Assembly (NCBI RefSeq): GCF_000474945.1
Contig: NZ_AXDW01000004.1
Span: 186,001 to 250,000, forward strand
DNA length: 64,000 nucleotides
DNA from: Solimonas soli DSM 21787
Lineage (GTDB): Bacteria; Pseudomonadota; Gammaproteobacteria; Nevskiales; Nevskiaceae
Direction: 5' to 3'
Shown here: piece after piece, positions 1-64,000 of the stretch
How the letters are laid out: every line of letters begins with the position of its first letter
Numbering within the stretch: position 1 is the stretch's first letter
Notes under the pieces: model-generated
Seen by the model: only the letters and a program-made list of their open reading frames with translations
Database searches by the model: none
What the model was told of the DNA's origin: nothing
Program-made: the position numbers and the translations under genes

Positions 1-270
1 CCTGCAATCCCGGTGCGCCACAATCTCGATGGCGCCGCGCGCGATGACGCGGACAGCATTCGCGCGGCGCTGCATCAGCAGCTGTTCAAGCCGGTGCGCT
101 GGGCGACGACCATCGCGCAGCTCAAGGGCGAGGGCGTGGGCAGCTTCGTCGAGTGCGGACCGGGCAAGGTGCTGGTCGGCCTCAACAAGCGCATCGCCAA
201 GGACGCGGCGTCTTTTGCGCTCGAGGATCGCGAGGGCTTCGACAAGGCCGTGGCCGCTGTCAAGGCTTGA
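1..270 (+). CDS. fabD: Malonyl-CoA:ACP transacylase, C-terminal fragment
   Basis: The reading frame is open from base 1 and encodes the last 89 residues of a protein whose start lies outside the window. It begins PAIPVRHNLDG, the segment around the conserved asparagine late in FabD, and ends with VECGPGKVLVGLNKRI, the typical FabD tail. FabD moves malonyl groups from CoA to acyl carrier protein for fatty-acid elongation. fabG, acpP and fabF follow on the same strand, the classical gammaproteobacterial fab order. The catalytic serine and histidine lie in the missing part. The GTG at base 13 is internal and not a real start. Confidence 0.93.
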   Translation, partial: PAIPVRHNLDGAARDDADSIRAALHQQLFKPVRWATTIAQLKGEGVGSFVECGPGKVLVGLNKRIAKDAASFALEDREGFDKAVAAVKA

Positions 271-377
271 CGCAGGCGGCGGGCGGCCGGCTAAATGCGC
301 GCCGCCAGCCAATCGATATAAAGTGTTGCGGTGCAGCAACAGGGTCTGAACCGTGACCAACTCGACTCCTACATCCG

Positions 378-1133
378 ATGACTGAATCCGTTCGTGCTGC
401 CGGCGCCGAGGGTGCGTCGCGCGAGGTAGCCTTGATTACCGGCGCCAGCCGTGGCATCGGCCAGGCCATCGCGCTGCGCCTCGCCCGCGATGGCGCCAAG
501 GTCTACGGCACCGCCACCAGCGAAGCCGGCGCCGCCAAGATCAGCGAGACGCTCGCGCCTTACGGCGGCGAGGGGCGCGTGCTCGACGTGCGCGATCCGG
601 CGGCGATCGAAGCGCTGCTCGACTCGATCGGCACGCCGGCCATCCTCGTCAACAACGCCGGCGTCACGCGCGACACGCTGATGCTGCGCATGAAGGACGA
701 AGACTGGGATCAGGTGATCCAGACCGATCTCACCTCGGTGTTCCGCCTGTCGCGCGCCGTGCTGCGCGGCATGATGAAGGCGCGCTACGGCCGCATCGTC
801 AGCATCGGCTCGGTGGTCGGCAGCATGGGCAATCCGGGCCAGGCGAATTACTGCGCGGCCAAGGCCGGCCTGATCGGCTTCTCGAAGTCGCTGGCGCAGG
901 AAATCGGCTCGCGCGGCATCACCGTCAACGTGGTCGCGCCGGGCTTCATCGACACCGACATGACCAAGGCGCTCAGCGACGACGTGCGCAAGGGCCTCAT
1001 GGACCGCGTGCCGGTGCAGCGCCTCGGCACGCCGGACGACATCGCCGCCGCCGTCGCCTATCTCGTCTCGCGCGAGGCGGGCTACGTGACCGGCACGACG
1101 CTGCACGTCAATGGCGGTCTCTACATGGATTGA
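378..1133 (+). CDS. fabG: 3-oxoacyl-ACP reductase FabG
   Basis: This 251-residue short-chain dehydrogenase reduces 3-oxoacyl-ACP with NADPH in the elongation cycle. Visible motifs are the nucleotide-binding TGASRGIG (residues 21-28), NNAG (92-95), catalytic Ser145, and the Tyr158-x3-Lys162 pair in NYCAAK. The C-terminus VTGTTLHVNGGLYMD is typical. The N-terminus is about ten residues longer than in E. coli FabG, and no strong ribosome-binding site precedes the ATG, so the start is only moderately secure. Position between fabD and acpP makes this the housekeeping FabG, unlike the larger paralogue near 50.8 kb. Confidence 0.95.
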   Translation: MTESVRAAGAEGASREVALITGASRGIGQAIALRLARDGAKVYGTATSEAGAAKISETLAPYGGEGRVLDVRDPAAIEALLDSIGTPAILVNNAGVTRDTLMLRMKDEDWDQVIQTDLTSVFRLSRAVLRGMMKARYGRIVSIGSVVGSMGNPGQANYCAAKAGLIGFSKSLAQEIGSRGITVNVVAPGFIDTDMTKALSDDVRKGLMDRVPVQRLGTPDDIAAAVAYLVSREAGYVTGTTLHVNGGLYMD

Positions 1134-1267
1134 TGGTGCGGCGGCGTGCGAAGGTGCCTACGGCATCCGCGCATACGCCCGCGTATGTTTCCCGATGTGC
1201 GCCGCAGCGGAACAAGGCACTGAATTTGCGTAGTTTTGCCGCGGCTGTGTCCCTCACGGCGTTTGTC

Positions 1268-1273
1268 TACAAT
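1268..1273 (+). promoter_or_regulatory. Candidate -10 element upstream of acpP
   Basis: TACAAT lies 45 bp before the acpP start, in the 185-bp fabG-acpP gap. It is close to the sigma-70 -10 consensus in a locally less GC-rich stretch. No good -35 hexamer sits at the expected distance, so this is a weak inference. A separate acpP promoter would fit the high demand for acyl carrier protein. Confidence 0.35.
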
Positions 1274-1318
1274 ACGCCGGCTTCACATATCGACAACAGT
1301 GGTCCCCAGGAGTAATGC

Positions 1319-1564
1319 ATGAGTACGTTGGAAGAGAAGGTCAAGAAGATCATCGCTGAGCAGCTGTCGGTCAGCGAAGATCAGATCACGCCGGAGGCCT
1401 CGTTCGTCGAAGACCTCGGTGCCGACTCTCTGGACACCGTCGAGCTCGTGATGGCGCTCGAAGAAGAGTTTGAAATCGACATCCCGGACGAAGAAGCCGA
1501 GAAGATCGTGACGTTCAACGACGTGCTGACCTACATCAAGGCGCACGCTCCGCAGCAGGGCTGA
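1319..1564 (+). CDS. acpP: Acyl carrier protein
   Basis: This 81-residue acidic protein carries growing acyl chains on a 4'-phosphopantetheine arm. The attachment motif GADSLD is present with the serine at residue 37, followed by the conserved helix [24 protein letters not shown] ribosome-binding site sits just upstream. It lies between fabG and fabF as in most proteobacteria. The C-terminal half ([19 protein letters not shown]) departs from the usual Xanthomonas and Burkholderia ends, which slightly favours a deeper-branching gammaproteobacterium. Identification is not in doubt. Confidence 0.98.
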
Positions 1565-1600
1565 TCGCACCGCCAATCCCCCGACAATCAGGAATTGCTG

Positions 1601-2836
1601 ATGAGCCGTAGGCGCGTTGTCGTCACCGGCCTGGGCATCGTGTCCCCTGTGGGCAACGATGTCGCCACGGCCTGGAGCAACATCATCGCGGGGAAATCCG
1701 GTATCGGGCCGATCACGTACTACGACGTGTCGGCCTATACCACCCGGTTCGGTGGCATGATCAAGGACTTCAAGGCCGGCGACTGGCTCGGCGTGAAGGA
1801 GGTCAAGCGCACCGACCCGTTCATTCACTACGGCGTGGCGGCGGCCAAGCAGGCCATCCGCGACGCCGGCATCGAAGTCACCGACGACAACCGCGAGCGC
1901 ATCGGCATCTGCGTGGGCTCGGGCATCGGTGGCATCGGCAGCATCGAGGAGGAGTGCCGCGCGCTCCACAACGGCGGTCCGAAGAAGGTCTCGCCATTCT
2001 TCGTGCCGAGCTCGATCATCAACATGATCTCGGGCTACATCTCCATCGATCTCGGCATCACCGGGCCGAACATCGCCACCGTCACCGCCTGCACGACGGC
2101 GACGCATGCGATCGGTGTCGGTGCGCGCCTGATCCAGGCCGGCGACGCCGACGTCTTCATCGTCGGTGCCGGCGAGGCCGGTTCGGCACCCGCGGGCCTG
2201 GCCGGTTTCTGCCAGGCGCGTGCGCTGTCGACGCGCAATGACGATCCGGAACGCGCCAGCCGTCCCTGGGACAAGGACCGCGACGGCTTCGTGCTCGGCG
2301 ATGGCGCCGGCGTGCTGATCATCGAAGACCTCGAGCACGCGAAGAAGCGCGGCGCGAAGATCTACGCCGAGCTCATCGGCTTCGGCATGTCCGGCGACGC
2401 CTTCCACATCACGCTGCCCGGCAACGGCGGCGCGCGCCGCGCCATGCAGAACACGCTGCGCGATGCGGCGATCAATCCGGACCAGGTCGACTACGTCAAC
2501 GCGCACGGCACCTCGACGCCGGCTGGCGACGTCGGCGAGTCGAACGCGATCAAGGAAGTGTTCGGCGAGCACGCCTACAAGCTGTCGGTCAGCTCGACGA
2601 AGTCGATGACCGGCCATCTGCTCGGCGCCGCCGGCGGCATCGAGGCGATCTTCTCTGTGCTGGCGCTGCGCGACCAGATCGTGCCGCCGACGATCAATCT
2701 CGACAATCCGGACGAAGGCTGCGATCTCGACTACACCGCGCACAAGGCCAAGGAGCGCAAGCTCGAGATCGTCATCTCGAACTCCTTCGGCTTCGGCGGC
2801 ACCAACGGCTGCGTCGCGTTCAAGCGGTTCAGCTGA
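1601..2836 (+). CDS. fabF: Beta-ketoacyl-ACP synthase II
   Basis: This 411-residue condensing enzyme (KAS II) extends acyl-ACP with malonyl-ACP. The thiolase-fold triad is visible: Cys164 in [11 protein letters not shown], a histidine in [11 protein letters not shown], and a second histidine in [13 protein letters not shown]. The C-terminal [10 protein letters not shown] is diagnostic. I place the start at the ATG giving [10 protein letters not shown] because AGGAA sits six bases upstream; in-frame TTG and CTG codons just before it are less likely. It follows acpP by 36 bp and precedes pabB by 14 bp, suggesting co-transcription. Confidence 0.97.
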
Positions 2837-2850
2837 GTTTCACCGCCGCG

Positions 2851-4197
2851 ATGCGGCGCGCGGACCTTCATGAAGCCGTGGACCTGCTGGCCTTGCACCG
2901 CCGGCAGCCGCGGCTTTTTCCCTTCCTGCTGCAGAGCGTGGCGGCGCATGCGCAGTCCGGCCGCTGGGATCTGCTGCTGGCGTTTCCGCAGGAGGCGCTG
3001 AGCCTGCGCGGCGGCCGTCTCGACGGGCCCGATGCCGACGGTACCGGCGATTTCTTCGCCGCCCTCGATCGCTGGGTCGCGCGCGAAACGCGCGGCGAGG
3101 CCGGCGCCGCGGCGGACGAGCTGCCGTTCGGCGGCGGCTGGTTTCTCTATCTCGGCTACGAAGCGGCGCAGCACGTCGAGCCGCGCCTGCGTCTGCCGCC
3201 GTCGCCGTTCGCATTGCCCGACGCGCTCGCCGTGCGCTGCCCGGCGGCGCTCATTCACGATCGCGAGCGCGCTCGCTTCATCGCCGTCGCCGAAAGCGAG
3301 GCGCAGCTGCGTGAACTCTGCGCGCTCGCCGTCGCCGCGCCGCCGGCGGCGGCGCGCGCCGTGCGGGCCAGCGAGATCGTCGAGGAAGATCCGCAGCGCT
3401 ATCGCGACGGCGTGCGCCGCGTGCTCGACTATCTGCAGGCGGGTGACGCCTTCCAGGTCAATCTGTCACGCCGCTGGGACGCCCGTGTCGATGCCGCGCT
3501 CGATCCGGCCGACCTGTATGCCGCGCTGCAGCGGCGCAATCCGGCGCCGTTCGCCGGCCTGATGCGCTGGGGCGAGGCGGCGGTGATCAGTTCGTCGCCG
3601 GAGCGGCTCCTGAGCATCGACGCCGGCCTCGCGCAGACGCGGCCGATCGCCGGCACGCGGCGGCGCGGTGCGGATGCCGAGGAGGACGCGCGGCTGAAGA
3701 GCGTGCTGCGCGAGAACCTCAAGGAGCGTGCCGAGCACGTCATGCTGCTCGATCTCGAGCGCAACGATCTCGGCCGCGTCTGCGTGCCGGGCACGATCGA
3801 GGTCAACGAGCTGATGACGCTCGAAAGCTATGCGCACGTGCACCACATCGTCTCCAACGTGCGCGGCCGCCTGCGCGAGGGCATCGGCCCCGGCGCGGCG
3901 CTGAAGGCGGTGTTTCCCGGCGGCACGATCACCGGCTGCCCGAAGGTGCGCGTGATGGAAGTGATCGCCGAGCTCGAAGGCGAGGGCCGCGGCCCCTACA
4001 CCGGCGCGATCGGCTATCTGTCGCGCGACGGCCGGCTCGACACCAACATCCTGATCCGCACCATGGTCTGGCAGCCGGGCCTGGTCTCCTTTCGCGCCGG
4101 CGCCGGCATCGTCGCCGATTCGCAGCCGGACGCGGAGCTGCAGGAAACGCGGGCCAAGGCGCGCGGCCTGCTGCTGGCGCTGGGAGCCGAGGCTTGA
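2851..4197 (+). CDS. pabB: Aminodeoxychorismate synthase component I
   Basis: This 448-residue chorismate-binding enzyme aminates chorismate in the p-aminobenzoate branch of folate synthesis, with ammonia from a PabA glutaminase that is not in this window. The chorismate-utilising core occupies the C-terminal half. It includes GDAFQVNLSRRW, PIAGTRRRG, LLDLERNDLGRV and GGTITGCPKVRVMEVI, and ends with GAIGYLSRDGRLDTNILIR. The divergent N-terminal third is normal for PabB. The stop overlaps the TTG start of pabC, implying translational coupling. Anthranilate synthase TrpE is the alternative, but the downstream pabC argues for PabB. Confidence 0.93.
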   Translation: MRRADLHEAVDLLALHRRQPRLFPFLLQSVAAHAQSGRWDLLLAFPQEALSLRGGRLDGPDADGTGDFFAALDRWVARETRGEAGAAADELPFGGGWFLYLGYEAAQHVEPRLRLPPSPFALPDALAVRCPAALIHDRERARFIAVAESEAQLRELCALAVAAPPAAARAVRASEIVEEDPQRYRDGVRRVLDYLQAGDAFQVNLSRRWDARVDAALDPADLYAALQRRNPAPFAGLMRWGEAAVISSSPERLLSIDAGLAQTRPIAGTRRRGADAEEDARLKSVLRENLKERAEHVMLLDLERNDLGRVCVPGTIEVNELMTLESYAHVHHIVSNVRGRLREGIGPGAALKAVFPGGTITGCPKVRVMEVIAELEGEGRGPYTGAIGYLSRDGRLDTNILIRTMVWQPGLVSFRAGAGIVADSQPDAELQETRAKARGLLLALGAEA

Positions 4198-5015
4198 GCG
4201 TCGTCGCGCTGATCGACGGCGAAGCGGGCGACGCGCTGGCCGTCGACAATCGCGGCCTCGCCTATGGCGACGGCGTGTTCCGCACCCTGCTGGTCGCCGA
4301 CGGCGTGGCACTGCACGTCGACGATCATCTCGCCGCGCTGCGCGCCGATGCGGCGCGCCTCGCGCTGGATCCGCCGGACGCGGACGCGCTGCGCCGCGAC
4401 ACCGCCGCGCTCGCCGCCGGCCAGTCGCGCGCGGTCGTCAAATGGCTGCTCGTGCGCCGCAGCGCCGGCCGCGGCTATGCGGCGAGCACCGGCGCCGCGA
4501 CGCGCATCGTCCTGCGCACGGCGGCGCCGCGCCATCCGGCAACGCACTGGACGCAGGGCGTCGTCGCGCGCCTGGCGGCGCTGCGGCTCGGCGAGCAGCC
4601 GGCGCTCGCCGGCATCAAGCATCTGAACCGCCTCGAACAGGTGCTCGCGGCCCGCGAGCTGGGCGCGGGCGTCGACGAACTGCTGATGTGCGATCATCGC
4701 GATCGCCTGGTCGGCGGCCTGCGCAGCAATCTGTTCTGGGTGCGCGAGGGTCGCCTGTTGACGCCGGCGCTGACGCGCTGCGGCGTTGCCGGCACGATGC
4801 GCGGCCGCGTGCTGCGGCTCGCCGCCGGACTCGGCGTGCCGCTGGACGAGGTCGAGGCGGATGCCGCCGCGCTGGCGCAGGCCGACGAGGCCTTCGTCAC
4901 CAACGCGCTGATCGGCATCTGGCCCCTGCGCCGCCTCGACGCGACCGCGCTTCCCGCGCCGGGCGCGCTGACGCGCCGCCTGCAGCGGGAATTGCGGCAT
5001 CCTTTGCTGACCTAG
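4194..5015 (+). CDS. pabC: Aminodeoxychorismate lyase
   Basis: This 273-residue fold-type IV PLP enzyme converts 4-amino-4-deoxychorismate to p-aminobenzoate and pyruvate. The probable PLP lysine is Lys142 in GIKHLNRLEQV, close to Lys140 of E. coli PabC. The N-terminal NRGLAYGDGVFRT and ELLMCDHRDRLVGG match the family. The start is TTG within the TTGA overlap with the pabB stop. An amino-acid aminotransferase of the same fold is the alternative, but the PabB partner and the following mltG give the standard pabC-mltG-tmk-holB order. Confidence 0.94.
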   Translation: MSVVALIDGEAGDALAVDNRGLAYGDGVFRTLLVADGVALHVDDHLAALRADAARLALDPPDADALRRDTAALAAGQSRAVVKWLLVRRSAGRGYAASTGAATRIVLRTAAPRHPATHWTQGVVARLAALRLGEQPALAGIKHLNRLEQVLAARELGAGVDELLMCDHRDRLVGGLRSNLFWVREGRLLTPALTRCGVAGTMRGRVLRLAAGLGVPLDEVEADAAALAQADEAFVTNALIGIWPLRRLDATALPAPGALTRRLQRELRHPLLT

Positions 5016-5033
5016 AGAAAGAACACTCACGAC

Positions 5034-6134
5034 ATGCGCCTGTTCCGCTTCCTCGGCCGCCTCCTGCTGCTGCTCGCGCTGCTCGCCGGCGGCCTGGTGT
5101 TCGACGGCTACCGGCAGCTGCACGAGCCGCTGCGCGTCGACGGCTGGCAGACGATCGAGATCGCGCAGGGCGAGACGCTGGCCGGCGTGCTCGCCGACAT
5201 GCAGACGCGGCAGTGGCTGCCGAGCGCGCGCGCCGCCTTCTATCTGCGGCTCTACGTGCGCTGGCGGGCGCTCGGCGCGCGCATCCGCACCGGCGAGTAC
5301 GGGCTCGACCAGAACCAGACGCTGCTCGACGCGCTGGAGCTGTTCATGTCCGGGCGCACCATCGTCCACGAACTGCGCATCGTCGAGGGCTGGACCTTCG
5401 CGCAGGCCCTGCAGGCGATCCGCGCCAATGACATGATCCGTCAGACGCTCGCTGCCGATGCAACGGCGGACGCGATCATGGCGGCGATCGGCGCGCCCGG
5501 CATCGCCGCCGAAGGTCGCTTCTTTCCCGACACCTATCGCTTTCCGAAGAACAGCACGGACGTGGCCTTGCTGCGCCAGGCCTACGCGGCGATGCAGAAG
5601 ACGCTCGCCGCCGAATGGGAGCAGCGCGCGCCCGACCTGCCGTATGCCTCGCCCGACGACGCGCTGATCATGGCCTCGATCGTCGAGAAGGAGACCGGCG
5701 TGCCCGCCGAGCGCGCGCAGATCGCCGGAGTGTTCGTGCGGCGTCTGCAGCTCGGCATGCGCCTGCAGACCGATCCGACGATCATCTACGGTCTCGGCAG
5801 CGCCTTCGACGGCAATCTGCGCCGCCTCGACCTGACCACCGACGGCCCGTACAACAGCTACACGCGCGCCGGACTGCCGCCGACGCCGATCGCGCTGCCG
5901 GGCCGCGCGGCGATCCACGCCGCCTTGCATCCGGACGACGGCAAGGCGCTATTCTTCGTCTCGAGACGCGACGGCACGCATCAGTTCTCGGAGACGCTGG
6001 AACAACACGATGCGGCGGTGCGCCAGTATCAATTGCCGGCGCAGCCGCGGCAGGACGCCAGGCCGGACGTGAACCCCGAAGCGAATTCGAAACCAGCCAG
6101 CCCGTCGCGCAAGAAAAAGCAGCAAGGCCCATGA
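5034..6134 (+). CDS. mltG: Endolytic murein transglycosylase MltG
   Basis: This 366-residue inner-membrane protein cleaves nascent glycan strands and is thought to set strand length. One N-terminal membrane segment (about residues 5-24) precedes a LysM-like part and the YceG catalytic domain. The catalytic glutamate is Glu218 in SIVEKETG, the same number as in E. coli. GRFFPDTYRFPK, LQTDPTIIYGLG and the C-terminal KALFFVSRRDGTHQFS block are also present. The lysine-rich tail after residue 340 is probably disordered. The stop overlaps the tmk start (ATGA). Confidence 0.95.
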   Translation: MRLFRFLGRLLLLLALLAGGLVFDGYRQLHEPLRVDGWQTIEIAQGETLAGVLADMQTRQWLPSARAAFYLRLYVRWRALGARIRTGEYGLDQNQTLLDALELFMSGRTIVHELRIVEGWTFAQALQAIRANDMIRQTLAADATADAIMAAIGAPGIAAEGRFFPDTYRFPKNSTDVALLRQAYAAMQKTLAAEWEQRAPDLPYASPDDALIMASIVEKETGVPAERAQIAGVFVRRLQLGMRLQTDPTIIYGLGSAFDGNLRRLDLTTDGPYNSYTRAGLPPTPIALPGRAAIHAALHPDDGKALFFVSRRDGTHQFSETLEQHDAAVRQYQLPAQPRQDARPDVNPEANSKPASPSRKKKQQGP

Positions 6135-6781
6135 CGACACGCGGACGCTTCATCACGCTCGAAGGCGGCGAGGGCGCCGGCAAGTCGACGCAGGCGCGCT
6201 ACATCCGCGATTGGCTCGAAGCGCGCGGCCGCCAGGTGCTGCTGACGCGCGAGCCCGGCGGTTCGCCGCTGGCCGAAGCGATCCGCCATCTCGTGCTCGG
6301 CGACTGGGCCGAAGGCATCGCGCCGTCGACCGAAACGCTGCTGATGTTCGCGGCGCGCGCCGCGCACTGGAACACCACCATCAAGCCGGCGCTCGCCGCC
6401 GGCCGCGACGTGGTCAGCGACCGCTTCGTCGATTCGAGCTACGCCTACCAGGGCGGCCGCAAGGGCATCACCGAGCGCCGGCTGCGCATGCTGGAGCGCA
6501 TGGTGCTCGGCAAGCGCAAGCCCGATGTCACGCTGCTGTTCGACATCGACCCCGAGCTCGGCCTGCGCCGCACGCAGGAGCGCGGCGACGACAACAACCG
6601 TTTCGAGCAGGAAGCCCTGGACTTCCAGCGCCGGGTGCGCGAAATCTTCCTGGCGCGCGCGCAGGCCGAGCCGGAGCGCTTCGTGGTGATCGACGCGTCG
6701 CGCGAACCGGAAGCGGTGAGCGCCGCGGTCGCCGAGGCGCTGGCCGCGCGTCTCGGCTTCGTCGGGCCGCCGTCCGCATGA
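6131..6781 (+). CDS. tmk: dTMP kinase
   Basis: This 216-residue kinase phosphorylates dTMP to dTDP for DNA synthesis. The P-loop GGEGAGKST begins at about residue 12. REPGGSPLAE, the DRFVDSSYAYQGG motif and a LID region with RTQERGDD follow. The ATG overlaps the mltG stop, and the tmk stop overlaps the holB start, both as ATGA, so the three genes are probably translationally coupled. The start is fixed by this overlap and by homology to the family N-terminus (RGRFITLEGGEGAGKS). Confidence 0.97.
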   Translation: MTTRGRFITLEGGEGAGKSTQARYIRDWLEARGRQVLLTREPGGSPLAEAIRHLVLGDWAEGIAPSTETLLMFAARAAHWNTTIKPALAAGRDVVSDRFVDSSYAYQGGRKGITERRLRMLERMVLGKRKPDVTLLFDIDPELGLRRTQERGDDNNRFEQEALDFQRRVREIFLARAQAEPERFVVIDASREPEAVSAAVAEALAARLGFVGPPSA

Positions 6782-7803
6782 AAGGCACGGCGTTCTGGCG
6801 CCCGCTGCCCTGGCAGCAGGACCTGTGGCTCGAGCAGACTTCGCTGATCCTGCAACAGCGCCTGCCGCACGCGCTGCTGATGATCGGCGGCGCCGGCATC
6901 GGCAAGCGCTGGTTCGCGCGTGCGCTGATCGCCTTCGCGCTGTGCGAGCAGCGCAGCGGCTACGCCTGCGGCCAGTGCCGCAGCTGTGTGCAGCTCGGCG
7001 CCGGCACGCACCCGAACGCCAGCGTGGTCGGCGTCGACGGCCATCTCGGTCTCGCGCCGACCGCCGATGGCCATGCCGAGCAGGGTCTCGTGCACTGGGA
7101 GCCGGACGAGGATCGCAAGCGTCGCGACATCACGATCGACGCGGCGCGCAGCCTGATCGGCACGCTCGGCCTCGCCAGCCATTACGGCAGCGATCGCTAC
7201 GCGCTGATCGAGCCGGCCGACCTGCTCAACGCGAGCAGCGCCAATGCGCTGCTGAAGACCATCGAAGAGCCGCCGGCCGGCACGCATCTCGTGCTCGTCA
7301 CCGAGCGCCCGCAGGCGCTGCTGCCGACGCTGCGCAGCCGCTGCCAGCGCCTGCGCTTTGCCGCGCCCGACGAAGCGGCGGCGCGCGCCTGGATGGCGGA
7401 GCAGGGCGTGCGCGACGACGACGCGCTGCGTCTCGCGCTCGGCGCGCCGCTGCGCGCGCTCGAGCTCGCGCGAGGCGACGGCATCGCCCTGCGCCGGCAG
7501 TGGGCGGACCTGTGGAGCGCGGTCGGCAGCGGCCGCAAGGATCCGCTGACGGCGGCGGCGGCGATCGACAAGGACAGCGTCGGCGAGCATCTGCAATGGG
7601 CGCAGCAGTGGCTGACCGAGCAGCTGCGCGCCCAGCTCGGCGCGCCGCTGCCGCGCCGCGAATCGATCGCGCAGATGATGCAGGACGTCTTCGATGCGCA
7701 GCGCCGCGCCGCCGGCAACGCGCAGCCGCAGCTGCTGATGGAATCGCTGTTCGTGCGCTGGCTGCGCCTGAGCCGCGCCGCGCCGCCGGTCGCCACGCGT
7801 TGA
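6778..7803 (+). CDS. holB: DNA polymerase III subunit delta prime
   Basis: This 341-residue clamp-loader subunit helps place the sliding clamp on DNA. It has a P-loop-like segment (GGAGIGKR, residues 37-44). A cysteine cluster with Cys56, Cys64, Cys67 and Cys70 (CGQCRSCVQLG) is the delta-prime zinc module. NALLKTIEEPPAGTHLVLVTERPQALLPTLRSRC is the usual AAA+ stretch around the SRC motif. It starts within the tmk stop. The next gene is a DUF1272 protein rather than pilZ, which is a small departure from the common order. Confidence 0.95.
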   Translation: MKGTAFWRPLPWQQDLWLEQTSLILQQRLPHALLMIGGAGIGKRWFARALIAFALCEQRSGYACGQCRSCVQLGAGTHPNASVVGVDGHLGLAPTADGHAEQGLVHWEPDEDRKRRDITIDAARSLIGTLGLASHYGSDRYALIEPADLLNASSANALLKTIEEPPAGTHLVLVTERPQALLPTLRSRCQRLRFAAPDEAAARAWMAEQGVRDDDALRLALGAPLRALELARGDGIALRRQWADLWSAVGSGRKDPLTAAAAIDKDSVGEHLQWAQQWLTEQLRAQLGAPLPRRESIAQMMQDVFDAQRRAAGNAQPQLLMESLFVRWLRLSRAAPPVATR

Positions 7804-7814
7804 AGGAGGAGACG

Positions 7815-8123
7815 ATGCTCGAACTGCGGCCCGTCTGTGAACACTGCGCCAGGGCGCTGCCGCCGGACGCCACCGACGCGCGCATCTGCAGCTTCGAATG
7901 CACCTTCTGCGCCGACTGCGTCGAGCGGGTCCTGAAGAACGTCTGCCCGAATTGCGGCGGCGGCTTCGCGCCGCGGCCGGTGCGTCCGGCGCAGGATCGC
8001 CGCAAGGGCAATTTCCTCGGCCGCTATCCGGCCGCCACCCGGCCGCTGCATCGGCCCGTCGACCCCGCCGCGCACGCGGCGCTGCTCGCCGAAGTCGGCG
8101 CGATACCGCCCGAGCGGCGCTGA
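7815..8123 (+). CDS. DUF1272 family small cysteine-rich protein
   Basis: This 102-residue protein has an N-terminal cysteine-rich module of about 60 residues. CEHCARALPPDA, CSFECTFCADCVE and NVCPNCGGGF together match DUF1272 and look able to bind zinc. The C-terminal 40 residues are basic and proline-rich with no clear domain. A strong AAGGAGGAG ribosome-binding site sits just upstream, 11 bp after the holB stop, so it is probably translated from the same message. The function of DUF1272 is unknown to me. A nucleic-acid or protein-contact role is only a guess from the zinc-ribbon-like spacing. Confidence 0.88.
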   Translation: MLELRPVCEHCARALPPDATDARICSFECTFCADCVERVLKNVCPNCGGGFAPRPVRPAQDRRKGNFLGRYPAATRPLHRPVDPAAHAALLAEVGAIPPERR

Positions 8124-8273
8124 GCTTAAGATGCGGGTCTCGAGCGACCGGATCGCCTTCTGCATGCCCCTGACCGACTCCCATACCGCTTGCGTGCTGC
8201 CGCGCCGGCATCGGCTCCCGAGTCCGGGATGCCCCTGCTGCGCACGGCAATCCTTCACGCGGTTGACGGCGTC

Positions 8274-8636
8274 ATGAGCACGCCTCCGCGCGTCGGCGGC
8301 GCACCGCCCGGCATCCTGACCCTGCACATCAAGGACAAGTCGGCGCTCTACGTCGCCTATATGCCGTTCGTGAAGAATGGCGGCCTGTTCATCCCGACCA
8401 ACAAGGATTACCGCCTCGGCGACGAGGTCTTCATGCTGCTCACGCTCATGGAGAATCCGGAACGCCTGCCGGTCGCCGGCAAGGTCGTCTGGGTGACGCC
8501 GAAGGGCGCGCAGAACAAGCGCGTGCAGGGCATCGGCGTGCAGTTCAGCGCCCAGGATGGCGGCGCCACGCAGAAGAAGATCGAAGGCCTGCTGGCCGGC
8601 GCGCTGGGCGCCGACCGGCCGACGCACACGATGTAA
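8274..8636 (+). CDS. pilZ: PilZ domain protein (type IV pilus assembly)
   Basis: This 120-residue single-domain protein has the sequence pattern of PilZ itself: ILTLHIKDKSALYVAYMPFVKNGGLF, GDEVFMLLTLME, LPVAGKVVWVTPKGAQ and a C-terminal THTM. PilZ works in type IV pilus biogenesis. Stand-alone proteins of this type often lack the RxxxR c-di-GMP motif, and I see none near the N-terminus here. The ATG giving MSTPPR matches the family length, although the frame stays open upstream to 8190. The 150-bp gap after the DUF1272 gene may hold a separate promoter. Confidence 0.93.
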   Translation: MSTPPRVGGAPPGILTLHIKDKSALYVAYMPFVKNGGLFIPTNKDYRLGDEVFMLLTLMENPERLPVAGKVVWVTPKGAQNKRVQGIGVQFSAQDGGATQKKIEGLLAGALGADRPTHTM

Positions 8637-8719
8637 GGCTTTGCTCCGGCGCCCGCCGCATCGCGCGACCGTCTGGCCCCGTATTTGCGGAGCGGACTTC
8701 GTTCGATGGAGGTTCCGCG

Positions 8720-9181
8720 ATGCGTTTTTCCATGTGGCCGGTCCTCGGCCTGTGCCTGGCGCTGCTGCCGTGCGCCGGTCGCGCCGATGACGGACAGGCG
8801 TCCTACCTGAAGCGTTGCGCGCCCTGCCACCAGGCGGACGGGCAGGGCGTCGTCGGGCATTTCCCGCCGCTGACCGGCATGAGCGGCTGGCTCGCCAGCG
8901 AGGCCGGCCGCGCCTACGTCACGCGCATCGTCATGCAGGGCTATGCGGGGCCGATCCGCGTGCAGGGCCAGCCGTATCAGGGCCTCATGCTGACCTATCG
9001 CGGGCGGATGAAGGACGAGGAGTTCGTCAGCATCCTGCGCTACGTGGCCGAAACGCTGAACACGCCCGCCCACGGCTACCGGCCGATCGATCTGCCGCTG
9101 GTCGCCGCCGCCCGCGCCGCTTCGGTGACGATGGACGACGACGAAACGGCCGACCTGCGCGAGGCGCTGCCGGAGCGCTGA
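8720..9181 (+). CDS. Monoheme periplasmic c-type cytochrome
   Basis: This 153-residue protein has a signal peptide ending near CAGRADD (about residue 23). One heme site follows at Cys33-x2-Cys36-His37 (CAPCH), with ADGQG and PPLTG as in class I cytochrome c. A methionine in YQGLMLTYRGRM is a plausible sixth ligand. The start is supported by a GGAGG ribosome-binding site eight bases upstream. The acidic C-terminus (DDDETADLREALPER) is unusual. The stop is 3 bp from that of the opposite-strand peptidase. The redox partner cannot be told from the context. Confidence 0.88.
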   Translation: MRFSMWPVLGLCLALLPCAGRADDGQASYLKRCAPCHQADGQGVVGHFPPLTGMSGWLASEAGRAYVTRIVMQGYAGPIRVQGQPYQGLMLTYRGRMKDEEFVSILRYVAETLNTPAHGYRPIDLPLVAAARAASVTMDDDETADLREALPER

Positions 9182-9184
9182 AGC

Positions 9185-10546
9185 TCAGAATCGCCCGGCC
9201 GCGCCGGCAAACACCACGGGACTCTCGAAGCCCTCCGCCGAGACGCTGCTGACGCCGAAGAACTGGTCGTCGACGACCACGTTCTGCAGCACGAGGCTCG
9301 TGGCCTTGCCGTCGGCGTCGCGGCTGTGCTGCCACTGCGCGGCCGTGGTGTCGCGCCACCAGACGCGATACGCGGCGGCGCCCGGCACGGCGTTCCACTT
9401 CACGGTCGTGTCCGCGCGCAGGGCGCCCTCGACGTCGACGCCGTCCGGCGGCGCCGGCGCCCAGGCCATCTGCGCCATGGTGATGGCGTTGAGGCGCGTG
9501 ACCCTGGCGAGGTAGGCGAAGTCGACGCCATCGATCGTGTCGCCGTAGCGCACACCGTTTTCGCTGCGCAGGTCCTGGTGCTGGCGCGCGTAGTTCTCGT
9601 GCGCCTCGGTGACGCGCACGGCCGGGTAGCCCGCTTCGAGAAACGGCACCTCGTCGCCGCCGCGGCCGTAGCGATCGGTGCGGTAGACCATGCGCACCGT
9701 GAAGTTCGGCAGATAGCGCTCGGCGAGCGCGGCCATGTAGCGCGCGACATTGCGCGACGGCGAATCGACCTCGCCGCCGTGGTAGCGGCGGTACTTCGCC
9801 TCGTCGAGCGTCTCCAGGCTGCGGGTGCCCTCGGAGAAGACACGCACGACGTCGGTCTCGCGCGTGCCGTCCTGGCCTTCGCTGTTGCCGACGATGTCGT
9901 TGTTGAGATCGGCCTGCACCTGCCAGCCCTGTGCCCTGGCGTAGCCGGCGAGCACCTTGGCGCCGTACAGGCCCTGTTCCTCGCCGGACAGCGCGGCATA
10001 GACCAGGGTGGCGCGGAAGCGGTATTTCGACAGCACGCGGGCGGCTTCGATGACGGCCGCCACGCCGGAAGCGTCGTCGTTGGCGCCCGGCGCGTCGCTG
10101 GTCGCGTCCATGACGTCGCTGACGCGCGAATCGAGATGACCGGAGATGACGATGACGCGCTGCGGATCGTCGCTGCCGCGCTGGACGGCGACCACATCGA
10201 CGACGGCGGTCGGCTGCGCCATGCGCGCGCCGGTGAACGTCTGCGCCGGCGTGACGACGCTGAGGCAGCCGTCGCAGTCGGCGCCGATCGCCGCGAAACG
10301 CGCCTGCACCCAGCGCCGCGCCGCGCCGATGCCGCGGCTTTCCGATTGCGTGTCGGACAGGGTGTGGCGCGTGCCGAAAGCGACCAGCGCCTCGATCGTC
10401 GCGCGCAACTGCGCGGCATCGACGCGATCGGCGATGGCGAACAGCGCCGCCGGCGCCGGCGGCGCGTCCGGCGAACGGTTCCTGGTGGCGGCCGCCGCCG
10501 CGAAGGCGAGGGTGATCAGCGACAGCGCAGCGATCCAGCGCATCAT
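9185..10546 (-). CDS. M28 family zinc aminopeptidase, secreted
   Basis: This 453-residue protein begins with a signal peptide (MMRWIAALSLITLAFAAAAA). Its M28 peptidase domain (about residues 100-330) has ligand motifs in order: SGHLDSR, GANDDASGVAA and ALSGEEQGLYG. The last 90 residues look like a fibronectin type III-like beta domain (VKWNAVPGAAAYRVWWRDT). It probably removes N-terminal residues from peptides outside the cytoplasm. GGAG precedes the first of two adjacent ATGs. It lies 87 bp downstream of the CNB-rhodanese gene and may share its transcript. Confidence 0.92.
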   Translation of the reverse strand: MMRWIAALSLITLAFAAAAATRNRSPDAPPAPAALFAIADRVDAAQLRATIEALVAFGTRHTLSDTQSESRGIGAARRWVQARFAAIGADCDGCLSVVTPAQTFTGARMAQPTAVVDVVAVQRGSDDPQRVIVISGHLDSRVSDVMDATSDAPGANDDASGVAAVIEAARVLSKYRFRATLVYAALSGEEQGLYGAKVLAGYARAQGWQVQADLNNDIVGNSEGQDGTRETDVVRVFSEGTRSLETLDEAKYRRYHGGEVDSPSRNVARYMAALAERYLPNFTVRMVYRTDRYGRGGDEVPFLEAGYPAVRVTEAHENYARQHQDLRSENGVRYGDTIDGVDFAYLARVTRLNAITMAQMAWAPAPPDGVDVEGALRADTTVKWNAVPGAAAYRVWWRDTTAAQWQHSRDADGKATSLVLQNVVVDDQFFGVSSVSAEGFESPVVFAGAAGRF

Positions 10547-10633
10547 GAGCGGGCTCCGGCACCTCGGGACGCCGCTACGATCGCCGCTCGCGCGGCGCGC
10601 CGCAACGCGGGAAATCCCGGTCTTTGCGCGGCC

Positions 10634-11683
10634 TCAGCCCTTCGGCCGCAGACCGGGTTCGAGCACGTAGGCATCGAAACCCTTCTGCGTCAGCACGAAG
10701 AAGCCGACCGCGCTGCGCCGCATGGTGTCGCAGCAGACGATCCAGGTGGTCTTGCTGTCGAGCGTCGCCAGCTTGAGGCGCAGCATGTAGAGCGGCAGGT
10801 TGAGCGCGCCGGGCAGGTGCTGGTTCTGGAACTCGCTCGGCAGGCGCACGTCGAGCCACTGCGCGCGGCCGGCGTCGACCAGCTTCTGCGCGTCGGCGAG
10901 GCTGATGCGCCGCTCCAGCGGTTCGTTGAGCAGGGTGCGGAAATCGGCCTTGGCGAGGCGCATGAGGCTGACCCGGGTCAGCGCCGTCACCGTGGCGTTG
11001 CGGCGTTCCTCGGAGATCAGCGCCTCCTCGCCGAAGCAGGAGCCGGATTCGAGCTCGGCCAGGCGGACCGGCTTGGCGAGCCCGGCCTGCTCGCGGGTGA
11101 CGATGCACTTGCCTTCGACGATCACGTAGAAGTAGTCGCCGGCGTCGCCCTGCTTGACGATGGTCTGGCCGGGCTCGGCGCCGAGCTTCTGCAGGCGCAT
11201 GAACATCGCCTGCAGCTTCGCCGGCGGCACCAGCTGGAAGGTGCGCATCTGCAGCAGGCGCGTCATCCAGTCGTCGGCGACGCTGGCGGTGTCGGTCGCC
11301 AGATCGCCGACCACGAACTGGCCGGTCTGGTCCCAGGTCAGCACCACGTCGAGCAGGCCGGCGTCGATCGCCAGCACCTGCACGTCGCCGACGCAGCGCG
11401 CCGACACCGTGCGCGGCGACTGGTGGGCGATGCGGTGCGCGGCCGCCGGATCGCCGCCGCGCAGCCGGGACAGCGGCTTGCCGGCCGCCGATTCGAGCTG
11501 CAGCTCGCCGGCGACCAGATAGAGCGCCTGCGGCGCCGCATCACCGGCGCGGAACAGGTAATCGCCGTCGTGCGCCTGCAGCAGCGCCGCCTTGCGCGCG
11601 AGATCGCGCTGGCTCTCGCTGCGCAGGGCGTTGAGCGGCACGTACTGGCGGAACAGGCTGGAGTCGACGGCGGCTTGATTCAT
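10634..11683 (-). CDS. Protein with two cyclic-nucleotide-binding domains and a rhodanese domain
   Basis: This 349-residue protein has two CNB folds (about residues 10-115 and 145-255) followed by a rhodanese domain (about 260-345). The second CNB keeps a phosphate-binding cassette (FGEEALISEERRNATV, from residue 218) and could bind a cyclic nucleotide; the first is degenerate. The rhodanese has WLDVRLPSEF and HLPGALNLP, and a catalytic loop CCDTMRRS with Cys317/Cys318. There is no DNA-binding helix-turn-helix, so it is not a CRP-type regulator. I chose the ATG giving MNQAAVDSS because the upstream extension looks non-coding. The substrate is unknown. Confidence 0.85.
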   Translation of the reverse strand: MNQAAVDSSLFRQYVPLNALRSESQRDLARKAALLQAHDGDYLFRAGDAAPQALYLVAGELQLESAAGKPLSRLRGGDPAAAHRIAHQSPRTVSARCVGDVQVLAIDAGLLDVVLTWDQTGQFVVGDLATDTASVADDWMTRLLQMRTFQLVPPAKLQAMFMRLQKLGAEPGQTIVKQGDAGDYFYVIVEGKCIVTREQAGLAKPVRLAELESGSCFGEEALISEERRNATVTALTRVSLMRLAKADFRTLLNEPLERRISLADAQKLVDAGRAQWLDVRLPSEFQNQHLPGALNLPLYMLRLKLATLDSKTTWIVCCDTMRRSAVGFFVLTQKGFDAYVLEPGLRPKG

Positions 11684-11800
11684 GGCGTGCGTGGCCGGCC
11701 TGGTGGCGGCCTTTCCCCGATGTCGCGATGCTAGCACGCGACATTCCCGGCGCTCCGTGATCGAGCGCCGGCTTTGGCGCCGCGAACGGCTGGCGAACGC

Positions 11801-13684
11801 TCAGCCGGCTTCGAGCGCGTCCAGCTGTTCGGTGGTCGCCAGCCATTGCTCCTCGGCGGTCGCCAGCTGCTGGCGCAGCGTCGCCTGGCGGGCCAGCGCT
11901 TCGCGCAGGTCGGCGCTGCGCGCGGATTCGTAGATCGCCGGATCACCGAGCTTGCCGTCGACGGTCGCCAGCTCGGCCTGCAGCCTGGTCATCTGCTTGT
12001 CGAGCCTGCCGATCGCCTCGCGCAGCGGCCTGGTCAGCGCGCGCAGCTCGGCGGCGTCGCGGCGTGTCGCCGCGGGCGGTCTCGCGGCCGCCGGCTTCGC
12101 TGCGCCCGGCGTGCTGTCGCGCGTGCGCAGCCAGCGCGCGTAGTCGTCGAGGTCGCCGTCGAAGGGCTGGGCTTCGCCGTTGGCGACCAGCCAGAAGGTT
12201 TCGCAGGTGCTGGTCAGCAGGTGACGATCGTGCGAGACCACGACCAGCGCGCCCGGATAGTCGAGCAGGGCCTGTTCGAGCGCGTGGCGCATGTCGAGAT
12301 CGAGATGGTTGGTCGGCTCGTCGAGCAGCAGCAGGTTCGGCTTCTGGTAGACGACCAGCGCCAGCGCGAGGCGTGCCTTTTCGCCGCCGGAGAAGGGCTC
12401 GACCTTCTCCATCGCGCGGTCGCCGCGGAAATTGAAGCTGCCGAGGAAGTTGCGCAGGCTCTGTTCGTTGGCGCGCGGATCGAGGCGTTTCAGATGCAGG
12501 AACGGCGAGGCCTGCGGGTCGAGGCTGTCGGTGGTGTGCTGGGCGAAGTAGCCGACGCGCAGATGCGGATCGCGCATCGCGCCGCCGGCCAGCGGCGGCA
12601 GCTCGCCGGCCAGCGTGCGCACCAGCGTCGACTTGCCGGCGCCGTTCGGGCCGAGCAGGCCGATGCGGTCGCCGGGCCCGACCAGCAGCTTGAGGTTGGC
12701 GAGGATCTTCTTCTCGCCATAGCCGGCGGTGACCTTGTCGAAGCGGATCAGCGGCGCCGGCAGGCGTTCGGGCACCGGGAAGCTGAACGAGAATTCCGAA
12801 TCGGCATGCACGGCGGCGACGAGCTCCATGCGCTCCAGCGCCTTGACGCGGCTCTGCGCCTGCGTGGCCTTGCTGGCCTTGGCCTTGAAGCGGCGGATGA
12901 AGTTCTGCAGGTGCGCGATCTCGCGCTGCTGCTTGTCGTATTGCGCGGCCTGCAGGGTCAGCTTCTCGGCGCGCTGGCGCTCGAACTGCGAGTAGTTGCC
13001 GCTGTACAGGACGGCTTTCCGGTTCTCCAGGTGCAGGGTCTGCGTCGTCACCGCGTCGAGGAACTCGCGGTCGTGCGAAATCAGCAGCAGGGTGCCCGGA
13101 TACGACACCAGCCATTCCTGCAGCCAGAGCACCGCGTCGAGATCGAGATGGTTGGTCGGCTCGTCGAGCAGCAGCAGGTCCGAGCGGCACATCAGCGCGC
13201 GCGCCAGGTTGAGGCGCATGCGCCAGCCGCCGGAGAAGCTGGCGACCGGCCGCTGCTCCGCCTCGTGCGCGAAGCCGAGGCCGTGCATCAGCGTCGCCGC
13301 CCGTGCGCGCGCCGCGTAGCCGCCGATCACGTTGAGACGCTCGTGGATCGCGGCGATGCGCTCGAGATCGTGCTCGGCCTCGGCCTTGGTCAGGCGCGTT
13401 TCGAGCTGGCGCAGCTCGACGTCGCCGTCGAGCACGAACTCGATCGCGAGATCCGGCAGCGACGGCGTTTCCTGGGCAACCGCGGCGATGGCGATGTCTT
13501 TCGGCAGCGACAGGCCGCCCTTGTCGGCGTCGAGCTCGCCCCTGATGGCCGCGAACAGCGTCGACTTGCCGGTGCCGTTGCGGCCGACCACACCGACGCG
13601 CCAGCCGGGATAGATCGTCAGCGAAACATCTTCGAGCAGCGCGCGCGCGCCGCGGCGCAGGGTGAGGGACTGGAGCGAAATCAT
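11801..13684 (-). CDS. ABC-F family ATPase (YheS-like)
   Basis: This 627-residue soluble protein has two ABC ATPase domains. The first carries GRNGTGKSTL, FSGGWRMRLNLARAL and LLLLDEPTNHLDLD; the second carries GPNGAGKSTL, FSGGEKARLALALV and LLLLDEPTNHLDLD. The linker between them is basic (FKAKASKATQAQSR), and a C-terminal coiled coil follows residue 560. There are no membrane segments. ABC-F proteins act on the ribosome, not as transporters. The N-terminal MISLQSLTLRRGARALLEDV and IAIAAVAQETPSLPDLAIEFVLDGD resemble E. coli YheS more than Uup, EttA or YbiT. Confidence 0.93.
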   Translation of the reverse strand: MISLQSLTLRRGARALLEDVSLTIYPGWRVGVVGRNGTGKSTLFAAIRGELDADKGGLSLPKDIAIAAVAQETPSLPDLAIEFVLDGDVELRQLETRLTKAEAEHDLERIAAIHERLNVIGGYAARARAATLMHGLGFAHEAEQRPVASFSGGWRMRLNLARALMCRSDLLLLDEPTNHLDLDAVLWLQEWLVSYPGTLLLISHDREFLDAVTTQTLHLENRKAVLYSGNYSQFERQRAEKLTLQAAQYDKQQREIAHLQNFIRRFKAKASKATQAQSRVKALERMELVAAVHADSEFSFSFPVPERLPAPLIRFDKVTAGYGEKKILANLKLLVGPGDRIGLLGPNGAGKSTLVRTLAGELPPLAGGAMRDPHLRVGYFAQHTTDSLDPQASPFLHLKRLDPRANEQSLRNFLGSFNFRGDRAMEKVEPFSGGEKARLALALVVYQKPNLLLLDEPTNHLDLDMRHALEQALLDYPGALVVVSHDRHLLTSTCETFWLVANGEAQPFDGDLDDYARWLRTRDSTPGAAKPAAARPPAATRRDAAELRALTRPLREAIGRLDKQMTRLQAELATVDGKLGDPAIYESARSADLREALARQATLRQQLATAEEQWLATTEQLDALEAG

Positions 13685-13759
13685 GGGCGCGCAGTGTAAC
13701 GGTCGGCGCGGGCCTTGCGTCTGCCGGCCGGCGCGGCGGGACGCCGGGCGGCGCGCGCC

Positions 13760-15001
13760 CTATTCGAGCAGATCGCCGTGCAGCACGTGGCTGCGCACGG
13801 CTTTCGGCGCCGCCGGCGTGGCGCTGATCGTCTGCAGGGCGTTGTTGAACGGCGCCAGGCAGCCGCGATCGCGGCCTTCCGACTTGGCGCAATAGAGCAG
13901 CAGGTCGGCGCAGTGCAGCACATCCTCGGGTCGCGTCGTCTCGTTCGGCACCAGCCAGCAGGCACCGGCGCTGGCGGTGACGCGCACGCGCTGGCCGCTC
14001 GCCGGATCGCTGAATGGCAGGTTGCGGAGCTGATCGAGCACGCTTTCGACGAGGCCGGGCACGGCGGCCGGCTTGACGTCGTACCAGAGAATGGCCAGTT
14101 CCTCGCCGCCGTAGCGCGCGCGGACGTCGAGCGGGCGGCGCGCCACTTCGTTGCGCAGCAGCGCGCCGACATCGCGCAGCACGCGATCGCCGAACAGATG
14201 GCCGTAGCGGTCGTTGATCGACTTGAAGTGATCGAGATCGATGAGCGCGACGGCGAGCGCGCGCTGCTCGCGCGCCGCATGCGCCAGGACGCGCTCCAGC
14301 GAGCGGTGGAACTCGTAGTGATTGGCGAGGCCGGTCAGGCGGTCGGTCGCCGCCATCAACAGGTTGTAGCGGTGATTCAGCCAGATCAGCCGCGACATCA
14401 GCTCGTGCGAGAAGGCGCCGGCCAGCGTCGTCGCGAAGATCGCCACGAGCGTGTAGATCTGCAGCGCGGCGTGCGAGCCCGGCGCGGCGGCCCGCGATTC
14501 GATGGCGATCGACAGGCTGGCGAACAGCAGCGTGCCGGAGGCGACGCGTCGCCAGCTGTAGCCGCCGAACAGCGCGACGCCGAGCACGCCGAGCGCGAGC
14601 AGGGGGCTGGCGTAGTTCCAGGCGCCGTGCAGCGACAGCCAGCGCATCGCCAGTATGCCGCCCCACAGGCCGAGCACCGCGGCGGTCTGCAGGCCGCGCG
14701 CCAGATCGATGCCGCGCACGAAGCCGGCCGCCACGCCGCACAGCGCCGCCGGCAGCATCAGCCGCCAGTGAATGGCGCGCAGCAGGGGCTGCGCATCGGC
14801 ACCGACCTCGAACAGCGTGACGCCGAAGAGCGGCGTCAGCAGTACCGTCAGCGCGAAGACGCCGAACAGCAGCATGCGCGTCGTCCGGTAGCGCTGGCGC
14901 TGCCAGCCGCGGAACTCCTCCTCGAAACCTGGTGTCGCGAAATGCAGGCGATACAGCCGGCGCGGGCGCCGCTCCTGGTGCAGCGCCACCATGAGATCCA
15001 T
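13760..15001 (-). CDS. Membrane-bound diguanylate cyclase (GGDEF)
   Basis: This 413-residue protein has five or six predicted membrane segments between about residues 40 and 205, then a GGDEF domain. The active loop reads GGEEL, and an RPLD motif sits five residues before it, which is the position of the inhibitory c-di-GMP site. DLDHFKSINDRYGH is also intact, so it is probably an active, feedback-inhibited c-di-GMP synthase. No known sensory domain is recognised in the membrane part. The start is preceded by a GGGGGG tract. It is transcribed away from glgP across a 191-bp gap. Confidence 0.9.
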   Translation of the reverse strand: MDLMVALHQERRPRRLYRLHFATPGFEEEFRGWQRQRYRTTRMLLFGVFALTVLLTPLFGVTLFEVGADAQPLLRAIHWRLMLPAALCGVAAGFVRGIDLARGLQTAAVLGLWGGILAMRWLSLHGAWNYASPLLALGVLGVALFGGYSWRRVASGTLLFASLSIAIESRAAAPGSHAALQIYTLVAIFATTLAGAFSHELMSRLIWLNHRYNLLMAATDRLTGLANHYEFHRSLERVLAHAAREQRALAVALIDLDHFKSINDRYGHLFGDRVLRDVGALLRNEVARRPLDVRARYGGEELAILWYDVKPAAVPGLVESVLDQLRNLPFSDPASGQRVRVTASAGACWLVPNETTRPEDVLHCADLLLYCAKSEGRDRGCLAPFNNALQTISATPAAPKAVRSHVLHGDLLE

Positions 15002-15192
15002 CGGTCCCCCCCGGGAAGACAGGAGCCGGATCGAGCATGACAGGGTGACCGTGCGCCTGAAAGCGATAATACTGACCATGCCCTTCGCCCACGGCTGCCG
15101 GCGCTGGCCTGATCCGTGCATTCGTATGCCAGGCCCGGACGCAGCGGCGGCCGGCGCCGCGATGGCCCACCGAACCGAACAGGAACGCTCTG

Positions 15193-17775
15193 GTGACGAC
15201 GACACTCACCCTCGAAACCCGCCCCCGAATTCCGGACGCGCTGCACCGCCTCGAGGAACTGGCCGGCAACCTGGCCTACGCCTGGGACCGCGACATCCGC
15301 CGCGTGTTCTGGCGTCTCGACCCCAAGCTGTGGCTCAGCTGCGAGAACAATCCCAAGATCGTGCTGCGCCGCATGTCGCAGGACGTGCTCGACCAGCTCG
15401 CCGAGGACCGCGATTTCCTCGAGGACTACAGCCGCGCGCTGTCGTCCTTCGACTCCTACATGGCCGGCGGCAGCCGGCCGGACATCGACAAGCATCTGCG
15501 TCCCGAGCACGATCTCGTCGCCTATTTCTGCGCCGAGTTCGGCCTGCACGAGAGCCTGCCGATCTACTCCGGCGGCCTGGGCATCCTCGCCGGCGACCAC
15601 TGCAAGGCGATCAGCGATCTCGGTGTGCCCTTCGTCGCCGTCGGCCTGCTGTATCGCCAGGGCTATTTCACGCAGACCATCGACGCGCAGGGCCGCCAGC
15701 AGGCCAATGCGCACACCGTCGACTTCGACGAGCTGCCGGTCACGCTGTGCCGCGACGCGGCCGGCGGCGAGATCCGCGTGCGCGTCGAGATCGCCGAGCG
15801 CGACGTGGTGCTGCGCGTCTGGGAGGCGAAGATCGGCCACGTCTCCCTGTACCTGCTCGACAGCGACGTGCCGGAGAACACCGACGCCGATCGCCGCATC
15901 ACCGATCAGCTCTACGGCGGCGACTCCGACACGCGCATCCAGCAGGAGACCGTGCTCGGCGTCGGCGGCGTGCGCGCCCTGCGCGCGCTCGGCCGCGTGC
16001 CGACCGTCTGGCACATCAACGAAGGCCACGCCGCCTTCCAGATCCTCGAACGCATCCGCGAGGGCGTCGCCGCCGGGCTCGATTTCAACGCGAGCCTCGA
16101 AGCCGTCGCCGCCGCCACGGTGTTCACCACGCACACGCCGGTGCCGGCCGGCCATGACATCTTCCATCACGCCCAGCTGCGCTGGTTCCTCGGCCGTCTG
16201 CTCGCGCAGCTCGGCACCGAGGAGGCGACGCTGCTCGGGCTCGGCGCCGACCAGCATGGCGGCGACCGCTTCAACATGACCTCGCTGGCGCTGCGCGGCA
16301 GCCGCTTCCACAACGGCGTGTCGAAGATCCACGGCGGTGTCGCCAGCCGCATGGAAAGCTACATGTGGCCGCAGGTGACGCCGGACGAGAACCCGATCGG
16401 CCACGTCACCAACGGCGTGCACATGCACACCTTCATCGCGCGGGCGTGGACGCGGCTGTTCCACGACAGCTTCCGCGCCTGGCGCAAGAGCCTGCTCGAC
16501 CGCGACTTCTGGCGCTGCATCGACAGCATCCCGTATGACCGCTACGTCGCCGTGCGCCGCCAGCTCAAGCGCGACCTGCTGATCGACATCGCCGCGCGCG
16601 TGCGCCGCCAGCTGGCGCGCAACGGCGTGCCGGAGACCATCATCGCGCGCGCCACGCGCTACGTCGGCGATCCCAACAGCAAGGCGCTCGTGCTCGGCTT
16701 CGCGCGCCGCTTCGCCACCTACAAGCGCGCCACGCTGATCCTCTCCGACGAGGAGCGTCTGGCGCGCCTGCTCGGCGATCCGCAGCGGCCGGCGATCCTC
16801 ATCTTCGCCGGCAAGGCGCATCCCAAGGACCAGCCCGGCCAGGCGCTGATCCAGAAGCTCTACGAGACCAGCATGAAACCGCAGTTCATCGGCCGCCTGA
16901 TCATGGTCGAGGGCTACGACATGCTGCTGGCGCGCAACCTCGTGCAGGGCTGCGACGTCTGGCTCAACAACCCCGAATATCCGCAGGAAGCGAGCGGCAC
17001 CTCGGGCGAGAAGGCCGGCATCAACGGCGTGGTCAACGTCTCGGTGCTCGACGGCTGGTGGGATGAAGGCTATGTCGGCGAAGGCCCGGACGGCCCGAAC
17101 GGGTTCGCCATCAAACCCATCGATCCGCGCTACTGGTATGCGCTGCTCGGCGACGAAGTGGCGCGGCGCAAGCGCGACGAGGAGGAATCGCAGCAGCTGC
17201 TCGACATCCTCGAACAGCAGGTCGTACCGCTGTACTGGGGCGCCGACAACGAGGCTTACGCGCCGGAGTGGATCCGCATCAGCAAGAACTCGATGAAGAC
17301 GCTGATCCCGCGCTTCAACTCGGCGCGCATGGTGATGGACTACGTGCGCGGCTTCTACGGACCGGCGGCGCGGCAGTCAGCGCGGCTGTCGGCCAACGGC
17401 CACGCCATGGCCCGCGACTACGCCGCCTGGAAGCGCCATCTGCGCGAACGCTGGGGCGGCGTCACGCTGCGCGTGCCCGAACTGCCGGCCGTGCTGCCGC
17501 AGGGCGAGCCGCTCAATGTCAGCGTCGAAGCGCAGCTCAACGGCCTGCAGCCGGCCGACGTCATCGTCGAATGCCTGATCGGCCAGGAGGTCAACGGCCG
17601 CTTCCGCGCGCACAAGACCATCGCGCTCGGCGCACTGGCGAGCGGCGACGGCGTCTCGCATTTCGGCGCGGCGATCGCACCGCTGCCGGGTTTGCAGAAA
17701 CTGCGCTTCCGCATCCGCCCGACGCATCCGGCGATGTCGCATCCGTTCGAGCTGGGCGCGGCGGTGTGGGCGTGA
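15193..17775 (+). CDS. glgP: Alpha-glucan (glycogen) phosphorylase
   Basis: This 860-residue GT35 enzyme releases glucose-1-phosphate from alpha-1,4-glucan using PLP. It is of the type with AEFGLHESLPIYSGGLGILAGDH near residue 115, distinct from E. coli MalP/GlgP. The predicted PLP-binding lysine lies in ASGTSGEKAGING. HINEGHAAF and FARRFATYKRATL are family motifs. The C-terminal 120 residues form an extra beta-rich extension. The start is GTG with AGGAA eight bases upstream. Its place beside glgA, glgC, glgB and glgX supports a role in glycogen breakdown. Confidence 0.95.
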   Translation: MTTTLTLETRPRIPDALHRLEELAGNLAYAWDRDIRRVFWRLDPKLWLSCENNPKIVLRRMSQDVLDQLAEDRDFLEDYSRALSSFDSYMAGGSRPDIDKHLRPEHDLVAYFCAEFGLHESLPIYSGGLGILAGDHCKAISDLGVPFVAVGLLYRQGYFTQTIDAQGRQQANAHTVDFDELPVTLCRDAAGGEIRVRVEIAERDVVLRVWEAKIGHVSLYLLDSDVPENTDADRRITDQLYGGDSDTRIQQETVLGVGGVRALRALGRVPTVWHINEGHAAFQILERIREGVAAGLDFNASLEAVAAATVFTTHTPVPAGHDIFHHAQLRWFLGRLLAQLGTEEATLLGLGADQHGGDRFNMTSLALRGSRFHNGVSKIHGGVASRMESYMWPQVTPDENPIGHVTNGVHMHTFIARAWTRLFHDSFRAWRKSLLDRDFWRCIDSIPYDRYVAVRRQLKRDLLIDIAARVRRQLARNGVPETIIARATRYVGDPNSKALVLGFARRFATYKRATLILSDEERLARLLGDPQRPAILIFAGKAHPKDQPGQALIQKLYETSMKPQFIGRLIMVEGYDMLLARNLVQGCDVWLNNPEYPQEASGTSGEKAGINGVVNVSVLDGWWDEGYVGEGPDGPNGFAIKPIDPRYWYALLGDEVARRKRDEEESQQLLDILEQQVVPLYWGADNEAYAPEWIRISKNSMKTLIPRFNSARMVMDYVRGFYGPAARQSARLSANGHAMARDYAAWKRHLRERWGGVTLRVPELPAVLPQGEPLNVSVEAQLNGLQPADVIVECLIGQEVNGRFRAHKTIALGALASGDGVSHFGAAIAPLPGLQKLRFRIRPTHPAMSHPFELGAAVWA

Positions 17776-18085
17776 GGCGGCAAAGCCTGCGGGCCTCGCA
17801 CAGGATCTGACCGGAGCTTGCGCGTGGTATCGCTGCGCGGTGGCAAACGCAAGCTCGCGCCGCGCTGAGTATGCCGGCGTCGGCAATGGACAGAAGTGAC
17901 GGCTTTCGTCGCGCAACGCTGGCATTCGCGCGGCAGCGGTCGTCCGCAGGAGGCCGGCGGGTTCAGAGCGTTCACGTGCGGCGGGTGATCGGTGCTTCAC
18001 CGGCCCTTTCTGAGCGAAGAGGGCAGAGCTGAATCAACTCTCAGCCCCCGCGAGGGGACGTGGCGGCGGCGCCCGCCGATTCGTC
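17776..18085. other. Convergent intergenic gap between glgP and the phospholipase C gene
   Basis: These 310 bp separate two genes that end toward each other. I see no open frame with family similarity, no RNA gene and no hairpin followed by a T-run on either strand. A few short GC-rich inverted segments near the phospholipase end could act as weak terminators. Confidence 0.6.
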
Positions 18086-20230
18086 TCAGGCCGGCAGCCC
18101 CATCTCCGGATCCGACATCAGCGGCTGGCCATTCTCGATGCGCCCCGCGAAGCGGCGTGTGAAGCTGGCGTCGCCGTCGGTTTTCACCGTGAAGTCGTAC
18201 CAGTTGTGGCTGGCGGTCAGCGCGCGCTGCCAGGTGGCGCTCTTGCCGGGCGCAATGTCGATGGTGGCCGGCGCGTCGTCGTAGTAGGCGTTCGGCGTGA
18301 TCGTGAAGCGGCAGGCTTTGGTGCCGTGGTTACGCAGGTCGAGGTGCACGAGACGATCGTCCGGCGCGTAGCAGACGCGGATTTCCGGATCGCTGCCGCC
18401 GGCGGGCGCCGATGCCTTGCCGATGAAGTGGCGATGCCAGCCGTTCGGGCCGAGCACCCAGAGATCGTAGCCGCCGTCGTCGTCGGCGAGGTTCCAGTCG
18501 TCCTGCAGGGTCTTGCCGGGCTCGACGCCATAGCGGCGCGGGCCGCGGTCGAGATGCAGCTTGTCGTAGACGTGAAACACCGCGGCGGCGCTGCCGGTGT
18601 TGGCGAACAGCAGCGCGAGGCGCCGGCTGGCGGCGTCGACGCGCGCGGTCGCGTGCAGCTCGTAAGGCAGGGCGCGCGAAGGGCGCAGCGCCAGCGGCTG
18701 CACCGGTAGTCGTTGCGCGGATTCGTCCGGCACGGCGATCTGCGGGCGAAAGCCCTGCGCGGCGCGCAGCGCGTCGGCCTCGCCCTTGCTGCGCGTCGGC
18801 AGGCCGGACGGCAGCTCGTCATTCGGGTTGACGAAATTGAACGCGGAGGTGAGATCGCCGCAGACGGCGCGCCGCCACGGCGAGATGTTGGTCTCGCGCA
18901 CGCCGAAGCGCGCTTCGAGGAAGCGCAGCACCGAGGTGTGGTCGAAGGTTTCGCTGCATACCCAGCCGCCGCGGCTCCACGGCGAGATCACCGTCATCGG
19001 CACGCGCGGGCCGGGTCCGTAGACGAGGCCGTCGCTGTGCGTCTCGCCGTCGAGCGGAATCGTCGAGCGGCCGAGGCGCTGTCCGTTGGCGTCGAGCGAG
19101 GGTGCGCAGGGCGGCGGCAGGTGATCGAAGAAGCCGTCGTTCTCGTCGAAGTTGACGAGCAGCACGGTCTTGCTCCAGACATCCGGCTGCGCGGTGAGCG
19201 CGTCGAGCACTTCCTGGATGTACCAGGCGCCCTGCACCGGGCTCGACGGGCCGGGATGCTCGGAATAGGCGTCCGGCGCCACGATCCACGACACCTGCGG
19301 CAGGCGGCCGGCGGCGACGTCGTCGCGAAAGCCCTTCAGCATGTTCGGGTTCAGCACGCCGCCGTTCGGCAGAGTGTTGGCGATGCCCTTGTAGAGCGGA
19401 TTGTTGACGCTGTCGGCGTCGCGGTACGGCGGATACGGCGAGCCGTCGCTGTCGTTGCCGTGCGCTTCGTTGGCGGCGCGATACGGCTTGAAGCCGGCGA
19501 GCGGATTGTCGGTGAAGTTGTTCGGCAGATACTGGTACAGCTTCCAGCTGACGCCCGCGTCCTCGAGCCGTTCGGGATAGGTCTTCCACGTGTAGCCCTC
19601 GCTCGACGGGCCCAGCGAGTCCCACTGGTTGCTGGTCGCCGGGCCGCCGTTGATGCCGGCCGGATCGTTGCTGCCGGTCCAGTGGAAGAGACGGTTCGGA
19701 TTGGTGCTGCTGTGAATCGCGCAGTGGTAGGCGTCGCAGATCGTGAACGCCTCGGCGAGCGCGCGCTGGAACGGCACTTCCGCTGCCTCGTAATAGCCCA
19801 TCGACTGCGGCTTCTTGAACGTCGGCCACTGGCTCATGCGGCCGTTGTCCCAGGCGCCGTGCGCGTCGCTCCAGCCGTGCGGCGTGCCGCTGACGCGCTG
19901 CGCGTTGCCCTTCGCTTGATCGAGGTGGTACGGCAGGATGATGCGCGGCGTCTCGCCGTCCGGCGCGTAGCGCTGCTGCCAGACGCTGCGGCCGTCGGGC
20001 AGCGGAATGGTGATGCGGTCGCCGAAGCCGCGCACGCCGGGCAGGGTGCCGAAGTAGTGATTGAAGGCGCGGTTCTCCTGCATGAGGATCACCACGTGTT
20101 CGACGTCCTCGATCGTGCCCTTGCGGTTGTTGGCGGGGATGGCGAGCGCGCGGCGGATGCTCGGCGGCAAGGTGCCGGCCAGCACCGCGCCGCCGGCGAG
20201 CTGCAGGAAGCGGCGGCGGTCGAGGCTCAC
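18086..20230 (-). CDS. plcC: Phospholipase C, phosphocholine-specific type, Tat-exported
   Basis: This 714-residue enzyme hydrolyses phosphatidylcholine-like lipids. A Tat signal (RRRFLQLAGG, then AGTLPPSIRRALA) starts the protein. The phosphoesterase domain begins at HVVILMQENRAFNHYFGTL and includes DAYHCAIHSSTNPNR and NFDENDGFFDH. Two repeated C-terminal beta domains (LHATARVDAASRRLAL and YYDDAPATIDIAPG regions) are typical of the PlcN/PlcH type. The start is a GTG overlapping the stop of a tiny lipoprotein gene (GTGA). Phosphate scavenging or lipid turnover is a reasonable inference. The symbol is by family only; plcN would be equally possible. Confidence 0.9.
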   Translation of the reverse strand: MSLDRRRFLQLAGGAVLAGTLPPSIRRALAIPANNRKGTIEDVEHVVILMQENRAFNHYFGTLPGVRGFGDRITIPLPDGRSVWQQRYAPDGETPRIILPYHLDQAKGNAQRVSGTPHGWSDAHGAWDNGRMSQWPTFKKPQSMGYYEAAEVPFQRALAEAFTICDAYHCAIHSSTNPNRLFHWTGSNDPAGINGGPATSNQWDSLGPSSEGYTWKTYPERLEDAGVSWKLYQYLPNNFTDNPLAGFKPYRAANEAHGNDSDGSPYPPYRDADSVNNPLYKGIANTLPNGGVLNPNMLKGFRDDVAAGRLPQVSWIVAPDAYSEHPGPSSPVQGAWYIQEVLDALTAQPDVWSKTVLLVNFDENDGFFDHLPPPCAPSLDANGQRLGRSTIPLDGETHSDGLVYGPGPRVPMTVISPWSRGGWVCSETFDHTSVLRFLEARFGVRETNISPWRRAVCGDLTSAFNFVNPNDELPSGLPTRSKGEADALRAAQGFRPQIAVPDESAQRLPVQPLALRPSRALPYELHATARVDAASRRLALLFANTGSAAAVFHVYDKLHLDRGPRRYGVEPGKTLQDDWNLADDDGGYDLWVLGPNGWHRHFIGKASAPAGGSDPEIRVCYAPDDRLVHLDLRNHGTKACRFTITPNAYYDDAPATIDIAPGKSATWQRALTASHNWYDFTVKTDGDASFTRRFAGRIENGQPLMSDPEMGLPA

Positions 20231-20433
20231 GACGCCGCTCCGTTCGTGGTCGAACAGGCTTGCGCGAGCGTGGTGTCGCCGGGCTCCGGCGCGCAGTGCA
20301 GCCTGGCGTCGGTCGGCGGCGCGCCGTCGCCGTTGCCGTGATCGCCGCCGCAGGCGGACAGCGTGGTGAAGGCGGCGGCGAGGGCGAAGCGGCTGAAGGA
20401 ACGTGCGCAGGATCTGCGCGCTGCGGTCGTCAC
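20227..20433 (-). CDS. Small lipoprotein, coupled to phospholipase C
   Basis: This 68-residue protein has a basic N-terminus and a hydrophobic run (FALAAAFTTLSAC). A lipobox LSAC with the cysteine near residue 28 suggests a lipid-anchored peptide of about 40 residues. The mature part holds two more cysteines (LHCAPEPG and LAQACST) that could form a disulfide. Its stop overlaps the GTG start of the phospholipase C gene, so the two are probably translated together. I recognise no family. It may help export, fold or tether the enzyme, by analogy with small accessory partners of secreted phospholipases. Confidence 0.68.
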   Translation of the reverse strand: MTTAARRSCARSFSRFALAAAFTTLSACGGDHGNGDGAPPTDARLHCAPEPGDTTLAQACSTTNGAAS

Positions 20434-20519
20434 GATGAATCCTCGGGCGGGCGCGGCCCTGTCCGCGCTGCGCCAGCCTAGGAATTCATTGCGTCAGATC
20501 GGTGAAGCGCAGATGGCGC

Positions 20520-23324
20520 TCAGGCTGCGTGCAGGACAGCCAGCGGCCAGCGCCCGAACCGCTGCGCAGCGGCGAGCTGCGCGCCGGCGCTGAAGCTGTC
20601 GCCGTCGAGCGTCGTCCAGCGCAGATCGCGCCAGCCGGCCGGCAGGCGCACCGCGGTGTCGGCCCAGCGCGCCGGGTCGAAGGTCAGCGCACCGCTGTCG
20701 TCGAGCAGTGCCTGCGGCAGGCGCGGCACGACGACGACCAGGCGCGCACTGCCCGCCTGCCGCGCAAAGGCGATCAGGTTCGCGCCGCGCGCGCCTTCCA
20801 CGGCCAGCGGCATGTAGCTGCTTTTCTCGCCGAACAGCGCCGGCTGCGCGGCGCGCAGCTGCAGCAGGCGCGCGATCAGGCGCTGCTTGACGCGGCCGTC
20901 GTGCCAGTGGCGCAGGAGCGTCGCGTCGTCGTCGCGCGAGGCGAGCGCCGCGCTGCGCGCCGCGTAGTCGACGGGACGGCGGTTGTCCGGATCGACGAGG
21001 CTGAAGTCCCAGAACTCGCAGCCCTGGTAGGTGTCGGGCACGCCCGGCGTGGTCAGGCGCAGCGCGGTCTGCGCCAGGCCGTTGACGGCGCCGGCGGCGC
21101 CGATCGACTCGACGAAGGCGACGAGCTGCGCGACGAAGTCGCCGTGCTGCCCGAGCAGCGCTTCGAGGAATTCGAGCGCGGCGCGCTCGTAGGCGAGATT
21201 CGGCTCCGCCCATCCGGAACGCCGCTTGGCTTCGCGCGCCGCTTTTTCCTGCCAGGCGGCCAGACGCGCACAGAACTGCGCGCGGCCTTCGGCGTCGTCG
21301 CCGCGCAGGCCGGGCGGCCAGGCGCCGACCAGCATCTGGTAAAGGATGTACTCGTCCGTCGCATCGGGGCCGCGCACGCCGTCGATCACCGGCTTGCGCT
21401 GCGCGTTGAGCGCGCGCCAGCCGCTGACGAGTTCGGCCCAGCGGCCGGGCATCGCGCTGAGCAGCGCGAGCCGCGCGCGCAGATCCTCGCCGCGCTTGTG
21501 ATCGTGCGTGGCGGTGGCGAGCATCGCGCGCGGAAAGCGGCGCAGGCGTTCGCGGCAGGCGTGATGAAAGGCCTCGACGCTGATCGCGAAATGCGCCGGA
21601 TCGGCGCCGACCTCGTTGCGCGAGACCAGCACGCCGTAGCGGTAGAACGCGGTGTCCTCGATGGATTTGGCGGCGACCGGCGGCGTGAGCTGCTGGAAGC
21701 GCGCGATGGCGCGGCGATGCAGCTGGCGCTGCGGATTGCCGGCGCCGGCCGGCACGCCGGACAGCCAGCGGTCGATCTGCTCGACGAGCGCCCGCTCGGC
21801 CGGGCGGCAGCTGGCGCGCGCCGCCTCGCTCACCTTGCGCATGATCGCGGCGTCGTCCTGCGAACGGCCGCGCGCGTCGACGTAGGTACGGTAGACGGGG
21901 AAATGCGCGAGCAGCTCGGCGAGCACGCGGCGAATCGCCGCCAGGGTCCAGTCGCGCGTCAGCGGATCGAGGCGGGCGATGCGGTGCAGGCTGCGCGCGC
22001 AGGCCTCGAAGTCGGCGGCGAACAGTTCCTGGGGAATGCGCCGCCGCGCGCGCTCGGCCTCCTGCTCGAAGTTGCCGCTGTAGCCGCTGCATTCGCTCCA
22101 CAGCGCCGACAGCGCGCCGGCGCCGCCGCGGTCGTGCAGCACCGCCGACACCTCGTTCATGAACACATAGCCGGAGGTGCCGTCGAGCCGCCAGTCGCGT
22201 GCCAGCTTCTCGCGCGGCGCGAGGATTTTTTCGGCGACGATGTACGGCTCGCCACGCAGCGCCTGCGGCCGCTGTGCCTGCAGCTGCGTGAGGCGCGCGC
22301 GCAGGCGCCGGCAATAGGCGCGCGGATCGGCGAGGCCGTCGATGTGGTCGATGCGCACGCCGTCGATCAGGCCCTCGGCGTAGAGGCGGAAGACGAGCGC
22401 GTGCGTGGCCTCGAAGACGGCACCCTCGTCGGCGCGCAGCGCGGCGAGGCTGATGACGTCGAAGAAGCGGCGCCAGTTGATCTCGTCGGCGGCGGTGCGC
22501 CACCAGGCCAGCCGCCAGTGCTGGCGTTCGCAGAGCCGATGCAGCTGCTCGCGCCGGCGCGCGTCGCCGGCCGCGCCGGCCTGCTCGTCGCGGCGATAGC
22601 GCGCGAGCAGCGCGTCGAGCGCCGCGCGCACGTCGTCGCGCTGCGCGGCGGCGGCGAGCGCGGCGCGCGCGTCGTCGAAGGCGCTCCAGCGCGCGGCGCG
22701 GCCGCGGCGCGCGAGCGCGGCGTGGAAGACCCGCGCGGGATCGGCGAGCGCGCCGCCGCCGCTGCGCAGCAGCGGCGCGTAGACCTGCGGCGCGAGCGGG
22801 AAATGGTGATCGTAGTAGGCGACGTACAGGCGCCCGCGCGCGGCGTCGAACGACAGCGCGAGCTCGCCGTCTGCGAGGGCTTCGCCGTAGGGCTTGCCGA
22901 GGAAGGGCGCGCAGAGGCGGCCGTGCAGCGCCGGATCGTCGACGTCCCAGTCGATGTCGAAGAACGCCGCGTAGCGGCTGTCGCGGCCCCATTCGAGCAC
23001 GTCCAGCCACCAGGCGTTGTCGTGCTCGCCGACCGCCATGTGGTTCGGCACGATGTCGACGATCACGCCCATGCCGCGCTCGCGCGTTGCCGCGACCAGC
23101 GCGCGGAAGCCCGCTTCGCCGCCCAGCTCCGGGTTGATCGCGCCGTGATCGACGACGTCGTAGCCGTGCAGCGAACCGCTGCGCGCGGTGAGGATCGGCG
23201 ACAGATACAGATGGCTGACGCCGAGCGCCGCGAGATAGGGCAGCTGTGCGCGCGCCGCGTCGAAGCCGAAGTCGCGGTGCAGCTGCAGGCGCAGCGTGGC
23301 GCGGATCTCGGTCGGCTTGCTCAT
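20520..23324 (-). CDS. treY: Maltooligosyl trehalose synthase
   Basis: This 934-residue GH13 enzyme isomerises the reducing-end linkage of maltodextrins to alpha,alpha-1,1, giving maltooligosyltrehalose for TreZ. Conserved regions in order are DIVPNHMAVG, GVRIDHIDGLADPRAYCRRL, PYIVAEKILAPREKL and TATHDHKRGEDLRARL. The N-terminal TLRLQLHRDFGFDAA and GYDVVDHGAINPELGG are diagnostic of TreY. It is longer than the roughly 720-residue archaeal enzymes, as usual in proteobacteria. The ATG overlaps the malQ stop (ATGA). It is the last glucan gene in the minus-strand array. Confidence 0.95.
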   Translation of the reverse strand: MSKPTEIRATLRLQLHRDFGFDAARAQLPYLAALGVSHLYLSPILTARSGSLHGYDVVDHGAINPELGGEAGFRALVAATRERGMGVIVDIVPNHMAVGEHDNAWWLDVLEWGRDSRYAAFFDIDWDVDDPALHGRLCAPFLGKPYGEALADGELALSFDAARGRLYVAYYDHHFPLAPQVYAPLLRSGGGALADPARVFHAALARRGRAARWSAFDDARAALAAAAQRDDVRAALDALLARYRRDEQAGAAGDARRREQLHRLCERQHWRLAWWRTAADEINWRRFFDVISLAALRADEGAVFEATHALVFRLYAEGLIDGVRIDHIDGLADPRAYCRRLRARLTQLQAQRPQALRGEPYIVAEKILAPREKLARDWRLDGTSGYVFMNEVSAVLHDRGGAGALSALWSECSGYSGNFEQEAERARRRIPQELFAADFEACARSLHRIARLDPLTRDWTLAAIRRVLAELLAHFPVYRTYVDARGRSQDDAAIMRKVSEAARASCRPAERALVEQIDRWLSGVPAGAGNPQRQLHRRAIARFQQLTPPVAAKSIEDTAFYRYGVLVSRNEVGADPAHFAISVEAFHHACRERLRRFPRAMLATATHDHKRGEDLRARLALLSAMPGRWAELVSGWRALNAQRKPVIDGVRGPDATDEYILYQMLVGAWPPGLRGDDAEGRAQFCARLAAWQEKAAREAKRRSGWAEPNLAYERAALEFLEALLGQHGDFVAQLVAFVESIGAAGAVNGLAQTALRLTTPGVPDTYQGCEFWDFSLVDPDNRRPVDYAARSAALASRDDDATLLRHWHDGRVKQRLIARLLQLRAAQPALFGEKSSYMPLAVEGARGANLIAFARQAGSARLVVVVPRLPQALLDDSGALTFDPARWADTAVRLPAGWRDLRWTTLDGDSFSAGAQLAAAQRFGRWPLAVLHAA

Positions 23325-25405
23325 CGCGTCGCCGGCCGCTCGCTGGCGAGCGCGGCGAGACGCTGCTGCGCCTCCGGCGCGGCGAACAGTTCCGACGCTT
23401 CCGCCGGCAGGCGCCGTTGCCAGTTCGGATGCTCGCGGGTCGTGCCGGGCAGGTTCGGCTGCTCGACGAGGCCGGCGATGTCCTCGACCGGCACGATGGC
23501 GAGTTCGGCCGGCGTGCGCGCCACGAAGCGCAGCGCCGCGCCGATCACCGGCGCCGCATCGTCCGGTGCCGGCACCGCCTCGCCGTCGGCGACGCCGGCG
23601 TAGCGCAAGGCGCCCCACAGCTTGCGGCGCTCCTCGGCGCGCTCGGCGTGCTCGCGCGCCGCGTCGCTGCCGGGCGCGAACAGCGCGAGTCGTTCGCGCC
23701 AGTCGATGTCGCGGCCCGCCCACCAGCCGGCGACGGTCGGCAGATCGTGCGTGGTGGTGGTCGCCATCGCTTCGCGCGGCCAGCGTGCCGGCTCGACGAA
23801 CAGGCCGTGGTCGCGCTCGAACCACAGCACGCGCATGCCCATCAGGCCGGCGCCGTACAGCGCTTCGCGTATGCCCTCCGGCACCGTACCGAGGTCCTCG
23901 CCGACGATCACCGCGCGGTGACGATGCGATTCCAGGGCGACCAGGCGCAGCAGATCCTGGAAGGGGCAGTGCAGGTAGGCGCCCTCGCGCGCGGTGGCGC
24001 CCTGCGGCACCAGCCACAGGCGCATCAGGCCGAGCACGTGGTCGATGCGCAGGCCGCCGACGTGGCGCAGGGCGGCGCGCAGCATCTCGAGGAAGGCGCC
24101 GTAGCCGTGCCGGCGCAAGGCGCGCGGCGAGAAGGCGGCGAGCCCCCAGCTCTGGCCGAGCGCATTGAGCATGTCCGGCGGCGCGCCGGCCGAGACGCCG
24201 TCGAGCATCTCGGTCTGGCGGCTCCAGGCGTGGCTGCCGCTGGCGTCGGTGCCGACCGCCAGATCGCCGATCAGGCCGATCGCCATGCCGGCCTCGCGCG
24301 CCGCGCGCTGCGCCTGCGCCAGCCCGCGCGCGGCGAGCCACTGCGCGAACAGATGGAAGCGCAGCTCTTCGGGCTGTGCCGCCGCCGCTTCGGCGACGGC
24401 GGGCGCGCGCGGATCGCGCAGCGCCTGCGGCCATTCGCGCCAGGACCAGCGGCCGGCGGCGAACTGCTGCGCATGCAGCACCTCGAAGCGCGCGTGATCG
24501 AGCAGCGCTTCGCCGCCGGCGCGCACGAAGGCCGCGAATTCCTCGCCGAGCGGATCGCCCGCGCCGAGACGCGGCGCGAGGCGGGCGAAGGCGGCGCGCA
24601 GCAGCGCGAGGCGCACGCGGCCGGATGCCGGCCAGTCGACCAGCGACAGCGCTTCGAGCCGCGCCAGTTCGTCGCCGAGGCCCAGTTCGGCGACCAGCTC
24701 CTGCCACGGCCCGCTGCCGAGCAGCAGGGCCGGGTCGGCGTGCAGGACGTTGAGGAACAGGCGGCTCGACGGCGCGTAGGGGCTGAAGTGATGGACGTCG
24801 GCCGAGAACAGCGCGTGCACCGGGCTCACCGCCAGGGCGTCGGCACCGGCCGCCGCGCAACGCTCGGCGAAGTCGGCGAGCGCGGTGAAGTCGCCGATGC
24901 CGGCGTCGCCGCGGCGGCGCAGCGCGTAGATCTGCGCGGCGAGGCCCCAGACGCGCGGCGCCGCGCCGCGCACGTCGCGCACGCCGAAGGCGCGTGGCGG
25001 CGCGACGGCGATGGTCAGGGCCTCGCCGGCCGGCAGTTCGAGACGGTGATAGCCGGGCGCGACGGCGATGTGCGCGCAGGCGCCGCCGGCTTCGGCCTCG
25101 AACAGCAGTTCCGTCTTGCCGCCCGCTTCGAGGTGCAGCGGCAGCCGCCGCCCGCTCAGCGCCGGCGACGGCACGAACAGCGAGCCGCCGGACACCGCGG
25201 TCAGCAGCGGCGGCAGCATCGCCGCCTCGATGCTCAGGCGTGCCTCGCTGTCGCGGATCTGCGCGGGCGTCGCGCAGGGCAGGTCGAGCGCGCCGAGCAG
25301 GGCGCGCAGCGAGGCCTCGCCCACCTCCTGCGGCGCGCCGCGATAGTCGATCCAGCGCAAGGCGATACCGGCATTGGCGGCAAGACGCTGCAGATCGCTG
25401 CTCAC
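23321..25405 (-). CDS. malQ: 4-alpha-glucanotransferase
   Basis: This 694-residue GH77 amylomaltase transfers glucan segments between maltodextrins. It can supply longer chains to TreY or phosphorylase. A beta-rich N-terminal domain of about 150 residues precedes the catalytic barrel, which starts at WGLAAQIYALRRRGDAGIGDF. Catalytic regions are GGLRIDHVLGLMRLW (nucleophile Asp), VIVGEDLGTVPEGI (acid/base Glu) and TTTTHDLPTVAGWW. The start is a GTG overlapping the treZ stop (GTGA). Open sequence upstream is treZ in another frame. Confidence 0.94.
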   Translation of the reverse strand: MSSDLQRLAANAGIALRWIDYRGAPQEVGEASLRALLGALDLPCATPAQIRDSEARLSIEAAMLPPLLTAVSGGSLFVPSPALSGRRLPLHLEAGGKTELLFEAEAGGACAHIAVAPGYHRLELPAGEALTIAVAPPRAFGVRDVRGAAPRVWGLAAQIYALRRRGDAGIGDFTALADFAERCAAAGADALAVSPVHALFSADVHHFSPYAPSSRLFLNVLHADPALLLGSGPWQELVAELGLGDELARLEALSLVDWPASGRVRLALLRAAFARLAPRLGAGDPLGEEFAAFVRAGGEALLDHARFEVLHAQQFAAGRWSWREWPQALRDPRAPAVAEAAAAQPEELRFHLFAQWLAARGLAQAQRAAREAGMAIGLIGDLAVGTDASGSHAWSRQTEMLDGVSAGAPPDMLNALGQSWGLAAFSPRALRRHGYGAFLEMLRAALRHVGGLRIDHVLGLMRLWLVPQGATAREGAYLHCPFQDLLRLVALESHRHRAVIVGEDLGTVPEGIREALYGAGLMGMRVLWFERDHGLFVEPARWPREAMATTTTHDLPTVAGWWAGRDIDWRERLALFAPGSDAAREHAERAEERRKLWGALRYAGVADGEAVPAPDDAAPVIGAALRFVARTPAELAIVPVEDIAGLVEQPNLPGTTREHPNWQRRLPAEASELFAAPEAQQRLAALASERPATR

Positions 25406-27215
25406 GTGGACTCCCGTGCAGATTCCGATGGTTCGTCGAGAAACACGCAGCAACAGGGCCCGCGCAGCGTCGCTTCGCTCAGCGCGCCCTCGCGGCTGCA
25501 GAACAGCAGGCGGCCGGGCGGCAGCATCGGCAGCGGCGCTTCGCCGGCGTCCCATTGCGCGGCGATGCTCAGCGCGCGGCCGGTGCCGAGCGTCCACTGC
25601 GCGAGCACGCCGCGACGGCCGAACAGTTGCGTGCGGCCGCCGCGAGCCTGCGGCAGATACGGCGTGAGGTGGCGACGACGCAGGGCGAGCAGCTCGCCGT
25701 AGTAGCCGAGCCAGGCGGCGTGCTCGGCGCAGGCCGCTTCGCCGGCGTCGGGCACCGAATGCAGGTAGGTGCTCGCGGCATTGGGGTCGGGAATGCGCTC
25801 GCGCTGCGCGGCGTCGGCGAAGGCGGCGAATTTCGCGAACTCGGCGCGCCGGCCCTCGGTCACCTTCGGCGCGAGCTCGCCGTGATGGTCGGTGAAGAAC
25901 AGGAACGGCGTGCGGCTGCCCCATTCCTCGCCCATGAACAGCAGCGGGATCTGCGGGCAGAGCAGCTGCAGGGCGATGGCGGCGCGCAGCGAATCGGCGT
26001 CGCTCAGCGTCTGCAGGCGCTCGCCGAAGGCGCGGTTGCCGATCTGGTCATGGTTCTGCAGGAAGAACACGAAGGCGGTCGGCGGCAGCTGCGCGCTCGG
26101 CGTGCCGCGCCGCCGCCCGCCGAGGCTCGCGGCCGGTTCGCCCTGGTAGCAGAAGCCCTCGGCGAGCACGCGCGCCAGATGCGTCATCGGCCGGTCGGCG
26201 TAATTCGCGTAGTAGCCGTCCTGCTCGCCGGTCAGCAGCACATGAATGCTGTTGTGCGCGTCGTCGTTCCACTGCGCGTCGTAGAGCGCCTCGGCATCGT
26301 CGCGCGCGCCGTGGCCGAGCAGGGCGGCGTCGTTATGCTCGTTCTCGAGCACCAGATGCACCTGCCGGCCCGCTTCGACGGACGCGCGCACGCGCCGCGC
26401 CAGGTCGATGAGGAAATCGCGCTCGCCGATCGCGTGCACGGCGTCGAAGCGCAGGCCGTCGACGCGGTACTCGTGAATCCAGTACAGCGCGTTGTCGATG
26501 AAGTAGTCGCGCACCTCGCGGCGGCGGAAGTCGATCGCAGCGCCCCAGGGCGTGTGCTGGTCGGCGCGGAAGAAACTCGGCGCGTAGGCGTGCAGGTAAT
26601 TGCCGTCCGGGCCGAAGTGGTTGTAGACGACGTCGAGGAACACCATCAGGCCCAGGCCGTGCGCGGCGTCGATCAGCGACTTGAGTTCGTCCGGCGTGCC
26701 ATAGCTGGCGTCGGGCGCGTAGGGCAGCACGCCGTCGTAGCCCCAGTTGCGCGCGCCCGGAAAATCGTTGATCGGCATCAGCTCGATCGCCGTGATGCCG
26801 AGCGCGGCGAGCGCCGGCAGGCGCGCGGCGACGCCGCGGAAGCCGCCGCAGCAGCCGGCGTGCAGCTCGTAGAGCACGGTCTCGTGCCAGGGCCGGCCGC
26901 GCCATTCGCCGTGTCGCCAGGCGTAGGCGCGCGGGTCGACGACGAGGCTGGCGTCGTGCACGTCGCCGCGCTGCGCGCGCGAAGCGGGATCGGGCACCGC
27001 GAGCTCGTCGTCGAGCAGGTAGCGATAGCCGCAGCCCGGCGCGCAGGGGGCTTCGAGCTCGAACCAGCCGTCGTCGCCGCGCCGCATCGGCTGCGGCGCC
27101 GCGTCGTCGACGAGCAGCTGTACGCGTTGCTGCGCCGGCGCCCACAGGGCGAAGCGCGTGCGGCCGGCGCCGAGATAGGTGGCGCCCTGGCGCATGTCGT
27201 GCGCGTGGCGCGTGC

Positions 27216-27219
<4 letters not shown>
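25402..27219 (-). CDS. treZ: Malto-oligosyltrehalose trehalohydrolase
   Basis: This 605-residue GH13 enzyme releases trehalose from maltooligosyltrehalose made by TreY. An N-terminal CBM48-like domain (ARTRFALWAPAQQRVQLLVDD region) leads into the barrel. Conserved regions are DVVYNHFGPDGNYLH, GLRFDAVHAIG, LVLENEHND and FLQNHDQIGNRA. NWGYDGVLPYAPDASYGTPDEL is characteristic of TreZ. The start is a GTG overlapping the glgX stop (GTGA); an ATG nine codons later (MRQGATYLG) is possible. Having both treY and treZ indicates a complete glycogen-to-trehalose route. Confidence 0.95.
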
Positions 27220-29426
<2,207 letters not shown>

Positions 29427-29540
29427 GGGGGTGCGATCGGGAGTTCTTGGTGTTCTACGGGGCTGCTCGGCGAGAGCTTTGGGTTCTCGCGCAATGGCGC
29501 TTTGGCTCTCGATCCTGCCTTTGATTTCGCCTTCGGCGAG

Positions 29541-30087
29541 GTACTTCTCTTTGCTTGTGCAAAGAGAAGTACCCAAGAGAAAGCACACCCTGAGGGCCGC
29601 ACCGCTCGCTGTCGCGAGCGGAGCCTGCGCTGCTCACGTGCTCGGGGCCGTCGCCGACAGGCCATCCATGGCCTGTCGGCGACTTGGCGTGCCGTCCTGG
29701 CGCGCCATCCGGCCCCGCCCACGGGGCGGGGCGTTCGCCGGGGCGGATGTCCACCGGACATCCGCAAATCCCCGGCTCACCCCCTGCGCGCGCTGCGCTG
29801 CTCGGTGCGGCCCTTAGGGGCCCGACATCAAAAGCGAAAAGCCGCAGCACAGCGTCGCGCGCAGCTTTGCTGTTGCTTTTGATGTTGGGCCCCTTTGCGT
29901 TGCGCCGAGGCGCGCAGATCCGGAGGGAGAAAAGCGGCCGAGTGTCTGAGCGGTGCGCAGCACCGCGAGTTTCGGCCGCGCCCTCCGGATCGAGCACCGC
30001 AGGGAACCCTCCGCGTAGCGGAGGGCGCAGAGCCAGGGTGTGCTTTCTTTTGCCTACTTTTCTTTGCACAAGCAAAGAAAAGTAGGG
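29541..30087. repeat. Tail-to-tail pair of multi-hairpin intergenic repeat elements
   Basis: This fills most of the 743-bp gap between glgB and glgX. Both outer ends carry the same module in inverted orientation: a perfect 14-bp stem with 4-nt loop (29541-29572 and 30054-30085), then on the inner side a stretch reading AGAAAGCACACCCTG from each end. Both inner ends share a 20-bp arm (29816-29835 and 29875-29894, one mismatch, reading AGGGGCCC then ACATCAAAAGC). Between these lie different perfect hairpins: 29602-29621, 29650-29683 (16-bp stem, 2-nt loop), 29744-29764 and 30007-30025. I read this as two copies of one modular element facing each other. Short open frames inside it do not look coding. 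Confidence 0.85.
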
Positions 30088-30169
30088 CGCGCGACAGCGC
30101 GAAACCAAAGCCGCCAAGCAATGACTGACAGCAAACTGGGGAATATTGCGATTCGTGGCCGTCATCGCC

Positions 30170-32391
30170 TCACCCCTCATGCCGCAACCACACCACCGCC
30201 AGCGGCGGAATGGTCAGCGTCAGCGCGTGCGGCTGGCCGTGCATCGGTGTCGGCGTGGTCTCCAGCGCGCCGGCGTTGCCGGTGTTGCTGCCGCCGTAGA
30301 ACGCCGAATCCGTGTTGAGCAGCACCTGCCAGCGGCCCGGGCAGGGGCAGCCGACCTGGTAACCGTGGCGCGGCACCGGCGTGAAGTTGCAGACGGCGAG
30401 CACCGGCCGCGCGTCGCCGTGGCCCCAGCGCACCCAGGCGTAGACGCTGTTCGCCGCGTCGTCGCCGATCAGCCACTGGAAGCCGTAGCTCTCGCAGTCG
30501 GCGGCGTGCAGCGCGGGTTCCTGCGCGTAGAGGCGGTTGAGGTCGCGGATCAGCTGCTGGATGCCGGCATGCCGCGGATCGGCGAGCGCCGGCCAGTCGA
30601 GCTGCGCATCGTGGTTCCATTCGCGCTCCTGCGCGAGTTCGCCGCCCATGAACAGCAGTTTCTTGCCCGGGTGCGCCCACATGAAGGCGAAGTAGGCGCG
30701 CAGGTTGGCGAAGCGCTGCCAGCCGTCGCCCGGCATCTTGCCGATCAGCGAGCCCTTGCCGTGCACGACTTCGTCGTGCGACAGCGGCAGCACGAAGTTC
30801 TCGGAGAAGGCGTAGACCAGGCCGAAGGTCAGCTCGTGGTGGTGATGGCGGCGATGGATCGGGTCGCGGCGCACGTATTCCAGCGTGTCGTGCATCCAGC
30901 CCATGTTCCACTTGTAGTTGAAGCCGAGGCCGCCTTCGGCGACCGGCCGCGACACGCCCGGCCAGGCGGTCGATTCCTCGGCGACGGTGATCGCGCCCGG
31001 GCAGCGCTGGCGCACGGTTTCGTTGAGCTCGCGCAGGAACTCGACGTTCTCCAGGTTCTCGCGGCCGCCGTAGCGGTTGGGGATCCATTCGCCGGCCTTG
31101 CGCGAGTAGTCGCGGTACAGCATCGACGCCACGGCGTCGACGCGCAGGCCGTCGATGTGATAGTGCTCGAGCCAGTGCAGCGCGCTGGCGAGCACGAAGC
31201 CGTGCACCTCGCGGCGGCCGAGGTTGTAGATCAGCGTGTTCCAGTCCTGGTGGAAGCCTTCGCGCGGGTCCTCGTGCTCGTAGAGCGCGGTGCCGTCGAA
31301 GCGCGCGAGGCCGTGCGCGTCGGTCGGAAAGTGCGCCGGCACCCAGTCGAGCAGCACGCCGATGCCGGCCTGGTGCGCGCGGTCGACGAAGCGGCGCAGG
31401 CCGTCGGGCTCGCCGAGCGGCGCATGCGGCGCGTACAGGCCCAGCGGCTGATAGCCCCAGGAGCCGCCGAAGGGGTGCGCCATCACCGGCAGCAGCTCGA
31501 TGTGCGTGAAGCCGAGATCGGCCACGTAGGGAATCAGCTGCTCGGCGAGCTCGTCCCAGGACAGCGACGGATGGCCGGGATCCCAGCGCCGTCGCCAGGA
31601 ACCGGCGTGCACCTCGTAGACCGCCATCGGCGCGTGGACCGACTGACGCTGCGCGCGCGCCGCCATCCAGGCCTGGTCGTGCCATTCGTAGCGATCCGGA
31701 GCGGCGACGATCGACGCCGTCTGCGGCGGCGCCTCGCATTGCCGGGCGAGCGGATCGGCCTTCAGCGGCAGCAGGCCGTGCGCGCCGAGGATTTCGTACT
31801 TGTAGCGCGTGCCGGCCGGCAGGCGCGGCACGAACAGCTCCCAGATGCCGGACGGCTTGCGCAGGCGCATCGGATGCCGGCGGCCGTCCCAGCCGTTGAA
31901 GTCGCCGACCACCGACACGCGCCGCGCATTCGGCGCCCACACCGCGAAGCGCACGCCGTCGACGCCGTCGATCGTCATCATCTGCGCGCCGAGGCAGCGG
32001 CCGAGTTCCTGGTGCCGGCCTTCGCCGATCAGATACAGATCGAGGTCGCCGAGCAGCAGGCCGAAGGCGTAGGGATCCTCGGTCTCCTGCGTGGCGCCGC
32101 CGGGCCAGCGGATGCGCAGGCGGTAGGCCGCCGGGCGCGCGAGCCGGCCGGCGAACAGCCCGCTGTCGCGCAGCGGTTCGAGCGTGGCGAGCACGGCTTC
32201 GCCGTCGCGTTCGACCAGTTCGACGCGCTCGGCGCTGGGCAGGAAGGCCCGCACCACGACGCCGCCGTCAGGCGTGCCGTGCGGGCCGAGCCAGGCAAAG
32301 GGATCGTGGCAGCTGCCGCGCACGAGCGCGTCGAGCACGGCGGCGGGCGGTTCGAGCGGACTCGCGTCGGTGTGTTGCATCCGGGTCTTGA

Positions 32392-32395
<4 letters not shown>
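30170..32395 (-). CDS. glgB: 1,4-alpha-glucan branching enzyme
   Basis: This 741-residue GH13 enzyme makes alpha-1,6 branches and serves both glycogen routes encoded here. It has a long N-terminal part with two CBM48-type domains ([12 protein letters not shown] and [24 protein letters not shown]). The barrel regions are [37 protein letters not shown] and [14 protein letters not shown]. The length matches E. coli GlgB (728). The ATG overlaps the treS-mak stop (ATGA), so it is probably coupled to the enzyme making its maltose-1-phosphate-derived substrate. Confidence 0.96.
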
Positions 32396-35796
<3,401 letters not shown>

Positions 35797-35797
35797 G

Positions 35798-37819
35798 TCA
35801 GAGCGCGGGACGGATGCGGAAGATGGCGAACGGCAGGCCGCCGTGCGGATCGAACCACCAGTGCTGCGTCTTGCCCTGCCAGACGAAGCGCCCGCCGCCC
35901 ATCAGCTCCTCGACCTCGACGCGGCCGTCGTCGGGCAGGCCGAACTCCCAGAGCGGTACCTCGAAATGCACGCTCTGGCCGTGGTGCGGATCGAGGCTGA
36001 CCAGGGCGAGCACGAAGTTGGACTTGTCCGGCGTGTGCTTGCCGTACCACAGCACCTGATCGTTCCAGGCGCTGTAGAACTTCAGGTTCAGATGCGTGTG
36101 CAGCGCCGGATTGTCGCGGCGGATGTGATTGAGCCGCGAAATCTCGGCGACGATGTTGCCGGGCGCGTGCCAGTCGCGCGGCCGGATTTCGTACTTCTCG
36201 GAGTCGAGGTACTCCTCCTTGCCCGGCAGCGCCGCGCCTTCGCAAAGCTCGAAGCCGCTGTACAGGCCCCACAGGCCGGACAGCGTGCCGGCGAGCGCGG
36301 CGCGGATCAGGAAGCCGGCGCGGCCCGAGGTCTGCAGGAAGTAGGGGTTGATGTCAGGCGTGTTGACGAAGAAATGCGGCCGGAAGAAATCGCGTGCCGG
36401 CCCCTGCGTCAGCTCGACGAGGTAGTCGGTCAGCTCCTGCTTGCCGTGCCGCCAGGTGAAATAGGTGTAGCTCTGCGTGAAGCCGATCTTGCCGAGGCGG
36501 TACATCATCGCCGGTCGCGTGAAGGCCTCCGACAGGAAGATCGCGTCGGCATGGCGCGAGCGGATGTCGGCGATCAGCCATTGCCAGAACGGCAGCGGCT
36601 TGGTGTGCGGATTGTCGACGCGGAACATCTTCACGCCTTCGCCGATCCAGTATTCGATGACGTCGCGCAGCGCGAGCCACAGCGCCGGCCGCGCGCCGTC
36701 GGCGTAGAAGTCGACGTTGACGATGTCCTCGTATTTCTTCGGCGGATTCTCGGCATAGCGGATCGAGCCGTCCGGCCGCCACGAGAACCACTCCGGATGC
36801 TCTTTCAGCCAGGGATGGTCGGGCGAGCACTGGACGGCGAAGTCGAGCGCCAGCTCGATGCCGTAGTCGGCCGCCGCGACGCGCAGGCGGCGAAAGGCCT
36901 CGATGCCGCCGAGCTGCGGATGCACGGCGTCGTGGCCGCCGCGCTCGCTGCCGATCGCGTAGGGCGAACCGGGATCGCTGAAGCTGGCGTACAGGCTGTT
37001 GTTGCGGCCCTTGCGGTGCGTGTGGCCGATCGGATGGATCGGCGGGAAGTACAGCACGTCGAAGCCCATCGCATGGATCGCCGGCAGGCGGGCGATGACA
37101 TCGTCGAAGGTGCCGTGCCGCGGCGCCCCGAAGTCCGGCGCGCGCACCTGCGAGCGCGGAAAGAGTTCGTACCAGGATGCGAAGCCGGCCTGCAGGCGTT
37201 CGACGTCGATCGCCAGCGGCGGCTCGCTGCGCACCAGGAAGCGTTGCTCGTCGGCCGTCGCCATCGCCGCCGCGCAGGCGTCGCTCAGCAGCAGCTCGCG
37301 CGCGCCGGCATCGTCGCTCTGCGCCAGCAGCTCGGCGAAGCGCTGCACCGTCGACGTCGGCGCGCGGCGCGCGGCGGCGGTCACCAGGCGCCGGCCTTCC
37401 TCGATTTCGAGCGTGGTGGCGACGCCGGCGCGGTGCTTCTTCGCCAGCTCGCTGCGGTAGCTGGCCCAGGTGTCGAGCCAGGCCTCGACGACGTAGCGGT
37501 GCAGGCCGGTGCGCTGCGGCACGAAGCGGCCGCTCCAGCGGTCGTTGCCGACCGGCCGCAGCGGCGCTGCCTGCCACTCGCGCTCGCCGACACGCTGCCA
37601 CAGCACGCGCGCCGCGAGCTGGTCGTGTCCGTCGATGAAGATGTCGGCGCCGAGTTCGACCGGCTGGCCGACCACCGCCTTGGCCGCGAAGCGGCCGCCG
37701 TCGACCGCCGGCGCGATACGCTCGATCGCGATGCGCGGCGCCGCCATGGCCGAGGCGACATCCGCGAGCGGGTTCAGCTGGGTCTTGGCTGAGGGTTGCG
37801 ACATGACGGATCGTGACAT
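35798..37819 (-). CDS. glgE: Maltose-1-phosphate maltosyltransferase GlgE
   Basis: This GH13_3 enzyme adds maltosyl units from alpha-maltose-1-phosphate to alpha-1,4-glucan. The family N-terminal domain (PRIAIERIAPAVDGGRFAAK) is followed by catalytic regions VKMFRVDNPHTKP (nucleophile Asp), AIFLSEAFTRPAMM (acid/base Glu) and FFVNTPDINPYFLQ. YFPPIHPIGHTHRKGRNN is diagnostic. The protein is about 670 residues. The exact start is uncertain: ATGs at 37819 and 37804 and a GTG at 37840 are all in frame, without a clear ribosome-binding site. It is followed after one base by treS-mak. Confidence 0.94.
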   Translation of the reverse strand: MSRSVMSQPSAKTQLNPLADVASAMAAPRIAIERIAPAVDGGRFAAKAVVGQPVELGADIFIDGHDQLAARVLWQRVGEREWQAAPLRPVGNDRWSGRFVPQRTGLHRYVVEAWLDTWASYRSELAKKHRAGVATTLEIEEGRRLVTAAARRAPTSTVQRFAELLAQSDDAGARELLLSDACAAAMATADEQRFLVRSEPPLAIDVERLQAGFASWYELFPRSQVRAPDFGAPRHGTFDDVIARLPAIHAMGFDVLYFPPIHPIGHTHRKGRNNSLYASFSDPGSPYAIGSERGGHDAVHPQLGGIEAFRRLRVAAADYGIELALDFAVQCSPDHPWLKEHPEWFSWRPDGSIRYAENPPKKYEDIVNVDFYADGARPALWLALRDVIEYWIGEGVKMFRVDNPHTKPLPFWQWLIADIRSRHADAIFLSEAFTRPAMMYRLGKIGFTQSYTYFTWRHGKQELTDYLVELTQGPARDFFRPHFFVNTPDINPYFLQTSGRAGFLIRAALAGTLSGLWGLYSGFELCEGAALPGKEEYLDSEKYEIRPRDWHAPGNIVAEISRLNHIRRDNPALHTHLNLKFYSAWNDQVLWYGKHTPDKSNFVLALVSLDPHHGQSVHFEVPLWEFGLPDDGRVEVEELMGGGRFVWQGKTQHWWFDPHGGLPFAIFRIRPAL

Positions 37820-37916
37820 GGCGGTGCGAGGGCGGACCACCTGCTGTGGCGATCCGACGCAGTCTCACCGCCCGTGGATGACTCGCTCATGAATGCGCGC
37901 ATGGCGGCAAGAGGCC

Positions 37917-39173
37917 CTAGCTCTCCAGCATCTCGCGCGTCACCAGCGTCACGCCGCCTTCGCTGACGTGGAACAGGCGCCGATCGCGCTCGCGATCGAC
38001 GCCGATCGTCGTGCCGTCCGGCAGCACGCAGCCTTCGTCGATGATGGCGCGATGCACGCGGCAGTTGCGGCCGATGCGCACGTCCGGCAGCACCACGCTT
38101 TCCTCGACGCTGCTGCCGCTGTCGATGCGCACCTTCGAGAACAGCACGCTGCGGCTGACCTGCGCGCCGGAGACGATGCAGCCGCCGCTGACCAGCGAAT
38201 CGACCGCGCAGCCGCGGCGCGCGTCATCGTTGAACACGAACTTGGCCGGCGGCAGCTGCGGCGTGTGCGTCCAGATCGGCCATTCCTCGTCGTAGAGATT
38301 CAGCTCGGGCGTGACCTCGGTCAGCTCGATGTTGGCCTGCCAGTACGCGTCGACGGTGCCGACGTCGCGCCAGTAGCCCTGCTTGCCGCTGTCGTAGAGA
38401 TCGGTGAATTCGTAGGCGTAGACCACGCCCTCCTTGATCGCCGAGGGCACGACGTCCTTGCCGAAATCGTGGCTCGACTCGGCGATGCCGGCGTCGCGCA
38501 TCAGCCAGCGCAGCAGGAAGTGCGCGTCGAACACGTAGATGCCCATGCTGGCCAGCGCGCGGTCCGGCTTGCCCGGCATGCTGCGCGGCTGCTTCGGTTT
38601 CTCCTCGAAGCGCACGACGCGCGTGTTCTCGTCGACTTCCATCACGCCGAACGAGCTGGCCTCCCCGACCGGCACCTCGATGCAGCCGACGGTGAGCATG
38701 GCGCCGCTGCGCGCGTGGTGGGCGAGCATGCGCCCGTAGTCCATCTTGTAGACGTGGTCGCCGGCGAGGATCAGTACGTGCGCCGGCTGATGTTCCTTGA
38801 TGAAATCGAGGTTCTGGTAGACGGCGTCGGCGGTGCCGGCGTACCAGGAGGCGATCTCGCCGCGCTGCTCGGCGGGCAGGAGCTCGACGAACTCGCCGAA
38901 CTGCCCGCGCAGGAAGCTCCAGCCGAGCTGCAGCGGGCGCAGCAGCGAGTTGCTCTTGTACTGCGTCAGCACGCCGATGCGGCGGATGCCGCTGTTGATG
39001 CAGTTCGACAGCGTGAAGTCGATGATGCGGAACTTGCCGCCGAAGGGCACGGCCGGCTTGGCGCGCTGCGTGGTCAGCTGCATCAGGCGCGTGCCGCGGC
39101 CGCCGGCCATCACCAGCGCCACGGTGTCGCGCGTCAGGCGGCTGACGAAGCGCGTCTCGGAACTGTCCCTCAT
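37917..39173 (-). CDS. glgC: Glucose-1-phosphate adenylyltransferase
   Basis: This 418-residue enzyme makes ADP-glucose for GlgA. The nucleotidyltransferase signature [16 protein letters not shown] is followed by [27 protein letters not shown] and [11 protein letters not shown] left-handed beta-helix domain forms the C-terminus ([18 protein letters not shown]). I start at the ATG preceded by GAGG ten bases upstream, which gives the usual GlgC length; an open extension to 39290 is probably leader. It is divergent from glgA across a 215-bp gap that should hold control sites for both. Confidence 0.94.
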
Positions 39174-39388
39174 GCGGCCATCCTCGGCAGGGCCCTGCGC
39201 GATGCGTCCGATCTCGACGCCTTGCCGGGCGTCGCCGGTCAGAAAGATATCGGTGTTCCCTATGGTCACGGTTTTCCCTCGAAGCTGCACGAAGCCGTTC
39301 CACGGTGCGGCCGGACAACGCCGCCGCGCCTCTAAACTATCGATGCGGTCCCGCGGTCACAAACCCCAAGCACGAACCGAACCAGCGC

Positions 39389-40837
<1,449 letters not shown>

Positions 40838-40880
40838 AACCTGTTTTCCGTCATTCCCGCGACCGTTCTTGACGTTCCAT

Positions 40881-40948
40881 GGGTCGCGTCCATGAGGCGC
40901 TCCTACTGAAACCGCGGTCTCCGTAGGAGCGGCCCATGGCCGCGATCG
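40881..40948. repeat. GTAG-headed REP doublet (REPIN-like)
   Basis: Two 26-bp imperfect palindromes face each other around a 16-bp spacer. The left one (40881-40906) ends CGCTCCTAC and the right one (40923-40948) begins GTAGGAGCGG. Each has a CATGG or CATGA core. The right unit plus two flanking bases recurs exactly, inverted, at 42053-42080 after the next gene. The GTAG head and paired layout match REPINs such as the SMAG repeats of Stenotrophomonas. Just upstream, GTCATTCCCGCG at about 40850 looks like a fragment of a different repeat. Confidence 0.82.
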
Positions 40949-41064
40949 ACAGCGCCTGCGGCAGCCGAACGTTTTCCTGGCCGCCGCCAAGGCGACGCTC
41001 GCAGCGCGCGCGAGCCTTCGGCGCTACGATGCGCCGCATCCCTCGTCGAACGGAGCCTTTCGCG

Positions 41065-42045
41065 ATGCGAGCCCACGCCATCCGCGTCCACCAGCACGGC
41101 GGTCCCGAGCAGCTGAGCTGGGACGAGATCGAGGTCGCCGATCCGCAGGCCGGCGAGGTGCTGATCCGGCACGAGGCGATCGGCCTCAACTACATCGACA
41201 CCTATCACCGCAGCGGCCTGTACGCGGTGCCGCTGCCGGCCGTGCTCGGCAGCGAAGGCGCCGGCACCGTGGCGGCGATCGGCCCCGGCGTCAGCGGGCT
41301 CGCGGTCGGCGATCGCGTCGCCTACGGCGGCAACGGCCCGCTCGGCGCCTATGCCGAGTACCGCACGTTCCCGGCCGACAAGCTGGTGCGCGTGCCGGCC
41401 TCGATCGAGCTGCGCACGGCGGCGGCGATGATGCTGCAGGGCATGACCGTCGAATACCTGATCCGCCGTCTGTTCCCGGTGCAGCGCGGCCAGACCGTGC
41501 TGCTGCACGCGGCCGCCGGCGGCGTCGGCCAGATCGCCGTGCAGTGGCTCAAGCACATCGGCGCGACCGTGATCGGTACCGTCGGCAGCGAGGACAAGGC
41601 GGCGATCGCCAGGATGCTCGGCTGCGACCACGTCGTCAATTACCGCAAGGAAGACGTCGCCGCGACCGTGCGCGCGCTGACGCACGGACGCGGCGTGCCG
41701 GTGGTCTACGACGGCGTCGGCCGCGACACCTTCAACGCCTCGCTCGACAGCCTCGCGCCGCGCGGCCTGTTCGTCAGCTTCGGCAACGCCAGCGGCGCCG
41801 TCGCGCCGTTCGCCCCGGCGCTGCTGGCGGCGAAGGGCTCGCTGTTCATGACGCGACCGCGGCTCGCCGATTACATCGCCACGCGCGACGAGCTGGAGAG
41901 CAGCGCGCACGCGCTGTTCGAGGTCGTGCGCGGCGGCGCGGTGAAGATCAGCGTGAATCACAGCTACGCACTGCGCGACGCCGCGCAGGCGCATCGCGAT
42001 CTCGAAGCGCGCAGGACGACGGGGTCGGTCGTGCTCTTGCCGTAG
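41065..42045 (+). CDS. NADPH:quinone oxidoreductase, zinc-free MDR family
   Basis: This 326-residue protein is a medium-chain reductase like E. coli QorA. It has GEVLIRHEAIGLNYIDTYHRSGLY at the substrate side, GSEGAGTV, and the NADPH motif AAAGGVGQIAVQ. The structural and catalytic zinc ligands of alcohol dehydrogenases are absent, as expected. It probably reduces quinones with NADPH. I start at the ATG giving MRAHAIRVHQHGG, with CGGAG eleven bases upstream. The gene stands alone between two inverted copies of a REP element. A role in one- or two-electron quinone detoxification is inference. Confidence 0.92.
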   Translation: MRAHAIRVHQHGGPEQLSWDEIEVADPQAGEVLIRHEAIGLNYIDTYHRSGLYAVPLPAVLGSEGAGTVAAIGPGVSGLAVGDRVAYGGNGPLGAYAEYRTFPADKLVRVPASIELRTAAAMMLQGMTVEYLIRRLFPVQRGQTVLLHAAAGGVGQIAVQWLKHIGATVIGTVGSEDKAAIARMLGCDHVVNYRKEDVAATVRALTHGRGVPVVYDGVGRDTFNASLDSLAPRGLFVSFGNASGAVAPFAPALLAAKGSLFMTRPRLADYIATRDELESSAHALFEVVRGGAVKISVNHSYALRDAAQAHRDLEARRTTGSVVLLP

Positions 42046-42052
42046 GCGCGGC

Positions 42053-42136
42053 CGATCGCGGCCATGGGCCGCTCCTACGGGAACCGTGGCCCAATGGGCG
42101 TGAAGGACTGCGGTTCCCCCATGGACGCGATCATCG
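42053..42136. repeat. Second GTAG-type REP, inverted, with a degenerate partner
   Basis: The first 28 bp (42053-42080) are the exact reverse complement of 40921-40948. A spacer with GAACCGTGGCCC follows, then a decayed second half (42118-42136) that keeps CATGGACGCGATC but has lost the GTAG head. It lies 8 bp after the quinone reductase stop and ends at the stop of the minus-strand PhoX-like gene, so it sits between two convergent genes. Confidence 0.78.
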
Positions 42137-42141
42137 GAATG

Positions 42142-43434
42142 TCAGCGCCCGAACCACGGTCCGCTGACGCAGTACGTGACGCCCGCCGAGCCGGTCGCGG
42201 CGTCGGCGCCGGGACCGCGCTGCGAGCTGAAATAGAAATGCCGGCCGTCCGGCGAGAACGCCGGGCCGGTCACCTCGGAGCCCTGCTGGCCGGACAGTTC
42301 GATCAGCGGAAAGATCGCGCCGTCCGGCGTGATCGCCACGGCCTGCTGGTTCGCCTCGCTCTTGTCCTCGACGACGACCAGATCGCCGCCCGGCGTGACG
42401 AGGATGTTGTCGACCGAGTCGAGCACCGGCGCGGCGTAGAGGCTGTCGTCGTAGACGCAGGCGAGGGTGCCGGCCGCGGTGTCGTGCGCCCAGATCTTGC
42501 GGTCGCCCTTGGTCGTGAAATAGATCAGGCCCTCGTGATGCCAGATGCCTTCGCCGCCGTCGAAGGCCGTGCTCTCCGGCACCTGCTCGCGCGTCGGCTT
42601 GCCGATCAGCACGCCGCCGAGCACCGGGTTCGGATCCGGCACGTCGAGCCATTCGACTTTCGTCGCCGGCAGCAGGCCATCGGCGGCAACCGTGGCGGGA
42701 TCGGCGAGCACGCGCATCACCTGCAGCGTGCCGCGCGCGAGGTCCGGCTTGCCGCCGACATTCGGCGTGTCCGGCACGAAGCGGTAGAAGCGGCCGTCCG
42801 GCTTGTCCTCGGTCTCGTAGACGATGTTCGTGCGCGGATCGACGGCGACCGCCTCGTGCGCGAAGGTGCCGAGGGCGCGCAGCGGCGTCGGGCTGGCGAC
42901 GCCCCAGGGATCGCATTCCCAGACGATGCCGAGGTCGTATTCCTCGCCGGACATCCAGGTCTTCCACGGCGTCGCGCCGCCGCTGCAATTGATGCGCGTC
43001 AGCGCGCCGGGCAGCACGTTGTAGGCGTCGACGATCGCGCCGCCGGCGTCGAAGCGGATCGCGTCGACGCCGCCGGGCAGGAACTCGCGGTTGGACACGT
43101 AGATCCAGCCGCCATCGTCGGTCGCGAACGTGGCGCCGCCGTCGGGGTCGCTGTGCCAGCGCAGGGCAGTGCCTTCGATCGTTTCGCCGGCGCGCGCGAT
43201 CACGCGCGCGCTGAAGCCGCGCGGAATGCGGATGCCGATGTCGAGCGGCTCGCCGAGGGCGCCGACCTTGGCCAGGCGCGCGCCATCGCCGGCACCGTTG
43301 CCGTCGCCACCGCCACCGCAGGCGGCGAGCGCGCGCGCCAGTGCGACATAGGCCGCGGCCTGGGCGCCGCGCTTGAGGAAGCCGCGGCGCGAGAGGCCGC
43401 CGCGCACGCGCCTCGCCGAAGGAAGGATGATCAT
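42142..43434 (-). CDS. PhoX/DUF839 family Tat-exported protein
   Basis: This 430-residue protein has a twin-arginine signal (SRRGFLKRGAQAAAYVALARA) ending in a possible lipobox (ALAAC) and a glycine-rich linker. The rest is a beta-propeller of the PhoX/DUF839 type, with GGWIYVSNREFLPGGVDAI, CSGGATPWKTWMSGEEY, EAVAVDPRTNIVYETEDKPDGRFYRFVP and WHHEGLIYFTTKGD. PhoX is a calcium-iron alkaline phosphatase, but many DUF839 proteins are uncharacterised, so phosphatase activity is only likely. GAGG lies six bases before the chosen ATG. A DUF2834 gene diverges 86 bp away. Confidence 0.85.
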   Translation of the reverse strand: MIILPSARRVRGGLSRRGFLKRGAQAAAYVALARALAACGGGGDGNGAGDGARLAKVGALGEPLDIGIRIPRGFSARVIARAGETIEGTALRWHSDPDGGATFATDDGGWIYVSNREFLPGGVDAIRFDAGGAIVDAYNVLPGALTRINCSGGATPWKTWMSGEEYDLGIVWECDPWGVASPTPLRALGTFAHEAVAVDPRTNIVYETEDKPDGRFYRFVPDTPNVGGKPDLARGTLQVMRVLADPATVAADGLLPATKVEWLDVPDPNPVLGGVLIGKPTREQVPESTAFDGGEGIWHHEGLIYFTTKGDRKIWAHDTAAGTLACVYDDSLYAAPVLDSVDNILVTPGGDLVVVEDKSEANQQAVAITPDGAIFPLIELSGQQGSEVTGPAFSPDGRHFYFSSQRGPGADAATGSAGVTYCVSGPWFGR

Positions 43435-43520
43435 CGTGAGCCTCGCCGGGAAAAGTGCGAGCCTAGCCGGCGCGCATGAAGCCTTCGTGATGAAGATCAG
43501 CGGCTTGCGCTGCATTTCTG

Positions 43521-43925
43521 ATGCCGGACCGTCGCCCTGCTGGCGGCCTCGTCAGACGCGCGCGTCGGCTTTTCCCACGGGAAGCGGCACACAGGGGTTC
43601 TTCACTCTTCCGCGCCTTGCTGATCGTGCTCGGCGCCGGTTTCGCGCTCGCCTTCGCGGCGCTGCGCGGGCCGCCGCTGCTGCGCGATCCCGACCTCGTC
43701 GGCGCGGCGCTGGCCGGCTTCGTCAATCCGTTTTCGTCGGGCTACGCGCTCGATGCGATCTTCTGCTGGTGCGTGCTGACGGTGTGGGTCATTTACGAGG
43801 CGAAGGCCAAACGCATCCGCCACGGCTGGATCGCGCCCGTGCTCGGCATCGTGCCGGGCGTGGCGACCGGCTTCGCCGTCTGCCTCCTGCTGCGCCGGCG
43901 GCAGGAGGCGGACGGCAAGGCGTAG
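43521..43925 (+). CDS. DUF2834 family membrane protein
   Basis: This protein of up to 134 residues has three hydrophobic segments: ALLIVLGAGFALAFAAL, LDAIFCWCVLTVWVIY and VLGIVPGVATGFAVCLLL. FVNPFSSGYALDAIF and YEAKAKRIRHGWIAPVLGI match DUF2834, a small integral membrane family of unknown role. The arginine-rich first 30 residues are unlike the family, so translation may start later, near the first membrane segment; no good ribosome-binding site settles it. It converges with the PepSY gene (5 bp between stops). Confidence 0.72.
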   Translation: MPDRRPAGGLVRRARRLFPREAAHRGSSLFRALLIVLGAGFALAFAALRGPPLLRDPDLVGAALAGFVNPFSSGYALDAIFCWCVLTVWVIYEAKAKRIRHGWIAPVLGIVPGVATGFAVCLLLRRRQEADGKA

Positions 43926-43930
43926 GCGCG

Positions 43931-45373
43931 CTACGCGCCGAGACCGAGAAACACGCGCGCCCGCGGCAGGCGCCGCAGCACGAGACGCTCGGCGAGCAGC
44001 ACGCCGAGCATCGACGCGCCGAGCAGCGGCAGGAACAGGCCGAAGGCGAGGGCGAGGGCGATCACGCGGCCCGGCACGCGCGCGTCGCCGGCGGCCGGCG
44101 CGCCGAGCGTGGCCGGCGAACGGCCCGGCAGCCGGCGCTTCCACCACATGACGAGGCCGCTGACGCTGAGCGTGACGAGGCCGATCGCCGTGAACAGGCC
44201 GAGCAGCTGGTTGAACCAGCCGAACAGCTGGCCCTCGTGCGCGGCGACGCCGGTGCCGATGATGCGGTCGAGCAGCGGCTTGTCGCCGAAGCCGCTGCGC
44301 CCGCGCACGACGGCGCGCTCGGCATCGAGCGTGAGATTCACGCGCTGCGGCCGGTTCTGCGTGTCGGACCGCGCGCTCCAGTCCGGCGACGCCTTCGACG
44401 GCGGCGCGATCAGCACCGGCGGCGGCAGCCGCAGCGCGGCGACCACGGGCACGAGGCGGTCGAGCGGCGCATACGGCGCGGCGACGTCGGGCACCGGCAT
44501 GCCCATGAGATAGGCCTTGTCGGCCTCGCTGAGCGCCTCGTGATGCATCGCGTGGCCGCCGCCCATGTGATGGCCGGCATGCTCGTCCGGCGGCGCGGTC
44601 CGCGCGCGGATCTGCTGCCGCTCGTCGCCGCGTCCGGTGCTCCAGTCCTGCTGCACGCTCGCGGCGGCAATGAACTGGCGCAGCGTCTTCAGATTGCCGC
44701 CCCAGAAGTGCGTCCACGGCAGGCCGCTGAGCAGCAGGAACAGCGCGAAGACCGAAACCCACAGGCCGACCACCGCGTGCAGATCGCGCCAGAACACGCG
44801 GCCGCCGCGATGCAGGCGCGGCCAGACCACGCCGCCGAGGCCGCCCGCCGCGCGCGGCCACCACAGGTACAGGCCGCTGACGATCATGACGATCGCCCAC
44901 GACGCGGCGAGTTCGACCAGCATCGAGCCGCGGTCGCCGAGCAGCAGCTCGCCGTGCAGGCGGAAGATCAGGCGGGTGAAGCGGTCGTCTTCGGCAACGC
45001 GGCCGAGCACGAGCAGGTTCTGCGGATGCACATAGACGCGCGTGACGACGCCCTCGCGCGCGACCAGCACACGCGCCGCCGATTGCGGCGTGCGCGGCAG
45101 CTCGTAGGCATAGAGCGTCGCGCCCGGCACGGCGGCCAGCGCCGCGCGCACCTGCGCCTGCGGCGTCGCCGCCGGCCCGTCGAGCGGCAGGCCGTCGTAG
45201 GCGCGCTCGGCGAAGGCGTCGATCTGCGGCTTGAACAGGTAGATCGCGCCGGTGGTCGCCAGCCACAGCACGAAGGGAACGCAGAACAGGCCGGCGTAGA
45301 AATGCCAGCGCCAGATCGTGCGGTACAGCGCGCGGCGGCCGGGCTCGGGCGTGTCGGGTCTTGTCGTGTTCAT
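43931..45373 (-). CDS. PepSY-associated membrane protein (putative metal-reductase type)
   Basis: This 480-residue inner-membrane protein has about five membrane segments. It opens with WRWHFYAGLFCVPFVLWLATTGAIYLF, followed by a PepSY-like periplasmic region. A histidine/methionine-rich loop (HAGHHMGGGHAMHH, then YLMGMP) lies between membrane segments and could bind metal. Related PepSY_TM proteins sit beside siderophore or metal TonB receptors and may reduce metal or siderophore in the periplasm. Here it starts 7 bp after the TonB receptor stop, so the two are almost certainly one operon. Heme-ligand histidines in membrane helices (WRWHFY, RLHGEL, DLHAVVG) fit a cytochrome-b-like reductase, but this is inference. 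Confidence 0.86.
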   Translation of the reverse strand: MNTTRPDTPEPGRRALYRTIWRWHFYAGLFCVPFVLWLATTGAIYLFKPQIDAFAERAYDGLPLDGPAATPQAQVRAALAAVPGATLYAYELPRTPQSAARVLVAREGVVTRVYVHPQNLLVLGRVAEDDRFTRLIFRLHGELLLGDRGSMLVELAASWAIVMIVSGLYLWWPRAAGGLGGVVWPRLHRGGRVFWRDLHAVVGLWVSVFALFLLLSGLPWTHFWGGNLKTLRQFIAAASVQQDWSTGRGDERQQIRARTAPPDEHAGHHMGGGHAMHHEALSEADKAYLMGMPVPDVAAPYAPLDRLVPVVAALRLPPPVLIAPPSKASPDWSARSDTQNRPQRVNLTLDAERAVVRGRSGFGDKPLLDRIIGTGVAAHEGQLFGWFNQLLGLFTAIGLVTLSVSGLVMWWKRRLPGRSPATLGAPAAGDARVPGRVIALALAFGLFLPLLGASMLGVLLAERLVLRRLPRARVFLGLGA

Positions 45374-45380
45374 GTCGGCA

Positions 45381-47795
45381 TCAGAAGCGATAGCGCAGGC
45401 CGCCGGTGTAGACGCGCGGCGTGCCGGCATAGATCGAGCCGGTCGTGTTGTCGAGCGCGACCGGCTTGCTCGCCGCGTCCAGCTTGTCCGTCAGGTTCGA
45501 CGCCGACGAGACATAAGTGCGGTCGAACAGGTTCTGCACGGTGAAATAGAAATCGCAGCGCGACAGCCAGCCCGGCGCCGCGTCCGGCGCGTAGTGCACG
45601 TTGAGATTGACCACGCCGTAGCCCGGCGCCTGCAGCGTGTTGGCGTTGTCGAGTTCGAAGCCGTCGCGCGCGTTGAGCTCGATGTAGGCGCCCAGGCCCT
45701 GCAGCGCGCCGGCCGGCTGATCGTAGGCGAGGCGGGCGTTGAGGGTCTGCGGCTGCACGCCGGGAATCGTGTTGCCGTCGCGCGCCAGGCGGACGACGTC
45801 GCTGCCGGCGACCAGCACTTCGGTGTAGTCGCGATAGATCTGGTCGTCGTACAGGTAGGCGAGCGTGAGCTTTGCGCCGGGCAGGGCGGTCGGCAGCGGC
45901 CTCAGCGCGAGGCCGGCCTCGACGCCGCGATGCTCGGATTTCGGCGCGTTGAAGGTGTAGCTCTGCTTGCCGACGCCGGCGACCTGCGAGACCAGCTCGT
46001 CGCGGAAGAATTCGTAGAAGCCGCTGAGGCTGAGGCTGAGGACCTCGCCGTAGTGCCAGTCGCTGCCGAGGTCGAAGCCGAGGTTGCGCTGCGGGTCGAG
46101 CTGCGTGTTGCGGCCCGGGTCGCCGTCGGCATTGACGAACAGATTGGTCAGCTGCGGCGTGCCGTAGGCACTGGCGACCCGGGCATGCAGCGTCCACTGC
46201 GCGCTGGCCGCGAACTGCACGGCCAGCTCCGGAGCGACGTTGTAGAACTCGCGCGCGGCGTCGATCGGCGCCCGCGTCGGCGTGCTGGCCGGCGGGTAGG
46301 CGAAGGCCGTGTTGCGGCCGTCCATCTGCGTGTACTCGCCGCCGAGGCCGAGCACGGCGGTCCAGCGCGGCGCGAGCTGCAGCTCCTCGCGCAGGCGCAG
46401 GCCGGCGTTCTGCGTGCGGCCGGCGGTCTGCACGGTGACGCCGCCATGGCTGGCATGGCCTTCGGGCGTGAGGTTGTACTGCGAGGAATTGATTTCCTCG
46501 TCGTTATAGAAGACCCCGGCGGCGGCGAGCGAGGGCAGGCCGAGCAGCGTGCCCTCGTGGCGCAGGTCGCTGCGCAGGTTCCAGGACGGATAGGTGCCGT
46601 CGAAGCCGCTGCTGCTGGTCGGCTGCTTGATGTCGCGGTTGTCGAAGACGAGCTGCGTCTGCCACTGCGTGGCGTCGTCGAGCGCGTGCTCCCAGCGCAG
46701 GCCGACGATGGTGCGGCGGTCGTGGCGGCCGATGCCGGCCTGCGCCGGGCTGACGGTGGTCGTGCCGGCGTCGCCATTGAAGCCATTGTTCTTCAGCGAC
46801 AGCGTCGCGCAGCCGGCGCCCGGATGCTGGCCGTCGTCGCAGCCGTGCTGGTAGGGATTGCTGCGGAACTGGTTCAGCGACAGGCGCAGCGACAGGTCGG
46901 TGTCGAGCTCGTTGTCGATCAGCTTGAAGACGAGGCGGTCCTGCGGCGTCAGCTGCACGCTGGTCAGCAGGTTCGCGGTGGTCGTCAGGTAGTCGGTGTG
47001 GTCGGTCGCGCCGCCGCCGCGCACGTTGCTGAGGAAGGCGCTGACGTCGTAGCGCTCGTTGCCGGCGCCGGCGGCGACGTAGGCGTTGAGATAGCCGTAG
47101 CTGCCGGCGTCGAGGCCGGCTTCGACGCCCCGGATGTCGGCACCCGGGCGCAGATGGAACTCGACGGCGCCGCCGGTCGCGTAGTTGCCGTACCAGGCCG
47201 ACGAGGGACCGCGCACCACGCCGATGGCACCGTAGGCATGCGGATCGGTGAGATCGGTGCGCGCCAGGCCGTCCGGCTGGGTGACGTCGAAGCCGTCCTC
47301 GAAAACCTTGATGTTGCGCACGCCGTAGGTCTGGCGATTGTTCGAGCCGCGCACCGAGATCGACACGTCGCGCGGGCCGTTGCCCTGCACGAAGGTGACG
47401 CCGGGGCTCATCGCCAGCACCTCGGCGATCGATGCGGCGGGCATGTAGGCGAACTGCTCGCGGGTGATGCCGCTCGCGCTCTGCGCGATCGGCAGGCGGT
47501 CGTCGCGCCCGGAATGGCCGGTGACGACGACGGTCTCGACGCCGTCGCGTCGCGCCGCCGCCGCCTCGGCTGCCGGCGGCGCGACCGCCTCGGCGGCGGC
47601 CGGCGCCTCGAGTTTCTGCAGCTCGGCATCGATGTCGGCGCGGCGGCGCAGCAGCTCGGCACGACGCGCGGCGGTGTCGGCATCGACATCGGCGGTGACG
47701 GGGGCCGCGCCCTGGGCATGGGCGAGGGGTACGTGGACGGCGACGGTCAGGCACATCGCCGATGACGCGGCGAGCGCGGTACGCAAAGCGGACAT
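45381..47795 (-). CDS. TonB-dependent outer-membrane receptor
   Basis: This receptor of about 804 residues has a signal peptide (ending VPLAHAQG), then an unusual charged helical stretch (RAELLRRRADIDAELQKLEA) and an Ala-rich linker. The plug domain follows (ETVVVTGHS, ISVRGSNNRQTYGVRN, VVRGPSSAWYGNYATGGAVEF). A 22-strand barrel ends in RYRF with a C-terminal phenylalanine. It imports a chelate using TonB energy. The linked PepSY and DUF2946 genes suggest a metal such as copper or iron, but the substrate cannot be read from sequence. GGAG nine bases before the second ATG favours MSALRTALAAS as the start. Confidence 0.93.
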   Translation of the reverse strand: MSALRTALAASSAMCLTVAVHVPLAHAQGAAPVTADVDADTAARRAELLRRRADIDAELQKLEAPAAAEAVAPPAAEAAAARRDGVETVVVTGHSGRDDRLPIAQSASGITREQFAYMPAASIAEVLAMSPGVTFVQGNGPRDVSISVRGSNNRQTYGVRNIKVFEDGFDVTQPDGLARTDLTDPHAYGAIGVVRGPSSAWYGNYATGGAVEFHLRPGADIRGVEAGLDAGSYGYLNAYVAAGAGNERYDVSAFLSNVRGGGATDHTDYLTTTANLLTSVQLTPQDRLVFKLIDNELDTDLSLRLSLNQFRSNPYQHGCDDGQHPGAGCATLSLKNNGFNGDAGTTTVSPAQAGIGRHDRRTIVGLRWEHALDDATQWQTQLVFDNRDIKQPTSSSGFDGTYPSWNLRSDLRHEGTLLGLPSLAAAGVFYNDEEINSSQYNLTPEGHASHGGVTVQTAGRTQNAGLRLREELQLAPRWTAVLGLGGEYTQMDGRNTAFAYPPASTPTRAPIDAAREFYNVAPELAVQFAASAQWTLHARVASAYGTPQLTNLFVNADGDPGRNTQLDPQRNLGFDLGSDWHYGEVLSLSLSGFYEFFRDELVSQVAGVGKQSYTFNAPKSEHRGVEAGLALRPLPTALPGAKLTLAYLYDDQIYRDYTEVLVAGSDVVRLARDGNTIPGVQPQTLNARLAYDQPAGALQGLGAYIELNARDGFELDNANTLQAPGYGVVNLNVHYAPDAAPGWLSRCDFYFTVQNLFDRTYVSSASNLTDKLDAASKPVALDNTTGSIYAGTPRVYTGGLRYRF

Positions 47796-47867
47796 TGCGG
47801 AACACTCCATGAAGAACGTGAAGGGGCAGCGCGGCCGCCGGGCGGCGGGCTGCGAATCAGCGCGACT

Positions 47868-48278
47868 TCAGGAGTACTGCGGTGGACCTCGGGCCGGCGG
47901 CGGCGCCGGTCGTGGCGACTGCGCGACGCGCAGCGGCGATGCCGGTGCGGGCTCTGAACTGCGATCGGCGGCGGATGGCGTGAGCGCCAGGGTCGGCGGC
48001 AGCGCGGGCAGCGCGGCGGCGGCATAGACGCATTCGCCGCCGGCCTGCGCGGCGGGGCTGGCCGTATCGGCGATCGAATGAATGCGAACCTGGCCGCCCG
48101 AGCACAGCGCGACGGTGAGGCCGAAGCCGCTGCCGCCGTCGTGCGCGAGCATGACGCCGCCCGGCAGCAGGCCGCGGGCGAACACCGCCAGCAGGGCCAG
48201 CCACAGCGCAAGACCACGCGGGCGTCGCATCAGGGACAAGGGAACGGACCGTCGGATTCGGGACCTTGGGGCCGCCAT
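47868..48278 (-). CDS. DUF2946 family small protein
   Basis: This protein of up to 136 residues has a hydrophobic N-terminal segment (LALWLALLAVFARGLLPGGVML), then VALCSGGQVRIHS and a Pro/Ala-rich tail. The layout, with a cysteine soon after the membrane segment, matches DUF2946, often found beside TonB receptors or copper genes. Translation may instead start at the internal ATG at 48230 (MRRPRGLALWL), which fits the family better. It is 72 bp upstream of the TonB receptor on the same strand and probably leads the operon. Function is unknown. Confidence 0.75.
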   Translation of the reverse strand: MAAPRSRIRRSVPLSLMRRPRGLALWLALLAVFARGLLPGGVMLAHDGGSGFGLTVALCSGGQVRIHSIADTASPAAQAGGECVYAAAALPALPPTLALTPSAADRSSEPAPASPLRVAQSPRPAPPPARGPPQYS

Positions 48279-48338
48279 GGTAGAGAACGACGCCGGCCGC
48301 TGTCACGCCGCGCGTCGTTCCAGGCCCGGAACCAGCCC

Positions 48339-49115
48339 TCAGAGTCCGCCGCAGCCGATCAGGCCGCCGTCGACGACCAGCGTCGTGCCGGTCACGTAGC
48401 TCGCCGCGTCCGAGGCGAGGAACAGCACGGCCGGGGCGATTTCCGCCGGCTGCGCGACACGGCCGAGCGGAATCTGCTTCAGCGCCGGCTTGAGGATCGC
48501 CTCGTTCTGCGTCAGCGCCGAAGCGAACCTGGTTTCGGTCAGGCCCGGCAGCACGGCGTTGACGCGCACCTTCCAGGCCGCGCATTCCTTGGCGAAGGCC
48601 TGCGTCATGTTGATGACGGCGGCCTTGGTGATCGAGTAGATGCCCTGGCCGGTGCCGGGCTTGAGGCCGTTGACGCTGGCAATGTTGACGATCGCGCCGC
48701 CGCCGTGCGCCTTCATCTGCCTGGCGGCGAGGCCGGACAGCTCGAAGCAGCCGCGCAGATTCACCTGCACGGTCTTGTCGACCATCTCCATCGGCGTATC
48801 GGCGATGTGGCCGAAGTGCGGATTGGTCGCCGCGTTGTTGACGAGGATGTCGAGACGGCCCTGCGTCTTCACGGTTTCGGCGACCAGCCGCCGCAGATCG
48901 GCGCTGACGCCCGCATGCGCGGCGATCACGCTGGCCTTGCCGCCCGCGGCGGCGATCTCCTCGCGCACCTTTTCCAGATCGGCGGCCTTGCGCGAGGCGA
49001 GCACGACATGCGCGCCCTGCGCGGCGAGCAGCTGCGCGGTGGCGGCGCCGATGCCACGCGAGGCGCCGGTGACGACGGCGACGCGACCGGCCAGATCGAA
49101 CAGGGTGGTGGGCAT
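48339..49115 (-). CDS. SDR family oxidoreductase
   Basis: This 258-residue classical short-chain dehydrogenase has TGASRGIGAA near residue 17, DILVNNAATNPHFG, the catalytic Tyr-x3-Lys in GIYSITKAAV, and the C-terminal YVTGTTLVVDGG. AGGAG lies eight bases before the ATG. The NNAATNPHFG motif is seen in SDRs near acyl-CoA metabolism genes and in DHRS4-like carbonyl reductases. The substrate cannot be assigned. It is 60 bp upstream of the DUF2946 gene on the same strand and may or may not share its transcript. Confidence 0.9.
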   Translation of the reverse strand: MPTTLFDLAGRVAVVTGASRGIGAATAQLLAAQGAHVVLASRKAADLEKVREEIAAAGGKASVIAAHAGVSADLRRLVAETVKTQGRLDILVNNAATNPHFGHIADTPMEMVDKTVQVNLRGCFELSGLAARQMKAHGGGAIVNIASVNGLKPGTGQGIYSITKAAVINMTQAFAKECAAWKVRVNAVLPGLTETRFASALTQNEAILKPALKQIPLGRVAQPAEIAPAVLFLASDAASYVTGTTLVVDGGLIGCGGL

Positions 49116-49195
49116 GCGGCTGCTCCTGGAACTCGAATGAGGACAGTGCCGCGATTCTACGCAGCCGCGCCGCGCCGCCGCGCACCACGCGGCGT

Positions 49196-49521
49196 TCAGA
49201 AGATCGTGTAGACGATCATGAAGCCGATCAAGACCAGCCCCGTCATGCCGATCAGGAACAGGTAATCGATCACCATGGCGAGCAGGTGCGCGCGACGGTG
49301 GCGATGCGTGCGCAGCGCCCAGATCGCGAGATAGCAGCAGAGCAGGAAAACAGCGAATCGATCGCCAGCGCGTCGTCGGCGAGGGTCTGCACCTTGCGCG
49401 AGTCGGCGATGATCTGCACGACGGAGAGCAGGGCGACGCAGACGCCGGTCATCGACGCCGAAGTCGTCAGCAGGCGCTCGATCACGCGCTCCTCGCGCGT
49501 TTCCGGTTCGTCGTGGCTCAC
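49196..49521 (-). pseudogene. Small two-helix membrane protein disrupted by a frameshift
   Basis: Two frames make one plausible protein. The upstream frame reads MSHDEPETREERVIERL (GTG start), a helix MTGVCVALLSVVQIIAD, then DDALAIDSLF. The downstream frame continues FLLCCYLAIWALRTHRHRR and a second helix LFLIGMTGLVLIGFMIVYTIF before a TGA. They join if one T is added to the T4 run on the minus strand (plus-strand 49347-49350). The repaired product would be 108 residues, and the 326-nt span is one base short of a multiple of three. It may be a real mutation, programmed slippage or a sequencing error. I do not recognise the family. Confidence 0.65.
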
Positions 49522-49610
49522 CGCATGCTCCGTCAGGCCGCGTGGCGCGGCAGGGCTTGGAGTGGCGCGCGCGCCCGGAGTTCGCAGCCGGGCCGCGCGC
49601 TGCCGGCGGC

Positions 49611-50438
49611 TTATTCGACGAGCACCGCGCCCTTCAGCGACTGGCCGAGCTCGTGGCCCTTGGCGTCGGCGAGCGCGGCGCCGATCGTGAGCTGGTAGCG
49701 GCCGTTGGCGTCGACCGGCAGCACCAGCATCGTCGGATTGTTGCGGTTGATCTCCCAGGCGCCGCCGACGCGCTTGCCGACGCGATCGACGACCTGGATG
49801 TTCTTGCCGGCCGCGGCGGCGTCGGCGAACGGCGCGCTGCCCATCACCACGATGGCGCGCTTGTAGGCGGCCGAGCCGACATAGACGATGTGCAGGCCGT
49901 CGCCGCCGGCGGTCTGCCACCACGGGCTCGACGCCGCGGCCTGCGCCTCGCCGCTCGCGGCGCTCGCCGCCTTCGGCGCCTTGCCGCTGTCGCCGCGCGG
50001 CGGTTTCGGCGCCGCGGGCCTGGCGGCCGGCTTCGCCTGCGGCGCCGGCGGCTCGCTGGCGGCGGCCGGTGCCGCCGGCTCCGCGGCAGCGGCTGCCGGC
50101 GCCGGTTCGGCGGGCGGCGGCGGGGGCGCCTCGGCCGCGCTGTCCGCCGCGGCGGTCTCGGCCGGCGCGGCGGCCGGGGCGGCGGTGGCGTCGTCGGTAT
50201 TGACGGCCGGTCCGCTCGGCGTGGTCGCCGCGGCGCCCGCATCGGCGGCGCCCGGCGTCTGCGCGGCCGCTGCGACTTCGGTCGGCGATTTCAGCTTGTC
50301 GCCGAACACCGAATCGGCCGGCACCAGGCCCTCCATCAGCACCTCGACCTTGTGATGCGGCAGCAGCAGCTTCAGTCCGACATACGTGCCGACGCCAACG
50401 ACAACGGCGATCGCGCCGATCTTCCAGCCATTCGTCAT
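49611..50438 (-). CDS. Membrane-anchored protein with Ala/Pro-rich linker
   Basis: This 275-residue protein has one N-terminal membrane segment (IGAIAVVVGVGTYVGLKLLL). A low-complexity linker of about 120 residues rich in Ala and Pro follows, and then a C-terminal domain of about 95 residues (LHIVYVGSAAYKRAIVVMGSAPF to GQSLKGAVLVE). The topology suggests a periplasmic domain held away from the inner membrane, as in TonB-like or cell-wall-spanning proteins. No TonB C-terminal motif is present. I recognise no family. GGGG lies seven bases before the ATG; open sequence upstream is probably the shared promoter region. Confidence 0.75.
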   Translation of the reverse strand: MTNGWKIGAIAVVVGVGTYVGLKLLLPHHKVEVLMEGLVPADSVFGDKLKSPTEVAAAAQTPGAADAGAAATTPSGPAVNTDDATAAPAAAPAETAAADSAAEAPPPPPAEPAPAAAAAEPAAPAAASEPPAPQAKPAARPAAPKPPRGDSGKAPKAASAASGEAQAAASSPWWQTAGGDGLHIVYVGSAAYKRAIVVMGSAPFADAAAAGKNIQVVDRVGKRVGGAWEINRNNPTMLVLPVDANGRYQLTIGAALADAKGHELGQSLKGAVLVE

Positions 50439-50753
50439 GTGATGACCCCAACCACAGAAGTTGTTGATGTGATGCGCGGATCCATGGTCCGCCGCGTTGG
50501 CCGGCGACGCGTCCCGCGTCCGGGCCTTGCATTCCTCGTCCGACCGCTCCCGTGACCTCGTCGTGCCCTCGTTGCCGAGGCCGGCCGGCTGTTCGCGTTC
50601 AACTATCGTAGGACTATGCACAGGCGTCAATGGCGTTTGCGTCGCGGTGCTGTGGTGGCGCTGCGCTGTCGCCGCGCGGCGAACGCTTGCCATAATCGAC
50701 GTTCAAACTTTGACCATCCATTTTCCTTCCATTCTCGCGGCCCGGACACGACG
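50439..50753. promoter_or_regulatory. Divergent intergenic region with a candidate promoter
   Basis: These 315 bp separate the membrane-anchored protein (minus) from the large FabG (plus). CATAAT at 50691-50696 resembles a sigma-70 -10 element pointing to the plus-strand gene, about 57 bp before its start; no clear -35 is visible. The region is slightly less GC-rich than its surroundings. I see no gene in it. Confidence 0.35.
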
Positions 50754-52175
50754 ATGAGCGACCGTTACCTCGACTTCACCAATTCCTCCTTCGGCAAGAC
50801 CCTGGCCGGCATGATCGGCCTGCCGACGCCGCCGCGCCTCAAGCGCGCCAGCGCGCCCTGGGCGGCGCAACCGCTGGAAGGCAAGTACGTGCTGGTCGGC
50901 AGCAGCAGCGGCGCGACCCTGGCGGCGCCGCTGCTGCGCGCCTTGAGCGCGGCCGGCGCGGCGCTGCGCATCATTCCCGAGCACGCCGGCCTGCCGCCGC
51001 TGAAGGCTGCGGCCGCCGAGCTGAAGCTGTCGCTGCACGGCAATCCGGCCGAAGGCGTCGGCGAGGCGCGCAATCACGCCCTCGTCTTCGACGCCTCCGG
51101 GCTGTCCTCGCCGTGGCAGCTGCGCGAGCTGTACGACTTCATGCAGCCGGTGCTGCGCGGCATCGCCTCGAACGGCCGCATCCTGCTGATCTCGCGCGCG
51201 CCGGAATCGGCGGCCGACATCCAGGCGAGGACCGCTTCGACCGCGCTGCGCGGCTTCATCCGCTCGCTGGCCAAGGAAGTCGGCAAGAACGGCACGACCG
51301 CGAACCTCGTCGAGGTGCCGACCGGCGCCGACACGGCGATCGACCCGGTGCTGCGCTTCTTCCTCTCCGAACACTCGGCCTTCGTCGACGGCCAGGTGCT
51401 GCCGCTGGCGCTGCCGCAGACGGCGAACGTCGCGCTGCCGGGCAGCCTCGAAGGCAGGATCGCGCTGGTCACCGGCGCCGCGCGCGGCATCGGCGCGTCG
51501 ATCGCCGAGACGCTGGCGCGTGAAGGCGCCAAGGTCATCGGCATGGATCATCCCTCGGCCGAAGGCGGTCTCGGCGAGACCATGGCGAAGATCGGCGGGG
51601 TGGGGCTCGCCCTCGACGTCACCGCGCCCGACGCGGCGGCGCGCATCGCCGAGGAAGTCGGCAAGAGCTTCGGCGGACTCGACGTCGTCGTGCACAACGC
51701 CGGCATCACGCGCGACAAGATGCTGCGCAACATGCCGCCGCACTTCTGGGACATGGTCGTCAACATCAATCTCGGCGCCATCCTCAAGATCAACGAGGGC
51801 CTGCTCAAGCAGGGCTTCAACGACGGCGCGCGCGTGGTCTGCATCTCGTCGATCGGCGGCATCGGCGGCAATGCCGGCCAGACCAACTACGGCGCGACCA
51901 AGGCCGGTGTGATCGGCTACGTCGACGGCATGGCGGCGACCTTCGCCAAGCGCGGCGGCGCGATCAACGCGGTGGCGCCGGGCTTCATCGAGACGACGAT
52001 GACGGCGGCGATGCCTTTCGGTCCGCGCGAAGTCGGCCGCCGCATCAACTCGCTGTCGCAGGGCGGCCTGCCGCAGGACGTCGCCGAGACCGTGACCTTC
52101 CTGGCGTCGCCGGCGGCCAATGCCGTCAACGGCCGCACGCTGCGCGTCTGCGGCCAGAACTTCTTCGGCATGTAG
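50754..52175 (+). CDS. High-molecular-weight 3-oxoacyl-ACP reductase (FabG4-like)
   Basis: This 473-residue protein has two Rossmann-type halves. The N-terminal half (residues 1-215) is degenerate and lacks a full cofactor motif (VLVGSSSGATLAAPLL). The C-terminal half is an intact SDR: TGAARGIGASIA, VVHNAGITRDKML, and the catalytic Tyr-x3-Lys in TNYGATKAGV. This layout matches HMwFabG/FabG4, which reduces 3-oxoacyl-CoA or -ACP with NADH. It starts MSDRYLDFTNSSFGKTLAGMIGLP, a typical opening for the group. No partner acetyltransferase or dehydratase lies beside it here. Confidence 0.9.
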   Translation: MSDRYLDFTNSSFGKTLAGMIGLPTPPRLKRASAPWAAQPLEGKYVLVGSSSGATLAAPLLRALSAAGAALRIIPEHAGLPPLKAAAAELKLSLHGNPAEGVGEARNHALVFDASGLSSPWQLRELYDFMQPVLRGIASNGRILLISRAPESAADIQARTASTALRGFIRSLAKEVGKNGTTANLVEVPTGADTAIDPVLRFFLSEHSAFVDGQVLPLALPQTANVALPGSLEGRIALVTGAARGIGASIAETLAREGAKVIGMDHPSAEGGLGETMAKIGGVGLALDVTAPDAAARIAEEVGKSFGGLDVVVHNAGITRDKMLRNMPPHFWDMVVNINLGAILKINEGLLKQGFNDGARVVCISSIGGIGGNAGQTNYGATKAGVIGYVDGMAATFAKRGGAINAVAPGFIETTMTAAMPFGPREVGRRINSLSQGGLPQDVAETVTFLASPAANAVNGRTLRVCGQNFFGM

Positions 52176-52197
52176 TCGCCGCGTATGGGGACCGCGG

Positions 52198-52228
52198 GGC
52201 CCCGGACGCAGCTGCCGCGTCCGGGGCC
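52198..52228 (+). terminator. Terminator-like hairpin after the large fabG
   Basis: A perfect 12-bp stem (GGCCCCGGACGC paired with its complement) with a 7-nt loop starts 23 bp after the stop codon. The following TCGGTCGTTTC has only a weak T-run, so termination may be inefficient. It separates this gene from ribA. Confidence 0.65.
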
Positions 52229-52275
52229 TCGGTCGTTTCGGGTATCATTTGCGCCCCTCGTAGTCCGAGTCCGCA

Positions 52276-52878
52276 TTGAAGTCCTCCAGTCACACCCTCG
52301 AACGCATCGCCGAGTCGAAGCTGCCGACGCCGTTCGCCGAGTTCCGCGTCACCGTGTTCCGTGCCGTCGACGGCAAGGAGCACGTGGTCGTCGCGCTCGG
52401 CGAGCTGGCCGGCGAGCCGCCGCTGGTGCGCATTCATTCGGAGTGCCTGACCGGCGACGCGCTGTTCTCGCTGCGCTGCGACTGCGGCGCGCAGCTGCGT
52501 TCGGCGCTGCAGAAAATCGCCGGCGAGGGCCGCGGTGCGGTGCTGTATCTGCGCCAGGAAGGCCGCGGCATCGGCCTCGGCAACAAGATCCGCGCCTACG
52601 AGCTGCAGGATCACGGCGCCGACACGGTGGAGGCCAATCACCAGCTCGGCTTTCCGGCCGACGCGCGCGAGTACGGCCTGGCCGTCGAGCTGCTGCGCCA
52701 GCTCGGCCTGTGCCACATCCGTCTGATGACCAACAATCCGCGCAAGCTCGATGCGCTGAAGAAGGACGGCATCGAGATCGTCGAGCGCGTGCCGATCGAA
52801 AGCGGCCGCAATCCGCACAACGAGAAGTATCTCGATGCCAAGGCCGCCAAGCTCGGCCATCTGTTCACGCCGCACTGA
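52276..52878 (+). CDS. ribA: GTP cyclohydrolase II
   Basis: This 200-residue enzyme opens GTP to begin riboflavin synthesis. The zinc-binding cysteines are in [43 protein letters not shown] and [13 protein letters not shown] are family signatures. It is the stand-alone form without the RibB domain, with the length of E. coli RibA (196). The start is TTG ([14 protein letters not shown]) with no strong ribosome-binding site. It has no other rib gene beside it. A repeat element lies between it and pyrD. Confidence 0.96.
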
Positions 52879-52887
52879 ATCGGTGTT

Positions 52888-52966
52888 GTCATTCCCGCGC
52901 ATGCGGGAATCCAGGTCGGCCCGTGCCGGAGCCTGATCACTGGATGCCCGCCCGCGCGGCAATGAC
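52888..52966. repeat. Palindromic repeat between ribA and pyrD (dRS3-like core)
   Basis: A 79-bp element has imperfect inverted ends of 27 bp: GTCATTCCCGCG to ATCCAG on the left and its reverse-complement form, CTGGATG to GCAATGAC, on the right. The left arm holds its own palindrome (52891-52910, ATTCCCGC with GCGGGAAT). The ATTCCC/GGGAAT core resembles the short repeats called dRS3 in Neisseria and similar sequences in other proteobacteria. The element fills most of the 126-bp gap. It may affect pyrD expression, which is inference. Confidence 0.7.
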
Positions 52967-53004
52967 GGATGATGTTCCGGCGAAACCAGAACGATACGAC
53001 GCCC

Positions 53005-54030
53005 ATGTACGCCGCCGCCCGCTCGCTCCTCTTCAAGCTCGACGCCGAACGCGCGCACGAGCTGACGCTGGAAACCTTCCGGCATTTCCCGAAGCTGGCG
53101 ACATGGCCGTTCGCGCATGGCGCGGTGAATGATCCGGTCGAGCTGCTCGGCCTGCGCTTCGCGAACCGCGTCGGCCTCGCCGCCGGTCTCGACAAGAATG
53201 GCGAATGCCTCGACGCCTGGGGCCGGCTCGGTTTCGGCTTCGTCGAGGTCGGCACGGTGACGCCGCGCGCGCAGCCGGGCAATCCGAAGCCACGCATGTT
53301 CCGGCTGCCGGAGCACACGGCGATCATCAATCGCCTGGGCTTCAACAACCGGGGCGTCGACTACCTGCTCGAACGCGTGGCCGGGAGCGATTATCGCGGC
53401 GTGCTCGGCATCAACATCGGCAAGAATTTCGACACGCCGATCGAACGCGCCGCCGAGGATTACCTGGTCTGCCTGCGCAAGGTCTGGCGCGCGGCGAGCT
53501 ACGTCACCGTCAACATCTCCTCGCCGAACACCAAGAACCTGCGCGAGCTGCAGAGCGAGGCCAGGCTGCGGGCGTTGCTCGCGCAGCTGAAGGGCGAGGG
53601 CGACAGGCTCGCGCAGATGCACGGCAAGCGCACGCCGCTGCTGGTCAAGATCGCGCCCGACGTCGACGACGAGCAGCTCGACGCCATCGCGCGCGTCGCG
53701 CGCGAGACCGGCATCGACGGCCTGATCGCGACCAACACCACGATCACGCGCGATGCCGTCGCCGGCCATGCGCTCGCAGGCGAGACCGGCGGTCTGTCCG
53801 GCGCGCCGCTCAAGCCGCTCGCCGACCGCACGCTCGCCGCGCTGCGCAAGCGCGTTGGCGCGGACTTCGTGCTGATCGGCGTCGGCGGCATCACCTGCGC
53901 ACAGGACGCCTGCGACAAGCGCACGGCCGGCGCCGATCTCGTGCAGATCTACAGCGGCTTCATCTATCGCGGCCCGGCCCTGGTCCGCGATTGCGCCGAC
54001 GCGCTGCGTCGCCTGCCGCCGAGCCGCTGA
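53005..54030 (+). CDS. pyrD: Dihydroorotate dehydrogenase (quinone), class 2
   Basis: This 341-residue FMN enzyme oxidises dihydroorotate with quinone at the inner membrane in pyrimidine synthesis. The N-terminal helices (YAAARSLLFKLDAERAHELTL) that form the quinone tunnel mark class 2. GLRFANRVGLAAGLDKNG, VEVGTVTPRAQPGNPKPR, the active-site segment YVTVNISSPNTKNLR and the C-terminal FMN-phosphate motif LIGVGGI are all present. The ATG giving MYAAARSLLF matches the family. An in-frame start further upstream would fall inside the repeat. Confidence 0.96.
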   Translation: MYAAARSLLFKLDAERAHELTLETFRHFPKLATWPFAHGAVNDPVELLGLRFANRVGLAAGLDKNGECLDAWGRLGFGFVEVGTVTPRAQPGNPKPRMFRLPEHTAIINRLGFNNRGVDYLLERVAGSDYRGVLGINIGKNFDTPIERAAEDYLVCLRKVWRAASYVTVNISSPNTKNLRELQSEARLRALLAQLKGEGDRLAQMHGKRTPLLVKIAPDVDDEQLDAIARVARETGIDGLIATNTTITRDAVAGHALAGETGGLSGAPLKPLADRTLAALRKRVGADFVLIGVGGITCAQDACDKRTAGADLVQIYSGFIYRGPALVRDCADALRRLPPSR

Positions 54031-54203
54031 CGCGACGCCGACCGCGACGGTTGCCGCTCGCGCAGGCAACGCTTAGAGTCCCCTTCGATCAGCGGGCGGG
54101 GTTTCGACAAGCTGACATCGCTCGGCTGTCGCGGCAGGGCTGAAACAAGAAGGGAACGGGGCAAGCACGCGTTCCCACGTCTCACAACTTTTGGGAGTTC
54201 ATC

Positions 54204-55457
54204 ATGCGCTTCAAGGGAGCTGTTGCGGGCGTGGCATGGCTGTTGGCGTCGGCGGGGGCGGGCTGGGCCGGCGTGGCGGGTGCGGTGAACACCGGGGCTT
54301 ACGACATTCCCTACGTCGGTGCCGGCTATCTCTATGAATTCCCCGACTCGGCGCGTCATTCCGATGACGGCCAGGGCGGGCAGCTGCAGTTCGGCTTTCC
54401 GCTCGGCAGCCAGGGCTATCCGAACTGGTCGGCGGAGGCCACGCTGCATCGCCTGGAGCGCGATCGCGACATCGACGGCAAGAGCGACTACCAGACCGGC
54501 CTGATGTTCGACCTCGTCTACGACTTCGGCGAACAGGGCCTCGGCAACTTCGGCGGCGGCTATCGCTTCAAGCCCTTCCTGCTCGGCGGCGTCGGCGTCG
54601 TGCAGAACGACGTGCTCGGCGACAGCCATGAACATGTCGCCTTCGATCTCGGCGGCGGCGTGCTGCTGCCGCTCGGTTCGCTCGGCTGGAACGGACTGGC
54701 GGCGCGCGTCGAGGCGCGCGCGCTCGGCCAGTTCGACAGCAGGAGCACCAACGAAGACTTCCTGCTCGACTACCGGATCAGCGCCGGCCTGCAGCTGCCG
54801 CTGTTCTTCCTCTATCCCGAGCACAAGCACGAGGTCAGCAAGCCGGCCGATTGCGAGCTGGCGGTCGTCGATCCGGTCACCGGCCGCAGCGACTGCGCGG
54901 TCGATTCGGACCGCGACGGCGTCAATGACGACAGTGATCTGTGTCCGGGCACGCCGACCGGCGTCGCCGTCGACGCGCACGGCTGTCCGCTCGACGGCGC
55001 GGCCGGCGAACCGACGCCCGGCGACGAGGACGGCGACGGCGTGGCCGACGCCGCCGACCACTGCCCGGCGACGCGCCGCGGTCTCGCCGTCGATGCGACC
55101 GGCTGCATGGTCGGCCAGTCGCTGTCGCTGAGCGGCGTGCAGTTCGACAACAACACCGCGGTGCTGACCGCCGACGCGCGCCGGCAGCTCGACGAAGTGG
55201 CGGCGACGCTGAAGAACCAGAACGACGTCAACGTGCAGATCATCGGCAACACCGACAACGTCGGCAGCAGCGCGTACAACCTGATGCTCTCGCAGGAGCG
55301 CGCCGAGTCGGTACGCCAGTACCTGATCGCGCGCGGCGTCGACGGCGGCCGTCTCGTCGCCACCGGCCACGGCGCCTTCTATCCGGTCGCGCCGAACACG
55401 ACCGAAGCGGGCCGCGCCAGGAACCGCCGCGTCGAGTTCAAGCTGATCATCCAGTAG
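54204..55457 (+). CDS. OmpA-family outer-membrane protein with TSP3 calcium repeats
   Basis: This 417-residue protein has a signal peptide (ending GWAGVAGA), an N-terminal beta-barrel of about 190 residues, and two thrombospondin type 3-like repeats (DSDRDGVNDDSDLCPGTP and DEDGDGVADAADHC). An OmpA C-terminal peptidoglycan-binding domain (from LSGVQFDNNTAVL) ends it, with GNTDNVGSS and RARNRRVEF carrying the usual Asp and Arg. It probably anchors the outer membrane to peptidoglycan. The start follows GGGAG by eight bases. A strong hairpin follows the gene. Confidence 0.93.
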   Translation: MRFKGAVAGVAWLLASAGAGWAGVAGAVNTGAYDIPYVGAGYLYEFPDSARHSDDGQGGQLQFGFPLGSQGYPNWSAEATLHRLERDRDIDGKSDYQTGLMFDLVYDFGEQGLGNFGGGYRFKPFLLGGVGVVQNDVLGDSHEHVAFDLGGGVLLPLGSLGWNGLAARVEARALGQFDSRSTNEDFLLDYRISAGLQLPLFFLYPEHKHEVSKPADCELAVVDPVTGRSDCAVDSDRDGVNDDSDLCPGTPTGVAVDAHGCPLDGAAGEPTPGDEDGDGVADAADHCPATRRGLAVDATGCMVGQSLSLSGVQFDNNTAVLTADARRQLDEVAATLKNQNDVNVQIIGNTDNVGSSAYNLMLSQERAESVRQYLIARGVDGGRLVATGHGAFYPVAPNTTEAGRARNRRVEFKLIIQ

Positions 55458-55510
55458 GCGCCGGGCGTTCTCGCCTCCGTTGCGCGAGCGGCGGGAGCGC
55501 GCCGCAAGGA

Positions 55511-55540
55511 CGATTCGGGGCCGTGCGCGGCCCCGAATCG
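55511..55540 (+). terminator. Hairpin downstream of the OmpA-family gene
   Basis: A perfect 12-bp stem (CGATTCGGGGCC and its complement) closes a 6-nt loop about 54 bp after the stop codon. There is no T-run on either side, so it may act as a transcript-end stabiliser or a weak terminator. Confidence 0.6.
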
Positions 55541-55589
55541 CCGGCGCCCGGTTCCGTACCCCGCACGGCTCATGCTAGCGTCGCCGATC

Positions 55590-55799
55590 ATGCAAGCCAC
55601 ACCCGTCAGCGCCGATGTCGAATCGCCCTGCACGCGCATCTGCCGCATCGGCGCGCAGGGCCATTGCGTCGGCTGCGGCCGCGATCTCGACGAGATCGTC
55701 GCCTGGCCGCGCGCCGGCCGCGCCCTGAAGCTGGCGATCCGCGAACGCGCGGCAGCGCGCCTGCGCGAGCATCCCGACCACCAGGAGCACGAGCCGTGA
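55590..55799 (+). CDS. DUF1289 family small protein
   Basis: This 69-residue protein matches DUF1289: SPCTRICRIGAQGHCVGCGRDLDEIVAWPR has the four cysteines of the conserved motif (C-x3-C-x8-C-x2-C), which may bind zinc or a cluster. The Pfam family is of unknown function. It may instead start at the ATG at 55572, adding six residues. Its TGA overlaps the GTG of the thioesterase gene, implying translational coupling. Confidence 0.88.
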   Translation: MQATPVSADVESPCTRICRIGAQGHCVGCGRDLDEIVAWPRAGRALKLAIRERAAARLREHPDHQEHEP

Positions 55800-56248
55800 G
55801 CGAGCGCCCGGCGCGACCCGGCCGCGACGATTTCGGTCATTTTCACGAACTGGCGACGCGCTGGTCCGACTGCGACATGCTCGGCCACGTCAACAACGCG
55901 CGCTACTACAGCTTCGACGAATCGGCGCGGCTCGATTACTTCGGCGAGATGATTGCCGGCCGGCCCGGCTTCTGGGGCGAGCAGGGTTTCATCCTCGCGC
56001 ATCTCGCCTGCGACTTCATCGAACAGCTGCATCACCCCTCGACCATCCGCTTCGGCTTCCGCATCCGCCGCATCGGCCGCAGCAGCATGAATACCGAAGG
56101 CGCACTGTTCGTCGGCGAGCGCCTGATCGCCGTCACGCGCGGCGTGCTGCTGTGGTTCAACTACCGCGACAACAAGCCGGTGCCGGTGCCGGACTACGCG
56201 CGCGCGTATATCCGCGGCAAGGAGCGGCTGGCGCCGGAGGAGGTTTGA
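55796..56248 (+). CDS. Acyl-CoA thioesterase, hotdog fold
   Basis: This 150-residue protein is a 4HBT-type thioesterase. It has RWSDCDMLGHVNNARYYSFDESARLDYF, where Asp and the HVNN motif form the active site. SSMNTEGALFVGERLIAVTRGVLLWFNY is the second half of the fold. It probably hydrolyses acyl-CoA; the natural substrate is unknown. The start is GTG in the GTGA overlap with the DUF1289 gene, so co-translation is likely. Confidence 0.92.
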   Translation: MSERPARPGRDDFGHFHELATRWSDCDMLGHVNNARYYSFDESARLDYFGEMIAGRPGFWGEQGFILAHLACDFIEQLHHPSTIRFGFRIRRIGRSSMNTEGALFVGERLIAVTRGVLLWFNYRDNKPVPVPDYARAYIRGKERLAPEEV

Positions 56249-56326
56249 ACGCCGGACGGCTGGCGCGACGCTGACCGGCCATGACTGAAGGCCGGCAATG
56301 GCGGAAGATCGCGAGGGCCGCCGCGC

Positions 56327-56848
56327 CTACAGCCGCAGCTCGCCCAGCTCCCGCGCCGGTCCCGATTCCTCCCACCAGGCGTCGAAGCGCCGCCGCTGCT
56401 GGCGCGCGTCGAGCGGAGCGTGCGGGTACCACCAGGTTTCGAGGTCGTCGTGGCGCTTCTTGTGCAGAAGGGCGTATTCGTCGGCAATGGCGAATTCCTC
56501 GACGAGGTTGCGGCGCTCCTCGCCCAGTTCGCGGATGTGGATGCGGCTCGACAGGCGTCGCGCCAGCTCGACGAGGCGGTGGCCGCGCTGCGCGGCCAGC
56601 TGCGGACGATTGACGAGGATGCGCAGCTCGGCGCGCGGCGAGCGCAGCACGAAGCTGCGCAGCAGTTCGACGATGCCGGGATCGTTCCAGAGACGGCGAT
56701 CGAGCTCGTAGCTGAGCACGCGCAGCTGCAGGTGCGCGCGGGTGATCAGGTTGAGCAGGGCCTGCGTGGTCGCCGCGCTGCCGGCGAGGACGCTGGCGCC
56801 CGCGGGGCCCGCGTCGGATTCGCATTGCGGCTGGTCGCCATCGCTCAT
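56327..56848 (-). CDS. DUF7931-like protein (phospholipase D-like fold)
   Basis: This 173-residue protein (MSDGDQPQCE start; an upstream ATG ten codons earlier is possible) has RAHLQLRVLSYELDRRLWNDPGIVELLRSFVLRSPRAELRILV and SRRIHIRELG-type segments. These resemble a domain I know from gammaproteobacterial proteins named DUF7931, often fused to or annotated as an acetyltransferase. The acetyltransferase motif itself is absent. The fold is suggested to be phospholipase D-like without its HKD motif. No function can be assigned. It is 63 bp downstream of purB's stop... on the same strand, with a hairpin between them. Confidence 0.7.
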   Translation of the reverse strand: MSDGDQPQCESDAGPAGASVLAGSAATTQALLNLITRAHLQLRVLSYELDRRLWNDPGIVELLRSFVLRSPRAELRILVNRPQLAAQRGHRLVELARRLSSRIHIRELGEERRNLVEEFAIADEYALLHKKRHDDLETWWYPHAPLDARQQRRRFDAWWEESGPARELGELRL

Positions 56849-56897
56849 GCCACGCAGCTTAGCGTGGCGGCGTGACATCTGCGCAAGGCGCGCGCCG

Positions 56898-56935
56898 TTT
56901 CAGGCGCGCCCTCCGCACCGACGTCGCGCCTGAAA
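56898..56935 (-). terminator. Hairpin just after purB
   Basis: TTTCAGGCGCG and its exact complement form an 11-bp stem around a 16-nt loop, 6 bp after the purB stop on the minus strand. No T-run follows in the purB direction. It may still limit read-through into the DUF7931-like gene. Confidence 0.5.
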
Positions 56936-56941
56936 GTTTTG

Positions 56942-63175
<6,234 letters not shown>

Positions 63176-63219
63176 GGCGGGCGGGCGGCCGCCGTTACCG
63201 GCCGCAGCGCGAATCACCG

Positions 63220-63249
63220 ATGCCGTCGGCACGCGTCGACGGCATTTTT
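63220..63249 (+). terminator. Rho-independent terminator
   Basis: ATGCCGTCG and its complement form a 9-bp stem with an 8-nt loop, ending in TTTTT. It lies 45 bp after the AAA+ gene stop. The mirror sequence is also preceded by A's on the other strand, so it could serve the convergent peroxidase gene as well. Confidence 0.85.
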
Positions 63250-63265
63250 GCTTGCCATCGCACGC

Positions 63266-64000
63266 TCAAGGCGCGCGCGGCACCGGCCGGGCGTCGGCAT
63301 CCGTCAGCGTGCCGAGGAAGGCAGCGACGTCGGCGATCTCGGCGTCATTCCACACCGGCTTGCCGCCACGATGGTTGGTCATCGGCGCATTGCGTCGATC
63401 GACATTGCCTTGATACTCGACTGGCAGATCGTCGAACGGCTGCGGGCCATCGGGATGCGGGTACCACTTCTCCGGATTCGTATCACGCTGCACGTAGAAG
63501 CGCAGCGCGTCGGTCAGCGTGTGAAAGCGCCCGTTGTGGAAGAACGCGCCGCGGATCGCGACGTTGCGCAAGGTCGGCGTCCTGAACATGCCGCAATACG
63601 ATTTCTCGTCGCGCTTGTCGCGGCGCAGCGGGCCGCACAGACCCAGATCGTAGTAATGCGGATCGGCGTTGGCCGGGATCTCCGCGTTGCGCGGCACGCC
63701 CAGCGTCTGGAAATTGTAGTCGGTGAAGACCGGACGGGCACCGTTCGCACCCTTGTCGACCGGATGACAGGACGCGCAATTGCCGCGTTGCTCGTCGACG
63801 AACAGCGCATAGCCACGCGCCTCCTGCTCGCTGAAGCCGGCCTTGCCATCGAGCACGCGATCGAACTTGCTGTCGAACGGCTGGAAACTCGGATCGTCGA
63901 ACTGGAAGCGTTCCAGTGCCTGGCCCAACGCCGCGAGCGCATCATCGGGCCGCGACAGGATGTCGGTGCCGAACGCTTCGCGAAAGCGCGCCGCGTACCG
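63266..64000 (-). CDS. Di-heme cytochrome c peroxidase family protein, C-terminal part
   Basis: The frame runs off the right edge, so the N-terminal part is missing; the internal TTG near 63928 is not the true start. About 244 residues are visible. Conserved pieces are RYAARFREAFGTDILSRPDDALAALGQALERFQ, the second heme motif CASCH in GNCASCHPVDKG, YNFQTLGVPRN, FRTPTLRNVAIRGAFFHNGRF and LGTLTDAD at the end. This matches CcpA/MauG-type periplasmic enzymes, which reduce hydrogen peroxide or modify proteins. The first heme site and signal peptide lie outside the window. It converges with the AAA+ gene. Confidence 0.9.
   Translation of the reverse strand, partial: RYAARFREAFGTDILSRPDDALAALGQALERFQFDDPSFQPFDSKFDRVLDGKAGFSEQEARGYALFVDEQRGNCASCHPVDKGANGARPVFTDYNFQTLGVPRNAEIPANADPHYYDLGLCGPLRRDKRDEKSYCGMFRTPTLRNVAIRGAFFHNGRFHTLTDALRFYVQRDTNPEKWYPHPDGPQPFDDLPVEYQGNVDRRNAPMTNHRGGKPVWNDAEIADVAAFLGTLTDADARPVPRAP

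Follow-up and report, generated by a model that had tools for sequence, protein, structure and literature searches.

The glgB–glgX junction of Solimonas soli

The window, by which we mean the whole 64,000-nt stretch of Solimonas soli DNA that was analysed, carries on its minus strand the genes glgE, treS-maltokinase, glgB, glgX, treZ, malQ and treY, in this order, and glgC lies upstream of the glgE-treY run, after 112 nt. Gene calls throughout come from our own codon-usage gene finder, and no standard annotation was used. The genome is a draft of 34 contigs, in which several copies of the element described here stop at contig ends or N runs. Read from treY upwards, the predicted junctions measure −4, −4, −4, 743, −4 and +1 nt, so that the 743-nt gap is the sole break in the run, as a first-pass annotation of this DNA had claimed. 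The gap separates glgB (30170–32395, minus strand), which is upstream of the element, from glgX (27216–29426, minus strand), the first gene downstream. The segment just 5′ of glgX (29427–29470) is without the AAGGA stretch that is found 5′ of glgX in two other genomes of the genus, G006 and G007, and because this stretch is absent, translation of glgX may differ between S. soli and these two.

The element (29540–30087) consists of two inverted halves. Its inverted arms (29542–29592 and 30034–30084) are 51 nt long, agree at 90%, and each include an end hairpin and AAGCACACCCTG. The end hairpins, at 29540–29573 and 30053–30086, have perfect arms of 15 bp and a 4-nt loop (TTGT in the left one), which corroborates the outer module that the first-pass annotation saw in both facing halves, there with 14-bp arms. 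The core of the left end hairpin, TTTGCTTGTGCAAA, is found exactly 10 times in the S. soli genome, and its reversed control 0 times. A small hairpin lies outside each end hairpin, at 29524–29540 on the left (TCGCC...GGCGA) and at 30087–30103 on the right, and similar motifs occupy this place in many other copies. Inwards come the constant linkers, 29574–29592 on the minus strand (CAGGGTGTGCTTTCTCTTG read outward) and 30034–30052 on the plus strand (CAGGGTGTGCTTTCTTTTG).

Between the linkers, the left half holds a domain of CsrA-type, here called type A (29593–29830, minus strand), which is sense for the operon, and the right half a domain of type G (29894–30033, plus strand), which in the window copy is antisense to it. 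The two arms of an inner module are placed at 29817–29835 (minus strand) and 29875–29893 (plus strand); the inner inverted arms fall within 29793–29835 and 29875–29917, and thus the inner module described earlier as common to both halves was recovered. Folding of the RNA, which had been suggested as a check, gave z = −9.3 for the left domain (29582–29830) and z = −4.9 for the right domain (29878–30045), each against 200 dinucleotide shuffles, and relatives support both domains. The 16-bp stem with a 2-nt loop seen by the first-pass annotation is indeed present as an arm pair at 29650–29683, but the predicted RNA fold shows a larger loop there, and we read this hairpin as having a 6-nt loop, AUGGAU, in line with the Rfam match given below.

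A dispersed family of modular repeats

The element is a copy of a modular repeat that is non-coding and dispersed in genomes. AAGCACACCCTG occurs exactly at 12 sites of the S. soli genome, with 0 for the reversed control, and BLAST of the element against this genome gave 40 matches, several of which belong to a single copy (the best 40 of 176 first-look candidates were scored). At E values up to 0.001, matches are present in 26 of the 41 genomes searched, S. soli included. The pattern GGGYGYGCTTTCTYT is found 1 to 63 times per genome in 15 chosen genomes (13 in S. soli and 63 in G010), whereas its reversed control gives 0 in all 15. Over the class as a whole, the exact end motif, searched with a pattern slightly different from GGGYGYGCTTTCTYT, is confined to 3 of 274 genomes, one of them S. 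soli, and a wide occurrence across the class was rejected on this basis.

The repeat unit is a folded RNA-like domain, made up of a GGGNNCCCTT-type inner module, a closing stem and variable hairpins, followed by the constant linker, the end hairpin and the small outer hairpin; the units often form inverted pairs. The two domain types occur in A-A, A-G and G-G combinations with the same end module. The first-pass annotation had proposed a mosaic family with conserved ends and an exchangeable middle, to be checked by counting copies and comparing middles, and both the number of exact end motifs in S. soli and the two types of middle agree with it.

A search of named genomes with the end module only returned 45 stretches, from Stenotrophomonas, Xanthomonas, Hydrocarboniphaga, Stagnimonas, Stenotrophobium, Mannheimia, Pasteurella and a Lysobacterales bin, plus four that look coding or accidental (L180, L192, L195 and L197) and were left out. 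The remaining 41 stretches hold 42 units, of which 38 are full length and the four truncated ones were dropped. The occurrence in Xanthomonadaceae, which the first-pass annotation had mentioned, is borne out by the Xanthomonas and Stenotrophomonas copies, although the genome of the window itself belongs to the family of Hydrocarboniphaga. The Pasteurellaceae and the window's group have the end module in common and differ in their middles. For Xanthomonas and Stenotrophomonas, the counts that model R1 gave over whole genomes were discarded as unreliable, with the best 150 candidates per genome scored and known copies missed (for example, 0 matches in G346, the genome of L185).

The arrangement of the units differs between groups. 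A-cores lying at most 500 bp apart form 36 outward-facing pairs and 0 inward-facing ones (18 genomes), but in Xanthomonas and Stenotrophomonas the units stand tail to tail, with the end modules inside, at 9 of 9 loci with both units delimited, and at L190 too by model matches. Because both arrangements exist, we take the half as the unit, and the inverted pair to have no single fixed design.

Several copies carry additional sequences. The tip of the end hairpin holds further nested hairpins or a second hairpin piece in several of them (L083, L085 and L182), copies in Xanthomonas and Stenotrophomonas are bordered on the side of the inner module by runs of GTTGTTGCTGTTGC- or CAACAGCAACAGC-type repeats (L186:300-1050, L213:5850-6620 and L220:1480-2160), and the centre of several S. 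soli copies (L003, L005 and L008) contains another repeat, CCCTCTCCCCGCTTGCGGGGAGAGGGTTRGGGTGAGGGG, which is presumably a common REP of Xanthomonadales. RF02902, the Aggregatibacter sRNA AaHKsRNA22, has two matches: one on the companion half of a Mannheimia copy, where it covers the elongated end hairpin (L182:499-596), and one in Pasteurella testudinis, on a similar hairpin that is about 0.6 kb away from the end motif (L179:4000-4098). The Pasteurellaceae end module may be what was catalogued as the RF02902 sRNA.

Tandem GGA hairpins in the type A domain

On the minus strand of the left half, in the sense of the operon, RF01731 (TwoAYGGAY) matches at 29645–29710 with 52.2 bits against a gathering cut-off of 43, over model positions 46-112 of 168 only. 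This core comprises hairpin 2 (29650–29683), with the loop AUGGAU at 29664–29669, and hairpin 1 (29686–29706), with the loop AGGAC at 29694–29698, both with a closing-pair probability of 0.999 in the fold of the full minus-strand RNA. The loop of hairpin 2 fits AYGGAY, and that of hairpin 1 is a 5-nt relative. In the Rfam scan of 28500-31000 at E up to 1, the CsrB/Rsm families are not among the 3 matches listed, but that list omits the name of one further, lower-scoring match to a clan-mate of RF01731; two microRNA matches, far below their cut-offs, were ignored. S. soli has one csrA, and residues 1-52 of its product align with the CsrA-family chain of 2jpp, which we take to be RsmE with RNA.

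Its sequence motif had already led others to propose that TwoAYGGAY binds CsrA (PMC4333381), and ANGGAN is described as the loop motif bound by RsmE/RsmA (PMC3791407). Hairpin 2 fits ANGGAN exactly, and hairpin 1 is a 5-nt form of it without the first N. The two GGA triplets of the window are separated by 27 nt; CsrA is reported to bridge two sites 10 to 63 nt apart (PMC7652899). These features indicate that the left middle is likely a pair of tandem CsrA-type hairpins, which the first-pass annotation had missed.

Of the 58 genomes of the S. soli family, 30 have RF01731 matches above the cut-off (38 in G010 alone), as against none of the 14 control genomes. An alignment of 31 non-redundant cores (A1) was assembled from cores picked by their downstream end module, in genomes that were partly chosen via RF01731, a choice that tilts the set towards AYGGAY loops. 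We excluded L148, which has no anchor, as well as near-duplicates, units of type G and those containing N. Changes on both sides are seen for 18 of 22 pairs, with 129 double-change cells versus 38.2 in the shuffled and 15 to 23 in the slid controls, and GGA is present in the hairpin-2 loop of 31/31 cores and in the hairpin-1 loop of 27/31. A model built from the A1 cores gave 128 matches at 96 loci in 18 genomes, reduced to 127 after an antisense overlap (L175:15943-16023) was dropped. In this set, which is biased towards the model, GGA is found in loop 2 of 127/127 matches and in loop 1 of 113/127; the 14 losses in hairpin 1, 10 in G010 and 4 in G013, count against a CsrA site.

To test the loops without a bias towards GGA, we used the Xanthomonas and Stenotrophomonas loci found by the end module alone and delimited 25 domains by nothing but their end sequences. 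In every one of the 25, the two loops have the form CA(N)GGA(N)G, carried by 6 and 8 different stems, and 20 of the 47 predicted pairs are changed on both sides. Each of the 24 full domains of Xanthomonas (9), Stenotrophomonas (7) and Hydrocarboniphaga (8) has two or more GGA loops in its fold, a few of the extra ones not being ANGGAN. At the end-module-only loci, the single Stenotrophobium domain has two GGA loops and the Lysobacterales domain one. RF01731 does not exceed its cut-off at any of the 16 named loci scanned, including nine from Xanthomonas and Stenotrophomonas and one from Hydrocarboniphaga (L214), so the Rfam model covers only part of type A; the missing matches at these ten loci also weigh against a CsrA site. 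An initial tandem-GGA finder was dropped, since it proved both too strict and unspecific (29 for GGA, up to 83 for other triplets).

The type G domain

In type G, two helices flank a conserved internal loop whose sides read UGUYYGA and GAGUU; in the window copy the loop, UGUCUGA/GAGUU, surrounds an inner hairpin at 29942–29971 (plus strand). The tandem GA beside the inner helix presumably resembles a kink-turn. The type is also present in Stagnimonas and Mannheimia, and in the 22 sequences aligned, one of them from Mannheimia, 96.9% of cells pair, with 69 double changes versus 21.3 in the shuffled alignment. The sequences were collected by the internal loop, so that its conservation is no independent result. 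There is no GGA hairpin loop in the fold of the window's G half, nor in the 12 full domains from Stagnimonas and Pasteurellaceae, and both observations count against the CsrA reading of the element.

Genomic positions and turnover

No predicted gene contains any of the 91 elements: 52 are in codirectional gaps, 33 in convergent gaps, 1 in a divergent gap and 5 at contig edges. Divergent gaps are avoided, with a convergent to divergent ratio of 33:1 for the elements versus 33:80 for the other gaps of the same stretches (p = 2e-13). Single type A cores in codirectional gaps are sense in 10 cases and antisense in 18 (p = 0.18), which again speaks against a CsrA site, and a simple sense-oriented cis-regulator was rejected for want of a sense bias. 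The neighbours of the S. soli copies include glgB/glgX, flgJ/fliE, flgI, an MCP gene, a sigma-54 activator and urease genes, among others. Five distinct flagellar or chemotaxis junctions, counted without a proper baseline, make a link to motility genes suggestive, and we claim no enrichment. In G007, an element lies between flgJ and flgI. In S. soli (C9:110000-122300; L083 and L090) two separate elements, about 10 kb from each other, adjoin one of these genes each, next to fliE in one case and to fliQ, which contains an N run, in the other, a layout that may reflect either an element-mediated rearrangement or a scaffolding error.

Eleven genomes of the genus were available, five of them with a glgX match, and the glgB-glgX junction holds an element in two of these five, as A-G in S. 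soli and as A-A in G010 (807-nt gap). The junction is empty in G006 and G007 (73 nt) and in G001 (7 nt), which counts against a CsrA site with a role at this operon. The proposal of the first-pass annotation, that the element may cut or tune glgX-treZ-malQ-treY relative to glgB, would likewise have to reckon with these three empty junctions. At this one junction, compared by eye, no target duplication was seen. Other junctions are occupied in several species: that of a CYTH gene with a gene of the tRNA U5-methyltransferase family in six, including S. soli, where the linkage is deduced from the two genes standing at contig ends (C18 and C25), that between a thiolase and a short-chain dehydrogenase in four, and fliR/flhB in three.

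Homogenisation was evaluated with 22 intergenic regions of five species, counted by the best single BLAST piece. The best match is at the same junction of another species for only 2 of the 14 shared-junction regions, and in the same genome for 15 of the 22, which indicates that element copies are homogenised within genomes. Furthermore, the interior of the element is opposite in orientation between species at three junctions, by alignment at thiolase/dehydrogenase and at the junction of S-adenosylmethionine decarboxylase-family and chemotaxis-receptor genes, and by the strand of the A-core at tRNA-methyltransferase/CYTH. The clearest case is G006 versus G007, where 369 bp are inverted at 94.9% and the sequence is colinear over 205 bp to the right and 53 bp to the left; non-coding sequence on the left side of the element does not align. 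The opposite orientations may have arisen by true inversion or by replacement with another copy.

Relation to known systems

The element resembles RF01731 in its A core, which scores above the cut-off, and in its two hairpins with AYGGAY-type loops. TwoAYGGAY was reported from human gut, gamma-Proteobacteria and Clostridiales (PMC2864571), and Rfam types it as Cis-reg, whereas here it is an exchangeable module of a dispersed repeat. In open-access papers, we did not find TwoAYGGAY described as part of a dispersed repeat, nor anything pertinent on the end sequences, on CsrA with REP or mobile repeats, or on the Aggregatibacter sRNA.

With the CsrA-sequestering sRNAs CsrB, RsmX, RsmY, RsmZ and RsmU, the element shares multiple GGA motifs. 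RsmU of Xanthomonas campestris is a single sRNA derived from a 3′ UTR (PMC7694677), in contrast to the multicopy element, and no sigma70-like promoter was detected in 29400-30250.

REP/BIME and GTAG palindromes, which are intergenic, palindromic and often dimeric (PMC3733652) and are linked with RAYT proteins, are likewise comparable, since the element has these same three properties. It differs from REP/BIME in its much larger unit, its covarying stems and the variable foot bases of its end hairpin. The foot reads GTAGG, GTACC, GTAAG or GTAAC rather than a constant GTAG, and S. soli has 0 Y1_Tnp matches. The element may also differ from the TIRYT-associated terminal inverted repeats, as the 30 Y1 loci fetched (the match and up to 1.5 kb on each side) contain no end module, and only one inner-module decamer (L252) and one loose hairpin match (L265).

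Interpretation

We consider it rather probable that the element is a mosaic repeat whose operon-sense half forms a CsrA site between glgB and glgX, and we infer its transcription, its binding and its effect from the sequence. In favour of this reading are the RF01731 match, the covarying stems with their kept GGA loops, the fit of loops and spacing to published CsrA sites, the csrA gene, and the placement of copies beside glycogen and flagellar genes, among others, and away from divergent gaps. A modular repeat that presents a pair of CsrA-type loops on a single strand, close to the ends of genes, is most readily understood as a CsrA site that is mobile or converting. Another possible, though less probable, account is that the copies act as 3′ UTR stabilisers, processing sites or partial terminators, influencing decay or polarity in the manner of REP/BIME, with the CsrA-like loops being incidental. 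The position of the elements downstream of genes, their very stable folding, the six terminator-like sites in 29400-30250 (0.8 in shuffles) and the match of a named Aggregatibacter sRNA to the end hairpin of the Mannheimia copy would all suit this account, which is compatible with a CsrA site. However, the terminator-like tails are mixed T-rich sequences with no clear T runs, and the strand-specific ANGGAN loops, kept across changing stems, would be left unexplained.

It is somewhat doubtful that the element is a selfish or neutral, non-autonomous repeat of MITE type, spread by some transposase and kept where it is least harmful, in which the folds would serve mobility as single-stranded hairpins and not the host. 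As in MITEs, terminal inverted repeats (the 51-nt arms, at 90%) are combined with a lack of coding capacity, no gene being called in the 743-nt gap. The dispersed copies with two-ended inverted modules, the presence or absence of the element at glgB-glgX, the near-emptiness of divergent gaps with 0 of 91 elements in predicted genes, and the missing sense bias are also what such a repeat would produce. Against it stand the occupation of the same junction in up to six species, the failure to see a target duplication at the one junction compared, and the loops themselves, which match the CsrA consensus including the C-G closing pair. Mobilisation by Y1/RAYT proteins was rejected: Y1_Tnp is present in 12 of 15 genomes but not in S. 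soli, G351 or G010, the genome richest in elements, and the fetched Y1 loci are without the end module. That the region is protein-coding or artefactual is hardly credible. Long open frames do cross the element and several copies end at contig ends or N runs, but the gene finder, based on codon usage, calls nothing in the 743-nt gap, the base-paired positions covary, and copies are found in named, independently sequenced genomes.

Returning to the CsrA site, the sense A domain would be produced by read-through transcription from the neighbouring gene, and a CsrA dimer could then bind both GGA loops. In this way the glgB-glgX RNA would become a CsrA site, with a change in the decay or translation of the downstream cistrons, and the A domain might titrate CsrA as well. 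The GGA loops precede the glgX start by about 240 to 270 nt and do not cover the ribosome-binding site, and therefore simple occlusion of this site is unlikely; decay, processing or CsrA titration would be a better fit. Repression of glgC and of glycogen synthesis by CsrA is described for E. coli (PMC7652899).

A broader proposal, which we regard as improbable, is that the family is a dispersed invertible RNA cassette, whose halves would expose either a CsrA-binding or a GA-loop domain in the passing transcript and whose interior, by flipping or conversion at a fixed junction, would switch the one that is sense. Glycogen, flagellar and other operons would then be overlaid by a distributed set of copies that both titrate CsrA and respond to it, and that possibly replace a dedicated sponge sRNA. 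One study of Xanthomonas reports that it found no CsrB, RsmX, RsmY or RsmZ homologue there (PMC7694677).

An orphan Rfam motif with a CsrA prediction is hereby linked to a specific carrier in the genome, a mosaic repeat whose ends are constant, which occurs in the Hydrocarboniphaga family, Xanthomonas and Stenotrophomonas, and has another middle in Mannheimia and Pasteurella. The dozens of natural variants of one candidate binding module allow a direct test of the CsrA proposal. If the A domain binds CsrA, an interspersed repeat could bring operons under a global regulator, which would be a possible route of regulon rewiring.
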